A DNA stretch of 64,000 bases from Kangsaoukella pontilimi (lineage in GTDB: Bacteria; Pseudomonadota; Alphaproteobacteria; Rhodobacterales; Rhodobacteraceae): the NCBI RefSeq assembly GCF_009830125.1, contig NZ_WUPT01000001.1:1-64000 (forward strand). The letters are read 5' to 3'. Made by a program: the position numbers and the translations under genes. The stretch's first letter is position 1; each line of letters begins with the position of its first letter. This document shows, one piece after another, positions 1 to 64,000 of this stretch. The notes beneath the pieces are model-generated. The model ran no database searches. It saw only the letters and a program-made list of their open reading frames with translations, and was not told where the DNA came from.

Positions 1-123
1 GACAACGTGTCGTTCACGGTCGAGCTGATCGCGCCGATCGCGATGGAAGAAAAGCTCCGCTTCGCCATCCGCGAAGGCGGCCGCACCGTCGGCGCAGGCG
101 TCGTCTCGAAAATCATCGAGTAA
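1..123 (+). CDS. tuf: Elongation factor Tu, C-terminal end (partial)
   Basis: The last 40 codons of EF-Tu, the GTPase that delivers aminoacyl-tRNA to the ribosome. The reading frame is open from base 1 to TAA at 121-123 and ends in the EF-Tu domain III signature ([13 protein letters not shown] followed by SKIIE). The 5' part, including the G domain, lies left of the window. It sits directly before rpsJ, the usual str-to-S10 junction of Alphaproteobacteria. The identification is secure despite the short length. Confidence 0.95.
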
Positions 124-150
124 TCGCTCGGTCACAACAAACGGTTCGAC

Positions 151-176
151 GTGGGGGCGGGCACACCCGCCTCCAC
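151..176 (+). promoter_or_regulatory. Leader hairpin between tuf and rpsJ
   Basis: An 11-bp stem (one G-U pair) formed by 151-161 and 166-176 with a CACA loop. It is not followed by a T-run, so it is not a classical terminator. It occupies the place of the S10 leader, where L4 feeds back on the operon in enteric bacteria; a similar role here is only an inference. Confidence 0.5.
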
Positions 177-198
177 CTCTCAACGAAAGGATAAGCAC

Positions 199-513
199 AT
201 GGCCATCGCCAGCCAGAACATCCGTATCAGGCTCAAGGCCTTCGATTACCGCGTGCTCGATGCGTCGACGCAGGAAATCGTGAACACCGCGAAGCGGACC
301 GGCGCACAGGTGCGCGGCCCGATTCCGATGCCGAACAAGATCGAGAAATTCACGGTTCTCCGTGGTCCGCACATCGACAAGAAGTCGCGTGACCAGTTCG
401 AGATCCGCACGCACAAGCGTCTTCTCGACATCATCGACCCGACGCCGCAGACCGTGGACGCGCTGATGAAGCTCGACCTCGCCGCCGGCGTCGACGTCCA
501 GATCTCGGTTTAA
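199..513 (+). CDS. rpsJ: 30S ribosomal protein S10
   Basis: S10, a 3'-domain protein of the small subunit and also the NusE antitermination factor. The 104-residue length matches the family. Residues typical of S10 are visible: the [13 protein letters not shown] start, the GPIPMP turn and the REQF-like segment [13 protein letters not shown]. The start at 199 is chosen over an upstream in-frame codon because it gives the canonical N-terminus and is preceded by a CGAAAGGA ribosome-binding site. First gene of the S10 operon here. Confidence 0.97.
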
Positions 514-525
514 GGAGGGCTCCCC

Positions 526-1398
526 ATGTTGCGCTCCGGCGTTATCGCAAAGAAGGTGGGCATGACCCGCCTGTTCATGGAGGACGGGAAGCAGATTCCT
601 GTGACCGTTCTTCAACTCGACAAGCTTCAGGTGGTCGCTCAGCGCACCGCCGAGAAGGATGGCTATTCCGCCGTTCAGCTCGGTGCGGGTACTGCCAAGG
701 CCAAGCGGACGAGCCAGGCCATGCGCGGCCATTTCTCGGCTGCCAAGGTCGAGCCCAAGCGCAAGATCGCGGAATTCCGGGTCGATCCGGAAAACCTGAT
801 CGGCGTGGGCGAAGAGATCACCGCGAACCACTACTTCGAAGGCCAGTTCGTGGACGTCACCGGCGTCTCGATCGGTAAGGGCTTCCAGGGTGCGATGAAG
901 CGGCACAACTTCGGCGGCCTCCGGGCGTCGCACGGCGTGTCGATCAGCCACCGCTCGCACGGCTCGACCGGTCAGTGTCAGGACCCCGGCCGCGTCTTCA
1001 AGGGCAAGAAGATGGCCGGTCACATGGGCGCCGCCCGCGTGACCACGCAGAACCTGCAGGTTGTCCGTACGGACGCCGACCGTGGCCTGATCATGGTCAA
1101 GGGCGCCGTTCCGGGCTCGAAGGGTGGCTGGGTCACTCTGAAGGATGCCGTCAAGAAGCCGGTTCCGGAGAACGTCATTCTCCCCGCCGCGCTGAAGTCG
1201 GCTGCCGAAGAGGCCGAGCGTCTGGCTGCTGAGGCCGCCGCCGCTGCGGAAGCCGAAGCCAAGGCCGCCGAAGAGGCGCGTCTGGCCGAGGAAGCCGCCG
1301 CACAGGAAGCTGCTCTGAAGGAAGCCGAAGAGCAGATCGCTGAAGAAGGTTCCGACGCCGATAACTCGGATGTCGAAAAGAAGGACGGTGAGGAATGA
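526..1398 (+). CDS. rplC: 50S ribosomal protein L3 with long Ala/Glu tail
   Basis: L3 nucleates 50S assembly next to the peptidyl transferase centre. The conserved N-terminus ([13 protein letters not shown]) and the loop [20 protein letters not shown], which carries the glutamine methylated by PrmB in other bacteria, are present. The protein has 290 residues, whereas typical L3 is about 205-240: residues from about 222 onward are a charged Ala/Glu-rich, probably helical extension ending in an acidic stretch. AAGGAGG lies 7 nt before the ATG. The stop overlaps rplD by 4 nt. Confidence 0.96.
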
Positions 1399-2015
1399 AA
1401 CTCGACGTGATCAAACTGGACGGCGGGAAGGCCGGATCGGTCGATCTGGGCGACGAGATCTTCGGTCTCGAACCCCGCGCCGACATCCTTCACCGTGTCG
1501 TCCGCTGGCAGCGTAACAACGCCCAGCAAGGCACCCACAAGGTCAAGACGCGGTCGGAGACCAGCTACTCGACCAAGAAGATCTATCGCCAGAAGGGCAC
1601 CGGCGGCGCACGTCACGGTGACCGGAACGCGCCGATCTTCCGCAAGGGCGGCATCTACAAGGGCCCGACGCCGCGGAGCCATGGTCACGAGCTGACCAAG
1701 AAGTTCCGCAAGCTCGGCCTGAAGCATGCCCTGTCGTCGAAAGCGGCCACCGGCAGCCTCGTCATCATCGACGAAGCCGTCGCGAAGGACGCCAAGACGA
1801 GCGCGTTGGCCAAGCAGGTCAAGGACCTCGGCTGGAAGCGTGCGCTGGTCATCGACGGGGCGCAGGTGGACGAGGGCTTTGCCCGCGCCGCACGCAACCT
1901 CGACGGGATCGACGTGCTGCCGTCCATGGGCGCGAATGTCTATGACATCCTGAAGAGTGACACGCTGGTGATCACGAAGGCGGGTGTCGAAGCACTGGAG
2001 GCTCGTCTGAAATGA
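1395..2015 (+). CDS. rplD: 50S ribosomal protein L4
   Basis: L4, 206 residues, a primary rRNA-binding protein with an extended loop lining the exit tunnel. The loop motif [15 protein letters not shown] (about residues 62-76) and the [15 protein letters not shown] segment are typical. Start and stop overlap their neighbours by 4 nt on both sides (ATGA), indicating translational coupling from rplC through rplW. In enteric bacteria L4 autoregulates this operon; nothing here proves that it does so in this organism. Confidence 0.96.
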
Positions 2016-2308
2016 GCGCGAAAGCAGAACACTACGACGTGATCCGCAAGCCGATCATCACCGAAAAGTCGACCATGGCGTCCGAGAATGGCGCGGTTGT
2101 CTTCGAGGTGGCGATGGACGCCAACAAGCCGGCGATCAAGGAAGCGGTTGAAGGCCTGTTCGGTGTCAAGGTGAAGGCGGTCAACACCACCATCACCAAG
2201 GGCAAGACCAAGCGCTTCCGCGGCCAGATGGGCAAGCGGAAAGACGTCAAGAAAGCCTATGTGACGCTCGAAGAGGGCAACACGATCGACGTGACCACGG
2301 GTCTCTGA
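2012..2308 (+). CDS. rplW: 50S ribosomal protein L23
   Basis: L23, 98 residues, at the exit tunnel rim and docking site for trigger factor and SRP. The family pattern [13 protein letters not shown] at the N-terminus and the GVKVKAVNT and KGKTKRFRG segments are present. It begins inside the last codons of rplD. A perfect hairpin follows the stop before rplB. Confidence 0.96.
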
Positions 2309-2332
2309 CCCTGATCGCTTGACAAGAACGGT

Positions 2333-2354
2333 ATGGCGGGGTTTACCCCGCCAT
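2333..2354 (+). promoter_or_regulatory. Intra-operon hairpin between rplW and rplB
   Basis: A perfect 9-bp stem (2333-2341 with 2346-2354) and a TTTA loop, followed by CCTTATT rather than a solid T-run. It lies in the only sizeable gap of the S10 run before rpsS. It is most simply an attenuator or mRNA-processing site; complete termination here would cut off rplB and is unlikely. Confidence 0.5.
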
Positions 2355-2404
2355 CCTTATTCGGAACGGGACTCAAGTCCCAAAGCAAACGGAAGACAGA
2401 AAGC

Positions 2405-3247
2405 ATGGCACTCAAGTCGTACAAGCCGACGACGCCGGGCCAGCGCGGGCTGGTGCTGATCGACCGTTCGGAGCTTTGGAAAGGTCGCCCGGTCAAGAGC
2501 CTCACAGAGGGTCTGACCAAGAAGGCGGGCCGGAACAACACCGGACGGATCACCCTGCGTCGTCGCGGCGGTGGCGCGAAGCGTCTCTATCGTATCGTTG
2601 ATTTCAAGCGGACCAAGCACGACGTCGAGGCGACGGTCATTCGGATCGAATACGACCCGAACCGGACCGCCTTCATCGCGTTGATTCAGTATCACGATGG
2701 TGAACAGGCCTATATCCTTGCCCCGCAGCGTCTGGCTGTCGGTGACAAGGTCGTCTCGGGCGAGAAGGTCGACGTCAAGCCGGGCAACGCGATGCCGTTC
2801 CAGGGCATGCCCATCGGCACGATCGTCCACAACATCGAGATGAAGCCGGGCAAGGGCGGTCAGATCGCACGCGCCGCGGGCACCTATGCCCAGTTCGTCG
2901 GCCGCGACGGTGGCTACGCTCAGATTCGCCTGTCCTCGGGCGAACTGCGCATGGTCCGCCAGGAATGCATGGCCACGGTTGGCGCGGTATCCAACCCCGA
3001 CAACTCGAACCAGGACTTCGGCAAGGCCGGCCGCATGCGCCACAAGGGCAAGCGTCCGTCCGTTCGCGGTGTCGCGATGAACCCGATCGACCACCCGCAC
3101 GGTGGTGGTGAAGGCCGTACCTCGGGTGGCCGTACGCCGGTCACGCCCTGGGGTAAGGACACCAAGGGTCGCCGTACCCGCAACAAGAACAAGGCGTCGC
3201 AGAAGCTGATCATCCGCTCGCGTCACGCCAAGAAGAAGGGCCGGTAA
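2405..3247 (+). CDS. rplB: 50S ribosomal protein L2
   Basis: L2, 280 residues, essential for subunit joining and peptidyl transferase activity. The histidine-containing loop [18 protein letters not shown] near residues 220-237 is the family hallmark. The ATG at 2405 gives the conserved [15 protein letters not shown] start; upstream in-frame codons would cross the hairpin at 2333-2354. The purine stretch GGAAGACAGAAAGC precedes the start. Confidence 0.96.
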
Positions 3248-3249
3248 AC

Positions 3250-3528
3250 ATGAGCCGTTCAGTTTGGAAGGGCCCCTTCGTCGACAGCTATGTCCTGAAG
3301 AAGGCCGAGAAATCCCGCGAGTCGGGCCGCAACGAGGTCATCAAGATCTGGTCGCGCCGCTCGACCATCCTGCCCCAGTTCGTGGGGCTGACCTTCGGCG
3401 TCTACAACGGCCAGAAGCATATCCCGGTCAACGTGACCGAGGACATGATCGGCCAGAAGTTCGGTGAGTACTCGCCGACGCGGACCTATTACGGTCACGC
3501 CGCCGACAAGAAAGCGAAGAGGAAGTAA
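3250..3528 (+). CDS. rpsS: 30S ribosomal protein S19
   Basis: S19, 92 residues, in the head of the small subunit contacting S13 and the B1 bridge. The start [12 protein letters not shown] and the [18 protein letters not shown]-terminus are canonical. It begins 2 nt after rplB, so ribosomes probably reinitiate from the L2 stop. Confidence 0.97.
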
Positions 3529-3531
3529 GTC

Positions 3532-3912
3532 ATGGGCAAGGAAAAGAATCCGCGCCGCGTGGCGGACAACGAGGCGATGGCAAAGACGCGCATGCTGCGC
3601 ACCTCGCCTCAGAAACTTAACCTGGTTGCGGCGCTGATCCGTGGCAAGAAGGTCGAAAAGGCTCTGGCCGATCTGACCTTCTCCAAGAAGCGGATCGCGG
3701 CAGATGTGAAGAAGTGTCTTCAGTCGGCCATCGCCAACGCCGAAAACAACCACAACCTTGATGTGGACGAGCTGGTCGTCGCCGAAGCCTATGTCGGCAA
3801 GAACCTGACGATGAAGCGCGGTCGCCCGCGTGCCCGTGGCCGTTATGGCCGCATCGTCAAGCCGTTCTCGGAACTGACGATCAAGGTCCGCCAAGTCGAG
3901 GAGCAAGCATAA
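3532..3912 (+). CDS. rplV: 50S ribosomal protein L22
   Basis: L22, 126 residues, whose beta-hairpin lines the exit tunnel near the macrolide site. The hairpin residues [15 protein letters not shown] are visible around 91-105. It starts 3 nt after rpsS and its stop overlaps the rpsC start by 1 nt. Confidence 0.96.
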
Positions 3913-4619
3913 TGGGTCACAAGGTCAATCCCGTCGGCATGCGCCTCCAGGTCAACCGCACCTGGGATAGCCGCTGGTACGCCGACACCAAGGATTACGG
4001 TGATCTTCTGCTCGAAGACATCAAGATCCGTGAGTTCATCAAGGAAGAGTGCAAGCAGGCCGGCGTCAGCCGCGTCATCATCGAACGTCCGCACCGCAAG
4101 TGCCGCGTGACGATCCACACGGCCCGTCCGGGTGTGATCATCGGCAAGAAGGGCGCTGACATCGAAGGTCTGCGCCGCAAGCTCGCCGCGATGACCGACA
4201 GCGAACTGCACCTCAACATCGTCGAGGTCCGCAAGCCCGAGCTTGATGCTCAGCTTGTCGCTGAATCGATCGCGCAGCAGCTCGAGCGCCGCGTGTCGTT
4301 CCGCCGTGCGATGAAGCGCGCGGTTCAGAACGCCATGCGCATGGGTGCTCTCGGCATCCGCGTCAACGTCGCCGGCCGTCTGGGCGGTGCCGAGATCGCG
4401 CGGACCGAGTGGTATCGTGAGGGCCGGGTGCCGCTGCACACGCTCCGCGCCGATATCGACTACGCACTCGCCGAAGCCATGACGCCCTACGGCATCATCG
4501 GGATCAAGGTCTGGATCTTCAAAGGCGAGATCATGGACCACGACCCGTCGGCCCGTGACAAGCGTCAGCAGGAGCTTCAGGAAGGTCCCGCGCCCCGTGG
4601 CGCCGGCGGCCGTCGCTAA
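3912..4619 (+). CDS. rpsC: 30S ribosomal protein S3
   Basis: S3, 235 residues, at the mRNA entry channel and part of the ribosomal helicase. It starts [12 protein letters not shown]; the KH-domain loop [10 protein letters not shown] lies near residues 75-84, and the C-terminal half carries the [13 protein letters not shown] segment. The tail is basic and disordered (RGAGGRR). The start overlaps the rplV stop by 1 nt. Confidence 0.97.
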
Positions 4620-4634
4620 GGAGAGGAATGAGAG

Positions 4635-5048
4635 ATGCTGCAGCCAAAGCGCACCAAATTCCGCAAGATGCACAAGGGCCGCATCCGCGGTGAAGCCAAG
4701 GGCGGTTCGGATCTGAACTTCGGCACCTACGGCCTCAAGGCGGTCGAGCCCGAGCGCGTCACCGCGCGTCAGATCGAAGCCGCACGTCGTGCCATGACGC
4801 GTCACATGAAGCGTCAGGGCCGCGTCTGGATCCGTATCTTCCCCGACACCCCGATTTCGGCCAAGCCGATCGAGGTCCGGATGGGTAAGGGTAAGGGTTC
4901 GGTCGACCGCTGGGCCTGCAAGGTCAAGCCGGGCCGTATCATGTTCGAGATCGACGGCGTCGGCGACGCGGTCGCCCGCGAGGCGCTCCGCCTCGCCGCG
5001 ATGAAGCTTCCGGTCAAGACCCGCACCGTGATGCGCGAAGACTGGTAA
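4635..5048 (+). CDS. rplP: 50S ribosomal protein L16
   Basis: L16, 137 residues, which organises the A-site and tRNA elbow contacts. The start [16 protein letters not shown] and the arginine-rich centre ([18 protein letters not shown]) are typical; the latter includes the arginine hydroxylated by YcfD/RoxA oxygenases in some bacteria. It is the last gene before the operon is broken: rpmC, normally next, lies 3.9 kb downstream beyond a terminator and four unrelated genes. Confidence 0.96.
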
Positions 5049-5086
5049 GACGCGGCCGCTTCTGAACCCAGTTTGCCATATCATTG

Positions 5087-5112
5087 AAAGGCGCGGTTTA
5101 TTCCGCGCCTTT
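5087..5112. terminator. Bidirectional terminator after rplP
   Basis: A perfect 10-bp stem (5087-5096 with 5103-5112) and a TTTATT loop, with A-rich sequence on the left and TTTTCGTTTTT on the right, so it can work in both directions. It ends the S10 transcript and also overlaps the stop codon of the convergent kinase gene at 5098. Confidence 0.85.
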
Positions 5113-5700
5113 TCGTTTTTGGGCCGGGTATGTGCCGCGTTCGCGCAGCTTGCCAAGCAGTGCCTCAATCTCGCGATGACTGCGAAGGACAAGGACAGGC
5201 AAGTCGTTGCAATACTGCTCAATCGCGGCCAATAGGCGGGGCGATTGCTTGCGTTCAAAGGTCCAGATCCAGCGCAGGAACTCGAAATCGGGAATCTGTT
5301 CGGGGCAGCCATCGGCCATGTCCGGGCGCACGCGGCCATAGCCTTTTGCAACCCGTCTGGCGACACCCCAAAGGGCCCTATGGCGGGGGACGCGAAGCCA
5401 GATTAGAAGATCGCTTCGGGGCAGGCGGGTGCGCATGAGTCCGATGGTCGTGCCGTCGATGACCCACCGGTTTTCGGCAACGAAAGCGTCATGAAGCGCC
5501 CTCTGTTCGGCGCGGTCGCGCATGGTCCAGCCGGGCAGCCAAAGCATATCACGATCAAGTGAGACATACTTCAGATCAAGTTGCCGGGCCAGCTCTTGCG
5601 AGAACGTCGACTTCCCTGCTCCCGAGATACCCACTACTGAAACGCGGCTGGCACCGGAGAGGATCGGCGTGGCATCGTCGATCGAGATGAAACGTGGCAT
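5098..5700 (-). CDS. P-loop nucleotide kinase, adenylate kinase/FlaR-like
   Basis: A 200-residue cytoplasmic protein of the small P-loop kinase group often annotated as 'topology modulation' or adenylate kinase-related. Walker A is GISGAGKST (residues 24-32). It is followed by an aspartate-containing strand (YVSLDRDMLWLPGW), a WVIDGTT segment typical of the substrate lid region, a predicted strand LLIWLRVPR, and arginine-rich sequence (RRVAKGYGRVRPD). The substrate is unknown. It is convergent with rplP and shares its terminator. The ATG at 5700 places Walker A at the usual distance; the ribosome-binding site is weak. It belongs to an insert that interrupts the ribosomal operon. Confidence 0.8.
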   Translation of the reverse strand: MPRFISIDDATPILSGASRVSVVGISGAGKSTFSQELARQLDLKYVSLDRDMLWLPGWTMRDRAEQRALHDAFVAENRWVIDGTTIGLMRTRLPRSDLLIWLRVPRHRALWGVARRVAKGYGRVRPDMADGCPEQIPDFEFLRWIWTFERKQSPRLLAAIEQYCNDLPVLVLRSHREIEALLGKLRERGTYPAQKRKGAE

Positions 5701-5775
5701 GACGTGGTGGTTCTTGCACTTGGGGGAGGCAGGTGGATGGGTTATAGGCCGGCACCGACAAAATTGGAATCCGCC

Positions 5776-6399
5776 ATGCCCAAGATCACCAACCTCTTTG
5801 CCACCCCCCTCTACCACGCGCGCCTCTCGGATCACGGCCCCGCCGTTGATGCGGACGAGCTCGCCGCGTCCTGCTATTCCATCGCCGAGGATGATGAGGC
5901 GGGGCAGGAGTGGTGCGAGGCCGAGGGGTATCCGGGCTACACGTCCTATGCCTCGCTCAGTGATCTGCCCTGGCGTTTTCCGATCTTCGAAGCGGTCAAG
6001 AAGGCGCTCGACAAACATGTGGCTGCCTTCGCGAAAGAACTCGCCTTCGATCTGGGCGAGGGCAAGCTGGTTCTGGAAGACCTCTGGATCAACATCCTGC
6101 CCGAAGGCGGCATTCACACCGCGCATATCCACCCACACTCGGTGATCTCGGGCACCACCTATGTCGTCATGCCGGACGGCACGAGCGCGATCAAGTTCGA
6201 GGACCCGCGTCTTCAGATGATGATGGCGGCACCGACACGGACAAAGGACGCGCCCGAGTATCTGAAGCAGTTCGTTTACGTGGCCCCGGCGGTGGGTGAT
6301 GTCCTGCTCTGGGAAAGCTGGCTTCGCCACGAAGTGCCGATGAACATGGCCGAGGACGAGCGCATAAGCGTCAGCTTCAATTACAAGTGGGAAAGCTGA
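5776..6399 (+). CDS. 2OG-Fe(II) oxygenase, TIGR02466-like family
   Basis: A 207-residue soluble protein with the layout of the putative 2-oxoglutarate/Fe(II) oxygenases of the TIGR02466 group. Candidate iron ligands are the HIHPHS cluster (His117, His119 or His121) and His185 in LRHEVPMN; Arg196 in DERISVSFNYKW would hold 2-oxoglutarate. The GTTYVVMPDG strand lies between them, as in the double-stranded beta-helix fold. The substrate is unknown. Adjacency to ribosomal genes recalls ribosomal oxygenases, but that is only a thought. The ATG at 5776 is preferred over 5704 because the family starts with an ITNLFATPLY-like strand. Confidence 0.8.
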   Translation: MPKITNLFATPLYHARLSDHGPAVDADELAASCYSIAEDDEAGQEWCEAEGYPGYTSYASLSDLPWRFPIFEAVKKALDKHVAAFAKELAFDLGEGKLVLEDLWINILPEGGIHTAHIHPHSVISGTTYVVMPDGTSAIKFEDPRLQMMMAAPTRTKDAPEYLKQFVYVAPAVGDVLLWESWLRHEVPMNMAEDERISVSFNYKWES

Positions 6400-6422
6400 G
6401 CCAACGCGGATAACGTCCCGGC

Positions 6423-7178
6423 ATGACCGACCCCTTCCGGCATCACCCAGAACTCCGCGGCCAAATCACGCCGGCCGAAGATTCGTGGTTTCGGAATTTC
6501 ACTCTCGAATGGCTTCTCGGCGTCTATCAGGAGAACGGTCGCGACCCGGGCGAGTTCTACGACAACGAGGCGAGAGAAGCGCTCCGCCGCGAGATGCTGC
6601 GCAATGCGCCGCCGGGTGACCTTTGGGTTTTCGGCTATGGCTCGCTGATGTGGGACCCTGCCTTTCATTTTTCCGAGGTCCGGCGCGCCCGTATCGAAGG
6701 TTACGAGCGTCGGTTCATTCTGGTCGAGGATATGGCACGCGGTTCGGAAGACCGTCCCGGCGTAATGGCGGCATTGGACGAGGGGCAGGGGTGCAATGGC
6801 CTGATCTTTCGGATTCCCGAACACCTGATCGAGCGGGAGACCGAGATCCTCTGCCGACGCGAACTGGTCGGGCCGGCCTATATCCCGCTATTCCACCCGG
6901 CCGAAACCGATCTTGGCACCGAGACGACCCTGATTCTGGTGGCCGATCATACAGCCGAGGTCATTCAACAGGACCTGACGCGCGAGAAACAGGTCGAATA
7001 CCTGGCGACGGGCGAGGGGCTGATCGGAACAAGCGCGGACTACCTTCGGAACATCGTCCAGAAGTCCCGCCAGCTTGGCATCGACGATCCAGAGACCGAG
7101 GCGCTCTTGCGCGATGTCGAGGCGCGGATCGCCCAAAACAAGATGGACTCGAGTAACGAGGCAAGGCTTCCCAATTGA
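6423..7178 (+). CDS. chaC: ChaC-type gamma-glutamylcyclotransferase
   Basis: A 251-residue enzyme of the ChaC family, which cleaves glutathione to 5-oxoproline and Cys-Gly in the cytoplasm. The substrate-cradling loop VFGYGSLMWDPAF (YGSL at 72-75) is diagnostic, and the catalytic glutamate is probably Glu146 in CRRELVGPAYIP. The N-terminal 60 residues are longer than in minimal ChaC. It lies 23 nt after the oxygenase gene and overlaps the next gene, so the three plus-strand genes of the insert look like one transcription unit. The natural substrate could differ from glutathione. Confidence 0.85.
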   Translation: MTDPFRHHPELRGQITPAEDSWFRNFTLEWLLGVYQENGRDPGEFYDNEAREALRREMLRNAPPGDLWVFGYGSLMWDPAFHFSEVRRARIEGYERRFILVEDMARGSEDRPGVMAALDEGQGCNGLIFRIPEHLIERETEILCRRELVGPAYIPLFHPAETDLGTETTLILVADHTAEVIQQDLTREKQVEYLATGEGLIGTSADYLRNIVQKSRQLGIDDPETEALLRDVEARIAQNKMDSSNEARLPN

Positions 7179-8785
7179 CCGAATACTCCCGCTCTGCGAC
7201 CGACCGTCAGGTCAGCCGTTTTTCTCCAATAGTGTTTCTTGCGGCTCTTTTCACTCTTGTATCCGGCTTCGTCTTTGCTCGGTTCACCGTCGACGACGCC
7301 TACATTTCGTGGCGCTACGGCAAGAATTTGGTCGATGCCGGTATCTGGGGATACAATCCGTCGAGCTTCGATCTGACGCAGGCCTACACGAACCCCGTCT
7401 ACGCGGCGCTATCCATTGTGCCGGCGGCGTTGGGTCTTGATATGGTCGTGTTTTTCAAGCTCGTGTCGCTTGCCATTCTCTGCCTGTCCACTTGGTTGTT
7501 CATGCGGCTTTCCGGACGAGCGATAGTCATGTTCGCGGCGATCCTGTGCTTGACCGCCGTCCCGACGACGATGGTGCACCTCTTTTCGGGGCTCGAAACC
7601 TATCTTTTCGTGGTCACGTTGGCCCTGCTTCTGATTTGTCTGGATCAGCGCCGTTTTCTTGCCGCCGGCGTCTGCGTTGCGGTGTTGATTGCCTGCCGTC
7701 CCGAGGCTTGGACGCTGCTGGGGCTGTTCCCGGCCTTCGTGGTTGCCTCGCTTCTTCCCACACCATTCCGGGACGACGCGGCCGGGCATTGGTGGAGAGA
7801 GAAGCGGACACTGCTTGCCGTGTCCGTCCTGCTGCCGATCCTCCTGTTTGCGGCGATCATGCTCTGGCACCGAAGCTATTTCGGGTATGTCCTACCGAAT
7901 ACGTTCTACGTCAAATCCGCGGGCGAGGGCTCGCTGATCGTGACATTGTATTGTGTGGTCTTGCTGGTGCCGCTGGCATTGCCGCTGTTGCTCGGACGGT
8001 GGAGGGCCACGCTTTTCGCCATCGCCTTCTTCCTGCCTGTCGTGGTCGTCTATTCTGCGTCGAAACTGACCATGAACTATGTGGATCGGTTCGGCTTTCA
8101 CATTTTCGGATCGGTCTACCTTTTCGCCGCCTACGCGCTTGCCCGCTACGGCAAGAGCGGCGAGAGCCCGTTGACTTCGATTTCCCTGCCAGTCTGGATG
8201 CGGACTTATCCGCGGATCCTGTTCGCCGTGATCTGCGTGCTCTACGCGGGCGCATCGGTCCGATGGAACGAGGTCATGCATATCGCCACCTACACGCCGC
8301 GCATATCTTTCGCGCATGGTGCGCTTGGTCAGGAGCTCGCCGAACAGGCAGCCGGTCTGGAAAGCAAGCCCACGATCCTGGTGGGCGATGCGGGGATCGT
8401 GGCCTACAGAAGCGGACTGGTGGCCCTCGACAATATCGGTCTTGGCAGCGCTCTTGTCGCCCATCAGGGGGTGACGCCCGAGATCCTCGACGCCTACGCG
8501 CCCGAACTCGTTGCCCTTCACATGCACCCCGTGCTCGGCGTTTGGCCGGATTACGGCAGCGACGTTATTCAGGACTGGATGGAATTATCGGGTCACGAGG
8601 AAATCTGCGACATGCGGCTCAGCCCGGTTGCGGGGCTGCGTCTGTACTTGCGCGAGAACGGCCCATTGGATGTGGGCAGGATAGCGGCCATCTGCGAGAC
8701 GTCGGTCGAACGCAATCTGCAGTGGAAATACGATTTCGCACGCGATCACCTGTCTGACCCGCCGTGGCGCTACTGGGTCGAATGA
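7175..8785 (+). CDS. Polytopic membrane protein, GT-C glycosyltransferase-like
   Basis: A 536-residue integral membrane protein with many hydrophobic helices over residues 10-350 and a mostly soluble C-terminal part. Near the N-terminus (about 33-60) the first loop reads TVDDAYISWRYGKNLVDAG followed by GYNP and a TQAYTNPVY segment. An acidic pair in the first periplasmic loop followed by a tyrosine/asparagine-rich stretch is the signature of GT-C lipid-linked sugar transferases such as AftB-like and DUF2029-type proteins. The donor and acceptor are unknown. It starts with TTG overlapping the chaC stop. Its codon use is a little richer in A/T than its neighbours, which may mean later acquisition. 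Confidence 0.7.
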   Translation: MTEYSRSATDRQVSRFSPIVFLAALFTLVSGFVFARFTVDDAYISWRYGKNLVDAGIWGYNPSSFDLTQAYTNPVYAALSIVPAALGLDMVVFFKLVSLAILCLSTWLFMRLSGRAIVMFAAILCLTAVPTTMVHLFSGLETYLFVVTLALLLICLDQRRFLAAGVCVAVLIACRPEAWTLLGLFPAFVVASLLPTPFRDDAAGHWWREKRTLLAVSVLLPILLFAAIMLWHRSYFGYVLPNTFYVKSAGEGSLIVTLYCVVLLVPLALPLLLGRWRATLFAIAFFLPVVVVYSASKLTMNYVDRFGFHIFGSVYLFAAYALARYGKSGESPLTSISLPVWMRTYPRILFAVICVLYAGASVRWNEVMHIATYTPRISFAHGALGQELAEQAAGLESKPTILVGDAGIVAYRSGLVALDNIGLGSALVAHQGVTPEILDAYAPELVALHMHPVLGVWPDYGSDVIQDWMELSGHEEICDMRLSPVAGLRLYLRENGPLDVGRIAAICETSVERNLQWKYDFARDHLSDPPWRYWVE

Positions 8786-8837
8786 CGTCCCCGGAAGACC
8801 GACATGGCACCTGCGGCGATTGTCTGAAGAAATAGGG

Positions 8838-8866
8838 TTGCCACGCAGGGAAGTACCCCCTATACG
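8838..8866 (+). promoter_or_regulatory. Sigma-70-like promoter for rpmC/spc genes
   Basis: TTGCCA (8838-8843), a 17-bp spacer and TATACG (8861-8866), about 80 nt before rpmC. It lies in the gap left after the inserted genes and explains how the right half of the ribosomal cluster can be expressed independently of the S10 promoter. The leader that follows contains a long-range inverted repeat (8887-8893 with 8918-8924). Confidence 0.6.
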
Positions 8867-8946
8867 GCGCCTTCATTCACCTACTCCACCGGATTCGAGG
8901 TGACCCTTTGGGGGCCTTCCGGTGATTGTTGAAAGGAAGAACGGGC

Positions 8947-9153
8947 ATGAGTGCTCAGGAACTGCGTGACAAGACGCCGGATCAGCTTCGTGACGAGCTG
9001 ACCACCCTCAAGAAGGAGGCCTTCAACCTCCGCTTCCAGCAGGCTACCGGCCAGCTTGAGAACACCGCACGTATGCGCACGGTACGCCGTGACATCGCAC
9101 GTGTGAAAACCATTCTGAACGAAAAGGCCGCTGGCGCGGCAGCGGAGGCGTAA
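8947..9153 (+). CDS. rpmC: 50S ribosomal protein L29
   Basis: L29, 68 residues, two antiparallel helices at the exit tunnel next to L23. The family pattern [20 protein letters not shown] is clear. The ATG at 8947 follows GAAAGGAAG; an upstream in-frame codon at 8926 would add unrelated residues. It is the first gene of the second ribosomal block and is separated from rplP by 3.9 kb. Confidence 0.96.
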
Positions 9154-9156
9154 TCG

Positions 9157-9378
9157 ATGCCCAAGCGTATACTTCAAGGCACCGTCACCAGCGCCCAGAC
9201 CGTCACCGTCTCGGTCGAGCGCCGCTTTACGCATCCGGTCCTCAAGAAAACCATTCGTAAGTCCAAGAAATACCGGGCTCACGATCCGCAAGACACCTTC
9301 AAGGTGGGTGACGTCGTCCGCATTCAGGAATGCGCGCCGATCTCGAAGACGAAACGCTGGGAGGTGATCGCCGAATAA
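9157..9378 (+). CDS. rpsQ: 30S ribosomal protein S17
   Basis: S17, 73 residues, a primary 16S-binding OB-fold protein. The segments [20 protein letters not shown] and [17 protein letters not shown] are canonical. It lies 3 nt after rpmC. Confidence 0.96.
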
Positions 9379-9455
9379 GGCGGTCGCTTCTCCAGTTTTA
9401 GCGAAACCCTGGGGCCAATGACTGCAAAGCGGTCCCAAAGGTCGGGAGAAACCAA

Positions 9456-9824
9456 ATGATCCAGATGCAGACCAATCTGGATGTTGCTGACAATTCCGGT
9501 GCTCGCCGGGTTCAGTGCATCAAGGTTCTGGGTGGTTCCAAGCGTAAATACGCATCCGTGGGCGACATCATCGTCGTCTCGGTCAAGGAAGCCATCCCGC
9601 GCGGTCGCGTGAAGAAGGGCGACGTCCGTAAGGCCGTCGTCGTGCGCACCGCCAAGGAAGTCCGCCGTGAAGACGGCACCGCGATCCGCTTCGACCGGAA
9701 CGCCGCCGTGATCCTCAACAACAACAACGAGCCGATCGGTACGCGTATCTTCGGACCGGTTGTTCGCGAGCTTCGCGCCAAGAACTTCATGAAGATCATC
9801 TCGCTCGCCCCGGAGGTGCTGTAA
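9456..9824 (+). CDS. rplN: 50S ribosomal protein L14
   Basis: L14, 122 residues, forms bridges with 16S rRNA near L19. It starts [18 protein letters not shown] and ends [10 protein letters not shown], both invariant features. The gap of 77 nt before it holds a GGTCGGGAGAAACC ribosome-binding region. First gene of the classical spc operon. Confidence 0.97.
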
Positions 9825-9825
9825 G

Positions 9826-10130
9826 ATGGCCGCTAAACTGAAAAAAGGCGACAAGGTCGTCGTTCTCGCCGGTAAGGACAAGGGCAAGCAGGGTGAAATC
9901 ACCCAGGTTATGCCCAAGGACGGCAAGGCTGTCGTCGATGGCGTGAACATGGCCATCCGTCACACCAAGCAGAGCCAGAACAGCCAGGGCGGCCGCATCC
10001 CGAAAGCGATGCCGATCGACCTGTCGAACCTGGCCCTTCTCGATGCCAACGGCAAAGCGACCCGCGTAGGCTTCCGCATGGAAGACGGCGCGAAGGTTCG
10101 TTTCGCCAAGACCACGGGGGACGCGATCTG

Positions 10131-10131
<1 letters not shown>
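9826..10131 (+). CDS. rplX: 50S ribosomal protein L24
   Basis: L24, 101 residues, a KOW-domain assembly initiator. The KOW motif [18 protein letters not shown] is at residues 8-25. It starts 1 nt after rplN and its stop overlaps rplE by 1 nt. Confidence 0.97.
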
Positions 10132-10694
<563 letters not shown>

Positions 10695-10712
10695 GCCTCG
10701 GGAGAAAACGAC

Positions 10713-11018
10713 ATGGCTAAAAAAGCAATGATCGAACGCGAGAAGAAGCGTCAGAAGCTGGTGGATCAGTATGCCGCCAAGCGCGCTGCGCTCAAGGAAA
10801 TCGCGAATGATGAATCGAAGCCGATGGAAGAGCGCTTCAAGGCCCGGCTCAAGCTTGCCAAGCTGCCGCGCAACAGCTCGCCCACCCGTCTTCACAACCG
10901 TTGCCAGCTGACGGGGCGTCCCCACGCCTATTACCGCAAGCTGAAAATGTCGCGGATCGCGCTTCGGGAACTCGGCTCTGCCGGTCAGGTCCCGGGCATG
11001 GTCAAGTCGAGCTGGTAA
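10713..11018 (+). CDS. rpsN: 30S ribosomal protein S14 (zinc-free type)
   Basis: S14, 101 residues. The long form lacks the CxxC zinc pair of the short form: the equivalent region reads [20 protein letters not shown], with a single cysteine. Zinc-independent S14 is the usual chromosomal form in Proteobacteria. The ribosome-binding site GGGAG lies upstream. Confidence 0.97.
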
Positions 11019-11030
11019 GGAGGGTATGAG

Positions 11031-11423
11031 ATGAACGATCCTCTCGGTGATATGCTGACCCGCATCCGGAATGCCCAGATGCGCGGCAAGTCCACCACGG
11101 TCACGCCGGCTTCGAAGCTCCGCAAGTGGGTTCTCGAAGTGCTGGCCGACGAAGGCTATATCCGCGGCTTCGAAGAAACCACGGACAAGAATGGCCACCC
11201 GGCCATCGAAATCAGCCTGAAATACTACGAAGGCACGCCGGTCATCCGCGAACTCAAGCGGGTCTCCAAGCCGGGCCGCCGCGTCTATATGGGCGTGAGC
11301 GACCTGCCGTCGGTCCGTCAGGGCCTGGGTGTTTCGATCGTGTCGACGCCGAAGGGTGTCATGTCGGATGCAGCAGCGCGTTCCGCCAATGTCGGCGGCG
11401 AAGTGCTCTGCACGGTCTTCTAA
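11031..11423 (+). CDS. rpsH: 30S ribosomal protein S8
   Basis: S8, 130 residues, a central-domain 16S-binding protein that represses the spc operon in enteric bacteria. The start [16 protein letters not shown] and the C-terminal [18 protein letters not shown] segment are typical. AAGGAGGGT precedes the ATG. Confidence 0.97.
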
Positions 11424-11433
11424 GGAGGGATGG

Positions 11434-11967
11434 ATGTCTCGGATTGGTAAGAAACCGGTCGAGCTGCCGTCGGGCGTGGAAGCGTCTGTCTCCGGCCAGA
11501 CCGTCACCGTCAAAGGCCCGAAGGGCAGCCGCGAATTCACCGCGACCGACGATGTCTCCATCGTCGTCGAGGGCAACGTGGTCACCATCGAGCCGCGCGG
11601 CAAGTCGAAGCGCGCGCGCCAGCAGTGGGGCATGAGCCGCACCATGGTCGCGAACCTGGTCTCCGGTGTTACCGATGGTTTCAAGAAAGAGCTTGAACTG
11701 TCGGGCGTCGGTTATCGTGCGCAGGCTCAGGGCAACAAGCTGACTCTGAACCTGGGTTACAGCCACGACGTCATCTTCGACGTGCCGGAGGGGGTCACCG
11801 TGACCACCCCGAAGCAGACCGAAGTCATCGTCGAGGGCATCGACCAGCAACTCGTCGGCCAGGTCGCGGCCAACATCCGCGAATGGCGTGCTCCCGAGCC
11901 CTACAAGGGCAAGGGGATCAAGTACAAAGGCGAATATATCTTCCGCAAGGAAGGTAAGAAGAAGTAA
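11434..11967 (+). CDS. rplF: 50S ribosomal protein L6
   Basis: L6, 177 residues, two RRM-like domains near the factor-binding site. It starts [16 protein letters not shown] and ends with [16 protein letters not shown] followed by RKEGKKK, both canonical. TAAGGAGGG from the rpsH stop region serves as ribosome-binding site. Upstream in-frame GTG/ATG codons lie inside rpsH and are rejected. Confidence 0.97.
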
Positions 11968-11978
11968 GGACCGGACAT

Positions 11979-12338
11979 ATGGCACTTTCCAAAAGAGAGC
12001 TGTTCCAGAAGCGCCGTCTGCGCGTCCGGAACAAACTTCGCAGCGTCAACAACGGCAAGCCCCGCCTGTCGGTGCACCGCTCGTCGAAGAACATCAGCGT
12101 TCAGCTGATCGACGACGTGGCCGGCACGACGCTGGCCTCGGCCTCGTCGCTCGAAAAGGACCTCGGCGTCGTCGGCAAGAACAACGTCGAAGCCGCAGCC
12201 AAGGTGGGCGCCGCGATTGCGGAGCGCGCCAAGAAGGCGGGCATCGAAGAGGCCTATTTCGACCGTGGCGGCTTTTTGTTCCACGGCAAGGTCAAGGCAC
12301 TGGCCGACGCAGCGCGCGAAGGCGGGCTGAAACTCTAA
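11979..12338 (+). CDS. rplR: 50S ribosomal protein L18
   Basis: L18, 119 residues, binds 5S rRNA. The basic N-terminus ([13 protein letters not shown]), the [14 protein letters not shown] strand and the FDRGGF(L)[15 protein letters not shown]-terminus identify it. It is followed by an unusual 100-nt gap with GC-rich hairpins before rpsE. Confidence 0.97.
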
Positions 12339-12344
12339 GCGTGG

Positions 12345-12362
12345 GCGGCCCCCAGGGGCCGC
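12345..12362 (+). promoter_or_regulatory. GC-rich hairpin between rplR and rpsE
   Basis: Arms 12345-12351 and 12356-12362 pair with a CCAG loop; a second small stem (GAGCG/CGCTC) follows near 12375. No T-run follows, so this is more likely an mRNA stability or processing element than a terminator. Confidence 0.4.
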
Positions 12363-12438
12363 TCCGATGACCCGGGAGCGCTGACGCTCACCTGGGTTGG
12401 ACACCACGGGCGACCGCCCAGACTGAACAGGAGGCCAC

Positions 12439-13017
12439 ATGGCCAGAGAACCGCAACAAAGAGGTAATCGCCGCGACCGCGACGAAACGCCTGAATTCGC
12501 TGACCGTCTGGTCGCCATCAACCGGGTCTCCAAGACCACGAAGGGCGGCAAGAACTTCGGCTTCGCCGCGCTTGTCGTCGTCGGTGACCAGAAGGGGCGC
12601 GTCGGCTTCGGCAAGGGTAAGGCCAAAGAGGTGCCCGAGGCGATCCGCAAGGCAACCGAACAGGCCAAGCGCCAGATGATCCGCGTGCCGCTCCGCGAGG
12701 GCCGGACCCTGCACCACGACATCGAGGGCCGTCATGGCGCCGGTCGTATCGTGATGCGCACCGCTCCGACCGGTACCGGTATCATCGCGGGTGGTCCGAT
12801 GCGTGCCGTGTTCGAAATGCTGGGCGTTCAGGACGTCGTCGCCAAGTCGCTCGGCAGCCAGAACCCCTACAACATGATCCGGGCAACCATCGACGGTCTT
12901 CAGAAGCAGGCATCGCCCCGTTCGGTCGCGCAGCGTCGCGGCAAGAAGGTCGCCGACATCCTGCCCAAGCGTGAAGATGCGCCGGATTCGTCGGCCCAAG
13001 TCGCTGAGGAGGCCTGA
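12439..13017 (+). CDS. rpsE: 30S ribosomal protein S5
   Basis: S5, 192 residues, at the decoding and mRNA entry region. The N-terminal dsRBD-like domain ([45 protein letters not shown]) and the [15 protein letters not shown] strand are canonical. Its C-terminus has a short acidic tail. CAGGAGG lies upstream. Confidence 0.97.
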
Positions 13018-13019
13018 TC

Positions 13020-13208
13020 ATGGCGAAAACCATCGTAGTCAAACAGATCGGTTCCCCGATCCGCCGCCCGGCCATCCAGCGTCAGACGCTGATCGGCCTT
13101 GGCCTGAACAAGATGCACAAGACGCGCGAGCTGGAAGACACGCCCGCCGTCCGTGGCATGGTCAACAAGATCCCGCACCTCGTCGAGATCATCGAAGAGC
13201 GCGGCTGA
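13020..13208 (+). CDS. rpmD: 50S ribosomal protein L30
   Basis: L30, 62 residues. The [15 protein letters not shown] start and the [20 protein letters not shown] helix are characteristic. It lies 2 nt after rpsE. A strong terminator follows, so transcription of this part of the spc operon ends here instead of reading straight into rplO. Confidence 0.96.
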
Positions 13209-13257
13209 CCCCGGTACGGGGCCGGTCCGGCTCCGCTCTAAGGTTCGAAGGTACAGG

Positions 13258-13287
13258 AAACGCCCCGGCAGGAATGCCGGGGCGTTT
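13258..13287 (+). terminator. Terminator after rpmD
   Basis: A perfect 12-bp stem (13258-13269 with 13276-13287) and an AGGAAT loop; the 3' arm ends in TTT and is followed by CACGTTTCAGG. The left arm begins AAA, so weak function in the reverse direction is possible. It divides rpmD from rplO. Confidence 0.8.
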
Positions 13288-13326
13288 CACGTTTCAGGCT
13301 GGGAATTTTTCAACCAGATGATTTTG

Positions 13327-13361
13327 TTGCGACAATTTCACATATCATGATAGATATGTGA
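13327..13361 (+). promoter_or_regulatory. Promoter overlapped by a 24-bp palindrome
   Basis: TTGCGA (13327-13332), an 18-bp spacer and TAGATA (13351-13356) form a plausible sigma-70 promoter. A perfect inverted repeat, 13338-13346 with 13353-13361 around ATGATA, spans the spacer and the -10 box. This is the arrangement expected of a repressor operator. It lies about 100 nt before the two lipoprotein genes. The regulator is not known. Confidence 0.55.
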
Positions 13362-13461
13362 GGCGAGGTTATCGCATGCGCGCGAACGAAGACCGGCGGG
13401 GTAGACTGCATGACCGTGCTCACTCCGTTAGGGGACAGGCTTGAACCATGGGGGAGGGGCC

Positions 13462-13962
13462 ATGCGTGCGCTATTGATTGTCGTCATTTCAACCGTTCTG
13501 ATGCTGCTTGCTGCCTGTGCGACGGAACGTGACGCAGAGCCGGAGCCGAGCGCTGACACCGTTGCCGCAGAGGCTGCATCGACCGACGTCAGCGAGCCGT
13601 CTGAAGAGGAAAGCGGCATCTACGACATGCACCCGGTCGCTCAGGTGGTTCTGGGCGTCGTTGCGGGCGTGGCCCTTTTCGCGGGTCTTGTCATCTATGC
13701 GGTGGCCTCGGCCAGCGATGAGCGGCTCAAGACCGACATCCGGCGGGTCGGGACCGCGCCGAATGGCCTGCCGCTTTACACGTTCCGTTATCGGGGCAAA
13801 CGGACCACGTGGCGCGGCGTGATGGCTCAGGATGTCCTGCGCATCCGCCCCGACGCCGTGCGGCTAGGGCGGGACGGATACTATCGGGTCTATTACTGGA
13901 AGCTCGGCTTGCGCATGACTCGCGAAAATCTGGCAAAACGAGAGGGGCGAAAAAATGCTTAA
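13462..13962 (+). CDS. Small lipoprotein with S74-type chaperone domain
   Basis: A 166-residue protein with a lipoprotein signal: a hydrophobic start and lipobox LAAC with Cys19. An acidic Glu/Pro-rich linker (20-55), a predicted membrane helix (about 60-83) and a C-terminal domain resembling the peptidase S74/tail-fibre chaperone follow. That domain starts SDERLKTDIRRVG (Ser85, Lys90, the residues that form the self-cleavage dyad in phage endosialidase chaperones) and contains GLPLYTFRYRG and WRGVMAQDVL. The role is unknown. The start at 13462 follows GGGAGGGGC; the longer TTG form would destroy the signal peptide. It overlaps the next small gene by 8 nt and lies inside the spc operon. Confidence 0.75.
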   Translation: MRALLIVVISTVLMLLAACATERDAEPEPSADTVAAEAASTDVSEPSEEESGIYDMHPVAQVVLGVVAGVALFAGLVIYAVASASDERLKTDIRRVGTAPNGLPLYTFRYRGKRTTWRGVMAQDVLRIRPDAVRLGRDGYYRVYYWKLGLRMTRENLAKREGRKNA

Positions 13963-14122
13963 GGCAACAGTTGGACCGCCACTCAAAGCGCTGGCGCTGG
14001 TTCTCGCCCTGTCGGGTTGCGTCAGCATGGGGCAGCGCGACCAGCCGGTCGAGGCCTTCGATGCGGCGCTTGTGGTTACAGGTGTCGCGATCCTGATTGG
14101 TCTCGCTTCTCTCGGGGACTAA
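13955..14122 (+). CDS. Tiny lipoprotein, 55 residues
   Basis: ATG at 13955 overlaps the end of the S74-type lipoprotein by 8 nt, with GAGAGGGGCG as ribosome-binding site. The protein has a positively charged start, a hydrophobic core ([11 protein letters not shown]) and a lipobox LSGC with Cys22, a short polar stretch ([10 protein letters not shown]) and a second hydrophobic segment ([15 protein letters not shown]) up to the stop. The layout of lipid anchor plus C-terminal membrane helix repeats that of its upstream partner, suggesting that the two work together at the inner membrane. No family is recognised. Confidence 0.65.
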
Positions 14123-14268
14123 ACCTCAGCGTCTCCCAGTTGGGGCTTGCGTGCTTGCGGCCTTTCTTCTATAGCCCGCGGGTCCCGTCAGGGGCGACTG
14201 AAAACCAAGAAACGCCGTGTCCGTCCCATTTCGCTTTCGGGGGCGTGTCCGGCTCGAAAGGAAGCGAC

Positions 14269-14736
14269 ATGAAGCTGAATGAACTCCGGGACAATCCCGG
14301 CGCCGCCAAAAAAGCCAAACGCGTGGGCCGTGGCCCCGGTTCGGGCAAGGGCAAGACCGCTGGCCGCGGTATCAAAGGTCAGAAATCGCGTTCGGGTGTG
14401 GCCATCAACGGCTATGAAGGCGGCCAGATGCCGCTTTACCAGCGCCTGCCGAAGCGCGGCTTCAACAAGCCGAACCGCAAGGCATACGCCGTCGTCAACC
14501 TGGGCCTGATCCAGAAGTTCATCGACGAAGGCAAGCTCGGCACCGAGATCACCGAGAACGAGCTAATCGATTCCGGCCTCGTCCGCCGCAAGAAGGACGG
14601 CATCCGCGTCCTCGCCAAGGGCGATTTCACGGCCAAGGCGACGATCACCGTCACCGGCGCGTCGAAATCCGCGATCGAGGCGGTCGAGAAGGCGGGCGGC
14701 TCACTGACCGTCACATCCGCGTCGGCCGAAGCGTAA
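14269..14736 (+). CDS. rplO: 50S ribosomal protein L15
   Basis: L15, 155 residues. It starts [12 protein letters not shown] and carries the glycine/lysine-rich [20 protein letters not shown] segment, then [26 protein letters not shown] precedes the ATG. It resumes the spc order after the two inserted lipoproteins; where its promoter lies is not obvious, but the palindromic promoter upstream of them could read into it. Confidence 0.96.
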
Positions 14737-14785
14737 GCGCTTGTGAGCGGCGTCCGGGCCGCTTACATACTTTCTCAAGTTTTCC

Positions 14786-14819
14786 AGCGCCGCCGACCGG
14801 GGAACGGGCCGGCGGCGCT
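14786..14819 (+). promoter_or_regulatory. Hairpin between rplO and secY
   Basis: A 10-bp perfect outer stem (14786-14795 with 14810-14819) extended inside by CCG/CGG pairs. Only TTC follows, so termination would be inefficient. A partial terminator here would lower secY and adk output relative to ribosomal proteins, a common arrangement; that is an inference. Confidence 0.45.
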
Positions 14820-14838
14820 TTCATAAGAGAGACCGCGA

Positions 14839-16197
14839 ATGGCATCTGCAGCAGAGCAAATGGCGGCGAACGTCAGTTGGAGCACTTTCGGCAAGGCAAC
14901 CGAGCTCCGGCAACGCCTCCTTTTCACCCTTGGCCTTCTGATCGTGTACCGGATCGGCACCTATATTCCGGTGCCGGGCATCGACGGTCAGGCGCTTCGT
15001 GACTTCATGGAGCAGGCGGCGGGCGGCATCGCGGGTGTCCTCGGCATGTTCACGGGTGGTGCGCTGAGCCGGATGGGTATCTTCGCCCTCGGGATCATGC
15101 CCTATATCTCGGCCTCGATCATCGTGCAGCTTCTGGCGTCCATGTGGCCGCCCCTGCAGCAGCTGAAGAAAGAGGGCGAGCAGGGCCGCCGCAAGATCAC
15201 TCAGTACACGCGCTACGGCACGGTGTTCCTGGCCACAGTTCAGGCCTATGGCCTTGCCGTTTCCATGGAGGCCGGCGGCCTCGTGACCGATCCAGGCTGG
15301 TTCTTCCGTGCCTCGACGGTCATCACGCTGGTCGGCGGCACGATGTTCCTTATGTGGCTGGGCGAGCAGATTACCGCGCGCGGCGTGGGCAACGGCATCT
15401 CGCTGATCATTTATGTGGGCATCATTGCCGAACTTCCCGGAGCGCTGGCGCAGTTCTTCGCCCAGGGCCGCTCGGGCGCTCTGTCCACGGCCGTGATTCT
15501 CGGCATCGTCATCATGCTGATCGCGACGCTGGTCTTCGTGGTGTTCATGGAACGAAGTCTGCGCAAGATCCACATACAGTACCCGCGCCGGCAGGTCGGC
15601 ATGAAGGTTTATGACGGCGGATCGTCGCACCTGCCGATCAAGGTAAACCCGGCAGGCGTCATTCCCGCGATCTTCGCGTCCTCGCTCCTGCTCTTGCCGA
15701 CGACGCTCTCGACCTTCTCGGGTGGCAATGCCGGCCCGGTGATGAGCTGGATCCTCGCCTATTTCGGGCCGGGCCAGCCTCTCTATCTCCTGTTCTTCGG
15801 GGGCATGATCGTCTTTTTCACGTATTTCTATACGTTTAACGTGGCCTTCAAGCCCGAGGACGTGGCCGACAACCTGAAGAACCAGAACGGCTTCGTGCCC
15901 GGTATCCGTCCCGGCAAGAAGACCGAGGAATACCTGGAATACGTGGTCAACCGCATCCTGGTTCTGGGCGCTGGCTACCTGGCTCTTGTCTGCATGATGC
16001 CCGAAATCGTGCGCACGAACCTGGCCATCACGGCCTATTTCGGCGGCACCTCGATCCTCATCATCGTGTCGGTGGGTATGGACTTTATCCAGCAGGTTCA
16101 GTCTCATTTGCTCGCCCATCAGTATGAGGGGCTGATCGAGAAATCACAGCTGCGCGGCAAAAAGCGCGGGAAGACCAAAGGGACAGCCAGACGATGA
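14839..16197 (+). CDS. secY: Protein translocase subunit SecY
   Basis: SecY, 452 residues, the ten-helix channel of the Sec translocon in the inner membrane. TM segments are spaced through the protein; the plug/TM2a region ([20 protein letters not shown]) and the cytoplasmic loop with RRQVG are conserved. It lies just after rplO and overlaps adk by 4 nt, the standard secY-adk pair. Confidence 0.97.
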
Positions 16198-16838
16198 ATA
16201 TCATTCTCCTCGGACCGCCGGGGGCCGGGAAGGGGACTCAGGCCCGACGCCTCGTCGACGAACGCAACATGATCCAGCTCTCGACGGGCGACATGCTGCG
16301 CGAGGCGCGGACGTCCGGCACCGAGATGGGAAACAAGGTGGCTGCGATCATGGACGCGGGCGAGCTTGTCACCGACGAAATCGTCATCGGCCTGATCGAG
16401 GAGAAGCTCGAAGGTGAAACCGGCGGGGGCCTGATTTTTGACGGCTTTCCGCGTACGCTTGCCCAAGCCGACGCTCTGGCCGATCTGCTTGCGAACCATG
16501 GTCAGACGCTGGACGCGGTCATCGCGATGGAAGTCAACGACGACGCGCTGGTCCAGCGGATCACCGCGCGGTCGACCTGTGGCAACTGCGGCGAGGTCTA
16601 TAACGACATCACCAAACCGATCCCGGCCGACGGCAAATGCTCCAACTGCGGCGGCACCGAGTTCAAGCGTCGCGCCGACGACAATGAGGAAAGCCTCAAG
16701 ACCCGGCTGATGGAGTACTACAAGAAAACGTCTCCGCTGATCGGCTATTACCACGCCAAGGGCCAGCTTCGCTGGGTGCCCGGTCTGGGCGAGATCGACG
16801 AGGTCGCGGCGGGCATTTCGGCGGTTCTGGACGGCTGA
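16194..16838 (+). CDS. adk: Adenylate kinase (zinc-type lid)
   Basis: Adenylate kinase, 214 residues, interconverts ATP+AMP and 2 ADP in the cytoplasm. Walker A is GPPGAGKGT (7-15); the AMP-binding segment [10 protein letters not shown] and the FDGFPRT motif follow. The long lid carries four cysteines (CGNC and CSNC about 16 residues apart), the zinc-binding type known from Gram-positive and some alphaproteobacterial enzymes. Start overlaps secY by 4 nt. Confidence 0.97.
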
Positions 16839-16893
16839 TTTCAGCCGTTAACAGGGCGTCTCGGAAAACTCTTGACAACGGCGCCGCACGGCC

Positions 16894-16922
16894 TTGACGC
16901 CTTGGTCGCAACACCATAGATA
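16894..16922 (+). promoter_or_regulatory. Sigma-70-like promoter for rpsM-rpsK
   Basis: TTGACG (16894-16899), a 17-bp spacer and TAGATA (16917-16922), about 112 nt before rpsM. It would give the alpha operon its own transcript. The leader contains a perfect 9-bp hairpin at 16953-16979. Confidence 0.6.
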
Positions 16923-16952
16923 CCGCCTTCTCGAAAGAGAATCGCTATAGCG

Positions 16953-16979
16953 AAGCCCGAGCCTTATCCGCTCGGGCTT
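16953..16979 (+). promoter_or_regulatory. Leader hairpin of rpsM
   Basis: A stem 16953-16961 with 16971-16979 and a 9-nt loop, in the predicted 5' leader of rpsM and without a T-run. In E. coli the alpha operon leader is bound by S4, but rpsD is not in this operon; whether this hairpin binds any ribosomal protein is unknown. Confidence 0.45.
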
Positions 16980-17034
16980 ACGTTGTGAAAAAAGGGCCTG
17001 GAGTTACGGGCTCGCAACGAAAGGAACAGATTTC

Positions 17035-17403
17035 GTGGCACGTATTGCTGGCGTGAACATCCCGACTGCAAAGCGGGTTCCCATCGCGCTTACCTACATC
17101 ACCGGCATTGGTCCCGCATCGGCCAAAGCCATCTGCGACGCCGTCAACATCGAACAGACCCGTCGCGTGAACGAGTTGTCGGACGCCGAAGTCCTCGCCA
17201 TCCGCGAGCATATCGACGCCAACTACACGGTCGAAGGCGACCTGCGCCGTGAGACGCAGATGAACATCAAGCGCCTGATGGACCTTGGCTGCTACCGCGG
17301 TCTGCGTCATCGCCGCAACCTCCCTGTGCGCGGTCAGCGTACGCACACCAACGCGCGGACCCGCAAAGGCCCCGCGAAGCCGATCGCCGGCAAGAAGAAA
17401 TAA
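17035..17403 (+). CDS. rpsM: 30S ribosomal protein S13
   Basis: S13, 122 residues, in the head of the 30S subunit contacting the P-site tRNA. It starts with GTG at 17035 ([14 protein letters not shown]) after AAAGGAAC. The C-terminal [19 protein letters not shown] is canonical. Confidence 0.97.
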
Positions 17404-17418
17404 GGGAGGATCAGAGAC

Positions 17419-17811
17419 ATGGCACGTGATACCCGCACGCGCGGAAAGAAGAAGGTCTCGAAGAACATCGCCACCGGCGTGGCGCATGTGAACTCGTCGT
17501 TCAACAACACCAAGATCCTGATCTCGGACGTTCAGGGCAACGCGATTGCATGGTCGTCGGCTGGCACCATGGGCTTTAAAGGCTCGCGGAAGTCGACGCC
17601 CTACGCCGCTCAGATGGCTGCCGAAGATGCTGGCCGCAAGGCGCAGGAACATGGCGTCCGCACCCTCGAAGTCGAGGTGCAGGGCCCCGGTTCCGGCCGC
17701 GAGTCGGCCCTCCGTGCGCTGGCCGCTGTTGGCTTCACGATCACCTCGATCCGTGACGTCACGCCGATCGCGCATAACGGCTGCCGTCCGCCGAAGCGCC
17801 GCCGCGTCTGA
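17419..17811 (+). CDS. rpsK: 30S ribosomal protein S11
   Basis: S11, 130 residues, on the platform next to the E site. The [20 protein letters not shown] strand, the [13 protein letters not shown] loop and the PHNGCRPPK-like C-terminus ([14 protein letters not shown]) are typical. The AAGGGAGG ribosome-binding site comes just after the rpsM stop. A terminator follows. Confidence 0.97.
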
Positions 17812-17827
17812 CGACGCCTGAATTTCG

Positions 17828-17869
17828 GGCGGGCCCTGCGATTTCGCATGGCCCGTCTTCGCCTTTTTT
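17828..17869 (+). terminator. Terminator between rpsK and rpoA
   Basis: An outer stem 17830-17835/17850-17855 and an inner stem TGCGA/TCGCA (17837-17841 with 17844-17848), followed by CTTCGCC and a run of T (about 17863-17869). Its position implies that rpoA is read partly by read-through or from a further start site. Confidence 0.65.
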
Positions 17870-17929
17870 ACCTCGGGGCGTCTTGCAGTCTTCGGACATG
17901 GGCTGCGGACCAGAATTGAGGAGAGCCAC

Positions 17930-18946
17930 ATGATCCACAAGAACTGGCAAGAACTGATCAAGCCGACCCAGCTTGACGTGAAGCCCGGTAACGATCCCGC
18001 GCGTCAGGCGACCGTTGTCGCCGAACCTCTCGAGCGGGGCTTCGGCCTGACGCTCGGCAACGCGCTGCGCCGCGTTCTGATGTCGTCGCTTCAGGGCGCC
18101 GCGATCACCAGCGTCCAGATCGACAACGTGCTTCACGAGTTCTCGTCCGTTGCCGGTGTGCGTGAAGACGTCACCGACATCGTCCTGAACCTCAAGGGCG
18201 TCGCGATCCGTATGGATGTCGAAGGGCCGAAGCGCCTGTCGATCTCGGTCAAGGGCCCGCAGGTCGTCACCGCCGGTGACATCTCGGAAACCGCCGGTAT
18301 CGAGATCCTGAACAAGGATCACGTGATCTGCCACCTCGACGACGGCGCGGACCTGTTCATCGAACTGACGGTCAACACCGGCAAGGGCTATGTCTCGGCC
18401 GACAAGAACCGTCCCGAGGACGCGCCGATCGGCCTGATCCCGGTCGATGCGATCTACTCGCCCGTGCGCCGTGTCAGCTATGACGTCCAGCCCACTCGCG
18501 AGGGCCAGGTGCTCGACTATGACAAGCTGACGCTGAAACTGGAAACCGACGGCTCGGTCACGCCGGACGACGCCGTGGCCTATGCCGCGCGCATCCTGCA
18601 GGACCAGCTTTCGATCTTCGTCAACTTCGACGAGCCGGAATCGGCCACGCGTCAGGACGACGATGACGGTCTCGAGTTCAACCCGCTTCTGCTGAAGAAG
18701 GTGGACGAGCTGGAACTGTCGGTGCGTTCGGCCAACTGCCTGAAGAACGACAACATCGTCTATATCGGCGATCTCATCCAGAAGACCGAAGCAGAGATGC
18801 TGCGCACGCCGAACTTCGGCCGCAAGTCGCTGAACGAGATCAAAGAGGTTCTGTCGGGCATGGGGCTGCACCTTGGCATGGATGTCGAGGAATGGCCGCC
18901 GGAGAACATCGAAGACCTGGCCAAGAAGTTCGAGGACCAGTTCTAG
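17930..18946 (+). CDS. rpoA: RNA polymerase subunit alpha
   Basis: RpoA, 338 residues. The N-terminal dimerisation domain contains [19 protein letters not shown] (about 35-53); the C-terminal domain has the DNA- and activator-binding segment [19 protein letters not shown] and [19 protein letters not shown] precedes the ATG. The length is that usual for Rhodobacteraceae. Confidence 0.98.
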
Positions 18947-18959
18947 GACTTAAGGAGCA

Positions 18960-18979
18960 GGCCGGACATCAGTCCGGCC
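18960..18979 (+). promoter_or_regulatory. Hairpin between rpoA and rplQ
   Basis: An 8-bp perfect stem (18960-18967 with 18972-18979) and an ATCA loop, followed by another small stem (GGGCG/CGCCC) but no T-run. The 138-nt rpoA-rplQ gap is long for this operon; these stems may set mRNA processing. Confidence 0.4.
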
Positions 18980-19084
18980 CGCACCCTGATCGGGCGTCAA
19001 GCGCCCCAAGGTGAGCCGGTGACACGCATCGCCGGCCGGACAAAGCAAAACCGCCCGTAGAGGGCAAAGACTGGAGACAAGACA

Positions 19085-19504
19085 ATGCGTCACGCACGTG
19101 GTTACCGCCGCCTGAACCGTACTCATGAGCACCGCAAGGCGCTTTTCGCGAACATGGCCGGCTCGCTCATCGAACATGAGCAGATCAAGACGACCCTTCC
19201 CAAGGCCAAGGAACTCAAGCGGATCGCTGACAAGCTGATCACGCTCGGCAAGCGGGGCGACCTGCACGCCCGCCGTCAGGCGGCTGCTCAGCTCAAGCAG
19301 GACGCCCATGTGGCCAAGCTGTTCGAGGTTCTCGGCCCCCGCTACAAGGACCGCGCCGGTGGTTACACCCGCGTCCTGAAGGCCGGCTTCCGCTATGGCG
19401 ACATGGCTCCGATGGCGATTATCGAGCTGGTGGACCGCGATCTCGACGCCAAAGGCGCCGGCGACCGCGCCCGACTGGAAGCGGAAGAAGCCGCCGAAGA
19501 ATAA
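19085..19504 (+). CDS. rplQ: 50S ribosomal protein L17
   Basis: L17, 139 residues, near the exit tunnel. The start [20 protein letters not shown] and the [21 protein letters not shown] segment are invariant. It has a short Glu/Ala-rich tail. Last gene of the ribosomal supercluster; a strong terminator follows. Confidence 0.97.
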
Positions 19505-19528
19505 GTATCGGACGCTCCGACACTGCCA

Positions 19529-19555
19529 AAGCCGCCCCCTCCGGGCGGCTTTTTC
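19529..19555. terminator. Bidirectional terminator after rplQ
   Basis: A 9-bp stem (19529-19537 with 19543-19551) and a CCTCC loop, then TTTTTCAGTTTT to the right and an AAA start on the left. It ends the ribosomal transcript and could also end the small minus-strand gene whose stop is at 19554. Confidence 0.8.
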
Positions 19556-19754
19556 AGTTTTGGCGTCCCTTCAACGTTCGGGTCAGGCTGATCGTCACCA
19601 GAAGCTCGTCGGCTTCGTTCACCGGCCCGAACCTGTGGGACGACCTTCTGCGATCGCTCAGCGCGAGGAAGGACACGAGCTCCGTACACTCATCTTTCGG
19701 GACCTCGTTGAGGAATACAATAAGCTGCCTGTTGGACGCCATTTGATACACCAT
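19554..19754 (-). CDS. Possible small gene divergent from luxR
   Basis: An open frame of 66 codons (or 61 from the inner ATG at 19739) that ends next to the rplQ terminator. The second half has high third-position GC, and the deduced protein reads like a soluble alpha/beta polypeptide (RQLIVFLNEVP, then an acidic stretch and LLVTISLTRTLKG). Support comes mostly from upstream: TTGGCA/TAAATT promoter elements on this strand, preceded by a lux-box-like palindrome at the position expected for LuxR activation. The ribosome-binding site is weak and no family is recognised. It could still be a spurious frame. Confidence 0.4.
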   Translation of the reverse strand: MVYQMASNRQLIVFLNEVPKDECTELVSFLALSDRRRSSHRFGPVNEADELLVTISLTRTLKGRQN

Positions 19755-19779
19755 ACGCTGACTGTCTGGGCCTACATAC

Positions 19780-19823
19780 AATTTAAAGTTGACAGATCGC
19801 CTGCCAAGATGTCCAATTGGACA
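19780..19823. promoter_or_regulatory. lux-box-like palindrome with divergent promoter elements
   Basis: A perfect 14-bp palindrome (19810-19823, TGTCCAATTGGACA) resembles LuxR-type binding sites. On the minus strand it sits just upstream of TTGGCA (19807-19802), 16 bp and TAAATT (19785-19780), so its centre would be roughly 43 nt before the start of a leftward transcript, the classic activating position. On the plus strand TTGACA (19789-19794) lies 17 bp before the centre of the palindrome, so LuxR binding there could block or tune luxR. Confidence 0.55.
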
Positions 19824-19905
19824 GGTCAATCAGGAAGAAGTCGATTATTGTACCGTCCTCGCGAGCTGGTCGCGGGCGACTCCAGATGATTTGACAGGTG
19901 AGTAT

Positions 19906-20577
19906 ATGTGGCGCGGAAATCAGGACTATGCCTCGCTGATCAAGGACGAGGTTGCGCGGCACGGCGATAGGGCGCGCCCCCGGATGCAGGACAGCTTCGA
20001 CGCGCTCGCGGCGATGTCGCCGGCGGGGTTTTCGGCGGGGCTGCATATCCGCTTCGCGTCGCCCATGGTCTACGTGCGCACTTACGATCCATGTTGGACG
20101 CGGACTTATGACGAGAACGCCTATGCCCTTCGCGACCCGCTCGTCTTTTGGGGTCTGAGCAAGAAAGGCGTCACGCGGTGGAGTGAAATACGGCTGCCCG
20201 ATCCGTTCGGCATCATGGATCAGGCCCGGAACCATGGTCTGAAGTACGGCGTCGTGGTGTCCTGCGGGCAACTGACCTCGCGCACCATCGTCGGTTTCGC
20301 CCGTGCCGATCGCGAGTTCAGCGACGCCGAAATGGCCGAAGGTCAGCATATCGTCCACGCACTGCATGTGGCGGCGGAGCCGCCCACGGAATTGACGCCA
20401 GCCCAGGTCGAGGCGCTGCGTCTATTGGCTGACGGGGACCGCCATACAGCAGCGGCGGCAAAGCTGGGGATCTCGGAAAGTGCATTCAAGGCACGACTTC
20501 AGTCGGCGCGGGTCCGGCTTGGGGCAAGGACGACGGCACAGGCGCTCAAGAAGGCAAGGCAGTACCAGCTTCTCTAA
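19906..20577 (+). CDS. luxR: LuxR-family acyl-homoserine lactone regulator
   Basis: A 223-residue quorum-sensing transcription factor. The N-terminal autoinducer domain has YDPCWTRTYDENAYALRDPL, with the Trp, Tyr and Asp-Pro that contact AHL in TraR/LasR, and a later WSEI. The C-terminal GerE helix-turn-helix reads LTPAQVEALRLLADGDRHTA, then LGISESAFKARLQSARVRLGA. The ATG at 19906 follows CAGGTGA; an in-frame TTG at 19789 would add 39 residues through the promoter and is rejected. luxI lies 51 nt downstream. Confidence 0.88.
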   Translation: MWRGNQDYASLIKDEVARHGDRARPRMQDSFDALAAMSPAGFSAGLHIRFASPMVYVRTYDPCWTRTYDENAYALRDPLVFWGLSKKGVTRWSEIRLPDPFGIMDQARNHGLKYGVVVSCGQLTSRTIVGFARADREFSDAEMAEGQHIVHALHVAAEPPTELTPAQVEALRLLADGDRHTAAAAKLGISESAFKARLQSARVRLGARTTAQALKKARQYQLL

Positions 20578-20631
20578 GCTGACAGCCTCCCCAAGACGGT
20601 TTCACAACCCAGCTTGGAGGCTGAACAAATG
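20575..20631 (+). promoter_or_regulatory. Hairpin sequestering the luxI ribosome-binding site
   Basis: CAGCCTCC at 20583-20590 pairs perfectly with GGAGGCTG at 20616-20623, which contains the luxI Shine-Dalgarno GGAGG (20616-20620). An inner AAG/CTT stem (20593-20595 with 20613-20615) extends it past a two-C bulge. The 5' arm lies 5 nt after the luxR stop codon, within the footprint of a terminating ribosome. An alternative pairing AAGCT/AGCTT (20576-20580 with 20611-20615) would leave the site freer. Confidence 0.6.
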
Positions 20632-21219
20632 CAAGTTACGACCCTTTCCTTCGACAATATGCACAACCATGGCGAGCTTTTTGCCAACATGCTTCGCGCG
20701 CGCTACCGGACCTTCGTCGAGAGGAACCGCTGGGATCTGCCGGTGGCCGACGGCATGGAATACGACCAGTACGATACGCCGGCCAGCCGGTGGGTGGCCG
20801 TTCACGAGCTGGGGCAGGTGCTGGCCGGGGTTCGGCTGACGCCGACCATGGCGCGCTGCGGGATCTATTCCTACATGATCCGGGACGCGCAGCTCGGGCT
20901 TCTGGAGTCGATCCCGGAGGACCTGTTGTTCGAAGATGCACCCGTCGCGCCGCATATCTGGGAATCGAGCCGGGTCTTCGTCTCGGACGCGGTCCCGTCG
21001 CGGCTGAGGCTGAGGGTGCAGATCGCGCTCATCGACGAGATGGTGCGCTCGGCCCGGACGTTGGGGGCGACGTCGCTGATCGGGATCGTGCCCGAACATT
21101 CGCCGCGTCTTGCCCGCCGGACGGGAATCGACTGCGTGCCCGCCGGGCCGGTGATCGAGACCGATGACGGCGACCGGAGCGTCTGCATCAATATCTCGCT
21201 TGCGACCAAGCTGCACTGA
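20629..21219 (+). CDS. luxI: LuxI-family acyl-homoserine lactone synthase
   Basis: A 196-residue autoinducer synthase that makes AHL from S-adenosylmethionine and acyl carrier protein. Invariant family residues are visible: RYRTFVERNRWDLP (Arg, Phe, Trp of the SAM pocket), the EYDQYDTP acidic pair, GVRLTPT, and WESSRVFV, with the Glu-x-x-Arg pair. The acyl-chain region has GIVPEHSPRLARRTGI. The start at 20629 is 8 nt after GGAGG. The acyl length cannot be predicted from the sequence. Confidence 0.9.
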   Translation: MQVTTLSFDNMHNHGELFANMLRARYRTFVERNRWDLPVADGMEYDQYDTPASRWVAVHELGQVLAGVRLTPTMARCGIYSYMIRDAQLGLLESIPEDLLFEDAPVAPHIWESSRVFVSDAVPSRLRLRVQIALIDEMVRSARTLGATSLIGIVPEHSPRLARRTGIDCVPAGPVIETDDGDRSVCINISLATKLH

Positions 21220-21263
21220 CGATTCCCCTTTCCGCCATGGCCGGGGCGACTTAGCCTCACGCC

Positions 21264-22574
21264 ATGGCGGATTTGTTCGACACCCCTTCCAGCCCCAAGA
21301 GGGACGACGGCCCGCGCCCGCTGGCGGACCGCTTGCGGCCCGGCCGGCTGGACGAAGTCATAGGACAGGAAAAGCTTCTTGGCCCCGACGGTCCGCTCGG
21401 CGCGATGCTGCGCGGCGGGTCGCTGTCGTCACTGGTGCTTTGGGGCCCGCCGGGCGTGGGCAAGACCACAATCGCACGGCTTCTGGCCGCCGAGACCGAT
21501 CTGAGTTTCGTGCAGATCAGTGCAATCTTCACCGGCGTCGCTGACCTGAAAAAGGTCTTCGAGGCCGCGCGGCACCGGCGTTCGAACGGGCAGGGAACGC
21601 TTCTTTTCGTCGACGAGATCCACCGGTTCAACAAGGCGCAACAGGACGGTTTCCTGCCCCTGATGGAGGACGGTACGATCGTTCTTGTCGGCGCCACCAC
21701 TGAAAACCCGTCCTTTGAATTGAACGCGGCGCTTCTTTCACGCGCACAGGTGCTGGTGCTGGAGCGTCTGTCGCTCGCCTCGCTCGAGCGTCTGACGCAG
21801 CGCGCCGAGGCCGAATTGGGTAAGGCGCTGCCTCTAGACGGTCCGGCTCGCGAAACGCTTCAGGAAATGGCCGATGGGGACGGTCGCGCCCTCTTGAACC
21901 TTGTGGAGCAGGTGACCGCCTGGAACCTCTCCGAAAAACTGGACAGCGCCGGTCTCTCGGCGCGCCTGTCCCGCCGGGCCGCGCAATACGACAAGTCGGG
22001 CGACGCGCATTACAACCTGATCTCGGCCCTTCACAAATCGGTTCGGGGCTCTGACCCCGACGCGGCGCTCTACTGGTTCGCGCGGATGCTGGAAGGGGGC
22101 GAGGACCCCCGCTATCTGGCGCGCCGCATCACGCGAATGGCGGTTGAGGATATTGGGCTGGCCGACCCGCAGGCGCAGTCGGTCTGCGTTGAGGCCTGGC
22201 AGACCTATGAGCGCCTCGGCAGCCCCGAGGGCGAATTGGCGCTGGCGCAGGCGGTGACGTACCTTGCGCTCGCGCCGAAATCCAACGCGGGGTATGTGGC
22301 CTACAAGGCGGCCCGCCGCGCGGCGCGCGAGACCGGGTCGCATCCCCCGCCCATGCATATCGTGAACGCCCCAACGAAGCTGATGAAAGACCTCGGCCAC
22401 GGCGCGGGATATGAATACGACCACGATGCCGAAGATGGCTTCTCGGGCCAGTCCTATTTCCCTGAAGGCATGGAGCGACCCAGCTTCTACGAGCCGGTCG
22501 AGCGCGGCTTCGAGAGGGAATTGCGCAAACGGCTCGACTATTTCCGCAAGCTGCGCGCGAAGCGGAAGAGTTGA
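21264..22574 (+). CDS. rarA: Replication-associated recombination protein A (RarA/MgsA)
   Basis: A 436-residue AAA+ ATPase of the RarA/WRNIP1 family, which acts at stalled forks with SSB. Walker A is GPPGVGKTT, Walker B LLFVDEIHRFNK, and sensor 1 VGATTENPSFELN. The C-terminal tetramerisation region includes the HPPPMHIVNAPTKLMK-like segment and FPEGMERPSFYEPVERGFE. It heads a four-gene run with crcB, a pseudouridine synthase and an ATP12-type gene, all overlapping or nearly so. Confidence 0.95.
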   Translation: MADLFDTPSSPKRDDGPRPLADRLRPGRLDEVIGQEKLLGPDGPLGAMLRGGSLSSLVLWGPPGVGKTTIARLLAAETDLSFVQISAIFTGVADLKKVFEAARHRRSNGQGTLLFVDEIHRFNKAQQDGFLPLMEDGTIVLVGATTENPSFELNAALLSRAQVLVLERLSLASLERLTQRAEAELGKALPLDGPARETLQEMADGDGRALLNLVEQVTAWNLSEKLDSAGLSARLSRRAAQYDKSGDAHYNLISALHKSVRGSDPDAALYWFARMLEGGEDPRYLARRITRMAVEDIGLADPQAQSVCVEAWQTYERLGSPEGELALAQAVTYLALAPKSNAGYVAYKAARRAARETGSHPPPMHIVNAPTKLMKDLGHGAGYEYDHDAEDGFSGQSYFPEGMERPSFYEPVERGFERELRKRLDYFRKLRAKRKS

Positions 22575-22606
22575 CATCGACGCCGCCGCACGCGACAGAC
22601 CCCGGC

Positions 22607-22987
22607 ATGATCGGTCCCTTTATATCTGTTGCAATCGGCGGCGCCCTGGGCGCCACGCTTCGCTATGCGGCGGGGTTGGGGATCGTCCGTGCCTTCGGAC
22701 ATACGAGCTTTCCCACCGCCATTATCACGGTGAATGTCCTCGGCTCGTTCCTGATGGGGCTATTCGTGGTTCTGGCGGCGCATCGCGGCTGGACACATCT
22801 GTCACCCCTCGTGATGACGGGCCTTCTGGGTGGCTTCACAACCTTCTCAGCCTTTTCGCTTGAAGCGGTGACGCTTTATGAGAGGGGCGCGATAGGGCAA
22901 GCGGCGGCCTACGTCGGCCTGTCGGTCGTCCTGTCGATCAGCGCGCTGGTCGCGGGCGTCTGCCTTGGCCGGGGGCTGGTGACATGA
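22607..22987 (+). CDS. crcB: Fluoride ion channel CrcB/Fluc
   Basis: A 126-residue, four-helix membrane protein exporting fluoride as a dual-topology dimer. Motifs: GGALGATLRYAAG near the N-terminus, NVLGSFLMGLF in TM2, and GLLGGFTTFSAFSLEA, containing the phenylalanines and the TTFS motif that line the pore. The ATG at 22607 is chosen as it gives the usual N-terminus; a TTG at 22571 overlapping the rarA stop is possible. No fluoride riboswitch is seen, as expected inside an operon. Confidence 0.9.
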   Translation: MIGPFISVAIGGALGATLRYAAGLGIVRAFGHTSFPTAIITVNVLGSFLMGLFVVLAAHRGWTHLSPLVMTGLLGGFTTFSAFSLEAVTLYERGAIGQAAAYVGLSVVLSISALVAGVCLGRGLVT

Positions 22988-24027
22988 GCGGCGTACGGAC
23001 CGTCGAAGTCGCCCCCGACGAGGGCGATCAGCGGCTTGACCGGTGGCTGCGGCGGCGGTTTCCGCATGTGCCGCAGGGCCGGATCGAGAAAATGTGCCGC
23101 AAGGGCGAGATCCGCGTCGATGGCGGGCGGGTGAAGGCCGCCACGCGCGTCGAGGCGGGGCAGCTTGTCCGCCTGCCGCCATTGCCTGAACCCTCCGAGA
23201 TCGTCCGTACCGAGAAGCCCAAGGTCAGCGAGGCAGACGCCGAAATGATCCGCCGCGCGGTGATCTACCGCGACGACCACGTCATCGCGCTGAACAAGCC
23301 GCCGGGCCTTCCGACACAGGGTGGCTCAGGCCAGACTCGGCATGTGGACGGCATGGCAGAGGCGCTCCGCTTCGGGCTGGACGAGAAACCGCGGCTGGTT
23401 CACCGGCTGGACAAGGATACGTCAGGCATCCTGCTTCTGGCTCGGACCAGACGGGCCGCCAATGGCCTCGCCGATGCGTTCCGAAGCCGCGACACGCGGA
23501 AAATCTACTGGGCTGCCGTTGCGGGCGTGCCGTCGCCTCGCATGGGCACCATCCGATACGGGCTGGTGAAAGCGCCGGGGCACGGCGGAAAGGGCGAGGG
23601 GGAAAAGATGCTTCCCGTCGAGCCGCGGGACATGGACGACACGCCCGGCGCAAAACGGGCGGTCACCGATTTCGCCGTTCTCTCATCGCTTGGAACCCGC
23701 GTCAGCTGGGTCGCTCTCGTGCCGGTGACAGGGCGGACCCACCAGCTACGCGCGCATATGGCGGCTCTTGGACATCCGATCGTGGGCGATGGTAAATACG
23801 GCGGTTCGGGGCAGGAGAACCTTGGCGACGGCTGGGGCGCCCAACTGGGCGGCGAGATCAGCCGCAAGCTTCATCTGCATGCCCGCAGCCTTAGCTTCGA
23901 CCATCCGATCACGGGCAATCGCATCTCGCTGACCGCGCCCTTGCCCGAGCACATGACACGTACGTGGAAAATGCTGGATTGGCGGCCCGAGGATGTGCCT
24001 GCCGATCCATTCGAGGAGCTGGAATGA
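22984..24027 (+). CDS. rluC: RluA-family 23S rRNA pseudouridine synthase
   Basis: A 347-residue enzyme with an N-terminal S4 RNA-binding domain (about 12-75, GRIEKMCRKGEIRVDGGRVK) and the RluA catalytic domain: LNKPPGLPTQGG, the motif HRLDKDTSGILLL with the catalytic Asp, and GRTHQLRAHMAALGHP. Of the RluA members it most resembles RluC, which modifies 23S rRNA helices, but the exact target is not certain. It overlaps crcB and the next gene by 4 nt each. Confidence 0.85.
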   Translation: MSGVRTVEVAPDEGDQRLDRWLRRRFPHVPQGRIEKMCRKGEIRVDGGRVKAATRVEAGQLVRLPPLPEPSEIVRTEKPKVSEADAEMIRRAVIYRDDHVIALNKPPGLPTQGGSGQTRHVDGMAEALRFGLDEKPRLVHRLDKDTSGILLLARTRRAANGLADAFRSRDTRKIYWAAVAGVPSPRMGTIRYGLVKAPGHGGKGEGEKMLPVEPRDMDDTPGAKRAVTDFAVLSSLGTRVSWVALVPVTGRTHQLRAHMAALGHPIVGDGKYGGSGQENLGDGWGAQLGGEISRKLHLHARSLSFDHPITGNRISLTAPLPEHMTRTWKMLDWRPEDVPADPFEELE

Positions 24028-24761
24028 GCGGCTGGACGGCAAAACGGTTCTGGCAGGACGTGACGGTCAGGGAAGAGGATGAGGGGTTCTCGCTTCTTCT
24101 CGACAGCCGCCCCGTGAAGACCCCCGCCAAGGCGCATCTCATCGTGCCGGCCCGAGACATGGCCGACCGCATCGCCGAGGAATGGCGCGCGGTCGACAAG
24201 GTGATCGATCCGGCCGTCATGCCCTGGACACGCTCGGCCAATTCGGCGCTGGACAAGGTCGGGCCGCAGCGGGCCGATGTCATCGCCCATCTGTCAGGCT
24301 ACGCAGCGACCGATCTGCTCTTTTACCGCGCGGACGGGCCGGCCGAACTGATCGCCCGTCAGGCCGAGGCATGGGACCCGCTTCTGGACTGGGCGGCGGC
24401 AGCGTTCGGCGTGTCGTTCAATGTGACGCAAGGGGTCATGCCCGTCGATCAGCCCGACGCCTCGCTTGACCGTCTGACCCGCGAAATGGCGCGGCTGAGC
24501 GACTTCGAACTGACCGGTTTCCACGACCTAGTGACGCTCTCGGGGTCCTACGTCATCGGGGTCGCCGCATTGCATGATCGGGATTCGCTGGGGAGCCTCT
24601 GGGCCTCATCCATTGTGGATGAAACCTTCCAGACCGAGCAGTGGGGCGAGGACGAGGAGGCTGCAGAGAGGGCGACGTTACGTAAAGCTGCCTTCAATCA
24701 CGCCGGTGCATTCTTAAACTCTGCTAAAAAACTAGGCGTCATCAACGGATTGCGGCGCTGA
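24024..24761 (+). CDS. ATP12-family F1-ATPase assembly chaperone
   Basis: A 245-residue protein of the ATP12 family, which in mitochondria and Alphaproteobacteria binds the alpha subunit of F1-ATPase before assembly. Conserved parts are the start WTAKRFWQDVTVREEDEGF, the LDSRPVKTPAKA strand, and EWGEDEEA-like acid-rich sequence near the C-terminus (TEQWGEDEEAAERATLRK). It starts in the rluC stop (ATGA). The restriction of this family to Alphaproteobacteria and mitochondria supports the taxonomic call. Confidence 0.9.
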   Translation: MSGWTAKRFWQDVTVREEDEGFSLLLDSRPVKTPAKAHLIVPARDMADRIAEEWRAVDKVIDPAVMPWTRSANSALDKVGPQRADVIAHLSGYAATDLLFYRADGPAELIARQAEAWDPLLDWAAAAFGVSFNVTQGVMPVDQPDASLDRLTREMARLSDFELTGFHDLVTLSGSYVIGVAALHDRDSLGSLWASSIVDETFQTEQWGEDEEAAERATLRKAAFNHAGAFLNSAKKLGVINGLRR

Positions 24762-24853
24762 TCGCTGCAAACGGGCTATCGTTCGGCACAGAATTGGTTT
24801 TCCGGCCCTTGCCCTTGACGTTCCAAAGCTAAATCGCCCAAAATCCACGCTGT

Positions 24854-24873
24854 CGGGCCGTTCTTGCGGCCCG
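24854..24873 (+). promoter_or_regulatory. Hairpin in the aapJ leader
   Basis: A 7-bp stem (24854-24860 with 24867-24873) and a TTCTTG loop, 68 nt before aapJ. A weak promoter, TTGACG with an 18-bp spacer and CAAAAT, lies just upstream near 24813. The hairpin has no T-run and may stabilise the 5' end of a highly expressed message. Confidence 0.35.
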
Positions 24874-24941
24874 TAAGACCATCTGGGCCTGGGAGGGCCT
24901 GCAGCACCGCCGAAAAGGCGGAAACTCAGGAAGAGGTAAAA

Positions 24942-25958
24942 ATGAAAAAAACAGTTTTCTACGGCGCGCTTGCAGCCGCCACCATTGCCGGTGGTGTGGC
25001 CAGCGCCGCGACGCTTGACGACGTCAAGGCACGCGGCACGCTGAACTGCGGCGTGACCACCGGTCTGATCGGCTTCGCCGCGCCGGATTCGAATGGCAAC
25101 TGGGAAGGCTTCGACGTTGCGGTTTGCCGCGCTGTTGCTGCCGCTGTTCTCGGCGACGCCAACGCCGTCGAATTCATCCCGACCACCGGCAAGACCCGCT
25201 TCACCGCGCTTGCCTCGGGCGAAATCGACATGCTGGCCCGGAACACCACCTGGACCTTCTCGCGCGACGTCGACCTGAAGTTCGAATTCGTCGGCATCAA
25301 CTACTACGACGGTCAGGGCTTCATCGTTCCGCGTGAGCTGGGCGTGACCTCGGCCAAGGAACTCGACGGCGCGACCGTCTGCGTTCAGACCGGCACCACG
25401 ACCGAACTGAACCTTGCGGACTTCTTCCGCATCAACAACATCAGCTACGAGCCGGTCCCGATCGAGACCAACGCCGAAGGTCAGCAGCAGTACCTTGCCG
25501 GGTCCTGCGACGCCTACACGACCGACGCGTCGGGCCTCGCCGCGACCCGTGCTGCCTTCGAGAACCCGGGCGATCACATCATCCTGCCCGAAATCATCTC
25601 GAAAGAGCCGCTCGGTCCGCTTGTTCGCCACGGCGACAACGAGTGGGGCGACATCGTCCGCTGGACCCTGAACGCGCTGATCGCTGCTGAAGAGTACGGC
25701 GTGACCTCTGCCAACATCGACGAGCTGTCGCAGGGCACCGACAATCCGGAAATCAACCGTCTTCTGGGTTCGGCCGGTACGCTCGGCGAAATGCTCGGCC
25801 TCGACGCCGAATGGGCACAGCGTGCTCTGAAGGTCGGCGGCAACTACGGCGAAATCTTCGAGCGCAACATCGGTGAGAACACGCCGATCGGTCTGGCGCG
25901 CGGCCTGAACGCGCAGTGGACCGAAGGTGGCCTGCTCTACGCACCGCCGTTCCGCTAA
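24942..25958 (+). CDS. aapJ: General L-amino acid ABC transporter, periplasmic binding protein
   Basis: AapJ, 338 residues, binds a broad range of L-amino acids in the periplasm. A Sec signal peptide (residues 1-22, ending VASA|A) precedes a family-3 solute-binding domain: LNCGVTTGLIGFAAPD, WEGFDVAVCRAVAAAVLG, TGKTRFTALASGEIDMLARN. Family and gene order match the Rhizobium Aap system. The ATG at 24942 follows AGGAAGAGG. A hairpin separates it from the permease genes, consistent with more mRNA for the binding protein. Confidence 0.94.
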   Translation: MKKTVFYGALAAATIAGGVASAATLDDVKARGTLNCGVTTGLIGFAAPDSNGNWEGFDVAVCRAVAAAVLGDANAVEFIPTTGKTRFTALASGEIDMLARNTTWTFSRDVDLKFEFVGINYYDGQGFIVPRELGVTSAKELDGATVCVQTGTTTELNLADFFRINNISYEPVPIETNAEGQQQYLAGSCDAYTTDASGLAATRAAFENPGDHIILPEIISKEPLGPLVRHGDNEWGDIVRWTLNALIAAEEYGVTSANIDELSQGTDNPEINRLLGSAGTLGEMLGLDAEWAQRALKVGGNYGEIFERNIGENTPIGLARGLNAQWTEGGLLYAPPFR

Positions 25959-25970
25959 GACGATAAACGA

Positions 25971-25994
25971 AGGGCGCGGGTCATCCCGCGCCCT
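25971..25994 (+). promoter_or_regulatory. Hairpin between aapJ and aapQ
   Basis: A perfect 10-bp stem (25971-25980 with 25985-25994) and a TCAT loop followed by TCTGCC. Hairpins after binding-protein genes protect the upstream message from 3' exonucleases or cause partial termination, giving excess binding protein; this one fits that role. Confidence 0.6.
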
Positions 25995-26099
25995 TCTGCC
26001 ATGACCCCGGGCCAACCGCGGCGTGGCGATAACGGGCAGAACCTGCGGGGGGCGCAGGTCGGACAAGACCCGAGACAACAGAAGGGGGATGCGTCGCTC

Positions 26100-27314
26100 A
26101 TGACGACACTCACGGACCCGCCGCGCGAGAGCTTCCGCCTCTCGATGCTGATCAACGATACGCGTTATCGTTCCCTGACATTCCAGGCCATCGCACTTGT
26201 CATCCTGATCGTGATCATGGCCTATCTGGGCATGAACCTGGTCGCGAACCTTGCCGCCGCCGGTCTGAACATATCCTACGAATTCCTGGGCGAGCCTGCC
26301 GGTTACGACATCAACCAGCGGCCAATTCCCTATGACAGCCAGTCGACGCATATGCGCGCGTCGATCGTCGGCATCCTGAACACGCTGATTGTGGCCTTCC
26401 TTGCCTGTGTCACGGCAACCATTCTTGGCGTCTTCGCAGGCGTTCTCAGACTGTCGAAGAACTGGCTCGTGTCGAAGCTGATGGCGGTCTATGTGGAGGC
26501 CTTCCGGAACGTTCCGGTCCTCATCTGGATCATCATCATTTTCTCGATCATGACGGTCAGCCTGCCGGGGCCGCGTGATTTCCGGGGTGACGACGCGACC
26601 GCGAGTATGGTCTTTGACGCCTTCGCCTTCACCAACCGCGGTGTCTATACGCCGAAACCGATCTGGGAAGCCGGCTCTACTGCGCTGATTGTCATCTTCC
26701 TGGCGTCGCTGGTCGCGATCTGGGCCTATCGGCGCTATGCCCGCAAACAGCTCTACGAGCAGGGTAACCTGCTGCCGGTCTTCTGGCCGTCGCTCGCGCT
26801 GTTCTTCATCCCGACGATCCTGGCTTACTACATCCTGGGCCGTCCCGTTTCGCTCGAGTATCCCGCGCTACAGGGCTTCAACTTCCAGGGCGGTATCCAG
26901 ATCAGGGGCTCGCTGATTGCGCTCTGGTTCGCTCTGGCGATCTACACCGGCGCTTTCATCGCCGAGAACGTCCGCGCGGGCATTCAGGCGATCAGCAAGG
27001 GCCAGACCGAAGCTGCTGCTGCGCTGGGCTTGCGCCCGGGGCGGATCATGAACCTCGTGATCCTGCCGCAGGCGCTTCGAGTCATCATCCCGCCGCTGAT
27101 CTCGCAGTACCTGAACATCACCAAGAACTCGTCGCTGGCGATCGCTGTGGGCTACATGGACATCACTGGCACGCTGGGCGGCATCACGCTGAACCAGACC
27201 GGCCGCGCGATCGAGGCGATCCTGCTTCTGATGCTGTTCTATCTGACGATCTCGCTCAGCATCTCTGCGATCCTGAACGTCTACAACGAACGCGTTAAGC
27301 TGAAGGAGCGTTGA
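26100..27314 (+). CDS. aapQ: General L-amino acid ABC transporter permease AapQ
   Basis: AapQ, 404 residues, inner-membrane permease. It has a long N-terminal extension with the first helices and a large loop, then the BPD_transp_1 core with the EAA loop EAAAALGLRPGRIMNLVILP near residue 310. The ATG at 26100 follows AAGGGGGAT; an upstream in-frame ATG at 26001 would add 33 residues of polar sequence and is less likely. Confidence 0.92.
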   Translation: MTTLTDPPRESFRLSMLINDTRYRSLTFQAIALVILIVIMAYLGMNLVANLAAAGLNISYEFLGEPAGYDINQRPIPYDSQSTHMRASIVGILNTLIVAFLACVTATILGVFAGVLRLSKNWLVSKLMAVYVEAFRNVPVLIWIIIIFSIMTVSLPGPRDFRGDDATASMVFDAFAFTNRGVYTPKPIWEAGSTALIVIFLASLVAIWAYRRYARKQLYEQGNLLPVFWPSLALFFIPTILAYYILGRPVSLEYPALQGFNFQGGIQIRGSLIALWFALAIYTGAFIAENVRAGIQAISKGQTEAAAALGLRPGRIMNLVILPQALRVIIPPLISQYLNITKNSSLAIAVGYMDITGTLGGITLNQTGRAIEAILLLMLFYLTISLSISAILNVYNERVKLKER

Positions 27315-27317
27315 TCG

Positions 27318-28616
27318 ATGTCCGATACACACGCACAAACCGTCGCGTTCGTCCGAGAAACCCAGATCCCGCCAGCGCCGCCACCGACGATGGAGACCGG
27401 GGCAATCAAATGGGTGCGCGAGAACCTGTTCTCGGGCTGGGCGAATACGCTTCTGACGCTGGTCTCAATCTACTTCATCTACCAGCTTGCCACTTTCGTG
27501 CTGCCCTGGGTGTTGAACGGCGTCTGGAACACCTCCAGCCTTTCGGAGTGCCGGGACGTCCTTCAGGGCGTGACCGGCGGCTGTTTCTCGGTTCTGACTG
27601 ATCGCTGGAACCAGCTTCTGTTCGGCTTTCAGTACCCGTCCGAGTTCTATTGGCGTCCGTCCCTGGCCTTCGTGCTTTTGTTCCTTGCGGCAGCGCCGGT
27701 TCTGTTCTTCGACCTGCCGCGTAAGCTCCTGATCTTTACCGGGCTCTATCCCTTCATCGCCTACTGGCTGATCTGGGGCGGCACGATCCTGGCGCCGATC
27801 CTGGCGCTTCTGGGCTTTGTCGTGGGCTATTTCGTCTTCCAGCGGTTCGTGAAGGAAAGCTTCGCGATGGGTTTCTTCGGGGCCATCGTCGCGGCGTTTC
27901 TCACATGGTGGCTGGGCGGCTATGTCGTCGACGCGGTTGCCTCGGAAGACACGCTTCTGACAGCGGTCCCGTCGCGGGATATGGGCGGCTTCATGCTGAA
28001 CATGATCCTCGGCACGGTCTGCGTGTCCCTGTCGCTGCCCTTCGGCATCCTGCTGGCGCTCGGGCGTCAGTCGGACATGCCGATCATCAAGTGGATCTGC
28101 GTCGTCTTCATCGAGTTCATCCGGGGCGTGCCGCTGATCACGCTTCTCTTCGTCGCGAACGTCGTTCTGGCCTACTTCCTGCCGCCGGGCACGACCTTCG
28201 ACCTGATCCTGCGGGTGATCATCATGATCACGATGTTCGCCTCGGCCTATATCGCCGAGGTGATCCGGGGCGGCCTTGCCGCGCTGCCGAAGGGTCAGTA
28301 CGAGGCGGCGGACAGCCTCGGCCTCGACTATCCGCAGGCGATGCGGCTGATCATCCTGCCGCAGGCGCTGAAGATTTCGATCCCCGGCATCGTCAACGTG
28401 GCGGTGGGCCTGTTCAAGGACACCACGCTTGTGTCGGTCATCTCAATGTTCGACCTCGTGGGCATGATCCGCGGACCCATCCTCGCCTCGACGGACTGGA
28501 ACGGCGTCTACTGGGAGCTGTTCAGCTTCGCGGCGCTTCTGTTCTTCATCGTCTGCTACGGCATTTCGCAATACTCGCAGTGGCTGGAACGCCGTCTTGC
28601 GACAGACCACCGCTGA
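27318..28616 (+). CDS. aapM: General L-amino acid ABC transporter permease AapM
   Basis: AapM, 432 residues, the partner permease of AapQ. A soluble N-terminal 35 residues precede about eight hydrophobic segments; the EAA loop reads YEAADSLGLDYPQAMRLIIL followed by PQALK. It begins 3 nt after aapQ. AapQ and AapM form the heterodimeric channel. Confidence 0.93.
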   Translation: MSDTHAQTVAFVRETQIPPAPPPTMETGAIKWVRENLFSGWANTLLTLVSIYFIYQLATFVLPWVLNGVWNTSSLSECRDVLQGVTGGCFSVLTDRWNQLLFGFQYPSEFYWRPSLAFVLLFLAAAPVLFFDLPRKLLIFTGLYPFIAYWLIWGGTILAPILALLGFVVGYFVFQRFVKESFAMGFFGAIVAAFLTWWLGGYVVDAVASEDTLLTAVPSRDMGGFMLNMILGTVCVSLSLPFGILLALGRQSDMPIIKWICVVFIEFIRGVPLITLLFVANVVLAYFLPPGTTFDLILRVIIMITMFASAYIAEVIRGGLAALPKGQYEAADSLGLDYPQAMRLIILPQALKISIPGIVNVAVGLFKDTTLVSVISMFDLVGMIRGPILASTDWNGVYWELFSFAALLFFIVCYGISQYSQWLERRLATDHR

Positions 28617-28632
28617 GAAAGGGTGACCTGAC

Positions 28633-29421
28633 ATGGCTATGACCGACCCCATTTCCGCCGATCGCACCGCGATGAAAGTCTCTGACGAGGTCGCGATCGA
28701 AATCACCAAGATGAACAAGTGGTACGGACAGTTCCACGTTCTTCGCGATATCGACCTGACGGTCTACCGGGGCGAGCGGATCGTCATCTGTGGCCCGTCC
28801 GGCTCGGGTAAATCGACGCTGATCCGCTGCATCAACGCGCTGGAAGAGCATCAGGCTGGGTCCATCGTCGTCGATGGCACGACCCTGTCGTCCGATCTGA
28901 AGAACATCGACAAGATCCGGTCCGAGGTTGGCATGTGCTTTCAGCACTTCAACCTCTTCCCGCATCTGACGATCCTGGAAAACTGCACCCTCGCGCCGAT
29001 CTGGGTCCGCAAGACCCCCCGAAAAGAGGCCGAGGATACGGCGATGCACTTCCTCGAAAAGGTCAAGATTCCGGACCAGGCGAACAAGTATCCGGGTCAG
29101 TTGTCCGGTGGCCAGCAACAGCGTGTGGCCATCGCGCGCTCGCTCTGCATGCGGCCCCGGATCATGCTCTTCGACGAGCCGACTTCGGCGCTCGATCCCG
29201 AGATGATCAAGGAAGTTCTCGATACGATGATCGAGCTGGCTGAAGAGGGCATGACCATGCTCTGCGTGACCCACGAGATGGGCTTCGCGCGTCAGGTCGC
29301 GAACCGGGTCATTTTCATGGATGCCGGTCAGATCGTGGAGCAGAACGAGCCGGAAGAGTTCTTCAACAATCCGAAGTCGGACCGGACGCAGCTCTTCCTG
29401 AGCCAGATCCTGGGTCACTAG
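28633..29421 (+). CDS. aapP: General L-amino acid ABC transporter ATP-binding protein
   Basis: AapP, 262 residues, the cytoplasmic ATPase. Walker [11 protein letters not shown]-loop [13 protein letters not shown], signature [13 protein letters not shown], Walker [16 protein letters not shown] and H-loop [10 protein letters not shown] are all intact. It completes aapJQMP. The gene ends just before a dispersed intergenic repeat with hairpins. Confidence 0.95.
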
Positions 29422-29457
29422 GTTTTGCGCCGCGGGCTGTCGCCCGCGTCGCGGTGG

Positions 29458-29510
29458 GCGAGGGGGCGCTGCCCCCTCGCGCTCCCCCGGAGTATTTCCG
29501 AACAGAAGAA
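29458..29510. repeat. Dispersed intergenic repeat, copy 1
   Basis: A perfect 10-bp hairpin (29458-29467 with 29471-29480) followed by CCCCCGGAGTATTT and AAGAAGAA. The same order of elements recurs at 45280-45330, again between the 3' ends of convergent genes. Another small stem (CGCGGGC/GCCCGCG) lies just left. It probably works as a bidirectional terminator. Confidence 0.65.
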
Positions 29511-29515
29511 GCCGC

Positions 29516-30022
29516 TCAGGCTTCAGACAGGTCCCGAGGTACGGTGAAGGCTGCCGCAGCGGCCGAGGACCAGTCGATCTCTTGCCAGGTCTGGACGTCG
29601 AACCGCATCACGGTCGTTGCCGCCGTCGGATAGTCGCCGAAGCGCGGGTGGTCGGGCGGCGTCCTTGCCATACGCCGCGCAAAATCGGCGATGCCGGGGT
29701 TGTGGCAGATCACCATGACGGTTGGGGCGCTTTGCGCCCGGAGTGCCGAGAGTATCGCGGCGGCATTGCCGAGATAGAGCTTGCCGACCGTCTCGACCGA
29801 GGTTTCCGGAAAGCGGGATGCCATGCCCTCCCAGGTCTCGACCGTGCGGCGCGCGCCGGAGAGGAGCACCACATCGGGCTGCAGGTCTTGAGCAACGAGC
29901 CACGAGCCGATCGCTGCGGCAGATCTTCTACCGCGCGCGTTCAGGGGGCGGTCGTAGTCGTCGAGCGCGGGATCGTCCCAGTCGGACTTGGCGTGGCGAG
30001 TCAGGATCAGTGTCAGGGTCAC
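29516..30022 (-). CDS. SixA-type phosphohistidine phosphatase
   Basis: A 168-residue histidine phosphatase of the SixA branch. The catalytic RHxK motif appears as TRHAKSDWDD near the N-terminus and the second histidine in VICHNPGIADFA. SixA removes phosphate from histidine phosphotransfer proteins or PtsO/NPr; the target here is unknown. It starts with GTG overlapping the upstream stop by 4 nt and is the last gene of the yidC-MOSC-engB-argB-ferredoxin run. Confidence 0.85.
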   Translation of the reverse strand: MTLTLILTRHAKSDWDDPALDDYDRPLNARGRRSAAAIGSWLVAQDLQPDVVLLSGARRTVETWEGMASRFPETSVETVGKLYLGNAAAILSALRAQSAPTVMVICHNPGIADFARRMARTPPDHPRFGDYPTAATTVMRFDVQTWQEIDWSSAAAAAFTVPRDLSEA

Positions 30023-30657
30023 GGGTGAAAGCGCTCCATATGGAAGGCCGATTGGGCGTCGGTTCTGCCATAGCCCCGGCTGACCGGGCAGGCGCGGCGG
30101 ACCTCGCAGCCCTGGGACATGCAGGCGGGGCCGGTGTCGAGCCAGGCGTGGCACGCGGCAATGTCATAGCCGCCGGAGGTCAGCGCCGTCACGGGGCAGG
30201 CGGTAAGACAGGGTTGGCTTCTGCAGTCCCGGCACGGACTGTCGGACGTGGTGGATGGCAGGTCGGCCCGATATCCGAGGTGGATCGCCCCCCTGTACGA
30301 GACCATCAGTCCGGCGCGGTCGTGGACGAGAAGCTGCACTGGGCTTGCCCATGCCCGCCCCGAGCGCAGCGCCCATGTCATGAAGGGATGAAGCGGTGTG
30401 CCGAAGGGAAAAAGCGCGGTGCCACCCAAGCGATCGGCCAGAGCCGAGATCACGCGGCGCGACCAGCGGTCGAGTGGATCGGGCCGGGTGTCAGCGAACT
30501 CGGGTGCATTCGTCACATGGGCCCAGAATCCCGGCTCATCCGGACCGAGAAGGACGATGGTGCCGGGGCCGGGGGCATCGTCTTCCGTCGAGTGAAATAC
30601 GCCGAAATCGGCAAGCCGGTCCTCTGCTGCAAGCGCGCGCAGGGTGTCCAGCGTCAT
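30019..30657 (-). CDS. 4Fe-4S ferredoxin-like protein
   Basis: A 212-residue protein with two cysteine groups in its last third: C142-x2-C145-x4-C150-x3-C154-P and C179-x4-C184-x5-C190-P, a pattern for two iron-sulfur clusters as in epoxyqueuosine reductase-like proteins. The N-terminal 130 residues have no recognised fold and lack cysteines. The electron partner is unknown. It overlaps argB upstream and sixA downstream by 4 nt each. Confidence 0.75.
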
Positions 30658-31523
30658 CTCGGCGGGCGGATCATGCTGCCGGCGCCCTGTTGGGTATAGA
30701 GCTCGAGCAGGCAGGCATTTGGTACACGCCCATCCAGGATGACAACGGCGCGGACCCCGCCCTCGATTGCCGCAAGCGCCGTTTCGGTCTTGGGGATCAT
30801 ACCGCCCGCGATTACACCGTCGCGGGTCATCTGTGCGACGGCTTCGGGGGTTAGCTCGGTGACCACGTTGCCGCTGGCGTCCTTCACGCCCGCGACATCG
30901 GTCAAAAGGAGAAGCCGGTCCGCATTCAGGCTGGCCGCAATGGCGCCCGCGGCGGTGTCGCCGTTGATGTTCAGGGTCGCGCCATCCCGGCCCACGCCAA
31001 TGGGGGCGATGACGGGGATCATCTCGGCGGCGAACAGCGTGTGGAGCACCTGCGTGTTCATCTCGACCGGCGTGCCGACATAGCCCAGCTCGGGGTCGGT
31101 CTGATCGCAGATCATCAGGTTGCCGTCCTTGCCCGAGATGCCCACGGCCTTGCCGCCCTGCGCGTTGATGGCCTGCACGATCCGTTTGTTCACGAGGCCC
31201 GAGAGCACCGCCTCGACCACCTCGACCGTGGCCTTGTCGGTCACGCGCTTGCCGCGGACGAATTCACTGACGATACCCTGTCTGGCGAGCATCTCGTTGA
31301 TCATCGGACCGCCGCCATGGACCACGACCGGGTTCACACCCACAAGACGCATCAGGACGATGTCGCGGGCGAAGCTGGCCATGGCCTCATCGTCGCCCAT
31401 GGCGTTGCCGCCGAATTTGACCACCACCGTCGCGCCGTCATAGCGCTGGAGCATGGGCAATGCATAGTTCAGGGTCGCGGCGGTCGCCGCCCAGTCACGT
31501 TCCATGAAGTCCTGCTTTTTCAT
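30654..31523 (-). CDS. argB: Acetylglutamate kinase
   Basis: ArgB, 289 residues, phosphorylates N-acetylglutamate in arginine synthesis. Motifs: VVKFGGNAM (about 35-43), [16 protein letters not shown] (substrate and phosphate loops), and [20 protein letters not shown]. The length and the KSEF-like N-terminal helix ([19 protein letters not shown]) suit the arginine-inhibited hexameric form. Confidence 0.95.
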
Positions 31524-31572
31524 CGCGCTATCCAGAGACCTGCCGCATCGTTAGCGGTTTAGGACGGTCGTC

Positions 31573-32223
31573 TCAAGCGACAGTCGCGATGATGGCGCGA
31601 AGCGTGTCGATCCCGTCGCCCTTGTCGGACGATGTCAGCACGATTTCAGGGAAGGCCGCGGGGTGTTTTGCCAACTCGCCCCGCACCTGATCGAGAACGC
31701 GCTCGATATCCTTGGCCTTCACCTTGTCGGCCTTGGTCAGGACAACCTGAAAGGTGACGGCCGAGCGATCGAGAAGTTCGAGAATTTCGTTGTCTACCGA
31801 CTTGATGCCGTGGCGCGCGTCGATCAGCACGAAGGCGCGGCGAAGCGTAGGGCGACCGGCCAGATAGGCCTTCAGCAGCCGCTGCCATGCCTCGACAACC
31901 TTGAGCGGGGCGTTGGCGAAGCCGTAGCCGGGCAGGTCGACCAGGTAGTGGCTATCGGACAGCGTGAAGAAGTTGATCTCTTGTGTCCGGCCGGGCGTGT
32001 TCGATGCGCGGGCAAGTCCCTTGCGGCTGGTCAATGCGTTGATCAGGGACGATTTCCCCACGTTCGACCGACCGGCGAAACAGACCTCAACACGGTCTGC
32101 AGGGGGTAGGCCGTTCATCGCCACGACACCTTTGAGGAAGTCGGTCTCGCGCCGGAAGAGTGCTTCTCCGGTGCGGAGCGCCTCTTCGGACGGGGCGCTC
32201 AGAGGGAAGGGAAGTGTCTGCAT
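31573..32223 (-). CDS. engB: Ribosome biogenesis GTPase EngB/YsxC
   Basis: A 216-residue GTPase needed for late 50S assembly. G1 is GRSNVGKSS, G2 TPGRTQ, G3 DLPGYG and G4 TKADK. The ATG at 32223 overlaps the MOSC gene stop by 1 nt; longer frames run into that gene. Conserved neighbour of yidC in Alphaproteobacteria. Confidence 0.95.
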   Translation of the reverse strand: MQTLPFPLSAPSEEALRTGEALFRRETDFLKGVVAMNGLPPADRVEVCFAGRSNVGKSSLINALTSRKGLARASNTPGRTQEINFFTLSDSHYLVDLPGYGFANAPLKVVEAWQRLLKAYLAGRPTLRRAFVLIDARHGIKSVDNEILELLDRSAVTFQVVLTKADKVKAKDIERVLDQVRGELAKHPAAFPEIVLTSSDKGDGIDTLRAIIATVA

Positions 32224-32978
32224 CAGGATGCCACCGTCAGGGTATCGCCTATCGCCACTGTGCCATGCCCGGTCGCGCGGAGATAGACGCCCATGTCTCG
32301 ATGACCCCAACCTTCTTCCAGCGCGCCGAGCGTGTCTGCGTCGCGGCGGCCGGTGTCGGGATTGGCGGCGGTGGCAAGGCAGCGTGTGATCCGTTCTTCC
32401 ACGCGGAAGGGAACGTCTCCGATCGTGACGGTCTTGCCGATCCAGTCGAACTCTTCCCACGGGAAAAGGTCGTCGATCCAGAAATTCGCACGGAAACGCC
32501 GCGGGTCGAGCGGGGTGCCGGTTTCGTTGGACAGCGCGTCAAGGCTGGCCGTGCCGATCAGCGAGATCGATGGATAGGGAGAATCCGTCATGCCCTGCGT
32601 TTGTGCGCGGATGACGCGGGCCGGCAGGGCGCGGTCGGCGGGTGCGAGAGGCATGACCCAGTGGATGAAGGCATCAGCCTCGGCTGCGTTGTCCGGGTCG
32701 AGCGTCAGTGCACCTAGGTCAGGGTGGGACAGGGTCAGGGTCCTGTCGGGCTCATTCACTTTCGCGCTGATCGCCATCAACCCGGGTGCCTTGGCGCCTC
32801 GGGCGAAGTTGGCGCAGGGCACCCATGTGCTCCCATCCGCCTCGCTGGCCTCATGTGCCACGGCCCAGACCCTGTCCCAGGGCAGGGTCTGGTCGGCCGT
32901 CACCTGGCAGCGATCGATGCTTTCCCGTCCGTGCGACTTTATCGGGTGCCGCCAGATCGTGGCGAGCCGACCGGTCAT
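32223..32978 (-). CDS. MOSC domain protein
   Basis: A 251-residue protein with an N-terminal beta-barrel (IWRHPIKSHGRESID) and a MOSC core: RFRANFWIDD, PWEEFDWIGKTVTIGDV and EERITRCLATAANPDTGRRD, with the conserved cysteine expected to carry sulfur in molybdenum cofactor-type sulfuration. The cofactor and target are unknown. ATG at 32978 overlaps the yidC stop by 4 nt, so it is coupled to yidC translation. Confidence 0.88.
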   Translation of the reverse strand: MTGRLATIWRHPIKSHGRESIDRCQVTADQTLPWDRVWAVAHEASEADGSTWVPCANFARGAKAPGLMAISAKVNEPDRTLTLSHPDLGALTLDPDNAAEADAFIHWVMPLAPADRALPARVIRAQTQGMTDSPYPSISLIGTASLDALSNETGTPLDPRRFRANFWIDDLFPWEEFDWIGKTVTIGDVPFRVEERITRCLATAANPDTGRRDADTLGALEEGWGHRDMGVYLRATGHGTVAIGDTLTVAS

Positions 32979-34906
32979 TTCTTGGGTTTCTTCTGTCCGG
33001 TCGTCTTCTTGGGAGCAGCATCCGCATTGGCGGGTTTGGCATCCGCCTTCGCCCGCGCGCCGGCGCGGATATTGCCCCAGATGTCGGGCTTGTAGCCGTG
33101 GGAGCGCATGATCAGATACTGCTGCGTGAAGGTGATCGTGTTGTTCGCGATCCAGTAGATCACAAGGCCGCTGGCGAACCCGCCGAGCATGAACATGAAG
33201 ACCCAGGGCATCCATGCGAAGATCATCGCCTGCGTCGGATCGGTGGGGGCCGGGTTAAGCTTTTGCTGAAGCCACATCGAGATGCCCAGAAGGATAGGCA
33301 GGATACCGATGAAGATCAGCGCAAGGAAGCTGGTCGGCTCGGGCGCTCCGTAGGGCAAAAGCCCGAAGAGGTTCCAGATCGAGGTCGGATCTGGCGAGGA
33401 CAGGTCTTGGAACGGCCCGAAGAACGGCGCGTGGCGCAGTTCGATCGTGACGAAGATCACCTTGTAGAGCGAGAAGAAGATCGGGATCTGCAGAAGGATC
33501 GGCAGGCAGCCTGAAGCCGGATTCACCTTTTCCTTCTTGTAGAGCGCCATCATCTCGGTCTGAAGCTTCTGGCGGTCGTCGCCCGCGCGCTCCTTGATCT
33601 TCTCCATCTCGGGCTGCAGTTCCTTCATGCGCGCCATCGAGACATAGGACTTCCGCGCAAGCGGGAAGAGGATCGCCTTGATCAACAGCGTGAGGCCAAT
33701 GATGGCCCAACCCATGTTGCCGATCAGGGCGTTCAGCTCGTGCAGTACGAAGAAGATCGGCTTGGTCAGGAAATAAAACCAGCCCCAGTCGATCGCGTCG
33801 ATGAAGCCGTCGATCCCAGTCTGTTCGGAGAAACCGAAGAAATAGGAGAGCGACGGGGTGAAGCCTTCGATGCGGCGTCCGGCCTCGTAGTCGCGGATGG
33901 TTTCCCATTCCTTGGCGCCGGCGAAGACCTGCGTGGTGGTCGTTGCGCTGGCACCGGGAGCCACGTCCATGGTCTGATGCCGCGCGAGGGTGCGATAGAC
34001 ATCGGCGCCAGGCACGTATTGAGTGACTGCGGTAAAGGGTTCGCCCGCTTGCGGGATGAGCGTGGTCATCCAGTAATGGTCGGTGAATCCGATCCAGCCG
34101 CTTTCCTGCACCTCAACCACGTCGGAAGACGGGCCCCAGACCTCATCGGCGCGGAGGTCGGGAATGTCGTCATAGTCGGTCTCGGTCAACTCGCCATCCG
34201 TCATGCGGATCGCGCCCTCGTGAATGATGAAGAAGCCCATCAGGTTCTGCGGTTCACCGTGGCGTGCCACGACTCCGTAGGGCGCAAGGCGGACCGGCGT
34301 GTCCGTTGTGTTCTCGACGGTCTGCGTGACCGTGAACATGAACCGGTCGTCGACCGAAACGGTGCGGGTAAAGGTCAGCCCGGCAGGGCTTTGCCATGTC
34401 AGAACAAGGTCATTTCCGGGCGAAAGCGTCTCGCCCGAAGCAACGGACCATGTCGTGTCAGGGCCGGGAACATCGTCTGCCGACAGCGCGCCGCCGGGCG
34501 CCCAGCCAAACAAAGTGTAGTAGGGTTGAGCGGTCCCAAGCGGAGACAGAAGCTGCACCTCGGGTGCGCCGTCTTCGATCGTTGTGTCGTAGTTCTTCAG
34601 AAGAAGCGTGTCGATCCGTCCACCGGCAAGCGACAGCGAACCGGAGAGGCTGGGGGTGTCAATCGGAAGGCGCGCCACGGCAGCGGCCGAAGTGGGGGTG
34701 GTGTCCGTCGCGGCGGTCTGGCCACCGTCGGTTCCGGCATCCGCGGCGGGGACGCCACCCGGAAGCGCGACAGAGCCATCTGCGGAGACGGCTGAAGTCT
34801 CGTCCTGCGGCACCGGCTCCGGCGGCGGGAAGAGAATGAACCAAATGAAGAGCACGGCGGTGCTCAGCACCATTGCCAGCAGGAGATTGCGGTTCTGCTC
34901 GTCCAT
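32975..34906 (-). CDS. yidC: Membrane protein insertase YidC
   Basis: YidC/Oxa1, 643 residues, inserts and folds inner-membrane proteins. An N-terminal helix (LLLAMVLSTAVLFIWFILF) anchors a large periplasmic domain (about 60-370), followed by the conserved core with five helices: LTLLIKAILFPLARKSYVSM, the KEKVNPASGCLPILLQIPIF hairpin and the C-terminal WIANNTITFTQQYLIM. A basic tail (KPAKTG-like, ending TTGQKKPKK) may bind ribosomes. Its usual partners rpmH-rnpA-yidD lie 11.7 kb to the right. Confidence 0.96.
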   Translation of the reverse strand: MDEQNRNLLLAMVLSTAVLFIWFILFPPPEPVPQDETSAVSADGSVALPGGVPAADAGTDGGQTAATDTTPTSAAAVARLPIDTPSLSGSLSLAGGRIDTLLLKNYDTTIEDGAPEVQLLSPLGTAQPYYTLFGWAPGGALSADDVPGPDTTWSVASGETLSPGNDLVLTWQSPAGLTFTRTVSVDDRFMFTVTQTVENTTDTPVRLAPYGVVARHGEPQNLMGFFIIHEGAIRMTDGELTETDYDDIPDLRADEVWGPSSDVVEVQESGWIGFTDHYWMTTLIPQAGEPFTAVTQYVPGADVYRTLARHQTMDVAPGASATTTTQVFAGAKEWETIRDYEAGRRIEGFTPSLSYFFGFSEQTGIDGFIDAIDWGWFYFLTKPIFFVLHELNALIGNMGWAIIGLTLLIKAILFPLARKSYVSMARMKELQPEMEKIKERAGDDRQKLQTEMMALYKKEKVNPASGCLPILLQIPIFFSLYKVIFVTIELRHAPFFGPFQDLSSPDPTSIWNLFGLLPYGAPEPTSFLALIFIGILPILLGISMWLQQKLNPAPTDPTQAMIFAWMPWVFMFMLGGFASGLVIYWIANNTITFTQQYLIMRSHGYKPDIWGNIRAGARAKADAKPANADAAPKKTTGQKKPKK

Positions 34907-35067
34907 GACAGGCCACCCTTGGCTTGAATTGCAGGTGGTTCAACCGCCCCGCCGTGCAAAGGTCAAGCGGTTTCCCGGTTTTTCTGGCCCGGCGGACACT
35001 GTGTCATAGGCAAGTGGTGTTCATCGCTCCGAAAACCACGTCCTGTTTCCCGCAAGGCGAGGCATCG

Positions 35068-36627
35068 CTAGCGGTCTTGCAGGCGGCCCCGTACGGGCGT
35101 GATCGAAAGTTCCCGTGCGGCGACCGCGGCGCTTTCCTGATCGGCCGCCCATGTGAGCGTATCGCCAAGTGGCATCGGGCGCGCGATTGAAAACCCCTGC
35201 ACGTGACCGCAACCGAGTTGCGACAGCAGAAGATGCTCTTCTTTCGATTCGACTCCTTCGCCCAGGGTATCAACGGCCAGCCGTTCTGCCATGGCGAGAA
35301 GCGCGGAAATCATGTCGCGCTGGTCCTTGTCCTTGTCGAGGCCCATGACGAGACGACGGTCGATCTTGATCCGGCTGACCCCAAAACGGCGGATATTCAG
35401 GATGCTTGTCGCGCCGGTTCCGAAATCGTCGAGGTCAATCCTGCAGCCCATGGCCGAAATGGCCCGAAGGTTCGTGGAAATGACATCGTCATGGGATTCC
35501 GAGATGACGGATTCGAGCACTTCGACGGTCAGTCTGTCAGGCGAAAGTTCGAAACGGTCGAGCTCCCAGCGAAGCTGTTCGGCAAGGTGAGGATTGCGCA
35601 GCTCGCGCGACGAGAAGTTGACGCCGACAGACGGTATTTTCAGACCGGCGCGATCCCAGGCACGTACCGCGCTGAGCGCATGGGTCAGGATGACCTGGGC
35701 CAGACGATGCGACAGGCCTGCGCGTTCGATGATGGGAAGAAAACTGCCCGGAGATACGACGCCGCGCTTCGGGTGTTCCCATCGTGCCAGCGCCTCGAAC
35801 CCGGATATCTCTCCACTGTCGGTGCAGAGCTGAGGCTGGTACCAGGCGGTGATCTGTCCGTTCTCAAGGGCGTGCGTCACCTCAGAAAGAAGCTCGGCAT
35901 CGCCGGATTCGCCGCCGAGACGGGTGTCCAGAAGGTCGCAGGTCGCACCCAGCCCCTTCGATAGGGCGCATTCATGGGCGTGCTCCGCCGCTTCCAGAAG
36001 GGCCGAAGCCGACATGTCGTTGATATATCGCGAAGCTGCCGTCCCATAGGTCGTCGTGATGAAGATGGGACGCCCGAGATAGTCCACCGGCACATCCACG
36101 ACCCCTTTCAGACGTCGCACGAGTCGCGACACGGTCTCGCGCTGTGGCGCACGAATGCGCGAGAGACAGATCAGGAAATCGGTAACGTCGCCCTCGACCA
36201 CCAGATCTTCGTCACGAAGAGAGCGCCGCAAGCGTGCGCTGACCTCGGCCAACACGAATTTTCCGCAGTCGTGTCCAAAGTCATCCGTCAGTTCGTCGAG
36301 CCGGTCGATCGAGACCGCAAGCGCCGCAAGCTTGTTTCGCTCGACATCGCGCTGCATACGTTCTTCCAGCCAGCGAAGCGCGACCCGGCGCGAGTTCAGG
36401 CCGGCGAAGGACAGTCGGGACGCAATCTGATCGGCTCGACGGAGCCGCGCGACGAGCAGGGCAACGGCGAGAGGCATGGCGAAGACCGCGAAAACCAGAC
36501 CCGGAACTCCTGCGAAGTACTTCGAGAAGAGCACGACCGGCGGGATCAGGAACAGCCCGAGGAAAGGCAGATAGCAGCGCCATTTCTGATCGGCGTCCGG
36601 GTCGGAACAGCGGCGGGTCGCGGACAA
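35068..36627 (-). CDS. Membrane c-di-GMP phosphodiesterase with degenerate GGDEF
   Basis: A 519-residue protein. Two membrane helices (about 17-62) are followed by a GGDEF-fold domain whose active loop reads VEGDVTDF instead of GG(D/E)EF, so no cyclase activity is expected. The EAL domain looks active: EALARWEHP, VNFSSREL, the glutamate in LTVEVLES, DLDDFGTGATS, IKIDR, GEGVES and the QGF segment keep metal and catalytic residues. It should hydrolyse c-di-GMP. The TTG start at 36627 has AGGAG 6 nt upstream. Confidence 0.88.
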   Translation of the reverse strand: MSATRRCSDPDADQKWRCYLPFLGLFLIPPVVLFSKYFAGVPGLVFAVFAMPLAVALLVARLRRADQIASRLSFAGLNSRRVALRWLEERMQRDVERNKLAALAVSIDRLDELTDDFGHDCGKFVLAEVSARLRRSLRDEDLVVEGDVTDFLICLSRIRAPQRETVSRLVRRLKGVVDVPVDYLGRPIFITTTYGTAASRYINDMSASALLEAAEHAHECALSKGLGATCDLLDTRLGGESGDAELLSEVTHALENGQITAWYQPQLCTDSGEISGFEALARWEHPKRGVVSPGSFLPIIERAGLSHRLAQVILTHALSAVRAWDRAGLKIPSVGVNFSSRELRNPHLAEQLRWELDRFELSPDRLTVEVLESVISESHDDVISTNLRAISAMGCRIDLDDFGTGATSILNIRRFGVSRIKIDRRLVMGLDKDKDQRDMISALLAMAERLAVDTLGEGVESKEEHLLLSQLGCGHVQGFSIARPMPLGDTLTWAADQESAAVAARELSITPVRGRLQDR

Positions 36628-36686
36628 GGAACTCTCCTGCGTTCGAAAACTTGGCCACCGCTACCACTTCCGTTCTCTAGGAAAGG

Positions 36687-37529
36687 TTAATCGGGGGAGA
36701 GATTCCGAAAATCAAAGAGCTTGGGGTCCAGAAGATGCGATGGCCGGGCATTCATCAGGGCGCGGAACATGACCTGGCGCCGACCGGGACTGTTCTTTTC
36801 CCAGCCGTCCAGAATCGCCTTGACCTGCTGGCGCTGAAGACCGTCCTGCGACCCGCAGAGATCGCATGGGATTATGGGGTAATTCATGGCCCGGGAGAAG
36901 CGGTCGCAATCCTCTTCCGCCACATGTGCGAGGGGGCGCAGCACAAGGACGTCTCCTTCTTCATTCAGAAGTTTCGGCGGCATGGTCGCAAGGCGGCCGC
37001 CGTGAAAGAGGTTCATGAAGAAGGTTTCGAGGATGTCGTCGCGATGATGGCCCAGCACGATCGCATCGCAGCCTTCCTCGCGGGCGATGCGGTAAAGATG
37101 TCCGCGCCGGAGCCGCGAACAAAGCGCGCAGAAGGTGCGGCCCTGGGGGATCTTGTCGATCACGACGGAATAGGTGTCCTGATACTCGATCCTGTGGGGG
37201 ACACCCATCTTTTCCAGAAATGCGGGAAGGACCGTCGCCGGAAATCCCGGCTGGCCCTGATCGAGGTTGCAGGCCAAGAGATCCACCGGCAACAGGCCCC
37301 GCCATTTCAGCTCGTAGAGCGCCGCCAGCAGGGTATAGCTGTCCTTGCCGCCCGAGAGGCAGACCAGCCAGCGGGGCGTATCGCCGCCCGCCTTCGGTCT
37401 CGTGATCATGCCGTACTGGTCGACCGCCTCGCGCACGTTGCGGATGATCCGTTTCCGCAGCTTGCGGAATTCGGTCGTGGCCGGCGCTCCGTGAAAGAGC
37501 GGGTGGATATCGTCCCCGTCGTCGAGCAT
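36687..37529 (-). CDS. ttcA: tRNA 2-thiocytidine biosynthesis protein TtcA
   Basis: TtcA, 280 residues, thiolates cytidine 32 of some tRNAs using an iron-sulfur cluster. The PP-loop [12 protein letters not shown] (about 52-63) and two cysteine pairs (CALC and CDLC) are present. It stands alone, 59 nt after the EAL gene start, on the same strand. Confidence 0.94.
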
Positions 37530-37608
37530 GGGCTCGTGCTAGGGGATTTCGCGTGGCCCGGCAAGAAGTCCCGTGGCCCGGGGCGCGGCAAACGCCCCGG
37601 GACAAGTC

Positions 37609-37848
37609 CTAACGGTATGTCCGCCAGTCCGACTTTTCCGATACCGGAGGCAGGCCGACATCCCGCCTCAGATAGGGCGGGAGCCGCCCGGCGTCCGGTG
37701 GGCGGGGTTGCGCCGGGGTTCTGGCACGGAGCAGCGCGACAAGTGCAGCCCAGAGCACGCGGGCTGCACCGTGGTCGCGGATAGCGGTTTCGATCGAGCC
37801 TTTCGCCGCGGCTCCGCGGTCAAGTCTGAGAGCAGTCATCTGGTTCAA
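37609..37848 (-). CDS. Small basic protein, DUF1127-like C-terminus
   Basis: A 79-residue protein. Residues 25-45 form a hydrophobic/basic helix (ARVLWAALVALLRAR), followed by a Pro-rich linker and LPPYLRRDVGLPPVSEKSDW, which recalls the L-x-D-(I/V)-GL ending of DUF1127 proteins that bind RNA or act in stress and phosphate responses. A second start 9 nt downstream is possible. A short transcription unit with a 23-codon ORF and a terminator lies 90 nt upstream on the same strand. Confidence 0.6.
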   Translation of the reverse strand: MNQMTALRLDRGAAAKGSIETAIRDHGAARVLWAALVALLRARTPAQPRPPDAGRLPPYLRRDVGLPPVSEKSDWRTYR

Positions 37849-37937
37849 TCACCGGCATTGTGCCGGTCCCTTTCGGTGCAATGGACAGGCGGCCTCAAAA
37901 TGGACCTTGCCTGTCAGGTGGTGTGGTTTGGTGCTGG

Positions 37938-37959
37938 AAAAAAAGCGGACGGTGTCCGC
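37938..37959 (-). terminator. Terminator of the 23-codon mini-ORF unit
   Basis: On the minus strand a 6-bp stem (37959-37954 with 37950-37945), a 3-nt loop and a run of seven T (37944-37938). It lies between the mini-ORF and the DUF1127-like gene, so it either ends a small RNA or attenuates the downstream gene. Confidence 0.65.
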
Positions 37960-37977
37960 CGGGACCAGGTCAGTCGC

Positions 37978-38049
37978 TTAGCCGCGTCGGCAAAGCTGGA
38001 GACTGTGTTTCGCCGGGGAAAGTCGGGATACGTGCATCGATTTCGTCAT
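37978..38049 (-). CDS. 23-codon mini-ORF, possible leader peptide
   Basis: ATG at 38049 with a strong AAAGGAGGGG Shine-Dalgarno sequence (38063-38054), a 23-residue basic peptide ending SLQLCRRG and TAA at 37980-37978. The coding unit is bracketed by a promoter-like pair (TGGACG, 17 bp, TAGGAC) and a T-run terminator. No family is recognised. The peptide is too short for confident codon analysis, but the ribosome-binding site is far better than chance. Confidence 0.5.
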   Translation of the reverse strand: MTKSMHVSRLSPAKHSLQLCRRG

Positions 38050-38084
38050 GACGCCCCTCCTTTGCTGAATGTGGCGATGCCGGT

Positions 38085-38113
38085 GTCCTAGCGGACGTCG
38101 CGTCATCCGTCCA
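38085..38113 (-). promoter_or_regulatory. Possible promoter of the mini-ORF unit
   Basis: TGGACG (38113-38108), 17-bp spacer and TAGGAC (38090-38085) on the minus strand. It predicts a transcript of about 140 nt from near 38078 to the terminator at 37938. The match to consensus is moderate. Confidence 0.35.
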
Positions 38114-38175
38114 CTTTTTTGTCGCGGGTTGATCCATGGTGTGGCTCAGGCCGTAACACCGAAAAGGAGAGCACG

Positions 38176-38712
38176 ATGAAGCATCTTGCCGCCGCTGCCC
38201 TTGTCCTTCTGGTCGGATGCACGGGCAAACCCTCGCTCGATGATCCGAAAATGAGCAACCGCGATCTGGACCTCGAGACGTTTTTCGAAGGTCAAACAGT
38301 GGCGAAGGGGCAGTTTCAGGATCTCTTCGGCACGGTCCGCCGCCGCTTTGACGTCACCATCGAAGGGACCTGGAACGGTGAGACGCTGACGCTGGTCGAG
38401 GATTTCGTCTATGAGGATGGCGCAACGGAGCGACGGGTCTGGACGCTGACCAAGACCGGAGACCAGACCTGGCAGGGGAGCGCGCCGGGCGTTATCGGGA
38501 CCGCAATGGGTGAGGAGCGGGGCGACACATTCAACTGGGCCTACACGATCGATCTGCCCATCCCGTCAGCTGATGGCACGACCGAGACGATGCGGGTCAC
38601 CTTCGACGACTGGATGTGGCTTCTGGGCGAGGATCGCCTGCTGAACAAGGCCTATGTGCGCCGCTACGGGCTGGATATCGGCGAGGTCGTGATCTTTTTC
38701 GAGAAGCGCTGA
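38176..38712 (+). CDS. Lipoprotein, DUF3833-like
   Basis: A 178-residue secreted lipoprotein. Signal with lipobox LVGC (Cys15), then a mainly beta-strand domain: LDLETFFEGQTVAKGQFQDL, RRRFDVTIEGTWNGETLTL, and DDWMWLLGEDRLLNKAYVRR, which matches the DUF3833 pattern. Probably an outer-membrane or periplasmic lipid-anchored protein of unknown role. ATG at 38176 follows AAGGAGAG. It is convergent with the CNNM gene (3-nt gap). Confidence 0.8.
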   Translation: MKHLAAAALVLLVGCTGKPSLDDPKMSNRDLDLETFFEGQTVAKGQFQDLFGTVRRRFDVTIEGTWNGETLTLVEDFVYEDGATERRVWTLTKTGDQTWQGSAPGVIGTAMGEERGDTFNWAYTIDLPIPSADGTTETMRVTFDDWMWLLGEDRLLNKAYVRRYGLDIGEVVIFFEKR

Positions 38713-38715
38713 TAC

Positions 38716-40026
38716 CTAGAGCTTGGCGATTTTCAGCGCGGTGATCCGGTTCTCCTGCCGCTCGAGCACCTCGAAGCGGAACCCGTGGAACGAGAACACC
38801 TGACCCCGGTTCGGGATCGTCTGCGCCTCATGGATGACCAGCCCGGCGATGGTATTTGCCTCGTCATCGGGAAGGTTCCAGTCCGTTGCGCGGTTCAGGT
38901 CGCGGATCGTCATGGCGCCGTCGACTATGGCATCACCGGCCTCGGTACGGCGGAGGGGGTGCTCTTCGTCGATGTCGAATTCGTCGGTAATCTCGCCCAC
39001 GATCTCTTCGAGGATGTCCTCGAGCGTGATCAGGCCTTCAAGCGCACCATATTCGTCCACCACCAGAGCGAAATGGGTCGAGCGACGGAGGAACTGGCGC
39101 ATCTGCTCGTCCAGCGTCGTCGTCTCGGGGATGAAATAGGGCTTCATCGCCACTTCCAGAATGTCGAACCCCTCGAAAGGATCGGCGTCGCCTGCGAACT
39201 CGGTGCGGCGCGCATACATGGCCCGCAACAGGTCCTTGGCGTGGATGACGCCGATGATGTTCTCCTGCTGATCGCGGTAGATGGGCAGACGGGTATGCGC
39301 GGAATTCAGGCAAAGCTCGAGAATCTGCTGCGGCGGCAGGTTTGCGTCGATCATCTCGATCTGGCTGCGGTGAAGCATGATCTCTTCTACGGTCCGCTCG
39401 GACAGATCGAGCGCGCCGAGAATCCGGTCACGGTCCTCTTTTTCGACCACGCCTTCGGAATGGCCCAGTTGCAGCGCACCGGCGATTTCCTCGCGCACCG
39501 ACATGATCTTGCTGTCCGGGTCGATCTGAACGCCGAAGATTCTGAGAACCCCCCGGACGAGGAATCGCACGAAGGTCACGACTGGTGAGAAGACCCGAAC
39601 GACAACGGTAATTGGGGCGGAGACCATCGCCGCCGCCTTCTCGGAATTCGAGATGGCGTAGGTCTTGGGCAGGACTTCCGCAAAGATCAGAACGAGGACC
39701 GTCATCACCAGCGTCGCAAGCGCAACGCCGCTTTCCCCGAAGGCGCGGGTAAAGAGCGCGGTTGCCAGGGACGCGGCCAGAATGTTGACGAGGTTGTTGC
39801 CCAGAAGGACCGCGCCGATCAGGCGTTCGTTATCCTCGGTGATCGCAAGCGCGCGCTCGGCGGCCTTCGATCCCTTCTCGGCCTGCGACTTGAGTTTGCC
39901 CCGCGACGCGGCGGTCAGCGCGGTCTCAGACCCGGAGAAAAAGGCGGACAGGACAAGCAAACCCAGGATCGCGCCGGCGGTGATCCAGAAGGCGGCGTCA
40001 AGAAATTCGGTGCTGGGGGTCATCAT
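38716..40026 (-). CDS. CNNM/CorC-type membrane protein with CBS pair
   Basis: A 436-residue protein of the UPF0053/HlyC-CorC family. A DUF21/CNNM transmembrane region (about 10-200: FFSGSETALTAASRGKL) is followed by tandem CBS domains and a C-terminal CorC_HlyC domain (GLVIHEAQTIPNRGQVFSFH). Relatives transport magnesium or cobalt, or were wrongly named hemolysins. Two adjacent ATG codons (40026 and 40023) can serve as start; the longer frame would cross the divergent gene. Confidence 0.88.
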   Translation of the reverse strand: MMTPSTEFLDAAFWITAGAILGLLVLSAFFSGSETALTAASRGKLKSQAEKGSKAAERALAITEDNERLIGAVLLGNNLVNILAASLATALFTRAFGESGVALATLVMTVLVLIFAEVLPKTYAISNSEKAAAMVSAPITVVVRVFSPVVTFVRFLVRGVLRIFGVQIDPDSKIMSVREEIAGALQLGHSEGVVEKEDRDRILGALDLSERTVEEIMLHRSQIEMIDANLPPQQILELCLNSAHTRLPIYRDQQENIIGVIHAKDLLRAMYARRTEFAGDADPFEGFDILEVAMKPYFIPETTTLDEQMRQFLRRSTHFALVVDEYGALEGLITLEDILEEIVGEITDEFDIDEEHPLRRTEAGDAIVDGAMTIRDLNRATDWNLPDDEANTIAGLVIHEAQTIPNRGQVFSFHGFRFEVLERQENRITALKIAKL

Positions 40027-40097
40027 CCCGTGTCGATCAGGCCTCAATCTACGTGTTATGGGCGTGGGAGGCCCGGCAATCAAGGGAGTGTCACAGG

Positions 40098-40853
40098 GTG
40101 AAGCTGCGTGATTTTGGCCATTTCGACGGTCCGGTGCTGCTGGTGGGCGGTGTTTTCGGCAATATCGACGCGTTTTCCGCGTTCACTGGCATGGTGGCGG
40201 GGCGACCGGTCATTGGAACGGGCGATCTGGCTGCCATCGGGCCGGCGGGCGAAGAGGCGGTTACTGCATTTGCGGATGCCGCTTGGCCGACGGTGGCGGG
40301 CGCAAGCGATCTGGCGGCTTTGGAGGATCTGCGCGACCCTCGAAGTTCCGCCTGGGGCGGGCCGGACGCGCCCGCCTTGTCCGACGCGGCCATCCGGGCC
40401 TTGTCGGCTCTTCCAACCCTCGCCACCTTCGTTCAAGTGGACCGGCGCTATGCGGTGCTGGGTGGCGGCGTTCCGGGGCAGGGAGCGTTTCTCTGGCCCA
40501 CTTCGTCCGAAGCGCTGTTCCGGGAGCAGATCGGCGCGATTGAAGAGGCGGTTGGTCCGGTCGACGGGATCGTGGCGGGCGGCACGGGGCTGGCGTTTCA
40601 CCGGAACATCGATGCGCATCAGTGGATCAATCCGGGTGCGATCGGCCTGCCGTCCCATGACGGCCGGCCCGAGACGCGCTACGCGGTCCTGACCGCTGGG
40701 GACGTGATGATCGAGCGCTTGACCTACGACGCCGTAGGCGCGGCCGAGCGCGCGCGACGTGCCGGGGCCACGGAGCCCTTCGCGGCAATATATGAAACCG
40801 GAATCTGGCCCGACGAGCAGGTCCTGCCCGACGCGCTCCGCCGTAAAACCTGA
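40098..40853 (+). CDS. Metallophosphatase-like protein lacking metal ligands
   Basis: A 251-residue protein with the outline of small YfcE/Ser-Thr-type metallophosphoesterases, but with the metal-binding motifs altered: DIHGN is GVFGN (LLVGGVFGNIDAF), GNHD is GASD, and GHTH is GGTG. The GDLxxxGP strand (GTGDLAAIGP) and the C-terminal WINPGAIGLPSHDGRPETRY followed by AVL are kept. It is probably a non-catalytic binding protein. GTG start at 40098 after CACAGG; it is divergent from the CNNM gene and convergent with xerD (0-nt gap). Confidence 0.65.
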   Translation: MKLRDFGHFDGPVLLVGGVFGNIDAFSAFTGMVAGRPVIGTGDLAAIGPAGEEAVTAFADAAWPTVAGASDLAALEDLRDPRSSAWGGPDAPALSDAAIRALSALPTLATFVQVDRRYAVLGGGVPGQGAFLWPTSSEALFREQIGAIEEAVGPVDGIVAGGTGLAFHRNIDAHQWINPGAIGLPSHDGRPETRYAVLTAGDVMIERLTYDAVGAAERARRAGATEPFAAIYETGIWPDEQVLPDALRRKT

Positions 40854-41783
40854 TCAGCCCACGCGCGACAGCGGGTGGTGATCGAGAACCAGTTCTTTCA
40901 GCCGGTCTTCAAGGACATGGGTGTAGATCTCGGTCGTTGCCACGTCGGCGTGGCCGAGAAGCGTCTGGATCGCCCTGAGATCGGCCCCGCGCGCCAGAAG
41001 ATGCGTCGCGAAGGCATGGCGAAGCGTATGGGGTGTGACTTTCGACGGCGTCACACCTGCCCCGACCGCAAGGTCCTTGATGAGCATGTAGAAGCGGTGC
41101 CGCGTGAGATGCCCCGACTTGCCGGACGACGGGAAAAGGAAACGCGACGCGCTCTTCCCCGTTTTCTTCGCAGCCCGGTCTTCGGCGGCGTCGCGAATAT
41201 CCAGCCAGTCACGCATCGCTTGCCGGGCCGGAGGCGACAGCGGGACCATACGTTCCTTCCCTCCCTTGCCTCGGACAAGCAGCATGCGCGGATCGCCTCG
41301 GGCGGCCTGTACGGGCAGACCAACAAGCTCGCTGACGCGCATGCCGGTCGCGTAAAGCACCTCCATCAGGCAGGTGTTGCGGACCCTGTCATTGGCGCGA
41401 CCCATCTCGCGCGCGGCGGTGAGCAGGCGATCTACCTCGTCTTCGGTCAGCGTCTTCGGGAGCGCTTTCTCGCGCTTCGGCCCCTTGATTCGAAGGGCGG
41501 GATTATCCGTGCGCCAACCCTCTTCGAAGGCAAAGCGATAGAACTGCCGCACTGCCGACAGCCGTCTCGCCCGCGTGGCGCGGGACAGGCCGTTTGCGTC
41601 GAGCGAAACGAGATAAGCCTCGATGTCGCCCTGCGCCGCTTGAAGAAGGGGCATACCCCTGCCGTCCAGCCAGCCCGAGAAATCGGTAAGGTCGCGGGCA
41701 TAGGCAAGGCGCGTGTTCTGCGCCGCGTCCAGCTCAGCCGCCTGCGCCTCGAGGAATGTGGCGATGCGCTGTGCGTCCTTCAT
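40854..41783 (-). CDS. xerD: Tyrosine recombinase XerD
   Basis: XerD, 309 residues, resolves chromosome dimers at dif with XerC. An N-terminal SAM-like domain (1-100) precedes the catalytic domain with GMRVSELVGL (Arg I), HTLRHAFATHLL (His-x-x-Arg), LLGHADVATTEIYTHV (His, Tyr nucleophile). No signs of an integron or phage are seen around it, so it is the housekeeping recombinase. It overlaps the upstream gene by 4 nt. Confidence 0.9.
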   Translation of the reverse strand: MKDAQRIATFLEAQAAELDAAQNTRLAYARDLTDFSGWLDGRGMPLLQAAQGDIEAYLVSLDANGLSRATRARRLSAVRQFYRFAFEEGWRTDNPALRIKGPKREKALPKTLTEDEVDRLLTAAREMGRANDRVRNTCLMEVLYATGMRVSELVGLPVQAARGDPRMLLVRGKGGKERMVPLSPPARQAMRDWLDIRDAAEDRAAKKTGKSASRFLFPSSGKSGHLTRHRFYMLIKDLAVGAGVTPSKVTPHTLRHAFATHLLARGADLRAIQTLLGHADVATTEIYTHVLEDRLKELVLDHHPLSRVG

Positions 41784-43324
41784 GCGGCGGCCTCGTCGAG
41801 AAGGATTTCGATGGCGATGCGGCGCGCCCAGTCTTCCAGCCCCAGACTGACGAAGAGCGACAGCGCGTCGCCGATCGCGGCAGGGTCGCCCTCCGCGCCA
41901 TCGGCAAGCTGACGGATTGCGGCCAGGAGCGCCTCGCCGGTGCGCTGGTCTTCCAGGAGGTGCTGCAACTGGTCGCCGGGTGGCAGGCCCGAGAGGCTTC
42001 GCTTTATCGTCGTGGCTACGGGGCCGGAAATGCTCATCTCGCCCGCGCGCCCTTCGGCCAATGCAAGGAGAGACCTGTCTTCAGCCGACGTGCCGACATA
42101 ACGCTTTGCAAGCTCAAGGTCGTCCGCCAAAAGGGCGATTTCAAACGCATCATGTTGCGCAGCAGAAGTGAGCTCGATCCCGCTGAGACGCCGCGCAAGC
42201 CAGGTCGAAAGGGTCGGCCCGTAGCCGCCCGACATAACGGCGGCCCAGGTCTGGGGCAGCGCGGCAGAAACCCGCGCCGCGTCATCCTGGTCGAGCGCCT
42301 GAACAAGCGCCTGCACATGTGTGATGCGATCCCAGACGCCGCCGGATGCCGCCGCTTTCCGGGACGTTGCCTGCGACAGGAATTCTTCGGCGGTGACGAC
42401 ACCGGCGCGTGCCAGACGCTCGCTCGCGCGGAGCCGGGTTTTCCAGCCGACGTTCTCAGACAGGTCGGTATAGGCGAACGCGGTGGGCAGCGTCTCGGTA
42501 TCGATCCGCTCGCCTATGGCCTCGTAAAGGCGGAACGTCAGAGGCGAGGGGTGAAGCGGGACCGGGGGAAGCGGATCGCCCTCGAAAAGCTCGGGGTCGA
42601 GGAAATGCAGAAGAAGCTTTTCCTCGTCAGGATCGAGCAGGGACAGGGCCTCGGCCGTCCCAAGGGTCAGCGCGGCCACCTCCCATTCGCCGTTCCGCGC
42701 AAGGCAGAAGATACGGGCGGGGAATGTGGGCGAGATATCGGGCGTGCGCTCGATCGTCTCGCAGGCCTTTGTTTCGGTGCCCCGCAAGAGTGCGATGTCG
42801 AATTCGCGCCGGAACTTGGCCGGGGTCGGTGCGCCCGCTTCGTCAATCAGCCGCTCGGCAACGTCCAGCTCGGCCATGTCGAGAAGCTTGTCCACCCGCG
42901 CGAGAAAGAGGCTGCTGTCGGCGATGGCATCTACCGGAGGGTCGAACTGGGCCAGAAGAAGCGCGCGGAAGAAGCGTCTGAGCGTCGGCTGGTCTATCCT
43001 GGGCATGTCGCTAATCCGCCGCCCGATATCGGCGGCGGTGCTGCGGCCCCAGATATTCGCCTGCAACCCAAGCGACCGCGCGGGGATGAGGCCCGCGCGA
43101 TCGGGCGCCGGGGCATCGAGCGGGGCGACAAGCACGTCCGGCACGGCAGCGGAAGTCGGCGGCGTGACAGCGCCTTCCGGCGCCGGATCGGGGATCGCGA
43201 TCGAGTCCGACAGCCAGTCGATCGCCGAGAGCGGCGCGCCCGCCTCACGGGTCTGCGCCATCGCGCCCGAGCAGGACAGAAAGCCCGCCGCGAGGGCGAA
43301 AAAGGAAACGGCCTTAATTTGCAT
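41780..43324 (-). CDS. Secreted helical-repeat protein of unknown function
   Basis: A 514-residue protein with a Sec signal peptide (residues 1-23, AMA|Q), a Pro/Ala-rich linker (45-80) and then a long run of amphipathic helices (RRFFRALLLAQF, LDMAELDVAERLIDEAG) that look like TPR or HEAT-type repeats. Likely periplasmic. No enzyme motif is visible. It is coupled to xerD downstream (4-nt overlap) and overlaps a tiny membrane protein gene upstream by 11 nt, an order it shares with the aroK-aroB region. Confidence 0.75.
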   Translation of the reverse strand: MQIKAVSFFALAAGFLSCSGAMAQTREAGAPLSAIDWLSDSIAIPDPAPEGAVTPPTSAAVPDVLVAPLDAPAPDRAGLIPARSLGLQANIWGRSTAADIGRRISDMPRIDQPTLRRFFRALLLAQFDPPVDAIADSSLFLARVDKLLDMAELDVAERLIDEAGAPTPAKFRREFDIALLRGTETKACETIERTPDISPTFPARIFCLARNGEWEVAALTLGTAEALSLLDPDEEKLLLHFLDPELFEGDPLPPVPLHPSPLTFRLYEAIGERIDTETLPTAFAYTDLSENVGWKTRLRASERLARAGVVTAEEFLSQATSRKAAASGGVWDRITHVQALVQALDQDDAARVSAALPQTWAAVMSGGYGPTLSTWLARRLSGIELTSAAQHDAFEIALLADDLELAKRYVGTSAEDRSLLALAEGRAGEMSISGPVATTIKRSLSGLPPGDQLQHLLEDQRTGEALLAAIRQLADGAEGDPAAIGDALSLFVSLGLEDWARRIAIEILLDEAAA

Positions 43325-43448
43325 TCAGCTCCAACGGCTCCGACACATCCTCCTGGTCCGGACTGAGATCGCCAAGATAGGCATAGCCAAGTACGATCGC
43401 CGCCACGAAGACCACGAGCACAAGAACAAGCTTTAGCAAGCGGAGCAT
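43314..43448 (-). CDS. Tiny single-span membrane protein
   Basis: A 44-residue protein: one hydrophobic helix (LLKLVLVLVVFVAAIVLGYAY) followed by an acidic tail (DLSPDQEDVSEPLELNAN), suggesting an inner-membrane anchor with a short periplasmic or cytoplasmic tail. ATG at 43448; its end overlaps the helical-repeat protein gene by 11 nt, so the two are translated together. No family is recognised. Confidence 0.65.
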   Translation of the reverse strand: MLRLLKLVLVLVVFVAAIVLGYAYLGDLSPDQEDVSEPLELNAN

Positions 43449-43589
43449 CAACAAAACCCTTCTGCCTCTGGCCCTGTCGCCGGGCCTTTGCCGCCTCATG
43501 GCGGTTCTGTCGCGTTTATAACTGGTCTTTTCGGCAAGATCACGCCATTCAGGGCCAGCAACCGAAAAGATAAGCGGGACGCTGCCGTT

Positions 43590-44138
43590 TTGCCATTCAA
43601 GCTGAAAAAAACCGTGGCATTGGTCGGCATGATGGGGTCGGGCAAGAGCGCGATCGGGCAGGCTCTGGCGCGCCGCCTCGATGTGCCGTTTCTGGACAGC
43701 GATGCCGAAATCGTGGCCGCCGCGAACATGTCCATTGCCGAGATATTCGCCCGCGATGGTGAAAGCTTTTTCCGCCGGAAGGAAACCCAGGTCATACAGC
43801 GCCTGCTGAAAGGCACGCCCGGCATTCTGTCCACCGGCGGGGGCGCCTATCTGAAAGAGCGCAACCGCGAGGCCATCGCCGCGCGGGGCGTCGCCGTCTG
43901 GCTGAGGGCGGATATCGACCTGCTCTGGAACCGTGTGCGACACAAGACGACGCGGCCCCTGCTGATGACCGACAACCCGCGGCGAACGTTGGAAGAACTC
44001 TACGCCGCGCGCGTTCCCGAATATGCCAAGGCGGAAATCGCCGTGGATGCCGATCCCGGCTTTTCCATCGAAGAAATGACCGACCGTGTCGTCGAGGCGC
44101 TACTGTCCCGGCCCGACATTCTGGAGGTGCAGCCGTGA
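43590..44138 (+). CDS. aroK: Shikimate kinase
   Basis: AroK, about 182 residues, phosphorylates shikimate in aromatic amino acid synthesis. Walker A GMMGSGKS is followed by DSDAEIV (shikimate-binding Asp), FFRRKE, STGGGAYL and the lid RPLL. No ATG lies at a sensible distance before the P-loop; the TTG at 43590 gives the usual N-terminus but its ribosome-binding site is poor, and a longer TTG start at 43488 cannot be excluded. It overlaps aroB by 4 nt. Confidence 0.9.
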   Translation: MPFKLKKTVALVGMMGSGKSAIGQALARRLDVPFLDSDAEIVAAANMSIAEIFARDGESFFRRKETQVIQRLLKGTPGILSTGGGAYLKERNREAIAARGVAVWLRADIDLLWNRVRHKTTRPLLMTDNPRRTLEELYAARVPEYAKAEIAVDADPGFSIEEMTDRVVEALLSRPDILEVQP

Positions 44139-45268
44139 CCATCGAATCCGTCCATGTCCCTCTTGGCGAGCGCGCCTATGATGTAAGGATTGGTCCGGGT
44201 CTTCTGACACGGGCCGGGGCCGAGATCGGTCCGCTGCTGGCGCGCCCGCGGGTGGCGGTTTTGACGGATGAGCGGGTCGCGGCGCATCATCTGCCTTCGC
44301 TCGAGGCCGCTCTGGCCGGGGCGGGGATCGGCTGCGTGTCGCTCAGCCTGCCCGAAGGCGAGGGAACAAAGAGCTGGGCCTCGCTGGAGCGCTCGGTTGA
44401 ATGGCTGCTCTCGGAACGGATCGAGCGGCGCGACGTCGTGGTGGCGCTTGGCGGTGGCGTGATCGGAGACCTTGCAGGCTTCGCCGCCGCGATCCTGCGC
44501 CGGGGTGTGCGCTTCGTGCAGATTCCGACCTCTTTGCTGGCGCAGGTGGATTCCTCGGTGGGTGGCAAGACCGGCATCAACTCGCCCGCCGGCAAGAACC
44601 TCGTGGGCGCCTTTCATCAGCCGTCTCTGGTTCTGGCGGATATCGACGTTCTGGAAACCCTGACGCCCCGCGATTTCCTGGCAGGATACGGCGAAGTGGT
44701 GAAATACGGGCTTCTGGGCGACGCGGAGTTCTTCGACTGGCTGGAACAGAACGGTCCGGCTCTGCGTGACGGGGATGCGGCGGCGCGGGCATATGCGGTC
44801 CGCCGGTCGGTCGAGATGAAGGCAGAGATCGTCGCGCGGGACGAGACCGAACAGGGCGACCGGGCGCTTCTGAACCTTGGCCACACGTTCTGTCACGCAC
44901 TGGAGGCAGCGACCGGTTATTCCGACCGGCTGCTCCATGGGGAAGGCGTCTCGATCGGCTGCGCTCTGGCTTTCGAGGTATCGGCCCGGGCGGGCTTTTG
45001 TGCGCAGGAAGACCCGAGCCGTGTCAGGGCGCATCTGCGCGACATGGGCATGAAGACCGATCTTTCGGACATTCCGGGCGATCTGCCCAATGCCGACGCC
45101 CTGCTGGATCTGATGGCGCAGGACAAGAAGGTGGTGGACGGAACGCTCCGGTTCATCATGGCGCGCGGCATCGGTGAAGCCTTTGTCACGAGCGATGTGC
45201 AGCGCGGTCTTGTGCGGGACGTGTTGGACAAGGCGCTGGCCTCCCGCCAGAGCGGTTTCGGCACCTGA
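44135..45268 (+). CDS. aroB: 3-dehydroquinate synthase
   Basis: AroB, 377 residues, second step of the shikimate pathway, NAD- and zinc-dependent. Motifs: GEGTKSWASLER, LGGGVIGDLAGFAAA, PTSLLAQVDSSVGGKTGIN, GEVVKYG and LGHTFCHALE with the zinc-binding histidine and glutamate ligands. GTG or ATG start in the aroK stop; translationally coupled. Confidence 0.96.
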   Translation: MTIESVHVPLGERAYDVRIGPGLLTRAGAEIGPLLARPRVAVLTDERVAAHHLPSLEAALAGAGIGCVSLSLPEGEGTKSWASLERSVEWLLSERIERRDVVVALGGGVIGDLAGFAAAILRRGVRFVQIPTSLLAQVDSSVGGKTGINSPAGKNLVGAFHQPSLVLADIDVLETLTPRDFLAGYGEVVKYGLLGDAEFFDWLEQNGPALRDGDAAARAYAVRRSVEMKAEIVARDETEQGDRALLNLGHTFCHALEAATGYSDRLLHGEGVSIGCALAFEVSARAGFCAQEDPSRVRAHLRDMGMKTDLSDIPGDLPNADALLDLMAQDKKVVDGTLRFIMARGIGEAFVTSDVQRGLVRDVLDKALASRQSGFGT

Positions 45269-45279
45269 CGGTGCCGACC

Positions 45280-45330
45280 GTCCGGGGGCTCCGCCCCCGG
45301 ACCCCCGGAGTATTTTTCCCAAGAAGAAAG
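45280..45330. repeat. Dispersed intergenic repeat, copy 2
   Basis: A perfect 10-bp hairpin (45280-45289 with 45293-45302), then CCCCCGGAGTATTT (45302-45315) and AAGAAGAAAG. Same design as the copy at 29458-29510 and the same location, between convergent genes (aroB and ssb). Likely a bidirectional terminator propagated as a family. Confidence 0.65.
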
Positions 45331-45344
45331 AGAACTTTGGCCGA

Positions 45345-45842
45345 TCAGAACGGGATTTCGTCGTCGAGATCGCCCGAGGCGGGCGCCGGTCCGGAAGAGC
45401 GGCCGCCGCCGCCACCACCGCCGCCATAGCCCCCGCCGTAGTCGTCGGAGTAACCACCGCCGCCGCCGCCTCCACCGCTGCCGCCATCTCCACGGCCGTC
45501 GAGCAGCGTCAGCTCACCCCGATAGGGACGCAGAACGACTTCTGTCGAATAGCGGTCCTGACCCGACTGGTCCTGCCACTTGCGGGTCTCGAGCTGGCCT
45601 TCGATGTAAACCTTCGAGCCTTTCCGCAGATATTGCTCGGCGATCCTCGCGAGCGGCTCGGAGAAGATTGCGACCGAGTGCCATTCGGTTTTTTCGCGGC
45701 GCTCGCCCGTGTTGCGGTCTTTCCAGTTCTCGGATGTCGCGATGCGAAGGTTGCAGACCTTGCCCCCGTTCTGGAACTGCCGGACTTCGGGGTCCCGCCC
45801 CAGATTGCCCACCAGGATCACCTTGTTCACTGAGCCTGCCAT
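45345..45842 (-). CDS. ssb: Single-stranded DNA-binding protein
   Basis: SSB, 165 residues. The OB-fold (1-115) has [35 protein letters not shown] and [15 protein letters not shown]; a glycine-rich linker with poly-Gly runs follows, and the tip DLDDEIPF recruits partners such as RarA and RecQ. The ATG at 45842 gives the conserved start MAGSVNKV; longer frames extend into the divergent promoter region. Confidence 0.96.
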
Positions 45843-45984
45843 CACATGCCTCCCGTCGATTCTCGTGCGTTCGGGTGAATTTACACTTGGGCTCTCAAGG
45901 TTAACAGGGCGTGAACGGACGCGCGGCTGGAAAAGCGGGAAAAAATGCTTAGTCTGGTTGGGTGCTGTTCGGGGGAATCTGCCA

Positions 45985-46557
45985 GTGATCGTGACGCGGG
46001 TCATTCTGGGCTGTCTGTTGACGGTGGCGCTGGCGGGCGTCGCCGCTGCCGATCCGGCGACCGTGTCGCGCGCTAAGCTCTTCGAGAAGCAGACCCGTCT
46101 TCTGGACGGGCGCGCCGCGCAGCAATACGCCGGGTCGGTCCGGCTGAAGCCCGATATGACGGATATCGCCGTGCCGCGCTATGGCGGGTCCTATCGCGGC
46201 GCTTACCTGAAGGATGCACGAAGCGCGGCGCGGCGCCACGGCGTGCCGGAGGATCTGTTCCTGCGGCTCGTCGATCAGGAGTCCCGCTGGAATCCGGGGG
46301 CAGTGTCCCACAAAGGCGCCATCGGCCTCGCACAACTCATGCCCGAGACCGCGCGGCGCCTTGGTGTCGACCCGCGCGACCCGGTGCAGAACCTGGAGGG
46401 AGGCGCGCGGTACCTTGCCCAGCAGTACCGGACGTTCCGCGACTGGCGGCTTGCGCTGGCGGCCTATAACGCCGGGCCCGGTGCGGTCACGAAATACGGG
46501 GGAGTGCCCCCGTATCGCGAGACGCAGGGCTATGTGAAGGCAATACTCGACCGTTAG
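45985..46557 (+). CDS. Periplasmic lytic transglycosylase
   Basis: A 190-residue exported enzyme of the soluble lytic transglycosylase type, which cleaves peptidoglycan glycan strands. A GTG-start signal peptide ([12 protein letters not shown], cleaved near AAA) precedes the SLT domain: [20 protein letters not shown] with the catalytic glutamate, [10 protein letters not shown] and [10 protein letters not shown]. The GTG at 45985 follows GGGGGAA; another GTG six bases on is possible. Divergent from ssb. Confidence 0.87.
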
Positions 46558-46560
46558 ACG

Positions 46561-46791
46561 CTAGTCGCGTTTCGGTGGCACTTCATCCACGCCGGACCCT
46601 CCCCAGGGATGGCACCGCGCGATCCGCTTGGCGGCAAGCCACGAGCCGCGAAACGCTCCATGGGTCTCCAACGCTTCCAGCGCATAGGACGAGCAGGACG
46701 GGTGAAAGCGGCAATTTTGTCCGAGAAGAGGCGAGACCGCCAGCCTGTAGGCGCGGACCGGCAGCGCGACAATATGGGCGAGGGGGCTCAT
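46561..46791 (-). CDS. yidD: Membrane protein insertion efficiency factor YidD
   Basis: YidD, 76 residues, a small amphipathic factor that helps YidC. The cysteine motif [15 protein letters not shown] and [14 protein letters not shown] are diagnostic. ATG at 46791 overlaps the rnpA stop by 4 nt. Its partner yidC is not adjacent here. Confidence 0.95.
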
Positions 46792-47135
46792 GACCTGTCC
46801 TGTCCCACGCGGTTGACGGCTTCGGTCAGGGACGCGCGCAGCCGGTCGAACGGGACGCTCGCCGTGCGCTCCTTGTGACCGATCAGGACATAATCCCATC
46901 CGGGCTTGCCGTGGTCTGGCAGCACAAGCCGCGCGGCCTCGCGCAGGCGGCGCTTGGCGCGGTTGCGGGCGACGGCATTGCCGACTTTCTTGGAACAGGT
47001 GAAACCGACCCGGATATCCTCTCCACCCGACCGGCGCGCCCGGAGCGTGAACCCCTCGCCATGCACCGCGCGCCCGCGCTGTGCGGCCAGATAGTCGGCG
47101 CGGCGCTTCAGGACGGTGAGACCGGGAAGGGTCAT
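46788..47135 (-). CDS. rnpA: Ribonuclease P protein component
   Basis: RnpA, 115 residues, the protein subunit of RNase P. The basic RNR motif region [15 protein letters not shown] and the [14 protein letters not shown] strand are clear. ATG at 47135 has GAGGAGC 7 nt upstream; a TTG at 47156 would add seven residues but lacks a ribosome-binding site. Confidence 0.95.
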
Positions 47136-47205
47136 CGTAAGCTCCTCAAACGACAAAACCGCCGGCGGTTGCCCGCGGCGGCCTCATCAGTCGCGTAGAA
47201 ATCGC

Positions 47206-47340
47206 TCAGGCGCTGAGCGACTTCCGGCCACGCGCACGGCGGGCGTTCAGGATCTTGCGCCCGGCTTTGGTGGCCATGCGCGCGCGGAACCCGTGGCGCC
47301 GCTTGCGGACCAGGTTCGAAGGTTGGAATGTGCGCTTCAT
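47206..47340 (-). CDS. rpmH: 50S ribosomal protein L34
   Basis: L34, 44 residues: [20 protein letters not shown] at the start, then [20 protein letters not shown]. It is the first gene of rpmH-rnpA-yidD and follows a good promoter. A small palindrome (47157-47170) separates it from rnpA. Too short for routine gene finders, but the sequence is unmistakable. Confidence 0.97.
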
Positions 47341-47407
47341 CGCATGTCTCCGGCATTATGCGCCCTGAATCGTCGCGGATTCGGGCAGAATTCGTGTCGA
47401 AGCCCGG

Positions 47408-47436
47408 TCTCTAAGAGGATCGGGGGACCAAGTCAA
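47408..47436 (-). promoter_or_regulatory. Sigma-70-like promoter of rpmH
   Basis: TTGACT (47436-47431), a 17-bp spacer and TAGAGA (47413-47408) on the minus strand, giving a leader of about 60 nt before rpmH. The rest of the 286-nt gap to the TVP38 gene shows nothing else recognisable. Confidence 0.65.
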
Positions 47437-47626
47437 CGGGCCAGAGGGCGGTTCTTGCAACAATCGGGCGGGGCAGAGCCGTGCAAATGTTTCAAGTCCG
47501 GCCAAGAAGGCACCGCGGACGCCCGAAATCATCACCCCGCATCAAGCGCCCGTGATCCGGGTGACAATCCGGCTGCGCTTTCGCCATCTCTTGCCCAACA
47601 TGAAACGCGACAAGGACACCACCGGA

Positions 47627-48364
47627 ATGGCCGATATGACCCACACGCCCGCAGAGGGGAACGGATTTCTCCGCCGCCTGCCGCTTCTTGCGATACTTGC
47701 AGTGGCGGCGATCGGCGCGTTCACCCTTCGGGATCATCTCAGCTTTGAGGCGCTGGCCCAGAACCGCGAGGCGCTGATCGCCTTTCGGGACGCGAATTAC
47801 ATTCTGTCGGTCCTCGTCTTCATCGCGGCCTATATCGTGATCGTGGCCTTTTCGTTGCCCGGTGCCACCATCGCGACGCTGACAGGCGGCTTCCTGTTCG
47901 CGACATTCCCCGGTGCGCTGTTCAACATCACCGGCGCGACCATTGGTGCAACGCTGATATTCCTCGCCGCCCGCTGGGGGCTGGGCGAGCGGCTGGCGGC
48001 AAGGATGGATACGTCGGAAGGTGCGGTAAAACGGATCAAAACGGCCATTGACCATAATCAGTGGGAAGCGCTCTTCCTGATCCGTCTTGTCCCGGCGGTA
48101 CCGTTCTTCGTGGCGAACCTTGTGCCTGCGTTGGTGGGCGTTCCGCTCTTCCGCTTCGTCGTCACCACGTTCCTGGGCATCATCCCCGGTGCGGTGGTCT
48201 ATACCTCGGTGGGCGCCGGTCTGGGTGAGGTCTTCGCCCGTGGCGAGACGCCGGATCTAGGCATCATCTTCCAGCCGCATATTCTTCTGCCGATCCTCGG
48301 GCTTTGTGCCCTTGCGGCCCTTCCCATTCTTCTCAAGGCCCTCCGCGGCAAGAAAGGCATCTGA
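47627..48364 (+). CDS. TVP38/TMEM64-family membrane protein
   Basis: About 245 residues with six predicted membrane segments of the SNARE-associated/DedA-like fold: SLPGATIATLTGGFLFATFP, the GATIGATLIFLAAR helix and the LVPAVPFFVANLVPAL re-entrant region with its arginine/proline signature. Possibly a lipid scramblase or transporter. It is followed 3 nt later by a pyridine nucleotide oxidoreductase; the two occur as gene fusions in other bacteria. Start uncertain: ATG at 47600 is also possible. Confidence 0.82.
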   Translation: MADMTHTPAEGNGFLRRLPLLAILAVAAIGAFTLRDHLSFEALAQNREALIAFRDANYILSVLVFIAAYIVIVAFSLPGATIATLTGGFLFATFPGALFNITGATIGATLIFLAARWGLGERLAARMDTSEGAVKRIKTAIDHNQWEALFLIRLVPAVPFFVANLVPALVGVPLFRFVVTTFLGIIPGAVVYTSVGAGLGEVFARGETPDLGIIFQPHILLPILGLCALAALPILLKALRGKKGI

Positions 48365-48367
48365 CCC

Positions 48368-49789
48368 ATGGAACGGATCAAGACAGATATCCTCGTGATC
48401 GGGGGCGGCTCAGGCGGGCTGTCGGTGGCTGCTGGGGCTGTCCAGATGGGGGCCTCGGTCGTGCTGCTCGAAGGGCACAAGATGGGGGGCGACTGCCTGA
48501 ACTATGGCTGCGTGCCGTCCAAGGCGCTTCTGGCGGCGGGACATCAGGCCCATGCAATGCAGGCGAGTGGCGGCAAATACGGCGTCGCGCCGAAACCGGC
48601 CGAGGTCGACTATGCGGCTGCCAAGGACCACGTCCACAAGGTCATCGAGACCATCGCGCCCGTAGACAGTGTCGAGCGGTTCGAGGGCCTGGGCGTACGG
48701 GTCATCACCGAATACGGGCGGTTCATCAGCCCGACCGAGGTGCAGGCGGGGCAGCACATAATCGAAGCGCGGCGCATCGTGATCGCCACCGGTTCGGGTC
48801 CTTTCGTGCCGCCGATCCCCGGCCTTGACGCTGTCGAGTATCATACAAACGAGACGATCTTCGATCTGCGTGAGCGGCCCGAGCACCTCATTATCATTGG
48901 CGGCGGTCCCATCGGGATGGAGATGGCGCAGGCGCATGTCCGGCTCGGCTCGAAGGTCACGGTGATCGAGGGCGCCAAGGCACTTGGCAAGGACGATCCC
49001 GAGGCGGCGGCTCTTGTTCTGGACCGGCTCCGCGGCGAGGGTATCGAAATCGTGGAAGAGGCGGCGGCCGAGAAGATCAGCGGGGCCGACGGCAAGATCA
49101 CCGTCGAGACGCCGAAGGGTAGTTTTACCGGATCGCACCTATTGGTGGCCGTCGGGCGCAAGGTGAATATCGACAAGCTCGACCTCGACAAGGGCAACGT
49201 GAAGCATGACCGCGCGGTCAAGGTCGGCGACGACCTGCGCTCGGTGTCGAACAAGCGCGTCTATGCCGTGGGCGATGCCGCAGGTGGTCTGCAATTCACC
49301 CATGTCGCGGGCTATCATGCCGGTGTCATCATCCGCTCGATGCTGTTCGGACTGCCGTCGAAGGCGAAAACCGATCACATCCCATGGGTCAGCTACACCG
49401 ATCCCGAACTGGCGCAGGTCGGCCTGACCGAGGCCGAGGCGAAGAAGCGCCACGGAAGCCATGCCGTCACCGTCGCGCGCTTCGACTATCACGAGAACGA
49501 TCGCGCCATTGCCACGGGCAAGACGGTTGGCTTCATCAAGGTGATGGTGGTCAAGGGCAAGCCGGTGGGCGCCACGATTGTCGGTGCGCAGGCAGGCGAA
49601 CTGATCGGTGTCTGGGCTCTGGCCGTCGCGAACGGCCTGAAGATGAGCGCAATCGCCAACATGGTCGCGCCATATCCGACCCTTGGCGAGATCAACAAGC
49701 GCGTGGCTGGGGCCTATTTCTCGCCCAAACTCTTTGATAACCCTACGGTCAAACGCGTCGTGCGCTTCGTACAGAACTATATTCCCTGA
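48368..49789 (+). CDS. Dihydrolipoamide dehydrogenase-like FAD oxidoreductase
   Basis: A 473-residue class I pyridine nucleotide-disulfide oxidoreductase. FAD motif VIGGGSGGLSVA (11-22), redox pair GDCLNYGCVPSK, NAD(P) motif IIGGGPIGMEMA, second FAD segment VYAVGDAAG, and the C-terminal dimerisation domain. The usual C-terminal His-Glu base (HPTLSE) reads YPTLGE, with Tyr replacing His, as in mercuric reductase-like branches. The substrate is unknown; the neighbour TVP38 protein suggests a membrane-linked redox role. Confidence 0.85.
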   Translation: MERIKTDILVIGGGSGGLSVAAGAVQMGASVVLLEGHKMGGDCLNYGCVPSKALLAAGHQAHAMQASGGKYGVAPKPAEVDYAAAKDHVHKVIETIAPVDSVERFEGLGVRVITEYGRFISPTEVQAGQHIIEARRIVIATGSGPFVPPIPGLDAVEYHTNETIFDLRERPEHLIIIGGGPIGMEMAQAHVRLGSKVTVIEGAKALGKDDPEAAALVLDRLRGEGIEIVEEAAAEKISGADGKITVETPKGSFTGSHLLVAVGRKVNIDKLDLDKGNVKHDRAVKVGDDLRSVSNKRVYAVGDAAGGLQFTHVAGYHAGVIIRSMLFGLPSKAKTDHIPWVSYTDPELAQVGLTEAEAKKRHGSHAVTVARFDYHENDRAIATGKTVGFIKVMVVKGKPVGATIVGAQAGELIGVWALAVANGLKMSAIANMVAPYPTLGEINKRVAGAYFSPKLFDNPTVKRVVRFVQNYIP

Positions 49790-49812
49790 CAGGCGCCGCT
49801 AAAGAGAGGGCC

Positions 49813-51216
49813 ATGTTCCCGAATTCGCTTTCAGGCCGTTTCCTGGCGCTGACCATCATCTTCGTGATGCTGGCCGAAGTCTTCATCTTCGTGCCGTCCA
49901 TCGCGCGGTATCGTCAGGACTATCTGATGAACCGGCTGGAGCGCGGGCAGATCGCCTCGCTCGCCCTTCTGGCGAACGACATGATCGACCCAGAGTTGGA
50001 GCTTGAGCTTCTTCGGAACGCGGGCGTCTTCAACGTGGTGCTCAGGCGCGACGAGATACGGGAACTGATGCTGGCCTCGCCCATGCCGTCGCCCGTGGCT
50101 GCGACCTTCGACATGCGCGAGCCGCCCGCGACGACTCTGATCGCGGATGCTTTCGGGCGGCTTTTCGACCCGACGGACGAGGTCATCCGGGTGATCGGAA
50201 ATCCGACAAAGGACGCGGGGCTTCTGATCGAGATCACGATGGCGACCGCAGAATTGCGGGCGTCCATGATCGACTATGGGCTTCGCATTCTGCTTCTTTC
50301 GGCCGTCATCTCGATCTTCACGGCTACGCTTCTGTTCTTCGCGGTCCGCGCCCTGCTGGTGAAGCCAATAAAGGGCGTGGTTTCGGCGATGAAAAGCTAT
50401 GCCGCGGCACCGGACGACGCACGACGTATCATTCAGCCCGGCGCCTCAGTGCGTGAACTGGCCGAGGCCGAGCACGCGCTGCGCGCCATGCAGACCGACC
50501 TGACCTCGATGCTCCGGCAGAAGGATCGGCTTGCCGCGCTTGGCGGTGCGGTCGCCAAGGTGAGCCATGACCTGAGAAATATCCTGACAACCGCACAGCT
50601 CTTTGCCGACCGCATCGAGGCGAGCGAGGATCCGGTCGTGTCGCGCATGGCGCCCAAGCTGATGAACTCGATTTCGCGGGCGGTGAACCTTTGCGAATCG
50701 ACGCTTGCCTTCGGCAAGGCCGAAGAGCCGCCGCCAAAGCTCGACCTCGTCTCGCTGGCGCGTATCGTGCATGATGTGATTGAAGGCGAGAGGCTGGCTA
50801 TTGCGGATGGAGGCGTTCAATTGCGAGACGACGTGCCTCCCGGCCTGATGGTCCGCGCGGACCCAGAACAGCTTTACCGCATCCTGTCGAATCTCGTGCG
50901 CAATGCGCGGCAGGCGCTGGACGCGGCCAAGAAGGATGGCGAGATTGAGGTGGCAGCCGCCGAGGATGCCGAGGCGTGGCGCGTCACGATCCGCGACACC
51001 GGGCCAGGGCTTCCGCCAAAGGCGCAGGAGTATCTGTTCCAGCCCTTCCAGGGCGGTGCGCGCAAAGGCGGCGCGGGTCTTGGCCTTGCGATATCGGCGG
51101 AACTGGCGCGCGGGCACGGCGGTGTTCTCGAGCTGACCTCGACGGGGCCGGAGGGCACGTGCTTCACGCTTTCGCTTCCAAAAACCGTCGTAACGGCAGG
51201 CCGCGCCGCCGAGTGA
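49813..51216 (+). CDS. Orphan HAMP-type sensor histidine kinase
   Basis: A 467-residue inner-membrane sensor. TM1 (about 10-32) and TM2 (about 157-181) flank a periplasmic domain of about 125 residues; a HAMP-like region follows. The H-box is KVSHDLRNILTT with His252; the ATPase domain has NLVRNARQAL (N box), RDTGPGLPPKAQEYLF (G1) and GGAGLGLAISAELARGHGG (G2). No response regulator is adjacent, so its output partner is elsewhere. GAGAGGG precedes the ATG. Confidence 0.9.
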   Translation: MFPNSLSGRFLALTIIFVMLAEVFIFVPSIARYRQDYLMNRLERGQIASLALLANDMIDPELELELLRNAGVFNVVLRRDEIRELMLASPMPSPVAATFDMREPPATTLIADAFGRLFDPTDEVIRVIGNPTKDAGLLIEITMATAELRASMIDYGLRILLLSAVISIFTATLLFFAVRALLVKPIKGVVSAMKSYAAAPDDARRIIQPGASVRELAEAEHALRAMQTDLTSMLRQKDRLAALGGAVAKVSHDLRNILTTAQLFADRIEASEDPVVSRMAPKLMNSISRAVNLCESTLAFGKAEEPPPKLDLVSLARIVHDVIEGERLAIADGGVQLRDDVPPGLMVRADPEQLYRILSNLVRNARQALDAAKKDGEIEVAAAEDAEAWRVTIRDTGPGLPPKAQEYLFQPFQGGARKGGAGLGLAISAELARGHGGVLELTSTGPEGTCFTLSLPKTVVTAGRAAE

Positions 51217-51264
51217 TTTCCGCCCTTGCAAACCCCGGCACTGGTCGTTAGATGCAACCCGCGT

Positions 51265-51341
51265 GCGCTGGTAGCTCAGTTGGATAGAGTACTTGACTAC
51301 GAATCAAGGGGTCGGGGGTTCGAATCCTCCCCAGCGCGCCA
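51265..51341 (+). tRNA. tRNA-Arg (anticodon ACG)
   Basis: A 77-nt cloverleaf with encoded CCA: acceptor GCGCTGG with CCAGCGC, D-arm GCTC...GAGT, anticodon stem 51292-51296 with 51304-51308, anticodon ACG at 51299-51301, T-loop GGTTCGAATCC. A34 would be deaminated to inosine by TadA, so it reads CGU, CGC and CGA. Confidence 0.95.
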
Positions 51342-51388
51342 CTTTCCCTCAGAAGCCGTTTTCAACACGCTGACAGTCGTGCTTACTC

Positions 51389-52090
51389 TCAGGTGAGCGA
51401 CGCGAAATAGCGGTGCGATCCGGCCGGAAAGGTCATTGCACGGAGCTCTACCGCCTGGTCGAGCGCGTCGAACGCGGTTCGGTTGATTTCCATCAGAGGG
51501 GCTCCCAACTCAATCCCCAGACGCTCGGCCATCGCCTCGTCCGCAAGCTTTGCCGTGAGAACCTCATCCGCGCGCAGGATCATCGTCGAGTAGGATTGCT
51601 GAAAGAACACGTAGAGCGTGTTCGGAAGCGGGCTTCGGTTGCGAAGGCCGGGAAACTGGCTGGTCGAGACGACTGATGTTTCGCTGAACAGCGTAGACGA
51701 TCCCAGCCGCCGCAGGCGGGAAATCTCGAAAACGCGCTGGGGCGCGCCGGAGAGGGTGTCACGCTCGCGGGCCTTGGCGGCGCGTTCACGGATCGCCTCG
51801 GACACCAGCGAGGGCTCATCAAGCGTTCCGTCCGGCTTTCTGACACGGAAGAAGCGGAAGAGTGCGTTTTCGGTCGTGTGCCGGGACACGAATGTCCCGC
51901 GCCCCTGTTCGCGATAGATGAGACCCCGTGCCTCGAGCTCGATCAGAGCCTTTCGGGCCGTACCCTGCGCGACGCCAAGCTCGCGTCCGATCTGAGTCTC
52001 GCTTGGGAGCATGGAGCCCGGGGGCAGGGCGCCCGAAGCGATTCGGCCGACCAGCGTGTCCATGACAACCTTGTAGAGCGGGCTTGGCAT
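51389..52090 (-). CDS. GntR-family regulator with UTRA domain
   Basis: A 233-residue transcription factor. N-terminal winged helix: YKVVMDTLVGRIASGALPPG, LPSETQIGRELGVAQGTARK and ALIELEARGLIYREQGRGTFV. The C-terminal UTRA ligand-binding domain covers about 90-233. Divergent from suyAB-slcC-tct, with two palindromes between them, so it most likely represses that operon until the substrate or a catabolite binds. It corresponds in position to SuyR/SlcR-type regulators of sulfolactate clusters. Confidence 0.9.
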   Translation of the reverse strand: MPSPLYKVVMDTLVGRIASGALPPGSMLPSETQIGRELGVAQGTARKALIELEARGLIYREQGRGTFVSRHTTENALFRFFRVRKPDGTLDEPSLVSEAIRERAAKARERDTLSGAPQRVFEISRLRRLGSSTLFSETSVVSTSQFPGLRNRSPLPNTLYVFFQQSYSTMILRADEVLTAKLADEAMAERLGIELGAPLMEINRTAFDALDQAVELRAMTFPAGSHRYFASLT

Positions 52091-52144
52091 CCGTTTCTCT
52101 CCATTCGCGCGCTACGCTAGCACAGTGTCGCCGTCTGTCTATTC

Positions 52145-52184
52145 TATAATTAGTCTTGTATAAGACTTCATTCATATGTATGAA
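52145..52184. promoter_or_regulatory. Twin palindromic operators between the GntR gene and suyA
   Basis: Two perfect inverted repeats: AGTCTT/AAGACT around GTAT (52152-52167) and a 14-bp one centred at 52177 (52171-52184, TTCATA/TATGAA around TG). A -10-like TATAAT lies at 52145-52150, but no good -35 is visible. UTRA-type regulators bind such short AT-rich repeats. The lower GC of this stretch marks it as regulatory. Confidence 0.6.
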
Positions 52185-52216
52185 CTCGTCAACGCTGATG
52201 CCCAGGAGTTAACGCA

Positions 52217-52507
52217 ATGGCAGAAATCCCTCATCTTCTCGTTCACGAACACGACGACAACGTCGGTGTGGTCGTGGTGGAAGGCCTGACCGCCGGCACC
52301 GACATGCTGGTCTGTGTCACCCATGACAACTCGACCTTCCGCCTGACCGCGGGTGCCGACGTTCCGATCGGTCACAAGATCGCGCTGAAGGACCTGAAAG
52401 AGGGCGATACCGCCATCAAGTACGGCGAAGATATCGGCAAGATCATCGCAGACATCCCGAAGGGCGGGCATCTGCACACCCACAACTGCAAAACGAAGCG
52501 CTGGTAA
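52217..52507 (+). CDS. suyA: Probable (2R)-sulfolactate sulfo-lyase, small subunit
   Basis: A 96-residue SAF-domain protein of the UxaA N-terminal type. The metal-binding pattern includes HEHDDNVGVVV, HKIALKDLKEGDTAIKYGED and HLHTHNCKTK. In sulfolactate sulfo-lyase (SuyAB) and altronate/galactarate-type dehydratases this small domain pairs with a large subunit encoded next. Separate small and large genes, and the slcC and tct neighbours, favour SuyA, which releases sulfite and pyruvate from sulfolactate. ATG at 52217 follows CCAGGAG. Confidence 0.7.
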   Translation: MAEIPHLLVHEHDDNVGVVVVEGLTAGTDMLVCVTHDNSTFRLTAGADVPIGHKIALKDLKEGDTAIKYGEDIGKIIADIPKGGHLHTHNCKTKRW

Positions 52508-52519
52508 GGAGCTACGATC

Positions 52520-53701
52520 ATGGCATCGAAATATTCAAACATGACCGTCAAGGCCTACCGCCGCGAGAACGGTCGCGTCGGCGTCCGTAACCACGTGGTC
52601 ATCCTGCCCGTGGACGACATTTCGAACGCCGCTTGTGAAGCGGTCGCGAACAACGTCAAAGGCACGCTGGCGATCCCGCACTCGTATGGCCGCCTTCAGT
52701 TCGGCGAAGACCTCGAGTTGCATTTCCGGACAATCATCGGCACCGGTGCAAACCCCAACGTCGCCGCTGTCGTCGTCATCGGCATCGAGCCGGGCTGGAC
52801 CAAGCGCATCGCCGACGGCATCCGCGCCACCGGCAAGCCGGTTGCCGAATTCTCGATCGAGCAGAAGGGCGACTTCGAGACTATCCGCGCTGCAAGCTGG
52901 GCCGCCAAGGAATTCGTGCACATGGCGTCGGAATACCAGCGTGAAGAGTGCTCGATCTCCGAGCTCTGGGTCTCGACCAAATGCGGCGAGAGCGACACGA
53001 CCACCGGTCTCGGCTCGTGCCCGACCGTGGGCAACATGTACGACAAGCTTCTGCCCGAAGGCATCACCGGCTTCTTCGGCGAGACCTCGGAAATCACGGG
53101 CGCCGAGCACATCTGCCAGAAGCGCGCGATCAACGAAGAAGTGGGCGAGCGCTGGTACAAGATGTGGAAGGCCTATCAGGACGACGTCATCTTCGCGCAC
53201 CAGACCGATGACCTCTCGGACAGCCAGCCGACCAAAGGCAACATCGAAGGCGGCCTGACCACCATCGAAGAAAAAGCCCTCGGCAACCTGGAAAAGATCG
53301 GCCGCACCTCGCAGTTCATCGACATTCTCGATGCCGCAGAAGCGCCCAATTCGGGTCCGGGTCTCTACTTCATGGACTCGTCCTCGGCCGCGGCCGAATG
53401 TGTGACGCTGATGGCTGCCGGTGGCGCCGTCATCCACACCTTCCCGACAGGTCAGGGCAACGTGGTCGGCAACCCGATCGTCCCCGTGATCAAGATCACC
53501 GCGAACCCGCGGACGGTCCGGACCATGGGCGAGCATGTGGACGTGGACGTCTCGGGCATCCTCCGCCGCGAGCAGACCATCGACGAGGCCGGTGATGCGC
53601 TGATCGAAATGATCTGCCGTACTGCGAACGGCCGGTACACGGCTGCCGAAGCCCTTGGTCACCGCGAGTTCTCGATGACCAAACTCTATCGGAGTGCGTA
53701 A
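52520..53701 (+). CDS. suyB: Probable (2R)-sulfolactate sulfo-lyase, large subunit
   Basis: A 393-residue UxaA C-terminal domain protein. Signatures: [60 protein letters not shown] (likely metal/cluster ligands) and [12 protein letters not shown]. With the small subunit it would split (2R)-sulfolactate into pyruvate and sulfite. An alternative is another split sugar-acid dehydratase, but a sulfolactate dehydrogenase-like gene and a TTT transporter follow. TAAGGAG precedes the ATG. Confidence 0.7.
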
Positions 53702-53706
53702 GCACG

Positions 53707-54633
53707 GTGCGGATCGTCATCTCCGAGTTCATGGATGAAACAGCATTGGCGGCGTTTGGAGACGCCGCCAATGTCGACTATGACCCTAGCCTCGTGGATG
53801 ACAGGCCCGCACTGATTGCGCGCCTTTCCGACGCCGACGGCCTGATCGTCCGGAACCGTACGCAGGTCGATGCCGAGCTTCTGGATGCCGCCCCTTCGCT
53901 GAAGGTGGTGGGACGGCTGGGGGTCGGTCTGGACAATATCGACCTCGCCGGCTGCAAGGCCCGCGGGGTCGAAGTCTGCCCGGCAACGGGCGCCAATGCC
54001 GCCTCGGTCGCGGAATATGTTATCGCGATGGCGTTTGTCCTTTTGCGGGATGCCTATGACCTGAAGGCCGAGATGCTGTCGGGCGCGTGGCCGCGCGGCC
54101 GCGCGCAGGGCCGCGAAATCGCGGGCCGGACGATGGGCCTGATCGGTTTCGGCATGATCGCGCAGGAGGTGGCGCGCCGGGCCAGGGCTCTCGGCATGGG
54201 CGTCATCGCAAGCGATCCCATGCTGCCTAGAGATCACGAGGCATGGGACATGGCCGACCGCGTTGCAGCAGGGGAGGTGCTGTCGCGGTCGGATGTGATC
54301 TCGCTCCACGTCCCACTGACACCCGAGACCCGCGGCCTGATCGGTGCAGAGGCGCTGTCGGCGATACGGTCCGACGCGGTCCTCATCAATACGGCGCGGG
54401 GAGGCGTCGTTGATGAGGCCGCGCTCGCGTTTGCGCTGAAAGCGGGACGCCTCGCGGGCGCCGCGCTCGACGTGTTCGAGGACGAGCCGCTGTCCGCCGC
54501 TGCCGCCGCAGTGTTCGACGGTTGCCCGAACCTGATCCTGACCCCGCATATCGCTGGGGTCACCTCCGAGAGCAACGTGCGGGTCAGCGAGGTTACCGTG
54601 GCAAATGTCAAACGCGTTCTTGGGCTGGCATAG
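53707..54633 (+). CDS. slcC: D-isomer 2-hydroxyacid dehydrogenase, SlcC-like
   Basis: A 308-residue NAD-dependent dehydrogenase of the 3-phosphoglycerate dehydrogenase family without an ACT domain. NAD motif GLIGFGMIAQEVARRA, catalytic Arg in NTARGGVVDE, Glu in FEDEP and His in TPHIAG. In sulfolactate degraders SlcC oxidises (S)-sulfolactate to sulfopyruvate, allowing interconversion with the (R)-form used by SuyAB; that fits here but is inferred from context. GTG start 5 nt after suyB. Confidence 0.6.
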   Translation: MRIVISEFMDETALAAFGDAANVDYDPSLVDDRPALIARLSDADGLIVRNRTQVDAELLDAAPSLKVVGRLGVGLDNIDLAGCKARGVEVCPATGANAASVAEYVIAMAFVLLRDAYDLKAEMLSGAWPRGRAQGREIAGRTMGLIGFGMIAQEVARRARALGMGVIASDPMLPRDHEAWDMADRVAAGEVLSRSDVISLHVPLTPETRGLIGAEALSAIRSDAVLINTARGGVVDEAALAFALKAGRLAGAALDVFEDEPLSAAAAAVFDGCPNLILTPHIAGVTSESNVRVSEVTVANVKRVLGLA

Positions 54634-54773
54634 CGCCAAGCGATGCGGCTAGGCTCGGCACTGTAACCCATGGCCGGGGCCGAGCGCCGGCCCTTGGGCG
54701 AAAGAAAACACGAACGCCCTGCAAAGGGGTCACCAAAAAAGCAATTAAGAACGATCTAAGAGGAGGAAAGATC

Positions 54774-55724
54774 ATGAAAAGAAGAACTCTGCTGCTGGCT
54801 GCAGCCTTTGGCGCCGTCGCCGGCATCTCGCAGGCGCAGGACTTCCCGTCGGGAAGCGTCGACTACATCATCCCTTTCGGCCCAGGCGGCGAGTCGGACA
54901 TCACCGCGCGTTTTCAGCAGCCCCATTTCTCGGAGCTTTACGGTGAAGAGCTGGTGATTTCCTATCAGCCGGGCGGCGGTGGCGCCGTGGGCTGGTCGCA
55001 GCTCAACGGAATGGCTGGCGATGGCTCGAAGATCATGGGCATCAACCTGCCCCATATCATCGTCAAACCGCATCAGGGTGACGTGGGCTTCCAGACCGAG
55101 GACATCACGGCGGTCTACATGTTCCACTATACGCCCGACGCTATCGTCGTTCACGCCGACAGCCCGTATCAGTCGCTGGATGATCTGATTGCCGATGCCA
55201 AGGCCAACCCGAATGCCGTGACCTTCTCGGGGTCGGGGAAGGGCACTGCGAACCATCTGGCGCAGGTCCAATTCGACGCGCTGGCCGGGATCGACACGAC
55301 CTATGTCTCGTTCCAGGGCACCGGCGCATCGGTCACCGCGCTTCTCGGCCAGCAGGTCAAGGCTGCCTGGGGCTATACCACTGTAGGCGCAGCGCAGGGC
55401 GACCAGGTCCGGATGCTGGCCGTGGCCATGGAAGAGCGTCATCCGGCCTTCCCGGACGTGCCGACCTTCCGTGAGCTTGGCTATGACATGGTCTCTGGCG
55501 CCTATCGCGGCATCGCCGTTCCGAACAGCGCCTCGGAAGAGGTCCGTCAGCAGGTGTCCGACGCGATTGCCAAGATCAACGCCGATCCTGCCTTCCAGAA
55601 AAAGATGATCGATGGCGGTTTCGCGCTTCTCGACGTGGGCTATGGCGCTGACATGGACGCCTTCATGGCCGAGAAGAGCGAAGGCTATCTCACGGCGGCC
55701 CGCGAAGCCGGCGTAATCGAGTAA
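54774..55724 (+). CDS. Tripartite tricarboxylate transporter binding protein (Bug/TctC)
   Basis: A 316-residue periplasmic solute receptor. Signal peptide 1-21 (SQA|Q), then the Bug-family pattern YIIPFGPGGESDITAR, VISYQPGGGGAVGWSQ and TFSGSGKGTANHLAQV. It probably captures the anion used by SuyAB. AGGAGGAAAG precedes the ATG at 54774. The equivalent gene in other sulfolactate loci is slcH. Confidence 0.85.
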   Translation: MKRRTLLLAAAFGAVAGISQAQDFPSGSVDYIIPFGPGGESDITARFQQPHFSELYGEELVISYQPGGGGAVGWSQLNGMAGDGSKIMGINLPHIIVKPHQGDVGFQTEDITAVYMFHYTPDAIVVHADSPYQSLDDLIADAKANPNAVTFSGSGKGTANHLAQVQFDALAGIDTTYVSFQGTGASVTALLGQQVKAAWGYTTVGAAQGDQVRMLAVAMEERHPAFPDVPTFRELGYDMVSGAYRGIAVPNSASEEVRQQVSDAIAKINADPAFQKKMIDGGFALLDVGYGADMDAFMAEKSEGYLTAAREAGVIE

Positions 55725-55744
55725 CCAAACCCGATATCAACACC

Positions 55745-55775
55745 GACCGGCGCGCCAGAAACCGGCGCGCCGGTC
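55745..55775 (+). promoter_or_regulatory. Hairpin between binding-protein and permease genes
   Basis: A perfect 12-bp stem (55745-55756 with 55764-55775) and a 7-nt loop, without a T-run. It sits after the Bug receptor gene as the hairpin at 25971 sits after aapJ, and probably raises receptor over permease output. Confidence 0.55.
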
Positions 55776-55835
55776 GCCAGACTTCGCCGGCGTTCCGCGC
55801 CGGCCATCGGTTCCCTGTCCGGAAAGGCGCGCCAG

Positions 55836-57803
55836 ATGTTCGAGTATATCCTGTCGGCATTGTCTCCGCTCAACGTTATTTTCGCGCTGTTCGGCGTGGC
55901 GGCAGGGACCATCATTGGCTCAATCCCCGGCCTGACGGCCACCATGGCGGTCGCGGTGCTGGTGCCGATCACATTCTCGCTCGCTCCGGAAAGCGCGCTG
56001 ATCCTGCTGGGCGCGATCTATACGGGCGCCATCTACGGCGGCGCCTATGCCGCGATCCTTCTGAACACCCCCGGTACGCCCTCGGCAATCGCCACGACAT
56101 TCGACGGCTACCCGATGGCCAAGCGCGGCGACGGCGACCTTGCCGTATCCGTCGCCTGTCTCGCCTCTGTGGTGGGCGGACTTGTGGGCGCGCTGGCGCT
56201 TCTCCTACTCGCGCCGCCCCTCGCGAAGGCGGCTCTGGCCTTCGGACCGGTCGAATATTTCTGGCTGGCGATCTTCGGTCTGTCGCTGATCGCCGCGCTC
56301 AGCACGGGCGATTTCCTGAAGGGCATGATCGGCGCGGGCCTGGGCATTCTGATCGCCATGATCGGAATATCCGAGACCAGCGCCGAGGTCCGCTATACCT
56401 TCGGCTCGCAGACCCTTCTGGGTGGGGTCGAGGTCGTCTCGGCACTGATCGGTCTCTATTGCGTACCGGTCCTGATCGATCTCGTCGCCAAGCCCGAACG
56501 GCACCTGCAGGAGGCTGAGGGCACACGCGGCTTCCGGCTTCCCGAGGCGATCAGCGTCATGATGCGCGAAAAATTCAACGTTGCCAGAAGCTCGCTGATC
56601 GGCACGCTCGTCGGCGCTCTGCCGGGGGCCGGAGGGTCCATCGCGGGTCTTGTCGCCTATTCCGAGGCGCGCCGCGTGGGCAAGGGCGACACACCTTATG
56701 GCGAGGGGAACCCCGGCGGCATCGTCGCGACGGAATCGGCCAATAACGCGACCGTCGGCGGCGGCTTCATCCCGACGCTGGTGCTGGGTATCCCCGGCAC
56801 GCCGCCCGACGCCGTGATCCTCGGCGCGCTTCTGGTTCAGGGCGTGCGCACCGGGCCGTCCCTGTTCTCGGCAGGCTCGGACATCGTCTACACCTTCATG
56901 TTCGGCCTCTTCCTCGCCACGGTCCTGATGCTGCCTGTCGGGCTGCTGATCGGGCGCTTTGCCTATGGCGCCATCGTCAAGGCACCGAAATCGGTGTTGG
57001 TGCCCATCGTGGCCTTCATGACGGTGATCGGGACCTATGCGATCCGGAACAACCTGTCGGACGTCATGATCATGGTCGTGCTCGGCGTCATCGGCTGGGT
57101 GGCCAAGCGGCGCGGGTTTTCCGTCTCGCCGATCGTGCTCGGGCTGATCCTCGGGCGGATCGCCGAGCAGGGTTTTGTCCAGAGCTGGACCATTGGGTCG
57201 GCCATCGGCGACCTCTGGGGGCAGTTCTTCGGGCGGCCGCTGTCCATGGTGATCATCGCTCTGACCTGCCTCAGCTTCATCTACCCGTTCTGGCCGCGCA
57301 TCCGCGCCGCCATGGCCAAGGACCGGGTCCGCGCCGAGCTTGCGCCGCGCGCCGACAGCGCCGCCGTGGCGCGAGACGCGCTTGCCATCGGCGCGATGGG
57401 CGTCGTTGCGGCAGGGGCGCTTTGGCTGTCCTTCGACCTCAATCCCGATGCGGGCGTCTTCCCGCGCACAATCGCAACGGGGATGCTGGCGCTCTGCATC
57501 CTCGCGCTGATCCTGCTTTTCCTGACGGGCCGCGTGACCGAAGAGACGACCGAAGGGTCATGGCCGCGCCGGATCGCCGTGCCGGCAGTAATGATGGGGG
57601 CGGCCTTTCTCGTGCCGATCCTCGGCTTCGCTACGGCAGGCATCCTGATGGGCCTCGCCCTTATCGTCATTTCCCAATTCGAAAGCCAGAGCGCGCGTGC
57701 CTGGACCATTCAGGCGGTCAGCGTCGCGGTCGTGATCCTGCTGTTCTCGGTGGCCTTCCGCGAAGCGCTGTCGGTGCCGCTGCCGCAGGGGATGCTCTAC
57801 TAG
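55836..57803 (+). CDS. TctA-TctB fusion, tripartite transporter membrane subunit
   Basis: A 655-residue polytopic protein. Residues 1-490 are TctA (GSIPGLTATMAVAVLVPITF, IYGGAYAAILLNTPGTPSAI, PGAGGSIAGLVAYSEARR, NPGGIVATESANNATVGGGF), with about twelve helices. Residues 515-655 have the four helices of the small TctB subunit, normally a separate protein. Together with the Bug receptor it forms a complete sodium-driven TTT transporter. Equivalent to SlcF/SlcG. Confidence 0.88.
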   Translation: MFEYILSALSPLNVIFALFGVAAGTIIGSIPGLTATMAVAVLVPITFSLAPESALILLGAIYTGAIYGGAYAAILLNTPGTPSAIATTFDGYPMAKRGDGDLAVSVACLASVVGGLVGALALLLLAPPLAKAALAFGPVEYFWLAIFGLSLIAALSTGDFLKGMIGAGLGILIAMIGISETSAEVRYTFGSQTLLGGVEVVSALIGLYCVPVLIDLVAKPERHLQEAEGTRGFRLPEAISVMMREKFNVARSSLIGTLVGALPGAGGSIAGLVAYSEARRVGKGDTPYGEGNPGGIVATESANNATVGGGFIPTLVLGIPGTPPDAVILGALLVQGVRTGPSLFSAGSDIVYTFMFGLFLATVLMLPVGLLIGRFAYGAIVKAPKSVLVPIVAFMTVIGTYAIRNNLSDVMIMVVLGVIGWVAKRRGFSVSPIVLGLILGRIAEQGFVQSWTIGSAIGDLWGQFFGRPLSMVIIALTCLSFIYPFWPRIRAAMAKDRVRAELAPRADSAAVARDALAIGAMGVVAAGALWLSFDLNPDAGVFPRTIATGMLALCILALILLFLTGRVTEETTEGSWPRRIAVPAVMMGAAFLVPILGFATAGILMGLALIVISQFESQSARAWTIQAVSVAVVILLFSVAFREALSVPLPQGMLY

Positions 57804-57813
57804 ACGCGTCCGC

Positions 57814-59082
57814 TCAGCGGATAAGGATCGCGCGGAAGTCGTTGACATTCGTGCCGGTCGGGCCGGGCACGAAAAGCTGACCGGCCGCATCGAAAGCGCC
57901 CCACGCATCATGCGAGGCCAAAAGCGCGGCGGGGTCGTGACCGGCCCTGCGGATCAGGGCCGCAGTCTGCCCGTCGGCGAAGGCGCCCGCATTGTCCTCG
58001 GACCCGTCTATCCCGTCGGTATCGGCGGCCATGGCGACGATGCCGTCGGTTCCGTCGATGGCCAGCGCCAAGGACAGCAGGAACTCGGTATTGCGGCCAC
58101 CACGCCCGCCGTCGCCCGAAAGAGTGACGGTCGTCTCACCCCCGGAAAAGATAACGACCGGCCGGATGAAGGGACGGTTGCGCAGGACCACCTCACGCGC
58201 GATGGCAGCGTGGACGCGGCCCACATCGGCGGCCTCGCCCTCGATCGCGTCGGACAGGATCACGGCCGGGATGCCTTCCGCGCGGGCCGCTTCTGCCGCC
58301 GCATCGAGCGACAGTGACGCCGAGGCGATGACTGAAACGCGGTCGCGCGCAAAGGTGGCGGCATTGGGTGCTGGCGCGTCTTCGGGCGCTGTGTCCAGAT
58401 GGCGCCGGATCGAGTCGGGCAGGGCGATGCCGTAGGTCTCGACCAGCCTTAGCGCCAATGCTCGGTCGCGGGGGCAGGGGACGGTCGGGCCGGAGGCGAC
58501 CTCGGCCGGCGCATCCCCGGGCACGTCCGAGACGATCAGGCTGACCACCCGCGCAGGGTGCGCTGCAGCCGCCAAGCGCCCGCCCTTAATCCGGCTGACC
58601 TGCTTCCGAATGGCGTTCATGGCACCAATGGGCGCGCCCGATGCCAGAAGCGCCCGGTTGAGCGCGATTTCATCCTCGAGCGTCAGATCGCCCGCCGGTG
58701 CGGGCAAAAGCGCCGAGCCGCCACCGCAGATCAGCGCCACGACAAGATCGTCTTCGGTAAGGTCCGCCACGGCCTCGAAAAGCTCTGCGGTTGCCTGAAC
58801 TCCGGCGGGATCGGGGACAGGATGCGCCGCCTCAATCACTCGAATGCGGCGTGTCGGAGCGGAATAGCCGTATCGTGTCACCACGACGCCATCGACAGGC
58901 TCGCCCCAAAGGTCTTCAAAGGCCGCCGCCATCTGGGCCGCGCCCTTGCCCGCGCCGATAACGACGGTGCGTCCCTTGGGTTTGTCGGGGAGATGGGTCG
59001 CCAAAGCCGCGCGCGGATCGGCGGCACGGACTGCGGCGTCGAAAAGCCGGGTCAGGAAGGCCGTGTCGTCAGTCTGTGTCAT
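57814..59082 (-). CDS. gckA: Glycerate 2-kinase (GckA/TtuD, MOFRL)
   Basis: A 422-residue kinase of the DUF4147/MOFRL family that converts glycerate to 2-phosphoglycerate. Motifs: VVIGAGKGAAQMA, LICGGGSALLPAP, AIRKQVSRIKGGRLA, and FSGGETTVTLSGDGGRGGRN. ATG at 59082 gives the usual length. Convergent with the tctAB fusion (10-nt gap), so not part of that operon, but hydroxyacid metabolism may link them. Confidence 0.9.
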   Translation of the reverse strand: MTQTDDTAFLTRLFDAAVRAADPRAALATHLPDKPKGRTVVIGAGKGAAQMAAAFEDLWGEPVDGVVVTRYGYSAPTRRIRVIEAAHPVPDPAGVQATAELFEAVADLTEDDLVVALICGGGSALLPAPAGDLTLEDEIALNRALLASGAPIGAMNAIRKQVSRIKGGRLAAAAHPARVVSLIVSDVPGDAPAEVASGPTVPCPRDRALALRLVETYGIALPDSIRRHLDTAPEDAPAPNAATFARDRVSVIASASLSLDAAAEAARAEGIPAVILSDAIEGEAADVGRVHAAIAREVVLRNRPFIRPVVIFSGGETTVTLSGDGGRGGRNTEFLLSLALAIDGTDGIVAMAADTDGIDGSEDNAGAFADGQTAALIRRAGHDPAALLASHDAWGAFDAAGQLFVPGPTGTNVNDFRAILIR

Positions 59083-59149
59083 GAAACGCAATCTGCACGA
59101 ACCTGCACGCGGCGCCAGTGCGAATTTCCGGTGCGGGCACCCGCACCCG

Positions 59150-59533
59150 TCACGAAAGATAATCCATGATCGGGCAGTCCGGTCTGTCGTCACCCGCGCA
59201 GGACCGGACAAGATGCGAAAGCTCGTCATGGAGCGATTGCAGTTCCGCCTGTTTCCGCTCGATCTCGTCAAGCCGGTGGCTGGCCAGTTTCTTGACATCC
59301 GCGCTGGTCCGGTTGCGGTCGGAATAGAGCCCCAGAAGCTCGCGGCACTCGTCTATGGAAAATCCGAACTCTCTTGCCCGCCGAACAAAGACGAGCTTAC
59401 GGATCGCGGCCTCGTCATAGGTGCGATAGCCCGTCTCAGAGCGCCCCGCAGCCTCGACCAGACCGATATCAGCATAATAACGCACGGTCTTCACCGGAAG
59501 GCCCGCTGCCACTGAGGCTTTCGAGATGTTCAT
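59150..59533 (-). CDS. hmrR: Cu(I)-responsive MerR regulator (CueR/HmrR)
   Basis: A 127-residue MerR protein. The N-terminal helix-turn-helix reads MNISKASVAAGLPVKTVRYY; a coiled-coil dimer helix follows (ASHRLDEIERKQAELQSLHD); the metal loop has Cys112 and Cys120 (CAGDDRPDCPI), matching CueR numbering for Cu(I)/Ag(I) sensing. A 7-7-7 palindrome lies just upstream. No copper pump or chaperone gene is adjacent, so its regulon is elsewhere or it is autoregulated. Confidence 0.92.
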   Translation of the reverse strand: MNISKASVAAGLPVKTVRYYADIGLVEAAGRSETGYRTYDEAAIRKLVFVRRAREFGFSIDECRELLGLYSDRNRTSADVKKLASHRLDEIERKQAELQSLHDELSHLVRSCAGDDRPDCPIMDYLS

Positions 59534-59880
59534 GGTCGTCCCGCCAACATTCCTTGAACTGGAATGTTCAGAAAACCATCGAAAAGAACTCCTGTCCATC
59601 GCGCTGGTATGGTTGCCTCAATTCGCCTCCACGAAAGGGGAGGTGAAAATATATCAAAAACAACAGATAACAGACGATTTCTTGTCTTCGGGCGTAGATT
59701 TCGCGGTCACAATCCTGCCACGTCTCGCCCGGTTTGGCCCGGTTCGCGCACAGACTGTCACGAAATGAAAGACAATCTTCCGTCAAACGGTCACGTTCCT
59801 GCCCTGTTGCAGGATGATCCTTCACATTGGGGGCGGTATCGGGATTGTGACCTTTGGCGGTTCGACGTGTTCATAACTCC
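59534..59880. other. 347-nt intergenic region
   Basis: Apart from the MerR-type dyad near its left end, it holds a short AT-rich stretch (about 59640-59690) and a CCTCC/GGAGG inverted repeat near 59625. Open frames through it have no ribosome-binding sites or family similarity. No RNA gene was recognised. Confidence 0.5.
59547..59567. promoter_or_regulatory. MerR-type operator
   Basis: ACATTCC, seven bases, GGAATGT: a 21-bp dyad in the CueR/HmrR style (A-C-x-T-T-C-C with G-G-A-A), 14 bp upstream of the hmrR start codon. It extends to 23 bp with one more A/T pair on each side. Clear -35/-10 boxes around it are not seen. Confidence 0.6.
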
Positions 59881-60258
59881 ATGACAGCGCGCAGCTGGCT
59901 TCTGGCCGGTGTCGTTGTGTTGCTGACTGGCATTTGCTTGCGGACATACGTGAGCGCCGCCGCGGCCTATGGATATGGCGCATCGGCTTTCTCGGCCTGC
60001 CTTCTTCTGTCCTTTGGGCTGTTTGCGATGGCTGGCGCTACTGTTCTGATCGAAAGACGGAACGCGGCTACCGAAGGTGGGCACAACCTGACGCAAACGA
60101 AGCCGGTTTCCAAACGCGCCTCGCGGGCCTTCCAACCGCTTGCCTCGCAGGATGAGCTTCGCCGCTCTGACGAGGCGGAGCGCCGCCGTCGTTCGCGTCT
60201 GAGCTTTGCGGGCGCGCTCGGTGCCGACCCGTCGCGCGCAGTCAGAAATCCACGGTAA
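59881..60258 (+). CDS. Hypothetical small membrane protein
   Basis: A 125-residue protein with two predicted helices (ARSWLLAGVVVLLTGICLRT and FSACLLLSFGLFAMAGATVL) and a basic, probably disordered C-terminal half (SDEAERRRRSRLSFAG). No family is recognised. ATG at 59881 gives a clean N-terminal helix; the ribosome-binding site is weak. Its 3' end overlaps the convergent mipZ gene by 17 nt. Confidence 0.55.
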   Translation: MTARSWLLAGVVVLLTGICLRTYVSAAAAYGYGASAFSACLLLSFGLFAMAGATVLIERRNAATEGGHNLTQTKPVSKRASRAFQPLASQDELRRSDEAERRRRSRLSFAGALGADPSRAVRNPR

Positions 60259-61051
60259 CGCCGGGCAGTTTCAGCTCTTTCACCAACTCTCTGAGTTCCT
60301 GCCGTGCGGCGACGTTCGACAGGTTCAGGTTGTGAATGCCGATATCGCGCAGGTCGAGAAGGGTCAGACCGCGCGGAAACAGCTCACGAAAGATCACCCG
60401 CTCGGAAAATCCCGGCGCCACCCGGAATCCGATCCGCTTGGCCAGGGCCGATACGGCATCCTGCATCTTCTTCTTGTTGTGCATCTGCTGCGCGCCGACC
60501 CGGTTGCGGACCACCACCCAGTCGATGGGCTCCAGGCCCGCCTGCGCCCTGAGCTGCCGGGCGTTCCAGACCATCTCGGAATAGACCGAAGGTCCGAGGA
60601 TGCGGTTCGTGGCGGGGTCGATCCGGGCCAGAAGGTCGAAATCCACGAAACTGTCATTCAAAGGCGTGACGAGTGTATCCGCCAGCGAATGGCCGACCTG
60701 GCTCAGGCGCGTGTGCGAGCCGGGGCAGTCGATCAGGATGAAATCGACCTCGCGCTCAAGGCCCGTGACCGCCGCGGAAAGTCGCTGGTCGTAGACGTTC
60801 TCGCCGGGGCCCAGCGTTTCGGGGCGGATATTCGGCAACTCGCGGTAGATCGGGCAGGGCAGGTCCAGCCCCTCGCGCTCGTTGAAGGCGCGGCGGTTCT
60901 CGACATACCGCCCGAAGCTTTTCTGGCGAAGGTCGAGGTCCAGAACACCCACCGCGTGCCCCATACGGACCAGAGCCGTCGCGATATGCATCGACACGGT
61001 CGACTTGCCCGCGCCGCCCTTCTCGTTCCCGACAACTATGATGTGGGCCAC
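60242..61051 (-). CDS. mipZ: Division plane positioning ATPase MipZ
   Basis: A 269-residue ParA/MinD-type ATPase of the MipZ group, which in Caulobacter and Rhodobacter forms a gradient from ParB at the poles and inhibits FtsZ. Deviant Walker A VGNEKGGAGKSTVSMH, the A' segment VLDLDLRQKSFGRYVENRRA and the Walker B strand VDFILIDCPGSHT match. GTG start at 61051; a longer frame to 61120 lacks family support. No parB or par site is nearby, as expected for mipZ. Confidence 0.88.
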   Translation of the reverse strand: MAHIIVVGNEKGGAGKSTVSMHIATALVRMGHAVGVLDLDLRQKSFGRYVENRRAFNEREGLDLPCPIYRELPNIRPETLGPGENVYDQRLSAAVTGLEREVDFILIDCPGSHTRLSQVGHSLADTLVTPLNDSFVDFDLLARIDPATNRILGPSVYSEMVWNARQLRAQAGLEPIDWVVVRNRVGAQQMHNKKKMQDAVSALAKRIGFRVAPGFSERVIFRELFPRGLTLLDLRDIGIHNLNLSNVAARQELRELVKELKLPGVTVDF

Positions 61052-61162
61052 TCTTGCCTCTGATATTGCGGCCCTGTCCCCGGGCCGATTGGTGACACTA
61101 TATGTTGTGTTGGCCTTCAAGAAAAGCGCGGGTTTTCCCTGACCGTTGGGAAATTTGCGCCC

Positions 61163-62074
61163 TCAGAGACCGGCGAGCCGCGCCTCTTGCCGCGCGATCA
61201 GCGTCTCAACCTCGGCCAGTGTGTCGGCGGACAGTTTCGGACCCGGCGCGCGCACCGTCGGATGGGCAATGGCGCCGCGTTTCGCAAGGATGTGCTTGCG
61301 GATCGCAAGGCCCAGGCCCGGCTGGCTCTCGTAGCGCACAAGCGGGAGATAGGCGTCAAACAAATCGCGTGCAGCCGTTTCGTCGCCGGCGCTCATCAGG
61401 CGCACGACATCGGCCATCATCTCGGGGTAGGCAAAACCAGTCATGGCGCCGTCGGCCCCGCGCAGCATTTCCTCCAGCAGGAACTGCCCGCCATTGCCGC
61501 AGAGGATAGAAATCCGGCGCGCGCCTGCGTCGCTCGCTTTCCGAAGCGCCGAGATCTTCTCCAACCCCGGCCAATCCTCATGCTTCAGCATCACGCAGCG
61601 CGGGCATTCTTCCACGATTTTCAGGATGATATCGGTGTCGATCTTGACGCCGGTGACAAGGGGAAAGTCCTGCAGAACCCACGGCACATCGCCCAGCCGT
61701 TCGCCCACTGTCCGGTAGTAGCCGAGGATCTCCTTGTCGGTCCGGAGACTGCCGGGAGGGGCCACCATCACACCCGCTGCGCCTTTGTCCATGGCGACGG
61801 CGGTCAGCGCTTCGATGGCCGCGAAACCCGCTGCCGACACGCCGACCACGACCGGCACATTCGCGCGGGCACAGACGGTTTCGATAACGCTTGCCGACTC
61901 GGCCGCCGTCAGCTTGCCGGCCTCACCCATCATGCCGAGGATGGTCAGGCCGGTCGCGCCCTTCTCGAGGTAGAAATCCACCATCCGGTCAAGGCTTTGC
62001 GTGTCGAGCGCACCATCAGGCAGGAAGGGCGTTGCGGCGATGGTGAAGACACCTTTGGCTGTTTCGTCAAGCAT
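61163..62074 (-). CDS. Dihydrodipicolinate synthase-family lyase, atypical
   Basis: A 303-residue TIM-barrel protein of the DapA/NanA superfamily. The Schiff-base lysine is in VMLKHEDWPG. The pyruvate-binding GTTGE motif is GMMGE and the catalytic YNxP tyrosine region is QDFP, so it is not a true DapA or NanA. Last gene of a four-gene catabolic run; its start overlaps the racemase stop by 8 nt. A role in cleaving or dehydrating the product of the ring-opening pathway is an inference. Confidence 0.75.
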   Translation of the reverse strand: MLDETAKGVFTIAATPFLPDGALDTQSLDRMVDFYLEKGATGLTILGMMGEAGKLTAAESASVIETVCARANVPVVVGVSAAGFAAIEALTAVAMDKGAAGVMVAPPGSLRTDKEILGYYRTVGERLGDVPWVLQDFPLVTGVKIDTDIILKIVEECPRCVMLKHEDWPGLEKISALRKASDAGARRISILCGNGGQFLLEEMLRGADGAMTGFAYPEMMADVVRLMSAGDETAARDLFDAYLPLVRYESQPGLGLAIRKHILAKRGAIAHPTVRAPGPKLSADTLAEVETLIARQEARLAGL

Positions 62075-62741
62075 GGGTCATCCCCGTTCTGTGTGTCAGT
62101 CCAAGCGTAATTCGACCAAGTGCCTTGGCAACGGCGGATTGGCAAGGCTCGACCACAGGCAGGCCGGTTTCCTCTTCTATGCGCGCGCGATACTGGGCCA
62201 TACCTGCGCATCCCATGATCAGCACATCGGCACCGTCCTCATCGCAGAGCGCGCGGCCGACCTCGATCATGCGATCCAGCGTCCGGGCCGCGTCGGCAAG
62301 GTCGGTGACGGACAGCCCGAGCGGACGGTCGCCTGCCAGACGGGACGACACGCCCATCGCATCGAAGGCAGCAAGATGGCGGCGCACCGACGGCTCGCCG
62401 ATCGCGATGACGCCGAAGCGCTCGCCCAGGGTCAGCGCGTCAGTGACAGCAGCCTCGCGTATGCCGATGACGGGACGGGCATGGGTCTTGCGCAGGTCCG
62501 AAACGCCCGGGTCGCTGAAACAGGCGATCACGAAGCCGGTCGCATCGGTCAGCCCGGCCATGCGCGCGGTGAGCGGGGCGACGACCCCGGCTACATGGGC
62601 GTCGCTTTCGATCCCCGGAGGCCCCTCTGCCAGCGTCAGGCATTCGATGGGATAGCCCCAAGATCGCAAAAGCCGGATGGCGCGGTCGATCCCGTCGGTC
62701 ACGGCTTGGGTCGAGTTCGGATTGATCACGTAGAGCGTCAC
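62067..62741 (-). CDS. Asp/Glu/hydantoin racemase-family protein
   Basis: A 224-residue member of the cofactor-independent racemase family. Cysteine 1 is in VIACFSDPG and cysteine 2 in IMGCAGM, the two-base pair typical of hydantoin racemase and maleate isomerase. GTG start overlaps the VOC gene stop by 4 nt. With a hydantoinase-like gene two places upstream, hydantoin or allantoin racemase is the best guess. Confidence 0.8.
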   Translation of the reverse strand: MTLYVINPNSTQAVTDGIDRAIRLLRSWGYPIECLTLAEGPPGIESDAHVAGVVAPLTARMAGLTDATGFVIACFSDPGVSDLRKTHARPVIGIREAAVTDALTLGERFGVIAIGEPSVRRHLAAFDAMGVSSRLAGDRPLGLSVTDLADAARTLDRMIEVGRALCDEDGADVLIMGCAGMAQYRARIEEETGLPVVEPCQSAVAKALGRITLGLTHRTGMTHA

Positions 62742-63127
62742 GCGCCGGGCCTCGTCGCGGATTGCACCTCGATCTGATAGCCTTCGGGATCGGTGAAGAC
62801 AAAGGCGCGGATGCCGATCTCGTCATTCTGAAAGAGCTTTGAAAGGCCACTCAGCCCCGCCTTTTGCGACCAGCCGTACCACGCATCCACATCCGGCACG
62901 CGAAGGCAAAGCTGCACGCATTTCTCGGCTTGCCAGTCGTTCATGCCGCGCGCCTCGTCCACCAGACCAACATGCGCGCCCCCGGCCAGGCGCAGGATCT
63001 TGGCCCATCCCTGGTCGATGACCAGAGGCAGACCAAGCGTCTCGCGGTAGAACGCCTCGGCCCGTGCAAGGTCCTTGTAGTAGAGGAAGGTGATCGCAAG
63101 CTTCGGCAGCGACGGCGGCGGCATCAT
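62738..63127 (-). CDS. VOC (glyoxalase/bleomycin resistance-like) protein
   Basis: A 129-residue protein with two beta-alpha-beta-beta-beta modules: AITFLYYKDLARAEAFYRET and LCLRVPDVDAWYGWSQKAG, with the conserved end FTDPEGYQIEVQS. The glutamate in the last motif is a usual metal ligand. It may be a dioxygenase, isomerase or binding protein for an intermediate. Start overlaps the hydantoinase stop. Confidence 0.78.
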   Translation of the reverse strand: MMPPPSLPKLAITFLYYKDLARAEAFYRETLGLPLVIDQGWAKILRLAGGAHVGLVDEARGMNDWQAEKCVQLCLRVPDVDAWYGWSQKAGLSGLSKLFQNDEIGIRAFVFTDPEGYQIEVQSATRPGA

Positions 63128-64000
63128 GGCATGGTCGCTTCGGTGTATTCCGGGGCCGGTGAGCGGTCGGTCGCCGCGCCAATAGCGGGCCGGTCGATCC
63201 AGCGGCCCGTGCCGGGCTCGGCCCTAACCGCTCCTGCCTCGGCAACAACTTTGCCACGAAGCAGCGTCATCTCCGGCCATCCGGTGACCGTCCGGCCCTC
63301 CCACGGGTTATAGCCCACGTTATCGTTCAGATCGTCCGGGCCGTAGGTCACTTGTACGTAGGGGCCCCAGACTACGAGATCGGCGTCGAAACCCTCCGCG
63401 ATGTCGCCTTTGCCGGATAGCCCGTAAAGCCGCGCCGGTTCGGTCGCGGTCAGCCTCGCGAACTCGGTCGCGGGCAGGCGGCCTTTCGAGACGATCTCAT
63501 CGAAGAGAAGCGGCATCCTGACTTCCAGCCCCGGCAGGCCATTGGCGATCTTCGAGAAATCGACATCGCGTCCTTGCGACAGCTTGCCGGTTTCGTCGAA
63601 GCGGTAGGGCGCGTGGTCAGAGGACACGAGCGACAGCGTGCCATCGCCAAGCCCCTCCCAAAGCGCCACCTGATCGTCGGTCGCGCGTTGCGGGGGCGAG
63701 CACATCCACTTGGCGCCCTCGATGCCGTCGCGGTCCAGAAAGTCGGCGGCCATCATCAGGTAATGCGGACAGGTCTCGGCCCAGACCGGCACTCCGCGCG
63801 CCTTCGCGGCGCGGATGGCGTCAAGCGCCTCGCGCGTCGAGATGTGAAACAGCATAAGCGGAGTGGCGAAGAACTCGGCAAAGCGGATCATGCGCTCGAC
63901 CGCCTCGATCTCGGCCAGACGGGGATGCGATACGGCGTGGTAACGGGGCGCGTGTTTGCCCGCTGCAACCAGACGCTCCTTGGTCCAGCCGATCAGGCCG
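63124..64000 (-). CDS. Dihydropyrimidinase/hydantoinase-like amidohydrolase (partial)
   Basis: The C-terminal 291 residues of a cyclic amidohydrolase; the frame is still open at the window edge. It has KHAPRYHAVSHPRLAEIEAV (entry to the active-site strand), LMLFHISTREALDAIRAAKA with a metal-binding His, AETCPHYLMM, SSDHAPYRF with the catalytic Asp, and NPWEGRTVTGWPE-like C-terminal strand. Members open hydantoin, dihydropyrimidine or allantoin rings. The next three minus-strand genes overlap in series. Confidence 0.85.
   Translation of the reverse strand, partial: GLIGWTKERLVAAGKHAPRYHAVSHPRLAEIEAVERMIRFAEFFATPLMLFHISTREALDAIRAAKARGVPVWAETCPHYLMMAADFLDRDGIEGAKWMCSPPQRATDDQVALWEGLGDGTLSLVSSDHAPYRFDETGKLSQGRDVDFSKIANGLPGLEVRMPLLFDEIVSKGRLPATEFARLTATEPARLYGLSGKGDIAEGFDADLVVWGPYVQVTYGPDDLNDNVGYNPWEGRTVTGWPEMTLLRGKVVAEAGAVRAEPGTGRWIDRPAIGAATDRSPAPEYTEATMP

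Follow-up and report, generated by a model that had tools for sequence, protein, structure and literature searches.

The luxR and luxI genes of the marine bacterium Kangsaoukella pontilimi are joined by a hairpin that closes the Shine-Dalgarno sequence (SD) of luxI and whose 5' arm lies directly behind the luxR stop codon; this hairpin and its conservation in relatives are well supported. Judging from its geometry and from comparison between genomes, we consider it probable that the junction hairpin couples translation of luxI to translation of luxR via RNA unfolding. On a dicistronic mRNA, the nucleotides right after the luxR stop would pair with the luxI SD and close it, and a ribosome ending luxR would cover or melt the 5' arm and expose the SD. 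As the SD is located about 40 nt past the stop, it would not itself be blocked, and a new ribosome could initiate luxI, so that the signal synthase would be made mainly where the receptor is being made. We infer that luxR and luxI are on one mRNA in K. pontilimi, that passing ribosomes open the hairpin in the cell, and that its purpose is to tie the synthase to the receptor.

In the window (the whole stretch of 64,000 nucleotides that was analysed), luxR (19906-20577, forward strand), encoding an AHL receptor/regulator of 223 aa (Pfam Autoind_bind, E 1.4e-10), ends with TAA at 20575-20577 and is followed on the same strand, after a gap of 51 nt, by luxI (20629-21219), encoding an AHL synthase of 196 aa (Pfam Autoind_synth, E 1e-13). 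The luxI SD, GGAGG at 20616-20620, is separated by a spacer of 8 nt from the ATG at 20629. The original prediction of a perfect 8-bp pairing over this SD was confirmed by folding: the 5' or anti-SD arm CAGCCTCC (20583-20590, forward strand; +6 to +13 nt past the luxR stop), whose pairing is kept in relatives, pairs with the 3' arm GGAGGCTG (20616-20623, forward strand), which includes the SD, and the left arm indeed starts after five unpaired nucleotides 3' of the stop. The hairpin interior (20593-20615, forward strand) contains the AAG/CTT stem already expected (20593-20595 with 20613-20615) and an additional 4-bp stem GGTT/AACC (20598-20601 with 20606-20609; loop 20602-20605) that had been overlooked; such an inner stem, as GGTT...AACC or GTTGA...TCAAC, was found again in many relatives. 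Folding of the 101-nt junction led to -24.3 kcal/mol (z -2.31, with 6 of 200 shuffles equally good) and a predicted P(unpaired) of 0.009 for the SD. Searching the gap with Rfam covariance models gave no match at E values up to 5. As the SD was equally hidden in about 20% of shuffled versions of this C-rich gap and the z-score of the single sequence was only -2.31, the case from the window sequence by itself is only moderate. These figures speak for chance or composition, with C-rich gaps pairing with purine-rich SDs and no selection involved, and a comparison with relatives was therefore needed.

Two further claims about the hairpin were not supported. A switch-like second structure had been proposed, in which 20576-20580 pairs with 20611-20615. 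It is 3.6 kcal/mol worse (-20.7 vs -24.3 kcal/mol) and has a rival in a 6-bp hairpin that spans the luxR stop (20566-20571 with 20576-20581), and the bases involved are absent in relatives, even in the congener L002. Temperature had been named as another possible control of luxI. A stem that melts on heating and frees the luxI SD would resemble the Pseudomonas lasI and rhlAB thermometers, which are reported in work cited in PMC6786874, but the SD of the window is predicted to stay closed throughout, with P(unpaired) at 0.008-0.014 across 4 to 70 °C, and an RNA thermometer is hence extremely improbable.

For the comparison, LuxI searches hit 172 of the 395 Rhodobacteraceae genomes and 80 loci from named genomes, with Silicimonas and Boseongicola as the nearest. 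In nearly all relatives examined luxR is located directly 5' of luxI, and the gap between them has a median length of 55 nt (middle half 52-62 nt, none below 36 nt; n=174). Among same-strand gaps in the window genome, 40% are shorter than 35 nt and only 7% fall within 35-65 nt. Most luxR-luxI gaps carry a pyrimidine tract soon after the luxR stop which is complementary to the SD of its own clade, with the matches CCTCC/GGAGG, CCCCTTC/GAAGGAG, CTCC/GGAG and CCTCCGCA/TGCAGGAGG. In distant relatives (L159, L170, L176, L180, L184 and similar loci) many anti-SD arms read CCTCCGCAAGG or CCTTCCGCAAGG; these arms can fold on themselves (CCTT-CCGC-AAGG) in competition with SD pairing, and a second conformation is possible in this clade. 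Two genomes contain two distinct luxR-luxI pairs about 1.3 kb apart on one contig (L014/L180 in G340, L015/L270 in G115), and each of these gaps is hairpin-like. A typical Rhodobacteraceae luxR-luxI operon, with a LuxI 74% identical, was also found in CP059262.1 (L068), titled Exiguobacterium profundum isolate SSD5; as this is a Firmicute name, the metagenome-assembled record is probably mislabelled.

As the gaps are short and rich in indels, we relied on alignment-free arm-swap tests, in which each left half was folded against the right half from its own gap or from other gaps. Across 157 distinct luxR-luxI gaps of the Rhodobacteraceae, cognate halves paired at -17.3 kcal/mol vs -14.3 kcal/mol for swapped halves (z -12.6), and shuffling of the left half reduced this to z -0.4 to -1.8. 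The signal was also seen for the SD arm only (z -10.8, 152 loci), for 75 divergent representatives (z -5.5; +0.5 when shuffled), with the SD core masked (z -5.9) and inside single clades (z -3.1 to -6.2). Consensus folding of MAFFT clade alignments gave no usable consensus in three of four cases; only Celeribacter/Pacificibacter folded. In this clade 95.4% of the cells of the aligned structure are paired and four pairs show double changes; the covariation score is 0.306, compared with at most 0.092 for slid structures. Co-variation of the arms in relatives, on which the original prediction had been staked, was thus observed both in the swap test and in this clade: the sequence varies and the complementarity stays.

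The inverted repeat adjoins a LuxR-regulated gene and might therefore be a DNA element, i.e. a LuxR operator, or a transcription attenuator or terminator instead of an mRNA structure. In Celeribacter/Pacificibacter, however, several pairs have changed G-C for G-U without loss of pairing, which speaks more for an RNA structure than for a DNA operator. Nor do the arms of different relatives share a sequence. A scan of the window gap for promoter-like or terminator-like sites revealed none. A better candidate for an operator is a lux-box-like perfect 14-bp palindrome about 80 nt 5' of luxR (19807-19826, with the core TGTCCAATTGGACA at 19810-19823), with its counterpart in L002, ACCTGTCTAATTGTACAGGT, equally far from luxR; no clear palindrome was seen 5' of luxR in the other relatives examined. 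From its sequence and position, this palindrome is probably the LuxR-AHL operator for the whole operon, and its presence in both the window and the congener suggests that autoinduction probably acts on the operon as a whole. Taken together, a role of the junction repeat as DNA element is very unlikely. Further upstream, a strong terminator-like hairpin with a T-run (19528-19552) follows the gene for ribosomal protein L17 and parts the ribosomal operon from luxR.

We also compared the SD of luxI with those of other junctions. For the genome control we took 864 kb of the window genome, which yielded 86 same-strand junctions with lengths of 35-110 nt; genes were called by codon-position GC, which is a crude caller. 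Only one of these junctions has an SD as inaccessible as that of luxI, whose value of 0.009 is the lowest of this comparison. When an SD with P(unpaired) below 0.25 is taken as hidden, this applies to 70% of the luxR-luxI junctions vs 24% of the genome controls and 21-33% of length-matched control junctions. At the luxR leaders of the same genomes (29 loci), the swap test gave z +1.7 and no SD fell below 0.25. For luxI genes with no luxR within 700 nt 5', a small set (n=10), the median P(unpaired) of the SD was 0.58 vs 0.19 for luxR-adjacent luxI genes (p about 6e-5; 12 loci were placed in the luxR-adjacent set by eye, from a visible luxR C-terminus), and the SD was hidden in one of the ten. 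That luxI genes which lack an upstream luxR are mostly unsequestered fits a dependence on luxR translation. Pairing by chance or composition is disfavoured by the swap test, and since the shuffle controls, the other junctions, the luxR leaders and the orphan luxI genes all differ from the luxR-luxI gaps as well, we regard it as improbable.

Clear sequestration is missing in about 30% of the luxR-luxI junctions of the family, notably in Jannaschia. The gaps of this genus (L020, L062, L067, L070-L073, L077, L079 and L081) are 71-83 nt long and share a conserved ACATCGCGAG-like stretch, with no clear SD-sequestering hairpin, and the junction element may have been lost or replaced in this clade.

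The position of the arms is in line with an effect of the terminating ribosome. The bases that pair with the SD are found at +11 to +17 nt past the luxR stop (interquartile range in relatives) and thus coincide with the front edge of a ribosome terminating on luxR, and the SD, starting about 40-43 nt downstream, remains usable. When 13 nt after the stop are covered, the family median of the SD opening cost falls from 7.9 to 4.2 kcal/mol, and a drop of more than 2 kcal/mol was obtained for 61% of the luxI junctions vs 11% of the controls. For the window, the opening cost of 12.4-13.4 kcal/mol is lowered to about 6.3-6.5 kcal/mol by a ribosome over 10 nt past the stop. The central claim of the original prediction is supported, that the luxI ribosome-binding site is locked in a hairpin with its 5' arm inside the footprint of a ribosome stopped on luxR. 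With 10-13 nt covered, the window SD is still predicted to be about 80% paired via residual stems; full opening would therefore not follow from geometry alone, and helicase action of the ribosome or ribosome traffic would be needed for the rest.

A closed SD may also be explained as a stand-alone translational brake, which keeps basal luxI expression low and which some factor acting in trans, be it an sRNA, Hfq or a protein, opens or stabilises; luxR translation would then be irrelevant. Control of this sort is known for AHL synthase mRNAs, namely sinI with RcsR1 and RNase E (PMC5977203) and rhlI with RhlS (PMC6786874), and a cerR deletion in Cereibacter sphaeroides retains AHL function (PMC11655674). 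A brake independent of luxR would however leave unexplained that the arm directly follows the luxR stop in most relatives and that sequestration is mostly missing where luxI has no luxR upstream, and the loop and arm sequences vary, unlike those expected for a trans-factor site. We therefore consider it unlikely.

Coupling of luxI to luxR translation by RNA unfolding would add a layer of control to luxR-luxI operons, which are usually discussed as a matter of transcription. With middling confidence, we propose a Rhodobacteraceae-wide, structure-conserved RNA element through which the AHL synthase is translated only when the mRNA of its own receptor is. Such an element would form a post-transcriptional layer of quorum sensing that fixes the synthase-to-receptor ratio, and it would be missing from luxI genes that lie apart from luxR. 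If true, signal output would track receptor translation in a widespread family of marine bacteria, and luxR mutants would have to be read anew, as an early luxR stop could cut AHL production with no transcriptional effect. Published observations such as the regulation of cerI only at the translational level would also become testable. A literature search, covering mostly sources outside subscription, revealed no earlier account in which a junction hairpin couples luxI to luxR. Translational coupling by RNA unfolding is a known kind of mechanism, and the conserved case proposed here, between luxR and luxI, seems to be undescribed and in an unexpected place.

Among known systems, cerR-cerI of C. 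sphaeroides belongs to the same family and shares the luxR-luxI order; both genes are on one mRNA as detected by RT-PCR, insertion of a cassette into cerR has a polar effect on cerI (PMC11655674), and under singlet oxygen, regulation of cerI is reported to be confined to translation (PMC3688512). It differs in a small orf2 within the gap, and a plasmid-borne operon without cerR still supports AHL-dependent swimming (PMC11655674). The latter counts as evidence against a strict dependence on luxR, unless the deletion also took the arm, and the orf2 in the cerR-cerI junction has to be kept in mind here. The sinI gene of Sinorhizobium meliloti likewise is an alphaproteobacterial AHL synthase gene under post-transcriptional control near the SD and in the 5' UTR, but there the sRNA RcsR1 and RNase E act on the 5' UTR, and the part of the source used here describes no hairpin tied to an upstream luxR stop (PMC5977203). 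In Pseudomonas aeruginosa, rhlI also lies 3' of a luxR-type gene and its translation is controlled by RNA from the intervening gap; this RNA, however, is the Hfq-dependent sRNA RhlS, an activator of translation, and not a short ribosome-binding-site hairpin at the receptor stop (PMC6786874). A matching layout is that of E. coli rpmI-rplT, which a 2025 review gives as translational coupling of the RNA-unfolding type at +52 nt (PMC12548453). Although this is a ribosomal protein operon that is not homologous, and coupling has been shown there experimentally while we infer it for luxR-luxI, both combine a gap of about 50 nt with an inhibitory structure over the downstream ribosome-binding site that an upstream ribosome can prevent without blocking that site; for f1 gene VII-IX, the same review gives coupling as lost at +89 nt (PMC12548453).
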